Assembly: GCA_002069125.1 (NCBI GenBank)
Contig: MVZN01000031.1
Span: 1 to 33,015, forward strand
Direction of reading: 5' to 3'
DNA length: 33,015 bases
From: Spirochaetes bacterium ADurb.BinA120
GTDB lineage: Bacteria; Spirochaetota; UBA4802; UBA5368
Below the pieces are notes generated by a model. It did no database searches, was not told the origin of the DNA, and saw only the letters and a program-made list of their open reading frames with translations. This document shows positions 1 to 33,015 of the stretch, one piece after another. A program made the translations under genes and the position numbers. The number at the start of each line of letters is the position of its first letter. The first letter of the stretch is position 1.

Positions 1-58
1 ATGTGACATAATTTTTTCCTTCAAGAGTTTCTCTGTCCCACAGGACGGAAAGGGAAAC

Positions 59-117
59 AGTCGAAAGTTGAAAGTCAAGAGAAGGCAGTCGAAAGTCACA
101 AGTCGAAAGTTGAAAGT
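59..117. repeat. Short direct repeats (AGTCGAAAGTTGAAAGT)
   Basis: The 17-bp word AGTCGAAAGTTGAAAGT occurs exactly at 59-75 and 101-117. A truncated copy (AGTCGAAAGT) lies at 87-96. The unit itself contains a GAAAGT-type repeat. No convincing protein is encoded here; the available frames are short and mixed. Function is unknown. Confidence 0.7.
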
Positions 118-216
118 TTGGCTGGAGGTAGCTTTTATGTTTAGACCTAAAACTTGCTCTATACCTATAGACAACTCAAAACCTCAAGTCCCATGTGAAC
201 ATTCGTCCACTAAGCA

Positions 217-251
217 GCGGCACAGGAGGTGCCGCGGGCGAGGTAGCCCGC
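217..251. repeat. Two adjoining GC-rich hairpins, REP-like
   Basis: GCGGCAC at 217-223 pairs with GTGCCGC at 229-235 around a 5-nt loop. It is followed at once by GCGGGC (234-239) pairing with GCCCGC (246-251) around a 6-nt loop. The two stems share 1-2 bases, so they either compete or stack. The block lies in a gene-free stretch downstream of smc. It looks like a repetitive extragenic palindrome, but only this copy is visible here. Confidence 0.45.
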
Positions 252-383
252 TATGCCGTCCTGGCGCGGGCGACACTTCCGACATCCTGTCGGTCGGATA
301 TTCCACGATGGACCTTCCGCAGCCCTGGAGAAAGTAAAAGGGAAAGCCTATAGAAAAGCCGAGCGGCGCCTGAGCGGGGCTTT

Positions 384-425
384 CTTTGGTTACTTTCTTT
401 TGCCCCACGAAAGAAAGTAACAAAG
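384..425. repeat. Long imperfect inverted repeat (TTACTTTCTTT / AAAGAAAGTAA)
   Basis: The left arm at 384-400 (CTTTG-G-TTACTTTCTTT) pairs with AAAGAAAGTAACAAAG at 410-425. The stem is 16 bp with a single bulged G and a loop of about 9 nt. Such inverted repeats resemble MITE-like or REP-like intergenic elements. There is no transposase next to it. It could also act as a hairpin at transcript ends, but no gene ends here. Confidence 0.5.
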
Positions 426-595
426 GCCGTTTTTTATCGACTTAGGAGAGGGACTCTCTAAAAGTAACTTTTTGGACAACCCCTAACTATTGAATCAACC
501 AGTAGTTGCATTTTAAGAAAACTTAAAAATAATAGTTATTAGGACTTCCTCTAAAATACTCAGTGGATTACACTGATCGGGGTGGCCGATGCTGT

Positions 596-627
596 CGCTT
601 CGATACGCTTCGCTACTCAGCGACCGG
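596..627. repeat. REP-like word abutting the smc stop
   Basis: Read on the minus strand this is a CCGGTCGCTGAGTAGCGAAG word followed by CGTATCGAAGCG. It resembles the widespread bacterial GGTCGCTGAGC..TCGAAG class of interspersed repeats (general recollection, not searched). It starts 8 bases beyond the end of smc, so it would lie in the smc 3' UTR. The rest of positions 430-634 shows only a small GAGAG/CTCTC hairpin near 446-458 and AT-rich sequence without a gene. Confidence 0.35.
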
Positions 628-634
628 CTCTCGC

Positions 635-3403
635 TCAGGCCTCTAACTCAGCGACAACCTGCTTCTTTTCGACCTTCTCCATCTTGAGGGAAACCAGCTT
701 CGAAACGCCCGGCTCCTCCATGGTGACTCCGTAGATGGACTCGCCTATGCTCATGGTCTTCTTGTTATGGGTTACTATCATGAACTGCGTGCCCCTGGCG
801 AACTGCGAGAGCATCCTCACAAAACGGCCTATGTTCTCCTCGTCCAGCGGCGCGTCTATCTCGTCCAGAAAGCAGAAGGGCGAGGGCTTCACCATGTAGG
901 TGGCGAAGAGGAGAGCGATGGCTGTAAGCGCCCGCTCCCCGCCGGAGAGCAGGTTGATGTTCTTAAGCTTTTTGCCCGGAGGCCTTACGAATATCTCTAT
1001 CCCGCTCTCCAGAACGTTCTCCATGTCGGAAAGCTCGAGGTTCGCATCGCCCCCCTCGAAGAGCTGCTTGAAGACCTCGGAAAAGTTCTTCTGTATTTCA
1101 CCGAAGGTCGAGATGAAAAGGTCCACCGATGTGCGGTTGATGTCCTGTATGACCGAGAGTATGTCCTCGCGCGCCTTCTCGATGTCCTTCCTCTGTCCAG
1201 TGTAATACTCGAAACGCTTCTTTAAGTCCCTGAATTCCTCTATGGCAAGGTTGTTGATGGGCCCCAGGTCCTGAATCTTTTTTTTGAGGTCCTGGATCCC
1301 CTTCTGGATGTCGGGCATCTGCGACTCCTCGACCTGCGCGTCCTTTAAATCCGGGAGGCGCTTTTCGTACTCGGTCCAGAGATGTTCCTCGATGCTGTTT
1401 ATTTTAAAGACCACCTCCACCCGGGTCTTCTCCATCTCGCCGATGCGCTCCGCCGTCTTTTTAAGGCTTTCGGCGTCCTTTTTCGAAACGTCCCGCCTCC
1501 CCGTCATGCGCTTTTCGACCTCGTCGCGCTTGGCGGTAAACTCCGCAATGCTCTTCTTTAGGATTTCGCTTCGGTCGTTGAACTCGATTAAGCGCTCCTC
1601 CCACTCCCCTATCTCCCTGCGGAGATTTTCCATTATCTTCGCCGAGCGCTCCTGGTCCTCGCGGTGGTTTTCTATCTGGCGCTCTATGTCCTTCATCTGG
1701 TGGGCGAGGGACTGCAGGTTCTTCTCTATCCACGCGCGCTCGTTCTCGTTTTTCGAGAGGTCCTTCTCTATGCGCATTATCATCGCGTTTATATCTTCGA
1801 GTTCGGCCTGCTCGTTCGCTATGCGCTCTTCTAGAGCGGCTATATCGTCGTTGGCGGCTTCGCTGTCCTCCATGACCGAGCGGATGCCTGCGTCTAAGGA
1901 TTCCTTTTCGGCGTGAATGCCGGTCTTGTCGAAGAGTATGGAGCGAAATCCATCCTCGAATCCCTCGAAGAGCGCGATGTCGGCCTTAATAGCCCCCACG
2001 TCGATGCCGGCAATGGCCCTGGAAGCCTCCTCCGCGTCGCCCAGCCTTAGAGCCGCAATGGCCGTGCGAAGCGAGTCATCGAGCGCCGTAAGCTTCTCGT
2101 CGATTCTGGCGCGGACCGCGAGGCGCTCCTCCTCCGAAGCGGCAAGCTCCGCCTTTCGCTTCTCGATGGCGTCCACCAGCCTCTTTATGACCACCTCGAG
2201 GCTCGCCCTGAGACCCTTCAGCTTTTCGTCGTTGGACTTTATGCGACGGCGGTTATCCTCGATTTTATCGCGCGAGGAGTGTATGGAGCCAATCTTTCGC
2301 TTCCGCGAATCGAAGAGGCCGGCAAGCCGCGCGCGGTCCTCGTCGATTTTTTCCCGGATACGGACGCCGTCCTCCTCGTTTTTTACGGTCTCCAGGCGAA
2401 GCCGTTCGAGCGAGCCCGTGCGCTCCGCTATGTTCTTCTCCACTGCGGCCCGTCGCTCCTTTTGCTCCTCTATAAGGCCGCGGTTCTTTTCCGTGCGCGA
2501 GTCTATGTCCTCCACCTTGAGCCTGTATGTGTGGAGTTTCTTGTCCAGCTCGAAGAGATGAATCTGGATGTCGTTTTTATACTTCTCGTCCTTCTCGTTT
2601 TCGGCCGATATGGCCGACACCCGGGCGGAAAGCTCCTCGCGTTCGCGCGAAAGCCGCTCGATGTCGGAGTCTATCTTCGCGCGCCGCCTCGAGAGCTCGC
2701 CGTAGCGCAGCAGGCTCTGCCGGATATCGAGCTCCTTTAGCTCGGCCATAAGCCCCAGGTACACCTTGGTCCGCTCGGCCTGCCGGGCCTTGTGGTCCTT
2801 CTCGCGCTCTATCTCGCGGATAACGTCGTTCAGGCGCTCCAGGTTGGAGCCCGTCTCCTCGAGCTTGCGCAGTGACTCCTTCTTCTGGTATTTAAAGCGC
2901 GAGATTCCGGCCGCCTCCTCGAAGATGTAGCGGCGGTCCTCGGCCCGGCTGGAGAGGATCATGTCTATCTTGCCCTGCTCCATCACCGAATACGACGATT
3001 TGCCGATACCGGTATCCATAAAGAGCTGCTCGATGTCCTTAAGGCGGACCGGCGATTTGTTTATAAGGTACTCGGACTCTCCGTCGCGAAAGACCCTGCG
3101 GGTCACCGTCACCGAATCGGAGTCGAGAGAGAGGATCCGGTTGCTGTTGTCGATCGTTATCGAAACCTCGGCGAGCGATAAGGGCTTTCGCGATTCCGTG
3201 CCGGTGAAGATGATGTCCTCCATCTTCTCGCCGCGTATGTTTCGGGCCTGCTTTTCGCCTAACACCCATTTTATGGAATCGACCACGTTGGACTTGCCGC
3301 AGCCGTTCGGCCCCACGATGACCGTAATACCTGGCTCGAAGACTATTGGGGTTTTCTCGGCAAAGGACTTAAAGCCGAATATCTCCATCGATTTGAGAAA
3401 CAT
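635..3403 (-). CDS. smc: Chromosome segregation ATPase SMC, short form
   Basis: SMC proteins form DNA-entrapping dimers that organise and segregate the chromosome with ScpA and ScpB. The N-terminal head carries Walker A GPNGCGKS (residues 31-38) and the conserved stretch from MEQGKID to FEEAAGI (about 141-167). The C-terminal head carries signature LSGGE (819-823), Walker B with FLDEID (D847, E848) and an H-loop VTHN. Between them lie two long charged coiled coils. At 922 residues it is well short of the usual ~1170. The middle (about 450-515) is only a short, poorly recognisable segment instead of the usual 150-190-residue hinge with its glycine motifs. I chose ATG at 3403 because the protein then begins MFLKSMEIFGFKSF, as SMC proteins do; an in-frame TTG at 3445 would add 14 unlikely residues. 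Codons fit the neighbours. The transcript may continue from the upstream chemotaxis gene, but a 354-bp gap separates them. Confidence 0.95.
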   Translation of the reverse strand: MFLKSMEIFGFKSFAEKTPIVFEPGITVIVGPNGCGKSNVVDSIKWVLGEKQARNIRGEKMEDIIFTGTESRKPLSLAEVSITIDNSNRILSLDSDSVTVTRRVFRDGESEYLINKSPVRLKDIEQLFMDTGIGKSSYSVMEQGKIDMILSSRAEDRRYIFEEAAGISRFKYQKKESLRKLEETGSNLERLNDVIREIEREKDHKARQAERTKVYLGLMAELKELDIRQSLLRYGELSRRRAKIDSDIERLSREREELSARVSAISAENEKDEKYKNDIQIHLFELDKKLHTYRLKVEDIDSRTEKNRGLIEEQKERRAAVEKNIAERTGSLERLRLETVKNEEDGVRIREKIDEDRARLAGLFDSRKRKIGSIHSSRDKIEDNRRRIKSNDEKLKGLRASLEVVIKRLVDAIEKRKAELAASEEERLAVRARIDEKLTALDDSLRTAIAALRLGDAEEASRAIAGIDVGAIKADIALFEGFEDGFRSILFDKTGIHAEKESLDAGIRSVMEDSEAANDDIAALEERIANEQAELEDINAMIMRIEKDLSKNENERAWIEKNLQSLAHQMKDIERQIENHREDQERSAKIMENLRREIGEWEERLIEFNDRSEILKKSIAEFTAKRDEVEKRMTGRRDVSKKDAESLKKTAERIGEMEKTRVEVVFKINSIEEHLWTEYEKRLPDLKDAQVEESQMPDIQKGIQDLKKKIQDLGPINNLAIEEFRDLKKRFEYYTGQRKDIEKAREDILSVIQDINRTSVDLFISTFGEIQKNFSEVFKQLFEGGDANLELSDMENVLESGIEIFVRPPGKKLKNINLLSGGERALTAIALLFATYMVKPSPFCFLDEIDAPLDEENIGRFVRMLSQFARGTQFMIVTHNKKTMSIGESIYGVTMEEPGVSKLVSLKMEKVEKKQVVAELEA

Positions 3404-3757
3404 GTGTCCGCCGGTGGTCGTTTCGTTTAGTTTCGGAATGGCCAACAGCGCCCGCTGGGCGCGAAGGCCGGGGTGAGGAACGCCGAAAAGCCGCTCTCTG
3501 TAACCGAGAGCTATTACATTAGGGCCCTGGCGCAGAAGGCAAGAAGATTTTTGGAGACGGGTGAATTTTTAACCCACCCGCGCCGGGAAGGGAAAGAGAG
3601 TATTCATGCCAAATGGCCCTTTCGGCGGCGTTTCGGGGGGGATGGAGAGGCCCGGCCGGGCCTGGCTGGCGCCCTGTTAATCGGTAAGAAAACGCTGGAG
3701 CCGTGGCCCTGCCGCATCGAGTTGGGACCGGTGACGCACTCCCGTCAACATGCGGTC
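3404..3757. other. Gene-free gap between chemotaxis receptor and smc
   Basis: No frame on either strand looks like a protein here; plus-strand frames crossing it are antisense shadows of the receptor gene. It holds a small hairpin (CGGGTG at 3558-3563 with CACCCG at 3575-3580) and presumably the smc leader. No clear Shine-Dalgarno precedes the smc ATG. Confidence 0.5.
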
Positions 3758-5317
3758 CTAATTCGCATCATGAGAGGCCATCACCTCTTCCAGATCCGAA
3801 GAGAGATCCGATATCTTATTGGAATCCCCGGAAATTCTATCGGATTCCGTCGCCATGAGCTGTGTGGCTTCGTTGATCTCGGAGATGGATTTGACGATTT
3901 CACCAAGGGCCGACTTTTCCTCCTCGATGGAGCCGCTTATCTCGGAGGTCTTCAATCTGACATTCTCGGACTGCGCATTTACCGATTGGTTCACCTGTTC
4001 CTGCCTCTGTACATATTCATATACCCGCTTCATGCCGCCGGCTATGGAGTTGACGGCCTCGATAACGCTCGTAATCTTCGCCGTCACCTCCATAATGTCC
4101 CCCATGCCCTTTTCAACCTCCTGGTTGCTCGACCTGATTAGCGTGTCGATCTCTTTTATGCTCGAGGCGGTCTGGTCGGCGAGCTTGGATATCTCGTCGG
4201 CAACGACGGCGAACCCCCTCCCAGCCTCCCCGGCCCTGGCCGCCTCGATGGCCGCGTTTAGCGAAAGGAGGTTGATGCGGTCTGAGATATCGTCGATGAT
4301 TCCAATGATGTTTTTGATGTCCCTGGAGCTTTCGACGATCTTGCCGAGGCTCTCGTTCATCTTCCGCAGGGATTGTTCACCCGCCCTGGCCTCGGACGTG
4401 GTGCTGTCCGTTTGCCCCATCATCGTCCTTGTGGTCTCTCCAACCTCCATGATTACGGAGGAGAGCTCTCGGATGTGCGAGATGAGGAGCTCGAGGCTTT
4501 GCGCCTGCTCCTGTGAGCCGTTCGCCATTGAGTCCATTCCGGCGGAGATCTCTTCGATCGCTGAGGTAAGCTCTTCGACCGAGGCCGCCTGGGTATGAGA
4601 GGTCTCGGCAAAGGTCACCGATGTCTTCGAGAGGCTGCCCGACATCTCGGTAAGCTGTCCGGAGGCTTTTCGGGCGGACCGCAGGAGCCGCTTGATGATG
4701 CCCAGTTGGTCGTCGTTCTTTTTAAATTCGAGCTTCAACTCATCCAGGGTGGCGTTGAATATCGAGGCGATGAGCTGGCTTAGTATCGTTATCACCGTAA
4801 TGGTGACCGTAAAATGTATTACCCCCCATGTCGCAGCCTGCAGGCCCGTGGCGTCGAGATTGCCCTTTATCAGGTAGAATACCACGAAGTTATTCAGGAT
4901 GAAAAAGATTCCGAAACCGATGACCCATCTTCTGGTGCAATACAGGGTGGCAATGACGACAGCAACCATCAGGTAATAGAAGGATGATGAGTAGATCGTG
5001 TGCGGCGCTTTTACTGTGCGGGCGAATGCGCCTGCCAGAATGATGAGCACGAACACGCTGACCATGAGGTTCGCGGCGAAGTTGTAACGTCCGCTCCGCA
5101 GTATGAACATCGATATTATCGCAAAGATAAAAATGGAGCCGGACACCGGCCCCGTGGTCATGAAGGTTTCAGGGAAAAAGAGCAGAGAAACGAAAAACAC
5201 CGGCAGCGTTATCATGAAGATCACGAAGCATAAGACGAGGAAGGACTTCGTCAGTTTCTTTTTAAAAAAAGAGGCGTCATTGTACCGTATAAGAAAATAA
5301 TCCATAATTCTTTTCAT
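3758..5317 (-). CDS. Methyl-accepting chemotaxis protein with six membrane helices
   Basis: A membrane chemoreceptor that relays signals to CheA and CheW. Residues 1-190 contain about six hydrophobic helices (roughly 26-48, 58-74, 80-98, 110-126, 131-150, 163-187) with only short loops, so there is no periplasmic sensor domain and no evident HAMP domain. Residues about 200-519 form the alpha-helical cytoplasmic signalling domain. The highly conserved hairpin tip is at about 347-381 (RINLLSLNAAIEAARAGEAG and following). The ligand cannot be read from the sequence; this architecture suggests sensing within or at the membrane. The start at 5317 follows GGGGAG about 13 bases upstream. The gene is followed by smc on the same strand. 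No cheR, cheB or other chemotaxis gene is present in the window, so it is an orphan receptor. Confidence 0.93.
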   Translation of the reverse strand: MKRIMDYFLIRYNDASFFKKKLTKSFLVLCFVIFMITLPVFFVSLLFFPETFMTTGPVSGSIFIFAIISMFILRSGRYNFAANLMVSVFVLIILAGAFARTVKAPHTIYSSSFYYLMVAVVIATLYCTRRWVIGFGIFFILNNFVVFYLIKGNLDATGLQAATWGVIHFTVTITVITILSQLIASIFNATLDELKLEFKKNDDQLGIIKRLLRSARKASGQLTEMSGSLSKTSVTFAETSHTQAASVEELTSAIEEISAGMDSMANGSQEQAQSLELLISHIRELSSVIMEVGETTRTMMGQTDSTTSEARAGEQSLRKMNESLGKIVESSRDIKNIIGIIDDISDRINLLSLNAAIEAARAGEAGRGFAVVADEISKLADQTASSIKEIDTLIRSSNQEVEKGMGDIMEVTAKITSVIEAVNSIAGGMKRVYEYVQRQEQVNQSVNAQSENVRLKTSEISGSIEEEKSALGEIVKSISEINEATQLMATESDRISGDSNKISDLSSDLEEVMASHDAN

Positions 5318-5996
5318 AGAGGTTCATCTCCCCGGCGGCCTTGCTTTATCCGCCACCGACATTCCATCCTGCGGGCTTATGCGCTGTTCAAACTCCGGAT
5401 ATTTCGCCCGCGCCCGGAGGGTAGCTTGCCCCTGAGCGATGGGCCTTGATATGAAGCACATTACCGCCGGGCCCGAGTGTAAGAGCTCCCTGATCGGCTT
5501 TTAAGAATTTCTTCGTTTCGCCTGAACATCGACAATAGACGGACCAAAGCGTAAATACATTATACAGCTTCATGTGTTTTGCAAGCTTTTTCCGGACCAC
5601 TGGAGGCCTGCTTTATAATCGATCCCACGAATCCTCTCAAAAATAATATGGATAATATGAGTGATTTATACTGTAAAAAACCGCTATTCCTCAGAAAAAT
5701 ATTTCCCGCCCGCCTTCGGCGGATAGGATTTGAGATTGCCGCCTCGCTCTGCTCATCGCGACAGTATGTTCACCCGGATTTTGTCACACCCAATGAAACT
5801 ACATGAGGAAAACGGTTTGATTATTGGCATGATATATGCAGATATTGAAAATACGTCAATCCATCCACTGAATATTTGCCGACAGACCTGCTTGACAGAG
5901 CGCCAGAAAAAGCGCACATTACCCCTGTATGGATATCGAGAACCCGCCTTTCAAAAGCGCACTCCCCGCCAGAAGAACCGGAGAGGAATCGTGCCT
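5318..5996. other. Intergenic region, divergent control region
   Basis: The stretch lies between the minus-strand chemoreceptor and the plus-strand lipoprotein gene. A frame open from 5730 runs into the lipoprotein gene. Its first ~89 residues are rich in Arg, His and Pro, resemble no protein, and are better read as untranslated leader. The 5640-5690 and 5815-5870 parts are AT-rich and could hold promoters for either direction. I could not identify a confident -35/-10 pair, RNA gene or repeat. Confidence 0.4.
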
Positions 5997-6581
5997 ATGC
6001 CCGGTTTGAGCGCACACCTGCCTCGTTTGACGGAAGGCGCGGCCATTGCGGCCATGGCCGCTTTTGTCACGCTCGCCGCGTGCGGAGCGGCGACGCAGAC
6101 GAGGGAGCGGGACTACGCCTTCAAGGCCTACATACGGGGCAGCTCCTCGAAGGAGAATCTCTCCATGGAAAAAATTGACGGGCATCCCTCTTACGAGTCC
6201 CATTTCACGCTCGAAAAGGTGGAGGAATGCGTAAAAATCACCATCATCGCGCGTAATACCGCCCTCATAAGCGCCTATGTCGACCCGACAGTCCGCGCCT
6301 ATTTCGTGCTGGAAAAAGCCGTCGACGTATCGCGCTTCAATCCCCGCGCAGGGCGGATTGTATATACCGAGATTGCCCGAAACTTCGATATTAACTGGAA
6401 GAGCGAACGCGACACCGTTGTCTGCTCCAGGACGGAGGATCCGCTGAAAAAGCTCACCCCCGGAGCGTACCGGATACGCCTTTGCGTCTTCGATGCGAGG
6501 GAGTTCGTATTCTCGATCGCCATAGCCACCAACGAGGCGCAGGCGATTACACCCGCGCAGGCGGAGGGAGGCCCCCCGTGA
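5997..6581 (+). CDS. Putative lipoprotein, unknown function
   Basis: A 194-residue protein I do not recognise. The N-terminus has a basic segment, a hydrophobic stretch (about residues 15-28) and a lipobox TLAAC with Cys29. It is therefore probably cleaved by signal peptidase II and anchored in a membrane. The mature part is mixed alpha/beta without an obvious motif. A GGAGAGGA Shine-Dalgarno at 5980-5987 fits either ATG at 5997 or GTG at 5991, which differ by two residues. The stop overlaps the GTG start of the next gene by 4 bases (GTGA), so the two are translationally coupled and probably cooperate. Confidence 0.7.
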   Translation: MPGLSAHLPRLTEGAAIAAMAAFVTLAACGAATQTRERDYAFKAYIRGSSSKENLSMEKIDGHPSYESHFTLEKVEECVKITIIARNTALISAYVDPTVRAYFVLEKAVDVSRFNPRAGRIVYTEIARNFDINWKSERDTVVCSRTEDPLKKLTPGAYRIRLCVFDAREFVFSIAIATNEAQAITPAQAEGGPP

Positions 6582-6949
6582 AGGACCACGGATACGACTA
6601 TATGGAATCGGAGGACTCCTACGATATGGCCCTGGAGTGGGCGGCCCGGGGCGATTACGAAAAGGCCGAGGCCCATTTTAAAAAGGCCATCGAGCTCAAT
6701 CCGCGTTTCATCTACGCCTATGTAAGCCTTTCCGAGCTCCACGCGCGGCGCGGGCGCTACTCCGACGCGATCGGCGTTCTCAAGCGCGCCTCCAGGGAGG
6801 ACCCATCGTTCCATCGGCTGCATTACCTCATCGCGAAGTACGCGTACAAGATGAATAACGCCCAGCTTGCCCACAGGCACATCCTCGCAGCCCGTGAGGC
6901 CGCGCCCGAAGAGGAGCTGTATCGCCGTGCGGCAAGGATAATAGGCTGA
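6578..6949 (+). CDS. Small tetratricopeptide-repeat protein
   Basis: A 123-residue soluble protein made almost wholly of about three TPR-like helix pairs (roughly residues 13-42, 46-77 and 80-111; for example ARGDYEKAEAHFKKAIELNP followed by a second ARRGRYSDAIGVLKRA unit). TPRs mediate protein-protein contacts. No signal peptide is visible, so it is probably cytoplasmic. GTG at 6578 is chosen because GGAGGGAGG at 6562-6570 sits 7 bases upstream and the start overlaps the stop of the preceding lipoprotein gene. Longer frames starting earlier would overlap that gene extensively. A strong intrinsic terminator follows. Confidence 0.82.
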   Translation: MKDHGYDYMESEDSYDMALEWAARGDYEKAEAHFKKAIELNPRFIYAYVSLSELHARRGRYSDAIGVLKRASREDPSFHRLHYLIAKYAYKMNNAQLAHRHILAAREAAPEEELYRRAARIIG

Positions 6950-6964
6950 AGCGGCCGGGCGCAG

Positions 6965-6997
6965 AGCGGGCGTGAACATCACGAACCCGCTTTTTTT
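6965..6997 (+). terminator. Intrinsic terminator after the lipoprotein-TPR pair
   Basis: AGCGGG (6965-6970) and CGTGA (6971-6975) pair with TCACG (6979-6983) and CCCGCT (6986-6991), with a 2-nt AA bulge and an ACA loop. A run of seven T (6991-6997) follows. It lies 15 bases after the TPR stop. Confidence 0.85.
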
Positions 6998-6999
6998 GA

Positions 7000-7028
7000 T
7001 TGACGATGCCGTATTCCTGTATTATCAT
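7000..7028 (+). promoter_or_regulatory. Probable sigma-70-type promoter for the barrel gene
   Basis: TTGACG at 7000-7005 and TATCAT at 7023-7028 are separated by exactly 17 bases. They sit immediately after the T-run of the upstream terminator and about 100 bases before the barrel-protein ATG. Boxes and spacing fit a housekeeping promoter; this is not experimentally shown. Confidence 0.55.
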
Positions 7029-7128
7029 AATCGCTGACATGTCCAGTGCGCGGAAATACAGTCGCGAATCTTCGATTTAAAGCGCACTCAATTAGCGGTA
7101 CGATAACAGATTTTCGGAGGAAAGTTTT

Positions 7129-7659
7129 ATGAAAAAACTCTTCGTGGTGCTCGCCGTGCTCGGCCTGCTCTTTGCGGCGTCTAACGACTCTTTCGCCCGA
7201 GGGATAATAATCAAGGGCGGATATGCGATAATGCAGGACGACTACAAAGACGCTGATTACGACAACAAGCCCTTCTTCGGCCTTTTCTTCGACATGGGCT
7301 CATTTATTTTCAACAGCCTGCGGTTCAAGCCCGGCCTGGACTACATCGCCATGAAATCGGATCAGGGTTATGGAGACTTCGATGTATGGGGAATCCACCT
7401 GGACTGGTACTGGTACTTCCTGGGCAAGGCGGCCATACAGCCCTACCTCGGCTTCGGCGCAGCCCTCAACTACTATGATTTCGATGACCGGCACGCCGAG
7501 GAGGATTCGGACGCCGGTATCGAGGGTTTCGCCGGCGTGCAATTCGATCTATCGGGGCCGTTCGCCCTGCTTCTGGAGGCGCGTTATGTGATGCATGATA
7601 TCGCAAACCGCGACCAGAACATGGTAAAGCTCGGCGTAGGTATTCAGTACAGCTTCTAA
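7129..7659 (+). CDS. Outer-membrane beta-barrel protein (OmpW/Opr-like small barrel)
   Basis: A 176-residue exported protein. It has a typical signal peptide (MKKLFVVLAVLGLLFAASND, cleavage probably near SFA/RG) and then alternating amphipathic strands rich in Tyr, Phe, Gly and Asp (for example DWYWYFLGKAAIQPYLGFGA). It ends in Phe (GVGIQYSF), a typical BAM recognition end for outer-membrane proteins. Length suits an 8-strand barrel. GGAGG at 7116-7120 lies 8 bases before the ATG. It is monocistronic: its own promoter lies upstream and a bidirectional terminator follows. The exact family is uncertain. Confidence 0.85.
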   Translation: MKKLFVVLAVLGLLFAASNDSFARGIIIKGGYAIMQDDYKDADYDNKPFFGLFFDMGSFIFNSLRFKPGLDYIAMKSDQGYGDFDVWGIHLDWYWYFLGKAAIQPYLGFGAALNYYDFDDRHAEEDSDAGIEGFAGVQFDLSGPFALLLEARYVMHDIANRDQNMVKLGVGIQYSF

Positions 7660-7675
7660 TATTTCGAATGTGCGC

Positions 7676-7710
7676 AAAAAAAGGCGCGGAAACAATCCGC
7701 GCCTTTTTTT
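7676..7710. terminator. Bidirectional intrinsic terminator
   Basis: AAAAAAAGGCGCGGA (7676-7690) and TCCGCGCCTTTTTTT (7696-7710) form a perfect 15-bp stem around a 5-nt loop. A-run and T-run give a U-tract in both directions. It separates the converging barrel gene (plus) and pyrE (minus). Confidence 0.92.
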
Positions 7711-7725
7711 GGAGTTGCGCCTCCA

Positions 7726-8292
7726 TCAACCCAGCCGCCGGCGGTCGAAGTCGGAGCGTGAGAAGAGCGGAATGACGCTCACCCCCGTCGCCTCGATCGC
7801 CTCTCGGCCGCCCTCCTCGCGGTCCACCATCACCGCTGCCGCGATGATATCGAGCCCCGCCTCGCGCATGCGCTCTATGGCCGTAATGGTCGACCCCCCG
7901 GTGGTTATCACATCGTCTATAGCCACAACGCGCTTCACGCCGTCGAGCAGGCCCTCGATCCACCTCGCCGTTCCATGCTTTTTGGGCTCCTTGCGCACTA
8001 TGATCGGCCTTATCGACACGCCCTGGCGGTGCGCCTCGAGGCTGGTGGAAAGAGAGATTGGGTCCGCACCAAGCGTAAGCCCGCCGACGGCATCGGGCCT
8101 TAGATTTCGAATCGCCTGAAACATAATGCAACCCACAAGCGAAAGCCCCTCCGGGTCCAGGGTGGCCGCTTTGCAGTCGAAGTAATACGGGCTCTGACGC
8201 CCTGAGACCAGCGTAAACGGCGGGTTGTCCCGATAAATGAAGGACTTGTTATAGAGGATTTCAAACAGCCTGTCGCGTTCGGTATGATGCAT
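7726..8292 (-). CDS. pyrE: Orotate phosphoribosyltransferase
   Basis: Transfers phosphoribose from PRPP to orotate, giving orotidine 5'-monophosphate in pyrimidine synthesis; cytoplasmic. The 188-residue length is normal. Visible motifs are the N-terminal substrate segment SGRQSPYYFDCK (30-41), the flexible catalytic loop RKEPKKHG (100-107) and the PRPP-binding motif VVAIDDVITTGGST (122-135). ATG at 8292 has AAGGAGAG just upstream. The frame stays open a further 126 codons upstream, but that extension is translated repeat DNA (recurring WGQS from the GGGGTCAGAGC word) and is not part of the enzyme. No other pyr gene is present. Confidence 0.95.
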   Translation of the reverse strand: MHHTERDRLFEILYNKSFIYRDNPPFTLVSGRQSPYYFDCKAATLDPEGLSLVGCIMFQAIRNLRPDAVGGLTLGADPISLSTSLEAHRQGVSIRPIIVRKEPKKHGTARWIEGLLDGVKRVVAIDDVITTGGSTITAIERMREAGLDIIAAAVMVDREEGGREAIEATGVSVIPLFSRSDFDRRRLG

Positions 8293-8492
8293 TTCGCTCT
8301 CCTTGTATTTGTTCGATATCAATTGCGCCGGCCGGCGCCGCTTGACCCTTGCCTGCTCGACACCCGGAACCCGCTCTCCGAAGTCTCTTATGCCCCGGTC
8401 GGGGTTTTCTCTCCTTTGGGCCTCATTCCAGCATTCGCTCGGGGTGCAGGCCGGGGAGAGAAACAGCCGCGAGCCAGGCGCGCGGTAAAGGA

Positions 8493-8696
8493 TGCTCTGA
8501 CCCTTTGTCCAGCGGAAGTCCACTCTTTTTAAGGTGCTCTGACCCCATGATTCAAGCCGTTTTTGAAGTTTGCTCTGACCCCATGTTTGCTGAAGGCTCG
8601 ACTTTTTTTCAAGTGCTCTGACCCCAATTCCTGGAACCTCGCAATCCTTTGCTCTGACCCCATGACTCAAGCCGTTTTTGATATTTGCTCTGACCC
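8493..8696 (-). repeat. Array of six GGGGTCAGAGCA repeats between rarA and pyrE
   Basis: On the plus strand the word TGCTCTGACCC(C) starts at 8493, 8535, 8571, 8614, 8650 and 8686, a period of 42, 36, 43, 36 and 36 bp. Four copies are exact 12-mers; the outer two lack the last C. Intervening segments are not random. Those at 8547-8570 and 8662-8685 are almost identical (three or so mismatches), and those at about 8504-8534 and 8583-8613 are also recognisably related, so larger units were duplicated. The array sits in the pyrE leader and just past the rarA stop. The rest of 8293-8492 has no gene. Confidence 0.9.
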
Positions 8697-8709
8697 TATT
8701 GTGGTGAGT

Positions 8710-9993
8710 TCATTTCCTGAAACGCTCGGGCCAAAGGCGCGCAAGCCGCTCGGCGATGGCCTTTTCGCTGCCCTGGGCCGAGGGCCTATAATAGCTCTCA
8801 TCAGCCAGTTTTTCGGGAAGGTAGCGCTCCTGGACGAAATGGTCCTCGAAATCGTGAGGATAGCGGTATTCTCTACCATATCCCATTTTACTCATAAGCT
8901 TTGTAGGCGCGTTTCGCAGGTGAAGCGGTATCTCTATGGAAAAATCGTCGGCTCGCTCCCTGGCCTTCTTTAAGGCCATGTACGATGCGTTGCTCTTGGG
9001 CGACGACGCCAGGAAGGTCGCGCATTGGGCCAGAATGATTTCGGCCTCGGGTGGCCCTATATTCTGTGCGGCGGTCATGGCCGCAACCGCTATAGGCAGG
9101 GCCTGGGGCGAGGCGTTTCCCACATCCTCGGAGGCGAATATAACCATGCGTCGGGCTATAAACACGGGGTCCTCGCCGGCAACGAGCATTCTTGCCAGGT
9201 AATAGACGGCCGCGTCCGGGTCGGAGCCCCTCATGGACTTGATAAAGGCGGAGATCGTATCGTAATGCCGGTCGCCGGCGCGGTCATAGTATGCCACGAC
9301 GCCCCTAAGCGCCTCTGCGATCACCCGGTCGTCGATGGGGCCATCCCCGGCCAGAAGGGCCGCCTGTTCGAGCACGTTCAGCATGCGGCGGGCGTCGCCC
9401 TGGGCCAGGGCGACCAGTTTCTCCTTTTCGGGGGCTTCCAGTCGCGCCCCCGATGCCGCGAGCACCGCATCGTCTTCGAGCGCGGTATCGAGAATCTTCA
9501 TCAGATCTTTTTCGGAAAGCGGCTTCAGGCGAACCACCCTGCATCGTGAGAGGAGCGGCGCGATAACCTGGAAGGAGGGGTTCTCCGTGGTTGCTCCTAT
9601 AAGTACGATCTCTCCGGACTCGACCGCGCCGAGGACCGCGTCCTGCTGGGCTTTGTTGAAACGGTGGATTTCGTCGAGGAAGAGAATGGTCTGGGTTTCG
9701 TTTTTACGGTTTTCCTTTCCGCGCTCGATCACCTTGCGCACCTCCGGTACGCCCGACGACACGGCGCTTAGAAAATGCGCCTCCACGCCGCAATGGCCGG
9801 CGATTAGCCGGGCCAGTGTCGTCTTTCCGCATCCAGGCTCGCCCCACAACAGCATGGAGAATATGGTCTTTTTGTCGATTACCGAGCGCAGAATCCTGCC
9901 GGGCCCAAGGAGGTGCTCCTGGCCGACAAATGCCTCCAGCGTTCTCGGACGGCGGCGTTCGGCCAGCGGGCGTATGTCTCTGTAGTTTTCCAT
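8710..9993 (-). CDS. rarA: Replication-associated recombination protein A (RarA/MgsA AAA+ ATPase)
   Basis: A clamp-loader-like AAA+ ATPase acting at stalled replication forks, related to Mgs1/WRNIP1. The protein has 427 residues, with Walker A GEPGCGKT (51-58), Walker B ILFLDEIH (103-110), a sensor region with ATTENPSF and an arginine-finger region SRCRVVRL. It continues into the family's C-terminal tetramerisation part (for example EDVGNASPQALPIAVAAM and the KMGYGREYRYPHDFE stretch). The start at 9993 is chosen because the conserved N-terminus reads MENYRDIRPLAERRRP; no strong Shine-Dalgarno is seen. The frame is open upstream to 10116, where it runs through a GGGGTCAGAGCA repeat, so that extension is rejected. 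Confidence 0.95.
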   Translation of the reverse strand: MENYRDIRPLAERRRPRTLEAFVGQEHLLGPGRILRSVIDKKTIFSMLLWGEPGCGKTTLARLIAGHCGVEAHFLSAVSSGVPEVRKVIERGKENRKNETQTILFLDEIHRFNKAQQDAVLGAVESGEIVLIGATTENPSFQVIAPLLSRCRVVRLKPLSEKDLMKILDTALEDDAVLAASGARLEAPEKEKLVALAQGDARRMLNVLEQAALLAGDGPIDDRVIAEALRGVVAYYDRAGDRHYDTISAFIKSMRGSDPDAAVYYLARMLVAGEDPVFIARRMVIFASEDVGNASPQALPIAVAAMTAAQNIGPPEAEIILAQCATFLASSPKSNASYMALKKARERADDFSIEIPLHLRNAPTKLMSKMGYGREYRYPHDFEDHFVQERYLPEKLADESYYRPSAQGSEKAIAERLARLWPERFRK

Positions 9994-10102
9994 AATATTG
10001 TATCGTCTTATCTGAGCGAACCTGTGCGCCGGTCCGGTCAGCATCGGCCTTCCTAACAGGAAGAGGCCGGTGGATTGGGACGGGACGTTCTCTGACGAGA
10101 GG

Positions 10103-10238
10103 TGCTCTGACCCCATTTCAGAATGACTGCAATGAATTTCCCGCTATTTAAACGCGAAATGCCTTCCTTTCGGTCTGTTTTCGTATTTATATAGGTCTGC
10201 ACCTGATTCCCGGCCCGCTGCAAGGGTGCTCTGACCCC
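10103..10238 (-). repeat. Two GGGGTCAGAGCA repeats upstream of rarA
   Basis: TGCTCTGACCCC occurs exactly on the plus strand at 10103-10114 and 10227-10238, 124 bp apart. They lie in the 341-bp gap between rpsU and rarA. In the sense of both flanking minus-strand genes they read GGGGTCAGAGCA. Between them is AT-richer sequence without a gene. Confidence 0.9.
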
Positions 10239-10284
10239 TTTTCCGGGGGTATGGCTTCATCAGCCGATAGCATTGCGCAGGCAT

Positions 10285-10316
10285 AAAAAAATCCGGCGTG
10301 AACCGGATTTTTTTTT
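10285..10316 (-). terminator. Intrinsic terminator after rpsU
   Basis: AAATCCGG (10289-10296) pairs with CCGGATTT (10303-10310) around a 6-nt loop. The run of A to its left (from 10285) gives a U-tract for the minus-strand rpsU transcript, and a T-run to 10316 makes it potentially bidirectional. It lies about 20 bases past the rpsU stop. Confidence 0.85.
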
Positions 10317-10334
10317 GGTACTTCAGCCCCGGGA

Positions 10335-10598
10335 TTACTCCTCGTCGGTGCGCTCTTTCGTTACAACGCGGACATTAACGAAACGCCGCCCCCGGCTCTG
10401 AGCCGCGAACCGCCTGATCTTCTTGATTCGGCGCCTTTCGGCCTCTTCCTTCTTGCGTTTTTTTTCCTCGCTGGGCTTCTCGTAATACCTGCGGCGCTTG
10501 AGCTCTTTGAAAACGCCTTCGAAGGCCATCTTCTTTTTAAGATTTTTAAAGGCTTTTTCGATATCGCCGTTCACTTCAACTTCAATAGGGCTGGGCAT
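10335..10598 (-). CDS. rpsU: Small ribosomal subunit protein bS21
   Basis: Basic 87-residue protein of the 30S subunit. The core EVEVNGDIEKAFKNLKKKMA and the following GVFKELKRRRYYEKPSEEKK segment match the bS21 family. The C-terminus is about 15-20 residues longer than the usual ~60-70-residue protein and ends in an acidic RTDEE tail. ATG at 10598 gives the normal start (MPSPIEVEV); a TTG 7 codons earlier is also in frame. It is a single-gene unit with a promoter upstream and an intrinsic terminator downstream. Confidence 0.93.
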   Translation of the reverse strand: MPSPIEVEVNGDIEKAFKNLKKKMAFEGVFKELKRRRYYEKPSEEKKRKKEEAERRRIKKIRRFAAQSRGRRFVNVRVVTKERTDEE

Positions 10599-10634
10599 CT
10601 GCTTCTCACATCCTTTCAAGTGTAATTTCAGGCG

Positions 10635-10663
10635 ACTCTATTGACGCAGTCGTATTTTGTCAA
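10635..10663 (-). promoter_or_regulatory. rpsU: Probable rpsU promoter
   Basis: On the minus strand TTGACA (10663-10658) is followed after exactly 17 bases by TAGAGT (10640-10635). The consensus -35 and acceptable -10 lie about 37 bases before the rpsU ATG. Confidence 0.55.
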
Positions 10664-10760
10664 TAAAAATAAGGGTCGTCGCCAAACCCCGAGGGATGAT
10701 CGATATCTTCACCGTCGCCGGGGATGGAGACATGGGGCTCCCTCCCAGATCCACAACAAG

Positions 10761-10812
10761 TCCGATATAAGACGGCGCGCCTCGACTTAGATATGCGCGC
10801 CGTCCTATCGGA
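10761..10812. other. Long two-part hairpin downstream of the YtfJ-like gene
   Basis: TCCGATA (10761-10767) and GACGGCGCGC (10771-10780) pair with GCGCGCCGTC (10795-10804) and TATCGGA (10806-10812). That makes 17 bp of stem with a small internal bulge and a 14-nt loop. It lies just past the stop of the minus-strand YtfJ-like gene. There is no U-tract, so it may be a 3'-end stabilising structure, a Rho-type end or an extragenic palindrome. Confidence 0.6.
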
Positions 10813-10830
10813 ACGAATGACAACGAGGTT

Positions 10831-11367
10831 CTATTTGCCGGCTATAAGCGATTCCACCAGCCCCACTATCTTGGCGATTTCCGCGGCATCCGCAGGGGCG
10901 TTTTTCCTGAAATACTTGATGTATTTCACCTTGCGGTCCTTCCCGATGACCATGCAAACCGACGCGTCATTACAGTTGGCGAGGCCCCAGGCGTTTTTGA
11001 GCGAGTAATCGGGGTCGGTCAGTATCTTGGTGTTGTATTTCTGCTCTTTGCCCTTGATGACCTTGCGGATGATAAAATTCGGCGCCTTCGAGTCTTTCAA
11101 GTTTGCGATCCCCTGGCCGCGATATTGGGCCTCGGGGAACTTTTTGGCCTTGAGCGCGTCGGATATGGGGTCGCTGAGATCGGCGGCGTCCGCATCGTTA
11201 TAGAAAATGGTCAATACCTTAACTCCGAGATCGGGAACCTGTGCCGGATTATCGGCGGCATCGCGAATCGTCACGTTCGATACCGTGTCACCGACATTGG
11301 CGGCGTCGAGCTGCCCGCCAAAAATCGCCAGGCAGAGTACAAGACCCAAAACCGCGACTTTTTTCAT
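10831..11367 (-). CDS. YtfJ-like periplasmic thioredoxin-fold protein
   Basis: A 178-residue exported protein. The signal peptide (MKKVAVLGLVLCLAIFGGQL, cleavage near DA/AN) is followed by a thioredoxin-like alpha/beta domain. Its layout, with the VKVLTIFYND strand, the ALKAKKFPEAQYRGQGIANL stretch, the DPDYSLKNAWGL segment and VMVIGKDRKVKYIKYF-like end, resembles the YtfJ family. No CxxC redox motif is present; two Cys sit close together in LANCNDASVC. The role of this family is unknown. The start at 11367 follows AAGAGGGGG. It is a lone gene divergent from the DUF2147 gene. Confidence 0.75.
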   Translation of the reverse strand: MKKVAVLGLVLCLAIFGGQLDAANVGDTVSNVTIRDAADNPAQVPDLGVKVLTIFYNDADAADLSDPISDALKAKKFPEAQYRGQGIANLKDSKAPNFIIRKVIKGKEQKYNTKILTDPDYSLKNAWGLANCNDASVCMVIGKDRKVKYIKYFRKNAPADAAEIAKIVGLVESLIAGK

Positions 11368-11787
11368 GGATAAAACCCCCTCTTGAATAGTGTTGATTAT
11401 ACGGACTTTTTATTCCGTGCTTGCGATACAGGCTAAACGTATCCGGCGGGCTTGTCAACACATTATAATTCGCGTTGAAATGCCGCCGCTCCCACATCGA
11501 CATTGCCGATTGCCGTATGCGCGCCATTTCAGTGCCGGTAAGATACCCGTCCCTATGGAACAGTCCTATTTGCATGCCATAAAGATAGGCTATGTCGGTT
11601 TATTATGCTTGACCCGGGCCCCGCACAGGGTATATGCTCATTTGCATGGGCAGTCCGGTATGCTTTGGATAATTCGTAGCGTTTATTCTGTATGCCTACT
11701 CTTTCTGGAAATGTCCGGGGATGGCTTCGGGATACCCCACGATTTATTCATGGTATATCATTTATCCATCAAGGAGGATTCACAGAT
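11368..11787. other. Divergent intergenic region
   Basis: The 420-bp gap separates the minus-strand YtfJ-like gene and the plus-strand DUF2147 gene, so it must hold two promoters. Short frames here show no recognisable protein features. I see no repeat copy, RNA gene or confident promoter pair. Confidence 0.4.
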
Positions 11788-12246
11788 ATGACAGGCGCCA
11801 GAAGAACCGTTTTTACCCTCATCATGCTCGCGGCGTTCGCTTTCGTTTCGGCCGGCTTGTTCGCGCAAACCTCACCGGTGGGAACCTGGAAGACCATCGA
11901 CGACGTTACCAAGGAACCCAAGTCCTTCCTCGAAATTACGGAAAAGGACGGCAAGCTGTTCGGCAAGATCGTCAAACTCATCAAGAAACCCGGCGAAGAC
12001 CCCAATCCCCTCTGCACCAAGTGCACGGGCGCCAACAAGGACAAACCGATCCTCGGCATGACCATCATGTGGGGACTCTCTAAGGATGGTGATTCTTATT
12101 CCGGTGGAAAGATCATGGACCCCGACAACGGCAAGACCTACAGCTGCAAGATCAAGGTCATCGACGGCGGCAAGCGTCTCGAGGTGCGCGGATTCATCGG
12201 CATTTCGCTGGTGGGCCGCTCGCAGTACTGGCTTAAAGGCGATTAG
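11788..12246 (+). CDS. DUF2147 exported protein
   Basis: A 152-residue secreted protein. The hydrophobic signal peptide (about residues 8-24) is probably cleaved after LFA near residue 26. The mature part begins SPVGTWKTIDD and carries the DUF2147 hallmarks: a GxWKT-type start, a CTKC pair (76-79), then KDKPILGM and DPDNGKTYSCK segments, ending RSQYWLKG. Members are small beta-rich, lipocalin-like proteins, often linked to short-chain or lipid metabolism, but without a proven function. AAGGAGG at 11771-11777 supports the ATG at 11788. A strong hairpin follows the stop. Confidence 0.85.
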   Translation: MTGARRTVFTLIMLAAFAFVSAGLFAQTSPVGTWKTIDDVTKEPKSFLEITEKDGKLFGKIVKLIKKPGEDPNPLCTKCTGANKDKPILGMTIMWGLSKDGDSYSGGKIMDPDNGKTYSCKIKVIDGGKRLEVRGFIGISLVGRSQYWLKGD

Positions 12247-12255
12247 TTCGGTATT

Positions 12256-12285
12256 CGATGGGGACCGTACGGGCGGTCCCCATCG
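12256..12285 (+). terminator. Perfect 12-bp hairpin after the DUF2147 gene
   Basis: CGATGGGGACCG (12256-12267) pairs with CGGTCCCCATCG (12274-12285) around a 6-nt loop, 9 bases past the stop. There is no immediate T-run, so it is a likely but unusual terminator. Confidence 0.6.
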
Positions 12286-12441
12286 TCCCCGTCGCATGTA
12301 AAAAAATCCCGTATTTCACAGGCCAAAACATCACCCGCAAGCCGTTACATAAAAATCGATTGAATTCCCATACGCCTGCCTTATGACGAGGTACATGTTC
12401 TCTAAACCCGCTCTGACACCCTCATCCATGGGAGGATACGC

Positions 12442-13602
12442 GTGAACTATCTTATTATCGGTAACGGAGTCGCGGGTAGCGAAGCGGCACTCGCCATTCG
12501 CAAATCGGACCCAGAAGGCGCCATCACCATCCTTACGTCTTCACCGTACCCATACTATTACCGCCCGGGCGTCATCGAATACCTGGCAAACGGCATCACG
12601 CGCGAAAGACTTTTCGTTTACAAGCCCGACTTTTACGAGAAGAACCGCATCACTGCACTTCTCGCCACGACCGCCGAAAGAATCCTGCCGGATAATAAGA
12701 TCGTGGTGGATCATGGCGGACGCGAGCATTCATACGACAGGCTGCTCCTGGCAACCGGAGCCGACCCGTTTCTGCCGTCGATAGACGGGGCCGACCTTCC
12801 AGGCGTGTTTACCCTGCGCGATATCGAAGACGCGGACAGGCTGCGCGATTTCGCCTCGGGCTCCAAACGCGCCGTTGTGGTGGGCGGAGGCCTGCTCGGA
12901 CTGGAATCGGCCCACAGCCTCGCCAGGATCGGCCTCGAGGTATGCGTAGTCGAAACATGCGGAAGGCTCCTCCCCCGCCAGCTCGACAACGACGGCGCGC
13001 GCACCCTCCAGCGCCTTTTGGAGGGGAAAGGGCTCTCGTTCGCGCTGGAGGATGGGGTCAGAGCAATCGAGGGCGATGGTTCGGTCGAACTGGTCCATCT
13101 CAAGTCGGGAAGCAGCCGGAAGACGGACCTGGTCCTTGTTTCGGCGGGCATCCGCGGCCGCTCCTCTCTTGCCCGCGATGCCGGAATTGCCGTCAAAAAC
13201 GGCATCCTTGTCGATGACAATATGAAGACTTCCGTCGCGGACATCTACGCCGCAGGCGACCCGATCGAACACAGAAGCAGGCTCTACGGGATCTGGCCGG
13301 CTGCGAGGGAACAGGGGCGCGTGGCCGGGCTTAACATGGCCGGTGTGCCCACTATATACAATCCGACACTCATGGCCGCGACGCTCAAGGTTACGGGAAT
13401 CGACCTGTATTCCGCAGGCAATTTCGACGCCTCCGGCTGCGATGTAATGGTCTCGTCAAGCGATAACGGATACCGGAAGTTGCTTGTCGACTCGGGCCTG
13501 GCGATAGGCGCAATAGCCCTGGGCGACCACGAGGCCGTCAAGGCGGCGCAGCGTGTGATGGACGGCAGGGGCGAGCTTTCGGAGTTCAGCAGATTTTTTT
13601 GA
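12442..13602 (+). CDS. FAD/NAD(P)H-dependent oxidoreductase (rubredoxin-reductase / NirB-N type)
   Basis: A 386-residue flavoprotein of the pyridine nucleotide-disulfide oxidoreductase class II fold. It has an N-terminal FAD Rossmann motif GNGVAG (7-12), LLLATGADP (101-109), a second dinucleotide motif VVVGGGLLG (145-153) and a FAD-closing motif DIYAAGDP (267-274). No redox-active CxxC is visible, so it probably passes electrons to a separate acceptor such as rubredoxin. The start is GTG at 12442 with GGGAGGA upstream. Codons 205-208 (GVRA) are encoded exactly by GGGGTCAGAGCA, the repeat word that surrounds the nearby transposase. A degenerate copy (GCTCTGACACCC, 12410-12421) lies just before the gene. 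Confidence 0.9.
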   Translation: MNYLIIGNGVAGSEAALAIRKSDPEGAITILTSSPYPYYYRPGVIEYLANGITRERLFVYKPDFYEKNRITALLATTAERILPDNKIVVDHGGREHSYDRLLLATGADPFLPSIDGADLPGVFTLRDIEDADRLRDFASGSKRAVVVGGGLLGLESAHSLARIGLEVCVVETCGRLLPRQLDNDGARTLQRLLEGKGLSFALEDGVRAIEGDGSVELVHLKSGSSRKTDLVLVSAGIRGRSSLARDAGIAVKNGILVDDNMKTSVADIYAAGDPIEHRSRLYGIWPAAREQGRVAGLNMAGVPTIYNPTLMAATLKVTGIDLYSAGNFDASGCDVMVSSSDNGYRKLLVDSGLAIGAIALGDHEAVKAAQRVMDGRGELSEFSRFF

Positions 13603-13655
13603 CGCTGCTGGCCCGTTGACGAAGGTTCAGGGGGCGTATAGGGGGGTCAGTTTAG

Positions 13656-13756
13656 GGGGTCAGAGCAATGAGGAAAAGCCCCGGGGCCGGTAAAAGGTGG
13701 GAGAATTGGGGTCAGAGCAATTATTGCAAAAATTTTAAGGAAATGGGGTCAGAGCA
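13656..13756 (+). repeat. Three GGGGTCAGAGCA repeats upstream of the RAYT gene
   Basis: Exact copies at 13656-13667, 13708-13719 and 13745-13756, in direct orientation (52 and 37 bp apart). A truncated word GGGGGGTCAG lies at 13641-13650. They fill the leader of the transposase gene, ending 63 bases before its ATG. Together with the oppositely oriented copies at 14670 and 14710 they bracket the gene. Confidence 0.92.
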
Positions 13757-13819
13757 AAAAATCTTTTAACTAAACATCCTCCAGATTCGTTTATACATAG
13801 AAAACCAAGGAGGAATCGA

Positions 13820-14410
13820 ATGGCCCGAAATCCACGAATTACCGAAAGAGGCAATACACACCACGTTTTTTCGCGATGTATCGAAAAACGCGACTTGCTC
13901 CTCGACGCCTATTTCGCTGATCTATTGGTCGATGTCATCGCAATGGCGCAGGAAAAATATCAATTTGAGCTGATAGCCTACGAAATTATGGACAACCACT
14001 TTCATTTCGTAATAAAAACCGTGGAGAATGGGCCTTCTATATCGCGCATCATGCAGTATATCAAATCACGTTTTGCGCAGCGCTATAATCTCTTGACCGG
14101 CAGAACCGGGCCATTCTGGAATGAACGATTCAAAGACACGGTAGTGGAAAAGACGGATTGCCCGCAGCATTATCTATTATGGCTTCTCTGGTACCTGGCG
14201 TTCAATCCGGTGCGCAAGAACCTCATTGGCGATCCCCTGAAGTACCGCTATGGCAGCATCAATTGCTATCTTAACCAAAACCACTATAGCAGAGTGAAGA
14301 TAAGCCTGCACGCATATTTCCAGGATCTCGGCCGAACCTTTCAGGAGCGCGTAAAGGCCTTTCTCTGGTACGAAGAGGCTTATCGAAAACGCTGGGCGAT
14401 TCTATTTTAA
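13820..14410 (+). CDS. REP-associated tyrosine transposase (RAYT, Y1/HUH family)
   Basis: A 196-residue single-strand DNA endonuclease-like protein related to IS200/IS605 TnpA and to TnpA-REP. The HUH pair is H60-F-H62 in MDNHFHFVIK. The family segment ISRIMQYIKSRFAQRYN follows, then GPFWNERFKD and the helix WYLAFNPVRKN, in which Y125 is the likely catalytic tyrosine (inference from family alignment by eye). AAGGAGG precedes the ATG at 13820. The gene is AT-richer than its neighbours. It has no IS-type ends; instead it is flanked by GGGGTCAGAGCA words upstream and their inverse downstream, the usual arrangement of a RAYT with its REPs. RAYTs are generally single-copy, vertically kept genes thought to spread REPs. 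Confidence 0.93.
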   Translation: MARNPRITERGNTHHVFSRCIEKRDLLLDAYFADLLVDVIAMAQEKYQFELIAYEIMDNHFHFVIKTVENGPSISRIMQYIKSRFAQRYNLLTGRTGPFWNERFKDTVVEKTDCPQHYLLWLLWYLAFNPVRKNLIGDPLKYRYGSINCYLNQNHYSRVKISLHAYFQDLGRTFQERVKAFLWYEEAYRKRWAILF

Positions 14411-14669
14411 TATACTCTCAACCCGACTTCGTAACATTCCCTCCTCAGCTCCACCAATAACATGCTTGGGCTTTGCAGCCTGAGCTAAAAATCGTTTCTA
14501 ATCTTCCAAAATTTGCTTACAATATGGCGTGTGAGGGCATTGAAGTCGACTAAGCGCTTACTATTCAGCCGCTTACCGTCAAGAGAAGCACGATGGTGAT
14601 AACCGGGAAGGTTAAATGGACACTAGCGGCAACATCCAGTCTGGGGAGACGAAAAGGAGCAAAAAAATT

Positions 14670-14721
14670 TGCTCTGACCCTTAAAAGCAGCCATATGCCC
14701 CCTGAAACTTGCTCTGACCCC
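14670..14721 (-). repeat. Two inverted repeat copies downstream of the RAYT gene
   Basis: TGCTCTGACCC at 14670-14680 and TGCTCTGACCCC at 14710-14721, 40 bp apart and inverted relative to the copies upstream of the transposase. They lie between the converging RAYT and aminotransferase genes. The remainder of 14411-14669 shows no gene or clear structure. Confidence 0.9.
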
Positions 14722-14750
14722 TTTGTTTCCCTGTTTTCCCCGTAACGGCA

Positions 14751-15896
14751 TCACCTCAACTCCTTAAAATATCGCTCCACCCTATCCAGGCCCTCTTTTA
14801 TATTCTCAAGCGAGTTGGCATAACTGAACCTCAAAAAGCCTTCCCCGCCGGTTCCAAAATCGATGCCCGGGGTCACTCCGACCTTGACCGTGTCGACTAT
14901 ACGAAATGCCTCCTTGAAGGAATCATCGAAGATATGGCGGCCATCGGCAAATACGTAGAAAGCGCCTGTGGGCTCCACGTGAATCTTTAAGCCGATTTGC
15001 TTCAAGCGATCGATCATGTAAACCCTGCGCTCATCATAGACCCTGCGCATACGTTCGATATCGTCTTTTGTGTCCCGAAACGCGGACACACAAGCCCACT
15101 GAACGAAACTGTTCGCTGAAATGGCGAAGTTCTGATGAATTCGTTGCATGACTGTGGCAAATTCCTTTGGGAAAATGACGTACCCCAGCCTCCAGCCCGT
15201 CATGGCAAAGAGCTTGGAGAAGCCGTTTATCACAAAAGCTTTGTCGGTGAACTCCAATATGGAGCGGGCCCTTCCCCTGTATACCAATCCATGGTAGATC
15301 TCATCGGAGATGATGTATTGGTCGCCGAACTGCGCGATATCCCGAAGATTTTTGTCGGTCATCACTATGCCGGTAGGGTTGCACGGGGAGTTGATAACGA
15401 TTCCCCTGGTGCGTGGGGTCAGAGCACCCTTAATGGCTTCCGGGCGATACTGGAAACCGTCTTCGGGATGGGTACGCACCAGAATCGGCTCGCCCCCCAC
15501 CGTGCGGATAAAATTAGGATAACAAGCGTAGTGCGGGTTGGAGAGAATGACCTCATCACCGGGCTCGAGGATGGCGAGCATCATGAAGAGAAAGGCCGGC
15601 GATGTGCCGGAGGTCACGAGCACCTGCTCGGGAATTACTCTGACCCCATATTCCACCCAATAGTGCTCGCAGATAGCCTGGCGAAGCTCCATAAGCCCCA
15701 TCGCGTGGGTATAGTGCGTTTTCCCGGAGCGAATCGCCTCGATGGCGGCATTGCGAATGGCCTCCGGCGTCTCGAAATCGGGCTCACCGACCTCGAGATG
15801 GACCACGTTTTCACCGGCCTTTTCGAGTTCCTGGGCCCTCGCCATAACATCCATAACGATAAAGGGTGTAACTTCCTGCGCTTTCTTCGAAATCAT
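14751..15896 (-). CDS. PLP-dependent class I/II aminotransferase
   Basis: A 381-residue fold-type I aminotransferase, cytoplasmic, transferring amino groups between an amino acid (aspartate, alanine or similar) and a 2-oxo acid; the exact substrate is not clear. Visible signatures are LEVGEPDFETP (35-45), the NSPCNPTG motif (169-176), SDEIYHGLVY (197-206) and the Schiff-base lysine K228 in NGFSKLFAMTGWRLGY. The GTGGEGFLRFSYA stretch holds the carboxylate-binding Arg. ATG at 15896 is preceded by GGAG at a 7-base spacing, so the upstream TTG at 15947 is rejected. The exact repeat word lies inside the gene at 15415-15426 (encoding part of GALTP, 157-161), and a one-mismatch copy lies at 15636-15647 (GVRV, 84-87). 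Confidence 0.93.
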   Translation of the reverse strand: MISKKAQEVTPFIVMDVMARAQELEKAGENVVHLEVGEPDFETPEAIRNAAIEAIRSGKTHYTHAMGLMELRQAICEHYWVEYGVRVIPEQVLVTSGTSPAFLFMMLAILEPGDEVILSNPHYACYPNFIRTVGGEPILVRTHPEDGFQYRPEAIKGALTPRTRGIVINSPCNPTGIVMTDKNLRDIAQFGDQYIISDEIYHGLVYRGRARSILEFTDKAFVINGFSKLFAMTGWRLGYVIFPKEFATVMQRIHQNFAISANSFVQWACVSAFRDTKDDIERMRRVYDERRVYMIDRLKQIGLKIHVEPTGAFYVFADGRHIFDDSFKEAFRIVDTVKVGVTPGIDFGTGGEGFLRFSYANSLENIKEGLDRVERYFKELR

Positions 15897-16169
15897 GACA
15901 GTCTCCGCCTCATCAATAGCCCCGTGCTCCGGGAATGCCACTGACAAACAATTCTCTTAATATTGCTTACCAATAAGATTTATAATTCCATTTTTCTGGT
16001 ATTTCTTGGCCGCCTCAAGATAAAATCGAAAAAAATGGGGGTGATGACGACCTTCCGCCCGTAACGAGTCAGAGTTTGAGAGAGAGCATATTTTCCGGTA
16101 TGAGCAGCTCCGCCTGCCAGCCATATAATAAAGACAAGGCCCCATCGCCCTACTCTTTACAAATTATGC

Positions 16170-16434
16170 TGCTCTGACCCCTTTTAACCAATCGCCCACC
16201 AGAAATCTGCTCTGACCCCAATATTTCGATCGCCAACCGGCAGTATGCTCTGACCCCCTATCCCGCATTCCAGAACCACCATTCCGCTTTTCTAATGCTC
16301 TGACCCTAATTTCTCCACCCCGCCAGCTACAAGTCGCTCTGAACCCATTTAGAACCCAATTTAACCACTCTGCTACAAATATTGCTCTGACCCTTACAAG
16401 CGGCCCAGGCCTCGAAATAACCTGCTCTGACCCC
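16170..16434 (-). repeat. Array of seven GGGGTCAGAGCA-type repeats
   Basis: Plus-strand TGCTCTGACCC(C) starts at 16170, 16208, 16246, 16296, 16383 and 16423, with a degenerate copy (CGCTCTGAACCC) at about 16335. Spacing is 38-50 bp. The segment before the word, read on the minus strand, is weakly conserved (a TGGTGGGCGAT-like element in several units), so the full repeat may be 30-35 bp with a degenerate half. The array fills the gap between the flippase-like gene and the aminotransferase. Positions 15897-16169 hold no supported gene, only a weak 62-codon frame. Confidence 0.9.
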
Positions 16435-16466
16435 AAAAGACCCCAAAATCCCCGCGCAACCGCGAC

Positions 16467-17507
16467 TCATCCCCTCCGGCGCCCGAAAAGCGCAAGCACC
16501 GCCCACGATGCCGCTGCGATGAGACCGCTAGCAACGAAGTTGATTATGTGATACCCGAAGGCCGTGGTGATGGCGTCCTGTGAATTCATGCCCACCAGCA
16601 TGAATCCTCCGGCCCATCCCGCCTCCAGGGTGCCGAAGCTGCCGAAGCTGTTGACCGGAAGCACGTTGGCAAGTACCTGGCCGGTGTTCCCCACGACCGC
16701 CTGGACGAACCCCACGTCAACGCGAAAGGCCAGGATTGTGAGATAGGCGAATACATACAGAACCGCCCATACCGCGACGCTCGACAGCACCAGGAGTGGA
16801 AGCTGGCGCGCCGTGCGGTAGTCCGAAAATTCGCGCACCACGGGGCCGGCCTTTTCGCGGATTCGGACAACGAGCCCTGCCTGGTCGATACGGAGCAAGC
16901 GCGCAAGGCCGATAAAAGCCCGATCGGCGAAGATCACCATATATTTCAGAAAAAAGAGCGATGCCACGGAGCCGCCCAGACACACACCTCCGATTACAAG
17001 CAGCCCAGGGCGGATCGCGCTTCCGTAAAACGCAAGCACCGAGGCCAGGAAGAACATCGCGACTATGATGAGGTCGTATATGCGCGTAACGACCAGTATG
17101 TGAAGACCGCGCGAGAGCGAGGCGCCGCCGACTTTTTTAAGGTAGTAGATCAGCGTAAGCTCTCCGGTGCGCGCGGGAAGGATCTGGTTGAAGAAGTTCT
17201 GGTAACTCGTGATGGCGAACATCTGAAACGGCGCGAGGCCCATGCCGCGGAGCATAACATGGTAGCGAACGGATTTGCAGAGGTTCGAGAGCAGGTAAGC
17301 GCCGCAGGAGGCCAACAGGAGCCAGGGGTCGGCGTTTGCAAATGTTGAAAGCGTCGCAGTGATATCGATATTGCGAAGGAGATAGATCAGTATTACGATC
17401 GAAAGCGCAAGGAAAACGAGCGACTTGGGACTTAGAATCCGCCGCTTCCTTTCGCGGATGGCCTCCTCCGGGGCCAGATCGCCGTTTGTAAAAGTATCTT
17501 TATTCAT
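16467..17507 (-). CDS. Flippase-like integral membrane protein (PF03706, UPF0104 type)
   Basis: A 346-residue polytopic protein with about eight hydrophobic helices after a charged 30-residue N-terminus. The segment YQNFFNQILPARTGELTLIYYLKK is the hallmark of the lysylphosphatidylglycerol-synthase-TM / AglD-like family, as is the later glycine-rich SFGSFGTLEAGWAGG. Members are thought to move lipid-linked substrates or to accompany glycosyltransferases. It lacks the soluble aminoacyl-transferase domain of MprF. It is the last gene of a minus-strand run with two GT2 genes and a GT-C gene, which points to a role in lipid-linked sugar handling. No strong Shine-Dalgarno is seen at ATG 17507. Confidence 0.85.
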   Translation of the reverse strand: MNKDTFTNGDLAPEEAIRERKRRILSPKSLVFLALSIVILIYLLRNIDITATLSTFANADPWLLLASCGAYLLSNLCKSVRYHVMLRGMGLAPFQMFAITSYQNFFNQILPARTGELTLIYYLKKVGGASLSRGLHILVVTRIYDLIIVAMFFLASVLAFYGSAIRPGLLVIGGVCLGGSVASLFFLKYMVIFADRAFIGLARLLRIDQAGLVVRIREKAGPVVREFSDYRTARQLPLLVLSSVAVWAVLYVFAYLTILAFRVDVGFVQAVVGNTGQVLANVLPVNSFGSFGTLEAGWAGGFMLVGMNSQDAITTAFGYHIINFVASGLIAAASWAVLALFGRRRG

Positions 17508-17550
17508 GCAATGGCCGCCCTGACGAGACTTCTAAATAAGTCCACCAAAC

Positions 17551-18480
17551 TCATCGGTTTCGATTGTTCTTAACGAAGAGCTCGGCCAGAAGCCCGAAGA
17601 AGAAGGTTTGAAGGCCGAATAGCGCAAGCCCCAGCACGGCGTTTACATGCACCACGGGCTTGGGGATCAGCCCATTGAAGAACATGACAAGCTCGATGGC
17701 GAAGATTAGAAATGCCCCGAAAAGGAAAACGAAGCCCGCGGTGGAGAAGACCCGCATGGGCTCCACGCTAATGAGCACCATTAGTATCTGCGCCGTTACC
17801 TTGAACGGGTACTTCAGCGATACGAAGGAGCGACCCGTTATGCGCTTCCTGAAGCTAACCGGGACGTGCGCGAACCGCATTCCTTTGTGATACGAGTCGA
17901 GCAGTATCTGCTGGGTGTAGTTGTAGTCCCCGGGCAGATTGAAAATCTCGAGGTAGTCGCGGTTTATGGCGAATATCCCCGGCTGGCCGTCCTCCAGGGG
18001 CCATCCGGTGAGGAAGCGCATGAGGCTCGTGAACACGATGTTTCCGATGCGCCGCACAAAGGGCATGCGGTACTCTATCCGCTCGAAGCGGTTGCCGTAC
18101 ACCACGTCCGCCTCGTCATCCAGAATGGGCCGGACGAGTTCGGCGATATCGCGCGGATCGTGCTGGAGGTCCGCGTCGAATTTCACAACGATATCGGCGC
18201 CGTCGCGCCGGGCGCCCATAAGCCCGGTCCGGATGGCGGCGCCAAGCCCCTGGTTTACCTTGTGCCGGAGCACGCGGTCCGCCCCGGCCTTCGCCGCGAG
18301 TGCGCCGGTCCCGTCCGCGGAGCCATCGTCCACCACATACAGGCGGTATTCCAGCCCCGCCTTTTTCATATTGGGCCTTACGGCCAGAAGCGCCGTTATG
18401 GTCTCTCCTATCCTCTCGGACTCGTTATACGCCGGAATGACCACCACCAGCTTTGCACGGCCCTTCGCCTGCTTCCGCAT
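17551..18480 (-). CDS. GT2 polyprenyl-phosphate sugar transferase with C-terminal membrane anchor
   Basis: A 309-residue enzyme with a GT-A domain. It begins VVVIPAYNE (12-20), with VVDDGSADGT (49-58) and the metal-binding D102-A-D104 in KFDADLQHD. Two C-terminal hydrophobic helices follow (about 245-270 and 280-302). Architecture matches dolichol-phosphate mannosyltransferase and GtrB-like enzymes, which transfer a sugar from a nucleotide donor to polyprenyl phosphate on the cytoplasmic face. AGAGGAA just upstream supports ATG 18480. It sits 48 bases after the GT-C gene and 43 before the flippase-like gene, so it is probably in one operon. Confidence 0.9.
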   Translation of the reverse strand: MRKQAKGRAKLVVVIPAYNESERIGETITALLAVRPNMKKAGLEYRLYVVDDGSADGTGALAAKAGADRVLRHKVNQGLGAAIRTGLMGARRDGADIVVKFDADLQHDPRDIAELVRPILDDEADVVYGNRFERIEYRMPFVRRIGNIVFTSLMRFLTGWPLEDGQPGIFAINRDYLEIFNLPGDYNYTQQILLDSYHKGMRFAHVPVSFRKRITGRSFVSLKYPFKVTAQILMVLISVEPMRVFSTAGFVFLFGAFLIFAIELVMFFNGLIPKPVVHVNAVLGLALFGLQTFFFGLLAELFVKNNRNR

Positions 18481-18528
18481 AGAGTTCCTCTTCGATGATA
18501 TTATAACGGCTCGCCGGCCCGCGCCATC

Positions 18529-20229
18529 CTACGGGACGAATTTGTAAATGGTGCTGTAAATACCGCCTTTCGTCTCGAAACGCGCGACCGGCTTGAAATG
18601 GCCGGCTGGCGCGGCATCATCCCTGATTTCTTTAAAAAGCGCGGCCTTCCTGTCAACAGCATTTTTATCGCCGTGTGCAAGGCGGCGGATATAGAAATCG
18701 TCGACAAAGACGTAGGCAATCTTTTTCTCCCGAAGCTCGCGCACGAGCGAAGCCGTATTTCGGCTTTCAATTTCCATAGGACCGATGTATCGCCTTCCCT
18801 CGAGGCGCGAATAATAATTGGGCACGTTTAACTCGGCGATCAGCATGGTGTCGGATGGCCCCGCGTGTTCGTTGAACCACAGCGCGGCCTTCTTGAATTC
18901 TACGCGCCTCAGGCTGTAATGATCCATGGTCCGCACCCCGTAAAATGTCATTAAAATGGAGACCGCGGTTGCACAGAGAACGAGAAGCAGGCCTGTATAA
19001 GAATTCAATTTTGGTTTTTCGTGCAGGATGATGACTGCGAAGATCGCCGAAAACAATAACGCGAAAACGAGGGGGCCCCACTCACCGCCCGAAACCGAAA
19101 GGCCCATCCCGCCCAGAACCGCGCACACGGCGATCGCAACGAGGGCCGCACGCACGGCCCTCCGCTCGAAAAAGCGCCCAGCCCTCTCCCTCAAGAATGG
19201 ATAAAGGCCTTCGCACATCCCTAAGAAAAAAAGGAGCACCAGCACCCAGAGCACCGGCATCACGTATCGCTCCTTTGTATTCTGGTATATCATGTGGACA
19301 AGCACGTAGCCGCCGAAGAATATCGAAAGAGGAGCCGTCTCTTTCCATTTTCGCGCAAAGAGAATAACCGCCCCCCACACTGTTGAAACGACAACCACGA
19401 TAATCGAGACGCCCGCAGCCACGAAGAGCGGCGTGCGCAACGCGACACTTCCGGAGAAATAGGCGTGCGTGGCCATCCAGGGGACATAGCCGGAAAGGAT
19501 GAGGAAGCAATCCACTATATACCGGTAGACGTTCGGCCCCCGGCTCGCGATTTCCTTGACATATGGATTGGAATAATCGGCCGAGAGGAGGCTTAGCATA
19601 ATCCATGCCGCCACGCCGCTCGCGGCAAGCCCGCCGGCGATGATGGAGAATATAACGCGGCGTCGTTCGCAGAAGTCCCGAAACATCGCCGCGGGAACGG
19701 CGAAGACCGAGTCCCATTTGGTCGCCGCCGTGAGGAAGGCCATGGGATAGGCCAGCACGGAGCCTTTAAGCGCAAGGAGAACCGTAAGCGAGGAGAATAG
19801 CGCGAGGCTCATCTCGAGCTCCGAGTTTATCGCTCCGTAGATCGTATATGGATTCATGGCGAGAAAGGCGAGCGCCGCTGCGGCCTTCCCGGAACTGAGG
19901 AATTTTCTATACAGGAGAAAGCTTACAACGAGAAATGGGACGAAAAGCGCCATGTTTAGAACGAGCGCAGAGGAATATATGACATCCGCCGAGTCGAACG
20001 GATTGATCGCCGTGGCCGCGGATAGAAGAAGCGTATAGACCGGAAGCATCTTGAAGTTCGAACCGGGGAAGGAGCCGGAAAGGTATTCCACGACGCGCGG
20101 CCTGAAATTGCCGATGAAGTCCTCGGTGGGGGTTTCGAGGTAGTCGAAGTAGAGCAGCCCGTAACACAGTCCCGCGAGGAGGACCGCTCCGACAATCATT
20201 CGATACGGGGTGAAGGCTTTTCTCTTCAT
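18529..20229 (-). CDS. Polytopic GT-C-like membrane glycosyltransferase
   Basis: A 566-residue protein with about ten or more hydrophobic helices and a C-terminal soluble domain of about 130 residues (from AALWFNEHAGPSD on). An acidic first loop (after FDYLETPTEDFIGN) and NSELEMSLALFSSL are consistent with GT-C (PMT/ArnT-like) enzymes that use polyprenyl-phosphate sugars outside the membrane. Exact family and acceptor are unknown. ATG 20229 (MKRKAFTPYRM) is preferred over a frame opening 22 codons earlier. It lies between two GT2 genes on the same strand, 47 bases after the upstream one; these could supply its donor. Confidence 0.8.
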   Translation of the reverse strand: MKRKAFTPYRMIVGAVLLAGLCYGLLYFDYLETPTEDFIGNFRPRVVEYLSGSFPGSNFKMLPVYTLLLSAATAINPFDSADVIYSSALVLNMALFVPFLVVSFLLYRKFLSSGKAAAALAFLAMNPYTIYGAINSELEMSLALFSSLTVLLALKGSVLAYPMAFLTAATKWDSVFAVPAAMFRDFCERRRVIFSIIAGGLAASGVAAWIMLSLLSADYSNPYVKEIASRGPNVYRYIVDCFLILSGYVPWMATHAYFSGSVALRTPLFVAAGVSIIVVVVSTVWGAVILFARKWKETAPLSIFFGGYVLVHMIYQNTKERYVMPVLWVLVLLFFLGMCEGLYPFLRERAGRFFERRAVRAALVAIAVCAVLGGMGLSVSGGEWGPLVFALLFSAIFAVIILHEKPKLNSYTGLLLVLCATAVSILMTFYGVRTMDHYSLRRVEFKKAALWFNEHAGPSDTMLIAELNVPNYYSRLEGRRYIGPMEIESRNTASLVRELREKKIAYVFVDDFYIRRLAHGDKNAVDRKAALFKEIRDDAAPAGHFKPVARFETKGGIYSTIYKFVP

Positions 20230-20276
20230 GCATATCCACCGCAGCCGCAACGGGCCGCAATACGAGCCGTCGTCGG

Positions 20277-21224
20277 CTACCTCTTCCCGTCGCATTCGAA
20301 TTTGCGCAGGCGATACTGCACGTCCTCCATAAGATTCCGGTTTACCGCCAGAAGATCGGCGAGGAACGCGAAGAGCATGGTCTGGAAACCTATACCCATG
20401 AGGATTGCGACAAGTATCAGTGACTGGATGTGCCCCGCCCCGCCATCCGCGAAGAGATAATACAGAAACCGCACGCCAAGCAGAAATCCGGCGCCAAAAA
20501 TGAGGAGACCAAGCGTCATGAAGAAGTGGAAAGGCTTGTACACCACAAAGATGCGAAAGATCGTGAGTATGGAGCGTTTTACATACGAGGAGATGCTCTT
20601 CACCAGGCGCGAGGGACGCAGGTCCTCGTTCACGCGGATCGGCACCGAGGTTATGGCCATGTTCTTCTGGCCGGCCTGAATGATCGTCTCGAGCGTATAG
20701 GTGTAGTTGTTGAATACGTTAAGCCGCATGGCCGCGTCGCGGCTCATGGCCCGAAAACCGGAGGGGGCGTCCGGGATGTCTGTGTGGCTTGCCATCCGCA
20801 CCACACGGCTTCCAAGCTTCTGCAAAAATTTCTTGATCGGCGAGAAGTGCTCGATCTCGGTGATGGGCCGCGCCCCTATTACGATATCGGCCCTGCCCTT
20901 TAAGATGGGCTCTACAAGCGCCGGTATGTCCCGGGCGTCGTACTGGTTGTCAGCGTCGGTGTTCACTATAACGTCCGCCCCGAGGCGAAGACAGGCATCC
21001 AGGCCCAGCATGAAGCCGCGCGCCAGCCCCTGGTTTCGGGTGAAGCCGACTATGTGGTCCACGCCGCTTTTACGCGCGACCTCGACGGTGTTGTCGGTGC
21101 TGCCGTCGTTAATGATAAGCCACTCTACCTTTTTGAAGCCCTTGACTTTGCGCGGCAGCTCCTTGAGCGCGAGGGCAAGCGTCTTTTCCTCATTGTAACA
21201 TGGTATCTGGATGATGAGCTTCAT
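20277..21224 (-). CDS. GT2 glycosyltransferase with C-terminal membrane helices
   Basis: A 315-residue enzyme with a GT-A fold. It has LIIQIPCYNEEKTL (3-16), INDGSTDNT (38-46) and D90-A-D92 in NTDADNQYD, then RPITEIEHFSPIKKFLQKLG typical of polyprenyl-phosphate sugar transferases, and two C-terminal helices (about 230-255 and 265-290). CGAGGAGTG lies about 7 bases before ATG 21224, so the 19-codon upstream extension is rejected. It is first in the minus-strand run of four glycosylation genes and differs in sequence from the GT2 at 17.5-18.5 kb, so the two probably use different sugars. Confidence 0.9.
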   Translation of the reverse strand: MKLIIQIPCYNEEKTLALALKELPRKVKGFKKVEWLIINDGSTDNTVEVARKSGVDHIVGFTRNQGLARGFMLGLDACLRLGADVIVNTDADNQYDARDIPALVEPILKGRADIVIGARPITEIEHFSPIKKFLQKLGSRVVRMASHTDIPDAPSGFRAMSRDAAMRLNVFNNYTYTLETIIQAGQKNMAITSVPIRVNEDLRPSRLVKSISSYVKRSILTIFRIFVVYKPFHFFMTLGLLIFGAGFLLGVRFLYYLFADGGAGHIQSLILVAILMGIGFQTMLFAFLADLLAVNRNLMEDVQYRLRKFECDGKR

Positions 21225-21592
21225 GGGAACACTCCTCGGTACATCCACTACTCTTGTCAATACGGCGCTTTTTGTCAACACAATTGAAATGCCTCGAACT
21301 CTCCACTCTACATCACGGGCATGACGTTCTGTTTAACCTTCCACGGCAAGTTGCATTGTTTTTCAAAGGATTGAATACTTCAACAGGGACCATAGCTCAA
21401 TGTGGAAATCGATAAAAAAGACCATGGTAGTGATGGTTTCTTATCGCTGGAAAACGTCATATTCCTCGATGGCCGCACCCATCAATCATGGAGTTTTTAT
21501 ATTGCATCCCGAAAAGCAACCCAAATTCATGGGCGAACCCGTCTTTCAGTGTGGGCTTGACTTATACGTTCGGTCCGGTATACTCATACGGG
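21225..21592. other. Intergenic region with possible gene remnant
   Basis: It separates the minus-strand GT2 gene and the plus-strand phosphoesterase. In the frame of the phosphoesterase, codons before its likely start read like the end of a barrel protein (FSVGLTYTFGPVYSYG), which hints at an eroded outer-membrane protein gene. No complete gene, repeat or confident promoter is seen. Confidence 0.3.
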
Positions 21593-22478
21593 ATGGAAAA
21601 GGCAAGCGTGAAATCGAACCTGGAGGCTGGCGCCCGCAAGAACGTCCGCAGTCCAAGGGTCACCTCTTTTCTGGCCATGTTATGTCTTTTCGCATTATGC
21701 TGCTGGAACGATTTTTCGACCGATATCGATGAATACGGCGGCGAGAACTGGTCATTCGTCGTCGTGGGGGATTCCAGAAGCGGCGGCGGAATATACTCCA
21801 CGCTCGCAGGCTGGATTACGCAGATACGCCCAATGCCGGTATTCGCCATGCACCTGGGGGACATGATTCCGTTCCCCGGAAACGAGTTTGAGTGGGAGAA
21901 CTTCATCAGATTGTCAGCCCCCCTGAGGCGCTCAATGGACTTTTATTGCACACCGGGAAATCATGACGTTGACAATGAGACCAGCCAGGTGATATATCAA
22001 CGACACGTCTCGCTTCCAGGCAACGAGCTTTATTACTCATTTTTTTTATAATAACATCCACTTTATCGTTCTTGACTCGGAATATCCAGGCCAGCTTGGA
22101 AGAATCGATGATCCGCAAAAGGCCTGGCTCGAGACCGAGCTCGGCGCGGTCGGTCCGTCATTCCGTATCGTTGTTTTTCTCCACAGGCCTGTATTCTCCG
22201 ACACAACGCACACTCTTTACAACGCGGACGAATTGCATAACCTCTTTCGGACGCATAATGTGATCATGGTGGCCTCCGGACACGAACACCGGTTCCATCG
22301 AACTATACAGGACGGCATCTGTTACCTGATAAGCGGTGGAGGCGGCTCCCCTCTTCACAACAATTTCAGCGGCAACTATCATCACTTCATGAAAATTTCC
22401 GTATTTCCTACAAAGCTAAACGTCAAAACGATAGGAGTATTCGGTGAAACCATCGAAAATTTCGACCTGGCCCTGTAG
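21593..22478 (+). pseudogene. Calcineurin-like metallophosphoesterase lipoprotein, frameshifted at a T8 run
   Basis: The two frames together form one metallophosphoesterase. The first part (to 22051) has a lipoprotein-type leader ending LFALCC, then GDSRSGG, HLGDMI and PGNHDVDN. The second part continues with VLDSEYPGQLG, VFLHRP and SGHEHRFHR, which supplies the remaining metal ligands. The break is at the eight T residues 22040-22047: with seven T the frame reads on as YSFFYNNIHFIVLDS. The gene may be a true pseudogene, phase-variable by slipped-strand mispairing, rescued by slippage, or wrongly sequenced. ATG 21593 is my best start; ATG 21677 is an alternative. The stop at 22478 overlaps the following barrel gene by 35 bases, so they form one unit. 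Confidence 0.8.
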
Positions 22479-23022
22479 TCTTGGCATAATACTGTGCGTT
22501 ATTGCGGCATTTCATTTTAAACCGGCATACCCATTTTCCATCAGCGCACGGGCCGGCGTTCATGATTTCAGCAACGACGCCACGCGCGATTTTTACGGTC
22601 TGGCAAAAGGCGGTACTCTGTCATGCGCATTCTATGAATCGCGCCAATTCAGCATAGAAACGACGTCAGGGCTGTTCCACAGCTCGGTCAGCTATAACGG
22701 ATCGAACCAGATTCTCTATGTCGTTCCCTTTACGGCCTCATTTGCGCTTTCATTCTCTATGGACGATTCTAAATGGGCTCCCTACATCGGCATGGGTATC
22801 GGCGGCTGGTATAAACGCGAAGAGAGCCCAACAACCGGGAGGTCATTCAACTACATCACCTACGGTTATCACTTCATTGGCGGCTTGAAGTATCCGATCT
22901 CATCGGCTCTTTTTCTCCTCATCGACATGAGAAACTGCCTTATTATGACCGACTTCAAGGAGGAGATGAACCTCAGCGGAATGCAGACGACGGTGGGCGT
23001 AGCGTACAGGCCGGGTGGTTAA
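22444..23022 (+). CDS. Outer-membrane beta-barrel-like protein
   Basis: A 192-residue exported protein. It has a hydrophobic leader (about residues 11-30), then repeated amphipathic strands rich in Gly, Ser, Tyr and Phe (for example YIGMGIGGWYKRE and YGYHFIGGLKYPI), ending MQTTVGVAYRPGG. It resembles OmpA/OmpW-like 8-strand barrels, but the terminal aromatic residue is missing. GTG 22444 is preceded by AGGAG at a 7-base spacing. It overlaps the end of the frameshifted phosphoesterase by 35 bases, so its translation may depend on the reading frame chosen there. Confidence 0.7.
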   Translation: MKPSKISTWPCSLGIILCVIAAFHFKPAYPFSISARAGVHDFSNDATRDFYGLAKGGTLSCAFYESRQFSIETTSGLFHSSVSYNGSNQILYVVPFTASFALSFSMDDSKWAPYIGMGIGGWYKREESPTTGRSFNYITYGYHFIGGLKYPISSALFLLIDMRNCLIMTDFKEEMNLSGMQTTVGVAYRPGG

Positions 23023-23135
23023 GGCAATCTCTCAACAGGCTGAGACCCGGCCCCATAATTAGAGAAACGATCTCCGCGTCATCCATCAGGCCATGGGAAA
23101 CGTGATCGTGGGATACTGTCTTCGTGCTGTTTTGT

Positions 23136-23463
23136 CTAACCGCCGCCATCTTTTCCGGGCGAATCGCTGCGACGCACACACCAACGGCGGTATATGGAGA
23201 AGTTCCTTTCCGGATACGCTTCCCGGCGGGTGACTGAACATACCAGGAATGTGAGCGGCATTAGGACCAGGAAGACATGCCGATTTAACGATAATATCAA
23301 AAAATACGCCCCATTCAACAGGAACCCGGTAAAAATCACGCCGGTCTCGAAAGCGTAATTGGTGGAAGGCCCCAAAAAAATAGGAGTGCAGGTTGAAAAG
23401 CGCGCAGAACAGCGCGGATGTCCCGACAACGATCCGAAACCCGATTTCAATATTCAGGAGCAA
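23136..23463 (-). pseudogene. Candidate small membrane protein, frameshifted at a homopolymer
   Basis: Two overlapping minus-strand frames each look like half of a membrane protein. The first starts at TTG 23463 and runs through IVVGTSALFCALFNLHSYF. Deleting one T from the minus-strand T7 run (plus-strand A7, about 23374-23380) joins it to a second frame with GPSTNYAFETGVIFTGFLLN, then YFLILSL and VFLVLMPLTFLVCSV. The joined product would be about 108 residues with three membrane helices. I do not recognise it. It may be a remnant, a sequencing error or chance. It lies just downstream of the GT-C gene on the same strand. The rest of 23023-23516 shows nothing else. Confidence 0.35.
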
Positions 23464-23516
23464 CTAAGCGTATAACGCTTTCAAGATGTTCATTCAGATA
23501 TCCATATACTGGGAAC

Positions 23517-25235
23517 TCAATTGCCAACCGCCCGTTCGTAGAGTATATAGTCGGCCGGAGGCATGCCGTCAACGCGAATCATCTTCCATCCAGGCGGGTC
23601 TTTAAGCGGAACCAGTCCGAGGCTCGGGTCGTTACGAACATAATCGCCCAATATGTTTCTCGTCGCCCTGTAAAGCTCCGGCTGCATAAGCATGAACCGT
23701 ATCCGCGGGTTGGCGTCGAAATAGCGAACGAAGTCGTCTATATCCGCGAAATAGCCGTGCCCGGTCCCCCTGTCCATTAGCTCGGGATACAATAACACCC
23801 AGGAGTAGTGATGGTCCCCCCGAGTCTGATAAAGCCCGTCCTTGCCCAGGTTTTTTTTAAAAAAGGCCGCAAGCTCGTGATAATCGTCTTCGAGTCGGAC
23901 CGTCTCTGAGGGCCGGGGAATGTTCCGCACGAGCGGATACGCAACGACGAAGAGTGCGAGCGTTCCGGCCAGCGCCGCACCGCCTATCGTCTCCGGAGAA
24001 AACCGCACCATCCAACCGGCTTTGCGACGTTCGAACGCCACTGCAAGCCCTCGGGCGAACACCCACGCCGCGAACCCTATAAAAAACAGGCTTACCGGCA
24101 AAATATAGCGCCGGTTGGGCGCGATTATGCTATACCACGAAAGCGGAAGGTAAAATCCGAACACCAAAAGCGCAGTGAGCAATCTGCGCCGACGACCGAT
24201 CGGTGCGCGTACGAACCCGAAAACTCCCGCCGCAAAGACAAATACCGCGACCGCTGCCGCTGCGACCTTCCGAGCCGGAGAGGCGTTGTCGTTTGTGAAC
24301 TTGGGCACCTCGTGTACCGAAAAAGAATAGAGCGAATGGAGCAGTATCCTGAACTGCCTTGCGGTGCCCTTAACGAAACGCTTGATATGCTCTGATGGGT
24401 CCTTGTCGAGGATGTCCCAGAAAGAGCGTTCCTCACTAACTCTTCGCTCCTCCGCATCCATGGCGAGGTATTTCGTATTATAATTGTAAAAAGGGAATTT
24501 ATAGGCTATGGTGTTTCTCGCGAGAAGCGGCAGTGCCACGATAATGAAAACCCCAAGGAAGAGCCACAGATATTTATTCGATAAAAGCTTCCAGAAACGC
24601 AATCGGACATCGGCAAGCAGAAACAGGCCAAAACCAAAAATGATGAACATCCCACTCCCCTTTACGAGGAAACTGAGGGCAACAAAGACACCGGCCGGAG
24701 CCCACAACCTGTTGTCGTCGACACCCTTAATCACCAGGTAAAAGGATATTGTGGTAAATATCACAAGCAGCGGTTCGCAGGAAACCATGCTGGCCTGTAT
24801 CATAAAGGTGTCGTTCGCCACAAGCAGCATGCAAGCAGTAGCCGCAGCAATTATTCCAGCCTCCCGCTTGATCAGGTAATAAAACATGAAAAGAAAAACT
24901 CCGCCCAGCACCAGATTAAGAGTTTTCACCGCTACAAAATATTCCGTCGAATGTTCGAAGAAGAGGGAAATGATGAACGGAAAAAGCGGGTGCTGGTTGG
25001 CCGGAAGAAACGAACCGGAAAGAAGCGCGAGAAGAAAGTCCCATGGGCCGTCCTGCTTGCGAATCTCGAGCACGTAGCGGAAAAAGGCGCTGGTATCGGT
25101 CTCTCCGATATGATGGTGCAGCCCCATTGCATACAGGCCCGTCATGAGATAGGCGATTCCCAGCAATACCGGCACGATCACATCGAGCGTGCGAGCCAGC
25201 CTGTCTTCATTTATGTACATTGACATCTTTCCCAT
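23517..25235 (-). CDS. Polytopic GT-C (ArnT/PMT-like) glycosyltransferase
   Basis: A 572-residue membrane protein with about ten or more helices. The first periplasmic loop carries an acidic motif (HHHIGETDTSAFFRYV), typical of GT-C enzymes, and the NQHPLFPFIISLFF segment resembles the ArnT/PMT_2 family. A C-terminal soluble domain of about 150 residues begins near EDDYHELAAFF. Such enzymes move a sugar from a polyprenyl carrier to lipid, glycan or protein outside the membrane. ATG 25235 is used; ATG codons at 25226 and 25220 are alternatives, as GGGAAAG precedes them. It follows the hydrolase gene on the same strand by 58 bases. Confidence 0.85.
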   Translation of the reverse strand: MGKMSMYINEDRLARTLDVIVPVLLGIAYLMTGLYAMGLHHHIGETDTSAFFRYVLEIRKQDGPWDFLLALLSGSFLPANQHPLFPFIISLFFEHSTEYFVAVKTLNLVLGGVFLFMFYYLIKREAGIIAAATACMLLVANDTFMIQASMVSCEPLLVIFTTISFYLVIKGVDDNRLWAPAGVFVALSFLVKGSGMFIIFGFGLFLLADVRLRFWKLLSNKYLWLFLGVFIIVALPLLARNTIAYKFPFYNYNTKYLAMDAEERRVSEERSFWDILDKDPSEHIKRFVKGTARQFRILLHSLYSFSVHEVPKFTNDNASPARKVAAAAVAVFVFAAGVFGFVRAPIGRRRRLLTALLVFGFYLPLSWYSIIAPNRRYILPVSLFFIGFAAWVFARGLAVAFERRKAGWMVRFSPETIGGAALAGTLALFVVAYPLVRNIPRPSETVRLEDDYHELAAFFKKNLGKDGLYQTRGDHHYSWVLLYPELMDRGTGHGYFADIDDFVRYFDANPRIRFMLMQPELYRATRNILGDYVRNDPSLGLVPLKDPPGWKMIRVDGMPPADYILYERAVGN

Positions 25236-25293
25236 TTTTTACTCGTCGATATAAAAAGAATGAAGGCGAAAAAAATCAACAAAAGAATATGTC

Positions 25294-26298
25294 TTATCTT
25301 CCCAGCATCTTTCGCACGGCTCGCACGATAATGTCAGGGTCCTCCAGATGGACCATATTTGTCGCGAGTTCGGATTCAACCCGTAGAGGGGCGATGGAGC
25401 CGGCGAGCAGGCGTATGTCGTACTCATTGCGAAGGGCCTCTATCTTTCGTGCCTCAACAAGCGGGACGCCGAAGAAGAGCATGTGATCGAGGTATTTCAC
25501 ACGTGACGGCCGTATGAGCGTTACCGGCACCCGCAGCGCTGCAGCGTATTCCCCCTGTGCAGGGCCGGACAGGGCGCTATACTCGGCCAGGGCCGCGTCA
25601 TAGTTGGCAGGATTGGAGAAGAAATCCACTAAACATGGCCTGATCTCAGTTGGCGAGTGCAAATATGGCGTGATTTTCAGAGCGCGAACCACTCCAGTCC
25701 TCGCGGCGGTTCTGCCTGCCTTGAGTATCCATCCCCTGTCTATGAAATTTCGGTATACCGCCGCTTCCAGTTCCAATTTATACTTCGGCATGTCGGCCGG
25801 AAAGGGATCTACAAGTACGAGTCCTCTGACCATAGAGGGATGACGCGCGGCAAAGTTAACCGCATATATGGCACCGGAGTCATGTCCAACGATCACCACT
25901 GGCCGTTTCACCCCGATGGCGTCGAGAAGCGCCCGAAGACTTTCGACCGGGGCGTCAATCCTTCGAGGTCCTCTGGCCTTCGGACTCAACCCATACCCGG
26001 CTCTGTCGTATGCAAGGACCCCGGCGAAACGCGCGATCCCGCGCTGAACCGGAAGCCACTCGATCGATAACGCGCACAGTCCCGATTCCAACACCACAAG
26101 TGGCGTCTCCTCCCCCATCCTCACGACATGGAGGGCGCCCTTCCGCGTATCGATCATCTCACCCTGTAGGACTTCGTTATCACAGGGTGCTGGCCTCCCG
26201 GCCGACAGATACCAGACGATCAGTATGAACACGACGAGCGCAATCGCCATGAGCGTTCCGCACCCAAGCGCCAGCCTTGTTCTTAGCTTAGATTTCAC
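25294..26298 (-). CDS. Membrane-anchored alpha/beta hydrolase with GHDSG elbow
   Basis: A 334-residue protein with an N-terminal membrane helix (about 10-32), probably an uncleaved anchor, and an alpha/beta-hydrolase domain. It has VVLESGLCALSIEW (68-81), AYDRAGYGLSP (96-106), a nucleophile elbow VGHDSGA (137-143) and a likely catalytic His317 in NMVHLED. Relatives of this type normally read VGHSxGG. Here the nucleophile position is Asp140, as in epoxide hydrolases and haloalkane dehalogenases (GHDWG), with Ser141 next to it. The substrate is unknown. The GTG start at 26298 overlaps the stop of the upstream membrane protein gene by 4 bases (GTGA) and has GGAG about 7 bases before it, so the two are coupled. 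Confidence 0.87.
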   Translation of the reverse strand: MKSKLRTRLALGCGTLMAIALVVFILIVWYLSAGRPAPCDNEVLQGEMIDTRKGALHVVRMGEETPLVVLESGLCALSIEWLPVQRGIARFAGVLAYDRAGYGLSPKARGPRRIDAPVESLRALLDAIGVKRPVVIVGHDSGAIYAVNFAARHPSMVRGLVLVDPFPADMPKYKLELEAAVYRNFIDRGWILKAGRTAARTGVVRALKITPYLHSPTEIRPCLVDFFSNPANYDAALAEYSALSGPAQGEYAAALRVPVTLIRPSRVKYLDHMLFFGVPLVEARKIEALRNEYDIRLLAGSIAPLRVESELATNMVHLEDPDIIVRAVRKMLGR

Positions 26299-27998
26299 CT
26301 ACGAGCTCCATCCATCAGGGATACCTGTCCATGCCCCGCGCGCCGGTAGACCTCTACGAAGTCAGGCGAGATGTTAAGCGACGAAATATTACGAAAAAAT
26401 TTCGGACGAAATTCGCTCCTGTGCGCCAGCACATATCCCAGTCTGCCTTCGCGCAGATTGTCGAGATAGTCCGCAAAACCGGACTGTACCCTGCGATGGA
26501 CACGCGTAGAGACAATCTGCCCGTTCGAAATCTGGCCCAGATTTTTCGGAAGATTGAAGGCGGCGACCTCGCGGGAAGATATCACTATGAAATCCGGCAG
26601 GCGTTTTACTACCTCCATTTCGTTCCCACGCACCTGGTACGAGCTGACGCCCTTAGGAAAGCGCGGGAGATAATGAAGCCTGTTGTAATACTCCAGTTTC
26701 GAGCCTTTGGGGACGGCGGTTTGCATCCATCTTTCAGTATCATAGCGCGAATCGCACAGCATGGCCGCGTTTACCGAAAGTGTGTTGTAGAGCGAGTAGG
26801 CCAGCGAAAGTGCAAGTACGCCCGCGACTACCGGCCCGGCAATCCGGGATTTTGCCGCTGAGGCCGCACCGATAATGCGGTCCGCTGCATAACCGGCATG
26901 GACGGCGAGAAAAACGCTCTGCGGGAAGACGAAGCGGACGTTGCTCTGTCGGATGATCTGCACGAAAAAGAGCGAATACGACACCAGCGCGACAAGAAAT
27001 ATCATGCGTAGAAGTAGTCCAGCTCGTTCATGGCGAAAATCCTTCACAGTAAGGCCGATGCCCAGAAGGCCCAGTAAAAATACGGGTATGCCGGTTGCAT
27101 CGCGCATCATTACGCCGAAGGCGTCCCTCCACAAAGCGAGTATGCCGGATGGCCCTATCGAGTAGCTTATGGAGCGCGTACCCCCCTCGCCTGTGAGGTG
27201 ATGGAAACGTGCGATGAGCCCGTCGAAGTTGAGAAAGAGATTTTCGACTATGGCGGCCGCTATGACGAAAACTGCGGCGAATATCAACAGGTTCTTCCTG
27301 GATAGTACGCGAGCGGCCTTAACGCCCTCCCCCCGCGTAATGAGCGGAAGTATGACGAGATACACAATAAACGGAAGCACGAAGATTGCATACCCCTGGT
27401 CCTTGCTGCCGAAGGAGAGACAGGCGAAAAAGGCCGTATAGACGTAATCGCGCCTTCGCTCCCCCTTCACTGCCCTAATGAGAAAATACAGGCCACCCAT
27501 CCCCCAGAACACGTAGGGCGCCTCGACCTTCGAGAGGTGCGCGTAGAAGTTCAGGAGCGCGTTCGTCGAAGCGAACACCGCTGCCCACAGCGCGGCGCGC
27601 CGGCCGAAGAGCTCGTGCGTCCCGAGATAGGTGAACAGCACGATACCGACGCCCATGACGACCGACACCAGCCGGTCGATGAGCATGAGGCCGCTCGCGA
27701 AATCGGCCGAACGGACGTATATAAGAAACTCGTACAGCCTGAAGCCGTCGGCCGCCGCGTGCGAGGCCACGGCGTAGACGAGCAGCGGAATGTTCACCAG
27801 CGCCAGGATCACCTGGTGCACCAGCGGATACTTGTTGAAATAGCCGAAGGAGAAGCCCTTGCTCAAGCCAATGAGCGGGTGGAAGGGCGCCAGGTCGTCG
27901 GACATCCAGCTCTCCACGTGCGGCAGGCCCCAGGTGATACCGACCGTGAAGAGCACGGCGGCAAAGAGGAGGACGGGGATGATCGGCCTGACCTTCAT
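26295..27998 (-). CDS. Polytopic GT-C/PMT-like membrane protein
   Basis: A 567-residue protein with about eleven hydrophobic helices and a C-terminal soluble domain of about 160 residues (from DSRYDTERWMQTAVPKG). The first loop contains DDLAPFHPL, an acidic site typical of GT-C enzymes, and HLSKVEAPYVFWGM follows the pattern of PMT_2-like transferases. Donor and acceptor are unknown. It begins 4 bases after the GtrA gene and overlaps the downstream hydrolase gene, so GtrA, this protein, the hydrolase and probably the next GT-C form an operon. Confidence 0.83.
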   Translation of the reverse strand: MKVRPIIPVLLFAAVLFTVGITWGLPHVESWMSDDLAPFHPLIGLSKGFSFGYFNKYPLVHQVILALVNIPLLVYAVASHAAADGFRLYEFLIYVRSADFASGLMLIDRLVSVVMGVGIVLFTYLGTHELFGRRAALWAAVFASTNALLNFYAHLSKVEAPYVFWGMGGLYFLIRAVKGERRRDYVYTAFFACLSFGSKDQGYAIFVLPFIVYLVILPLITRGEGVKAARVLSRKNLLIFAAVFVIAAAIVENLFLNFDGLIARFHHLTGEGGTRSISYSIGPSGILALWRDAFGVMMRDATGIPVFLLGLLGIGLTVKDFRHERAGLLLRMIFLVALVSYSLFFVQIIRQSNVRFVFPQSVFLAVHAGYAADRIIGAASAAKSRIAGPVVAGVLALSLAYSLYNTLSVNAAMLCDSRYDTERWMQTAVPKGSKLEYYNRLHYLPRFPKGVSSYQVRGNEMEVVKRLPDFIVISSREVAAFNLPKNLGQISNGQIVSTRVHRRVQSGFADYLDNLREGRLGYVLAHRSEFRPKFFRNISSLNISPDFVEVYRRAGHGQVSLMDGARR

Positions 27999-28002
27999 GC
28001 GC

Positions 28003-28443
28003 TTACCTGAAGGCGATGTACTTGCTGCCGGTAAAATTTATCGCAAGCCCCCCCATGGATCCAAAGAACGCGGCCAGAAGATAATGCTCATGGAAAAAAG
28101 TCGTTTGCTCGAATAGAGATACGGATATAACCCAGTTGATCAGAAAACCAATCGAACATATGACAAAAAAAAGCGAGTACTGCCGAATCAGATTCCCATT
28201 GTTTTTATCACGAAACGTGAATCTTCGATTTAGCGCAAAATTCGTAGTAAGCGCAACGATAAAACCCACTACACGGGCGATGCGGAACGGCACTCCGGCC
28301 ACGTCATAGGCCAGAAATACGAATAACAAATCCACGACCATGCCGATTGTGCCGATAATCGAAAACGTTAAAAATTGGATCAGTGTTTCGCCCGGCTCTA
28401 TACCGACAAGTCCGAATCCAAATTTAAACAGGCGCTGGAACAT
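28003..28443 (-). CDS. GtrA-family membrane protein
   Basis: A 146-residue protein with four membrane helices. Family features include QFLTFSIIGTIGMVVDLLFV near the N-terminus, NFALNRRFTFRDK between helices 2 and 3, and NFTGSKYIAFR at the end. GtrA proteins are thought to help move polyprenyl-phosphate sugars across the membrane for O-antigen or teichoic-acid glycosylation, beside a GtrB-type GT2 and a GT-C. It is the first gene of a minus-strand operon with only 4 bases to the next gene. The region 28444-28676 upstream is an AT-rich divergent promoter region without a gene. Confidence 0.92.
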   Translation of the reverse strand: MFQRLFKFGFGLVGIEPGETLIQFLTFSIIGTIGMVVDLLFVFLAYDVAGVPFRIARVVGFIVALTTNFALNRRFTFRDKNNGNLIRQYSLFFVICSIGFLINWVISVSLFEQTTFFHEHYLLAAFFGSMGGLAINFTGSKYIAFR

Positions 28444-28676
28444 GCCGTCATACCAATAAAAATATTTGAGCTAAAAGGGTTAATCTCGTTCATGACCATG
28501 TCAAGCAGATAAAAAATGACGCTGGCCCCATTATATCTCGGCCATTTTTAGATTGATTTTTCAAATAGGGCCAGGATAGCTGTTCACCGGCTCCGCTTGA
28601 TGGAAATCAATTTTCATCTTCCCGTGCATAAAAACAGGGCGGTGCAACACTAAAACACAAAATCGAAGAGAGCCAA

Positions 28677-30284
28677 ATGGAGTTTAGCGAATCAATCAAC
28701 CGTTCAATTCTATATTTTTTTAGAAAACGAACGGTTTTACTGAGCGTGTTTTTGATTCTGGTCCTCAACCTGCTCCTAAAAAAAATACTCGGTGTCAACG
28801 AGAATGTAGTTCTGGCCGAGGCCCGGCACTTCGGCGACCCATCCTGGATCCCGAATGACTGGTTTTTAAACCAGCATATCGGGTACCGCCTGCTCTTCAA
28901 CACCATCTTCGGATATACAGCCCGATTTCTTCCTCTTCATCTGCTTTCGATATCCGGAAGGATTCTAATCTATTTCATTTTCTCGATCATAGTCGATAAA
29001 GCCGCCCGCACGCTGAAAATCCACGTCCTGTTCATAATCCCGTCCATGTTGCTATTCATCCTTTTCCAATCACTGGTAGCCAGGGAATGGATGCTCGGAG
29101 GACTTGAGACCAAGAGCTTTGCATACGCCTGCGCTCTGGGCGCACTCATTGCGCTCGCCCACCGACGCTATAAACCCATGTTTCTACTTACCGGACTCGC
29201 AGCATCCTTTCATATACTTGTCGGCATCTACTCCGCCTTTAGCCTCGGTGTGGCAATTCTTACGTTGAAAGAGCAACGAGAAAATTTCCGGCAGATCATT
29301 ATCTCATCGCCTCTTGCGCTTATAACGGCCATCCCCGCTCTATATGCCATTTTTCAATATCTCGGCGACAGCGCGACAGTAGACTCTGTCCGTGCCGCCG
29401 CAATCTATGTCATAAAGCGCAACCCGCACCACGTTTTTCCAGCAGCATGGACAAAGCCGTGGACAGTTCGGTTTATTGCGAGCTGCCTATTTTTTATAAC
29501 GGTACTGTGTTTTTCTCGTGTGCAGGAGCGGCGGATCTTCGCCTCCTACGGGCTTGGGTCGGCCGTTCTCTTCTGTACCGGACTTGTGCTGTATTATACC
29601 GGCAACTACAATTGGCTCAAGCTTTACTGGTTTCGACATCCGGATGTCATCATCCCCTTCATCGGTTTTTTTCTGACAGCATCGCTATTAAGTGTCCCAA
29701 TTATTGACTTGTCTCCCGATCGAAAAGCCGGCCCAGTTAAATCATTATCGTCGCTACTCCGCAAAGCCACCATTGCCCTTGGGATTATTCTATCGCTTAC
29801 CGCGATCGGAAAATCTTTGTTTACTTTTCGAGACCAACTTTCTTTTATCATCCAAAGTAACAGCCCATTCTATCTAGACAATCTAAACCCGGAACTCAGG
29901 GAGGCCCTGTTCTGGATTAAAGCTAAAACGCCTGGTAACTCTTCATTTCTAGTTAGTCCGGCTGTTGATCAATTTTACATCGCGGCGGAACGGGGCATGT
30001 TCGTTTCTTTCAAGCATTCACCACAGACGGACAGCGACAACATTGAATGGTACAATCGTATCCTGCTCCTGAACAACGGCAATGAACCCGTGAAAAACGG
30101 TTTTCACATGGTAACCGAGATTGACGATGCATTTTACCGTATTTCTCCTGATTTGATAAGGTCTTTAGCGGAAAAATATAGCCTTGATTATTTACTGACA
30201 AAATATGATTTTACCATGCCTTTTACCAAAGTATATTCAAATAGCATTTATGCTCTTTACAAAATAAATGATGGGAACCCATAA
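28677..30284 (+). CDS. Large polytopic membrane protein, unknown function (GT-C-like)
   Basis: A 535-residue protein with about ten hydrophobic helices and a C-terminal soluble domain of about 140 residues from PELREALFWIKAKTPGN. That domain includes FLVSPAVDQFYIAAERGMFV and HSPQTDSDNIEWYNRI, segments I associate loosely with DUF6798-type proteins. The first loop is acidic-poor (AEARHFGDPSWIPNDWFL). No catalytic motif is clear, so it may be a GT-C-fold transferase or a membrane partner. It is AT-richer than the genes to the left. GAAGAGAG precedes the ATG weakly. It starts the plus-strand AT-rich group and is followed by a hairpin at its stop. Confidence 0.72.
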   Translation: MEFSESINRSILYFFRKRTVLLSVFLILVLNLLLKKILGVNENVVLAEARHFGDPSWIPNDWFLNQHIGYRLLFNTIFGYTARFLPLHLLSISGRILIYFIFSIIVDKAARTLKIHVLFIIPSMLLFILFQSLVAREWMLGGLETKSFAYACALGALIALAHRRYKPMFLLTGLAASFHILVGIYSAFSLGVAILTLKEQRENFRQIIISSPLALITAIPALYAIFQYLGDSATVDSVRAAAIYVIKRNPHHVFPAAWTKPWTVRFIASCLFFITVLCFSRVQERRIFASYGLGSAVLFCTGLVLYYTGNYNWLKLYWFRHPDVIIPFIGFFLTASLLSVPIIDLSPDRKAGPVKSLSSLLRKATIALGIILSLTAIGKSLFTFRDQLSFIIQSNSPFYLDNLNPELREALFWIKAKTPGNSSFLVSPAVDQFYIAAERGMFVSFKHSPQTDSDNIEWYNRILLLNNGNEPVKNGFHMVTEIDDAFYRISPDLIRSLAEKYSLDYLLTKYDFTMPFTKVYSNSIYALYKINDGNP

Positions 30285-30306
30285 TAATTAATTTTAAGGT
30301 TCCCAT
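30271..30306 (+). terminator. Hairpin over the stop codon
   Basis: ATGGGAACC (30271-30279) pairs perfectly with GGTTCCCAT (30298-30306) around an AT-rich 18-nt loop that contains the stop codon (30282-30284). There is no U-tract, so a terminator role is uncertain. The following stretch to 30511 is AT-rich and gene-free, and probably carries the next promoter. Confidence 0.45.
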
Positions 30307-30511
30307 AAATTGTAACTACTGAAAATATCAGCAATTAAAGATCGCCCTATAATAGCTTGTGAATCTGTACCAATTCATTATCCATAAAACGGATTGATGG
30401 TTTATAACTTGCTTATTAAATGGCAAGATGTAAATATTCCATAGAGAAATTTTAACCAGCCCATGATAATACTAAAAGGGTTTTCAAATAATTACACATT
30501 TAGAGGCATAG

Positions 30512-31492
30512 ATGAGAAACAAGCTGAGCATAATTATTTCCGCGTTCAATGAGGAAGAAAATATAAATGAACTATACATTCAGCTTTCCAGAGTTTTGAA
30601 TTTATTGCGCATGAAATCGATAGAAATAATATTCGTCGATGATGGGTCGAAAGATAAAACTTTATTGAAATGCATGGAATTGCAAAGAAAGGACCCAAGG
30701 GTAAAAATAGTACATTTCTCTAAAAATTTTGGGCACGAAATAGCAATGACTGCCGGAATGGATTACGCCGAAGGCGACGCGGTAGTGTTCATGGACGCGG
30801 ATCTTCAGCATCCTCCCGCTTATATTAAACAAATGGTAGAGCTCTGGAAGAATGGCAATGATATAATTCTGACCAGGAGGGTGGACAATGAATCCACCTC
30901 TAAAATATATAAATTCATTTCGAAAACTTTTTATAAGATATTAAATTATTTTTCGGATGTTCAGATCCTGGAAAACGCCCCGGACTTTAGATTGCTTGAC
31001 AGGAAGTATGTTGATTTTTTAAAAAGTTTCAATGAAAGGGATTTTTTATTCAGGGGCGTACTCAATTTAATAACATCAACAGAAAAGACGGTCTTCATAG
31101 ATTTTATCGCGCCTAAAAGGTTCGCTGGAAAAACAAAATATACATTTTCCAAAAGTGCTAAATTGGCCGCAAACAGCATTTTACAGTTTTCGGTTAAACC
31201 TCTATACTTTGCGCTATGGCTTGCAATTATATCAGCCTGCCTGGCCGGCGGCATTGGGATACACGCTATAATAGAATACTTTTTCTTAAACAACCCTACC
31301 CCGGGATTTGCAACGACCATAGCCATTACGGTATTTATGGGTTCGATGAACTTGTTTATTCTGGCAATAATCGGCGCATATATCGCCAAAATTCATTTGG
31401 AAACGAAAAAGCGTCCGTTATACTTCGCCGAATATATTACTTCCGGAAAAAAACTCAAAGGTGGAAAAACCAAAAATTATAGTAAACGCTGA
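30512..31492 (+). CDS. GT2 polyprenyl-phosphate glycosyltransferase (GtrB/ArnC/DPM1-like)
   Basis: A 326-residue enzyme with a GT-A domain. It has LSIIISAFNEEENI (5-18), VDDGSKDKT (42-50), the conserved SKNFGHEIAMTAGMDYA (70-86) and D95-A-D97 in FMDADLQHPP. Two C-terminal membrane helices lie at about 232-257 and 270-295. SKNFG-HE-A and DADLQ-PP are typical of bactoprenol or dolichol-phosphate sugar transferases. Codons are AT-rich, unlike the GT2 genes at 17-21 kb. The deacetylase gene overlaps its 3' end by 32 bases, suggesting joint action on the same sugar. Confidence 0.92.
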   Translation: MRNKLSIIISAFNEEENINELYIQLSRVLNLLRMKSIEIIFVDDGSKDKTLLKCMELQRKDPRVKIVHFSKNFGHEIAMTAGMDYAEGDAVVFMDADLQHPPAYIKQMVELWKNGNDIILTRRVDNESTSKIYKFISKTFYKILNYFSDVQILENAPDFRLLDRKYVDFLKSFNERDFLFRGVLNLITSTEKTVFIDFIAPKRFAGKTKYTFSKSAKLAANSILQFSVKPLYFALWLAIISACLAGGIGIHAIIEYFFLNNPTPGFATTIAITVFMGSMNLFILAIIGAYIAKIHLETKKRPLYFAEYITSGKKLKGGKTKNYSKR

Positions 31493-32303
31493 TGACTTCG
31501 GGGTAAGCCCTGGCGTCAACAAGGCGGTAATCAAGGCTTTTAAATATGGCACCCTCAATTCGGCGAGCCTGATGGTAAACGCAGGCTATACCGAAGATGC
31601 CATTAAATTATCGCTTGAAAACCCCAAACTTTCAGTTGGATTGCATATTAATTTAACGAACGAATCGGCCTTGTCCGATCCCGGCGATATCCCCCTTCTT
31701 GTAAATAAAAAAGGACAGTTAAAAAACGGATACGTTAAACTATTATTATTATCATTTTTTAAACCTCTTGCATTCAAGCGACAGGTGAGAATTGAAATCA
31801 GACGCCAGATCGGCAAAATGCTTGGACATGGGATTAAACCCTCGCACCTGGATTCCCACAGACATGTACATACTATTCCGTCGATATTTTCTATTTGTAA
31901 AGAATTGGACCTTGAGTTCAATATCAACCGAATAAGGATTATCAATGAAAGCTTTGGAAAAACCTTTTTTACAATTAAAAACCCCATTTGCTTTATTGAT
32001 GGTGGCGTGATAAAGTATCTCGTAACCAAAATATTTTATTACATTAACAATACAAAGAGCGATACCTATTTTTACGGCATTATCTATCCAACAAAATTAT
32101 TCGGCAAAAACGTTTCCAGGATTTTGGTTCCAAATAAATTCAAGGCTGTGGAAATAGCGGTTCATCCGAGCTGCATCGAAGAGGATAAAAAAATCGGCGA
32201 TTCTTCATTCAAAGATTATCTGTTGTACTCTCCGAATAGAACAAAGGAGCTGGTAACGATTATGGATAAGGATTTCGTTAAACACATCATATACGAAACA
32301 TGA
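31461..32303 (+). CDS. YdjC/ChbG-type carbohydrate deacetylase
   Basis: A 280-residue enzyme of the YdjC family, which removes N-acetyl groups from sugars with a divalent metal. Signature elements are VNADDFG (8-14) with the Asp pair, VGLHINLT (59-66), the metal-binding SHLDSHRHVH (128-137) and VEIAVHPS near the C-terminus. HpnK and ArnD-like relatives deacetylate lipid-linked sugars. The close overlap with the GT2 gene suggests that the polyprenyl-linked product is deacetylated. The start is GTG 31461; the Shine-Dalgarno is weak (AAAG), consistent with coupling. The 200 bases after it hold no gene. Confidence 0.92.
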   Translation: MEKPKIIVNADDFGVSPGVNKAVIKAFKYGTLNSASLMVNAGYTEDAIKLSLENPKLSVGLHINLTNESALSDPGDIPLLVNKKGQLKNGYVKLLLLSFFKPLAFKRQVRIEIRRQIGKMLGHGIKPSHLDSHRHVHTIPSIFSICKELDLEFNINRIRIINESFGKTFFTIKNPICFIDGGVIKYLVTKIFYYINNTKSDTYFYGIIYPTKLFGKNVSRILVPNKFKAVEIAVHPSCIEEDKKIGDSSFKDYLLYSPNRTKELVTIMDKDFVKHIIYET

Positions 32304-32506
32304 TCGACTATCACGAAAAGTTACAGATATGTCTTTATCATGGTTTTCAAGCAAACCTCTGGTTATCTTTTAAAGATCTCGAGGACATATCGCATGACAA
32401 AGAGGGTTCGTTCCCGAGCCTATTTGTTCGACCCGCCCTACAGCACATATTTATATCGTATATCATGACTGTCCGACAGGAGCTTACTTCCTTACCGGCA
32501 GCAATC

Positions 32507-32940
32507 TCATCTTTCCTCGTAATTCTTAGCGATCCATTTTCTGTATTCGCCGCTTTTAACGCGCTCGACCCATTCACGGTTAGCCAGATACCAGTTGACC
32601 GTAGCGTCGAGGCCCCGGTCGAAATCCATGCGCCTGGTCCATTTAAGCTCATTTTTTAGCTTGTCGCAGTTGATGGCGTATCGGCGGTCGTGGCCCGGAC
32701 GGTCCTTTACGAAGGTTATGAGCTTTTTATAATAATCGAGCGGTCTGCCTTGCAAGCCGGCAATCTTTTCGCACATTACGTTAACCAGTTTTATGTTCTC
32801 CCATTCGTTTTCGCCGCCTATATTATACGTCTCGCCCAACCGCCCGCCTTTCATTATCAGCCAAACGGCCTCGTTATGATCGTCCACATAGACCCAGTCC
32901 CGCACGTTTTTCCCGTCACCGTAAACAGGCAGGGGGCGCT
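32507..32940 (-). pseudogene. rfbB: dTDP-glucose 4,6-dehydratase, C-terminal fragment
   Basis: RfbB converts dTDP-glucose to dTDP-4-keto-6-deoxyglucose, the first dehydration step toward dTDP-rhamnose. This part of about 144 residues starts at RPLPVYGDGKNVRDWVYVDD and includes the family segments GETYNIGGENEWENI, then FVKDRPGHDRRYAI and LKWTRRMDFDRGL. The N-terminal Rossmann and catalytic half (about 200 residues, with TDE and YxxxK motifs) is missing. Homology stops exactly where an IS21-like end starts (32941), so the gene is cut by an insertion. A spurious frame continues into the IS end to 32980. The other half may lie beyond the window. Confidence 0.87.
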
Positions 32941-33015
32941 TGTAAACCGTCACCCATTCTGACCCCCCGGCGTCATTCAAAGTGACCCCCCAAACGGCAG
33001 GGAAAACGACCCCCT
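32941..33015. mobile_element. Terminal part of an IS21-like insertion sequence (partial)
   Basis: The element begins TGTAAACCGTCACCC at 32941 (TG-type terminus). It contains three spaced copies of a (C)TGACCCCCC or CGACCCCC motif (about 32959-32967, 32982-32991 and 33007-33014). Multiple internal GGGGGTCA-type terminal repeats are typical of IS21-family ends. The IstA/IstB genes would lie outside the window. The family assignment is an inference from the terminal pattern. Confidence 0.6.

Follow-up and report, generated by a model that had tools for sequence, protein, structure and literature searches.

The window, i.e., the whole stretch of DNA analysed here (33,015 nt, hereafter 33 kb), carries a gene for a transposase of HUH-Y1 type, P0001, surrounded by copies of a 12-bp word (Table 1). 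P0001 matches the Pfam family Y1_Tnp (1.1e-10) and the NCBIfam model REP_Tyr_transpos (8e-21; with 74 bits just below the cut-off of 80). Both histidines of its HUH motif (H60, H62) as well as N129 of the catalytic Tyr motif are invariant in 30 relatives. A PDB search with the sequence gave no match, while the AlphaFold2 model (mean pLDDT 93) finds the RAYT structure 4er8 as best PDB match, followed by IS200/IS605 transposases. No HTH match is observed in P0001 for E-values up to 1, unlike the Sporomusa homologue, which carries Bac_DnaA_C, and no tnpB was recognised beside the gene.

An earlier note on this DNA had claimed that the word saturates about 8 kb around the RAYT gene, which agrees with our counts. 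Within 8493-16434, GGGGTCAGAGCA is found 16 times exactly and 6 more times with one mismatch, i.e., 22 copies in total, and the rest of the window holds no match with at most one mismatch. Three of the 22 lie in conserved coding sequence; the remaining 19 are intergenic, the same number as the roughly 19 intergenic copies of the earlier count. The comparison with shuffled sequence, which had been proposed genome-wide as a check, gives 25 matches with at most two mismatches in the window vs. 2.07 expected (100 dinucleotide shuffles, maximum 5); here, the two-mismatch matches at 8190 and 12409 are off the pattern and at chance level. Genome-wide (3.5-Mb assembly, 216 contigs), there are 19 exact copies, namely 16 in the window, 2 on contig C44 adjoining a second RAYT and 1 on C81, such that 18/19 are near RAYTs. 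The reversed word, used as control, has no exact copy in the whole genome. A sister form GGGGTCAGAGCC (one mismatch allowed) forms a cluster on C22 and has copies on C44, C81, C39 and C40. On C22, ten of its copies are clustered within L032:5313-7394, with no RAYT found nearby.

Table 1. Word copies and the transposase gene in the window.
Feature	Position	Strand	Remarks
Array 1, six direct copies between pyrE and rarA	8493, 8535, 8571, 8614, 8650, 8686 (8493..8697)	-	Copy spacing 36-43 bp
Word-spacer-word unit in array 1	8650..8697	-	Duplicate at 8535..8582, ~92%; homology stops at the word edges
Copy 5' of rarA	10103..10114	-	Overlap with the rarA ORF confined to its 5' extension, at the predicted ATG
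Copy 5' of rarA	10227..10238	-	
Coding look-alike in Pyr_redox gene (GVRA)	13054..13065	+	Ungapped, kept in G003 and G006
Three direct copies 5' of RAYT	13656-13667, 13708-13719, 13745-13756	+	Directed at the gene
TIRYT/RAYT-type HUH-Y1 transposase P0001, 196 aa	13820..14410	+	NHFH; Y-L-A-F-N-P
Two copies 3' of RAYT	14670-14681 (AGGGTCAGAGCA), 14710-14721 (exact)	-	Orientation opposite to that of the upstream copies
Coding look-alike in aminotransferase gene (antisense; ALTP)	15415..15426	+	Ungapped; 11/12 letters in G006
Coding look-alike in aminotransferase gene (GVRV), one mismatch	15636..15647	-	Ungapped in relatives
Array 2, seven direct copies between aminotransferase and LPG-synthase-like genes	16170, 16208, 16246, 16296, 16335, 16383, 16423 (16170..16434)	-	Spacing 38-50 bp; 16335 copy degenerate

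The genomes nearest to the source by protein search are Spirochaetes MAGs. These relatives have words at equivalent intergenic sites, yet the spacers between them are non-alignable. Array 1 is syntenic in three relatives, and the pyrE-rarA gap, which spans about 430 bp in the source, amounts to 660-900 bp in three relatives and to about 205 bp in G006, where the copies are degenerate. The word copy at 10103 is kept together with its flanks in G003. The upstream layout of the window's RAYT recurs at locus L019, with words at -171, -114 and -76. For the three in-gene copies, we can rule out an insertion, since two relatives have conserved coding sequence at these places that aligns without gaps, and one of the two (G006) is without a RAYT at the place syntenic to the window. 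That two exact coding look-alikes are located so near the RAYT by chance is unlikely.

Two side observations concern gene borders. At 10103-10116, the letters just before the word form the first ATG of the rarA ORF, and the mechanically assigned rarA start is therefore probably too far upstream. Between two other genes (7675-7711), the sequence CAAAAAAAGGCGCGGA forms a perfect inverted repeat (16 bp, loop of 5 nt) and is probably a terminator.

To describe the repeat itself, 293 distinct copies were gathered by their inner nine letters GGGTCAGAG, such that the resulting logo is informative at the edges only. Conservation covers just 12-13 nt, [AG]GGGTCAGAGC[AC], followed by weakly A/T-rich sequence. 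This rules out that the word is the core of a longer degenerate element, as had been considered in the earlier note. The same note set the word apart from palindromic REPs with a GTAG-type foot, and indeed the word has neither a hairpin nor such a foot. That is, a GT[AG]G foot is absent from the logo, the flanks do not pair, and folding with the 5' flank or with both flanks is near that of shuffled sequence, which excludes palindromic flanks or a hairpin except for a slight folding excess of the word with its 3' flank, possibly caused by nearby inverted words. The claim that the word is non-palindromic is true for the window, where the core, with A at its centre, is an odd palindrome only in degenerate form. 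It fails for sister words of the same family and of a distant homologue. Here, perfect odd palindromes are observed, i.e., TTGCTC-A-GAGCAA at L064/L062 and, on a Rhodospirillum rubrum plasmid, the core GGGGTC-A-GACCCC of AAAAGGGGTCAGACCCC, inverted copies of which flank a homologous transposase (L153:2952 and 3717).

Neighbouring words less than 80 bp apart are mostly direct (76 direct vs. 12 inverted), and within a locus more than 97% of the copy pairs have unrelated flanks. A strict sense-strand rule with respect to neighbouring genes has weak support (37:20, based on a crude gene caller) and is not claimed. An origin of the word from the RVKAF coding motif of RAYTs, hinted at by G040, was rejected as well, given a best match of 4-7/10 letters in 45 RAYTs.

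The word is specific to its RAYT family, varies with it and is densest beside it. Among the 46 genomes of the order that we compared, at least five words are found in 32/35 genomes with a close RAYT vs. 3/11 without (Fisher p = 8e-5, treating genomes as independent of relatedness), and the numbers of RAYT matches and words are correlated (rho 0.66). Equal abundance of the word in relatives without such a RAYT had been named beforehand as an outcome that would speak against the link; most RAYT-less relatives have zero or one copy. Within one genus, G016 (close RAYT) holds 67 words and G017 (no close RAYT) none. The RAYT genomes G029, G039 and G043 contain few GGGG words and have sister words with a common CAGAG core. 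Three genomes have words without a RAYT match (G040, G004, G015). For G040, this is an assembly artefact, since it has contigs that begin inside the 3' end of a RAYT; the assembly of G004 is 73% complete.

The same picture emerges at the level of individual loci. For most relatives of the P0001 gene, the word ranks among the most repeated 9-10-mers of the surrounding DNA; a copy usually precedes the ATG by 70-150 nt, and often one follows the stop after 4-35 nt. Over 22 loci, word density is 5.8/kb within 150 bp of the RAYT and 0.12/kb at a distance of 5-10 kb, with zero reversed words in every distance bin. Mapping the word types on a 58-RAYT tree requires 9 changes vs. 17.8 after shuffling, and none of 200 shuffles is as low. 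G043, G024 and G035 each contain two or three word types, and each type adjoins its own RAYT lineage. Word type hence tracks the RAYT tree and not the host. Word orientation relative to the gene varies between RAYT lineages, so a single strict left/right-end rule does not fit.

Other repeats were seen near related genes. A third Y1_Tnp gene of the source genome (C42:1424-1696, in L037:1-1900) lies amid perfect 28-bp palindromes GAAGGCGCGATTGGCCAATCGCGCCTTC, whose half-sites (8 in the genome) are confined to the first 1.9 kb of C42, some of them inside the open frame. L072 and L073 (from G024 and G023) show a repeated word, GGCGATAGTTCC / GGAACTATCGCC, with 4-6 copies per locus, which is unlike the RAYT word.

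We also find the word at the ends of duplicated modules and at one edge of a RAYT insertion. Segments repeated within a genome end at words 15-30 times more often than expected by chance. In three genomes, homology ends at words in 36-60% of the cases vs. 2% expected, with the bulk of the data from G024; for G003, the count is 0/2. Similarity between RAYT copies is 95-97% in G025 and reaches 98% in G024. Upstream of four RAYT copies of G025 lies one or the other of two shared modules, each of which stops at the next word, and modules are common to separate contigs as well as to the flanks of RAYT copies from different clades. G024 carries an insertion of about 1.35 kb comprising four words and a RAYT, and the syntenic site is empty in each of G023, G022 and G021. 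A word lies exactly at the left edge of this insertion; none is present at the right edge. Taken together, genome association, distance decay, lineage-tracking word type, empty site and homology breakpoints strongly support the link of word and RAYT that the earlier note had proposed.

In the source genome, an apbE-like gene (a label taken from a protein motif, not from a family search) contains two inverted words, and the roughly 65 bp that they enclose are found again, with about 88% identity, in an intergenic region at a distance of 1.25 kb (L032:5996-6060 and 7248-7312). The repeated piece ends at words or within 4 nt of them. The intergenic copy may also be a decayed paralogue.

Judging by these comparisons, the 12-mer is likely the end or recognition sequence of the TIRYT-type transposase encoded at 13820-14410. 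The enzyme would cut single-stranded DNA at the word, with no need for a hairpin, and segments between two words would be released or copied. Freed segments would then rejoin nearby, either at AT-rich sites and other words or right next to them, such that repeated rounds might produce same-direction word arrays with unrelated spacers around the gene. The RAYT gene itself would be one such word-bounded module. If spacer plus word formed a single-stranded intermediate that joined onto a different word, the outcome would be direct arrays in which the spacers are shuffled. Clusters of words without an assembled RAYT (C22 of the source, G015 and the incomplete G004) count against a role as recognition end. 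Going further, the bare 12-nt single-stranded word could act as a Y1 recombination site for a cassette-like shuffling of word-flanked DNA near the enzyme's own gene, pieces of host genes included; we put this forward as a tentative and rather doubtful extension.

The prevalence of direct neighbours and the duplicated word-spacer-word unit of the window, whose copies are about 115 bp apart, would also be in line with arrays that grow by slippage or unequal homologous recombination between the 12-bp direct words, with the RAYT only seeding the first terminal repeats. Such processes may add to the arrays, and some direct-array duplications could be ordinary unequal recombination between words. 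As the general explanation we consider them unlikely, since simple duplication is not expected to leave nearly all copy pairs with unrelated flanks, nor does it account for modules that recur on different contigs and next to RAYT copies from more than one clade.

The odd palindrome of the core, degenerate in the window and perfect in the L064/L062 and Rhodospirillum sister words, resembles an operator, and copies are located upstream of the RAYT and of other genes. The words might hence be retained for gene regulation rather than mobility, with a regulator or the transposase binding them as duplex DNA. This reading is improbable in our view, since arrays of 6-7 words, word-ended module duplications, the empty site and local clustering are left unexplained and word type is set by the transposase rather than by the host. 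A host-wide signal, e.g., a DNA-uptake or Chi-like word that clusters here by chance, would equally be short, conserved and locally orientation-biased. It is strongly disfavoured, to the point of being negligible, with no more than 19 exact copies across the 3.5-Mb genome (all but one near RAYTs), the word missing from most RAYT-less genomes, and sister words within one genome going with the RAYT lineages.

For the putative recognition sequence, the relatives provide natural enzyme-word pairs that diverged in step within single genomes. Together with their empty sites and the copies that multiplied recently, this makes recognition, cutting and spread each directly testable. How repeats are spread by RAYT-like transposases is an open question (PMC8266576), on which an apparent substrate of 12 nt without hairpin has a bearing.

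Compared to RAYT/TnpAREP systems (groups 2 and 3; PMC8266576), P0001 shares the 4er8 fold and the catalytic motifs, each transposase lineage has one repeat type, and the local concentration of repeats resembles that of the Marinomonas REPtrons Ma/Mb (PMC8266576). Differences are the missing GTAG foot and hairpin, direct arrays instead of inverted pairs, and the intragenomic multi-copy RAYTs held by relatives of the source. REPINs are inverted REP pairs, whereas close neighbours are mostly direct here (76:12). The likeness to REPINs (PMC3116915) consists in short repeats ascribed to a RAYT. With IS200/IS605 elements (TnpA-IS200), the system has Y1 chemistry and fold as well as an IS-like multi-copy behaviour (in G024/G025) in common, but it shows Y---NP instead of Y---Q and no subterminal hairpin.

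The closest likeness in motif is to TIRYTs, i.e., RAYT-like genes whose terminal inverted repeats have the motif GGGGWSAS in common (Di Nocera et al. 2013, PMC3733652). GGGGTCAG fits this motif, so the suggestion of a wholly new class of RAYT substrate does not stand. The exact word string gave no relevant match among the papers listed in a literature search. Further shared features of TIRYTs/TIRtrons are an HUH-Y1 transposase with Y---NP (here YLAFNP), words inverted around the gene (in the window, + upstream and - downstream) and moderately abundant, partly clustered copies. Inverted word flanks are also found in many RAYT relatives, and inverted GGGGTCAG words in distant Rhodospirillum and Sporomusa homologues. 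Most TIRYTs belong to subclass 2.1, which has a C-terminal HTH and for which no REP-like repeats were found (Quentin et al. 2018, PMC6006769); for P0001, in contrast to TnpAY1 of this subclass, no DnaA_C/HTH_23/28 C-terminal HTH is found and the length is 196 aa vs. a median of 238. Moreover, the repeat is cut down to 12-13 nt here and occurs in tens of copies, which form direct arrays locally; sister words are specific to RAYT lineages, and modules are bounded by words. We found no description of such local arrays of bare words in direct orientation, of words that differ between lineages or of modules bounded by them in the RAYT/TIRYT literature compared. The system departs from REPs, REPINs and IS200/IS605 elements, is without the HTH of subclass 2.1, and is TIRYT-type by motif and enzyme class.
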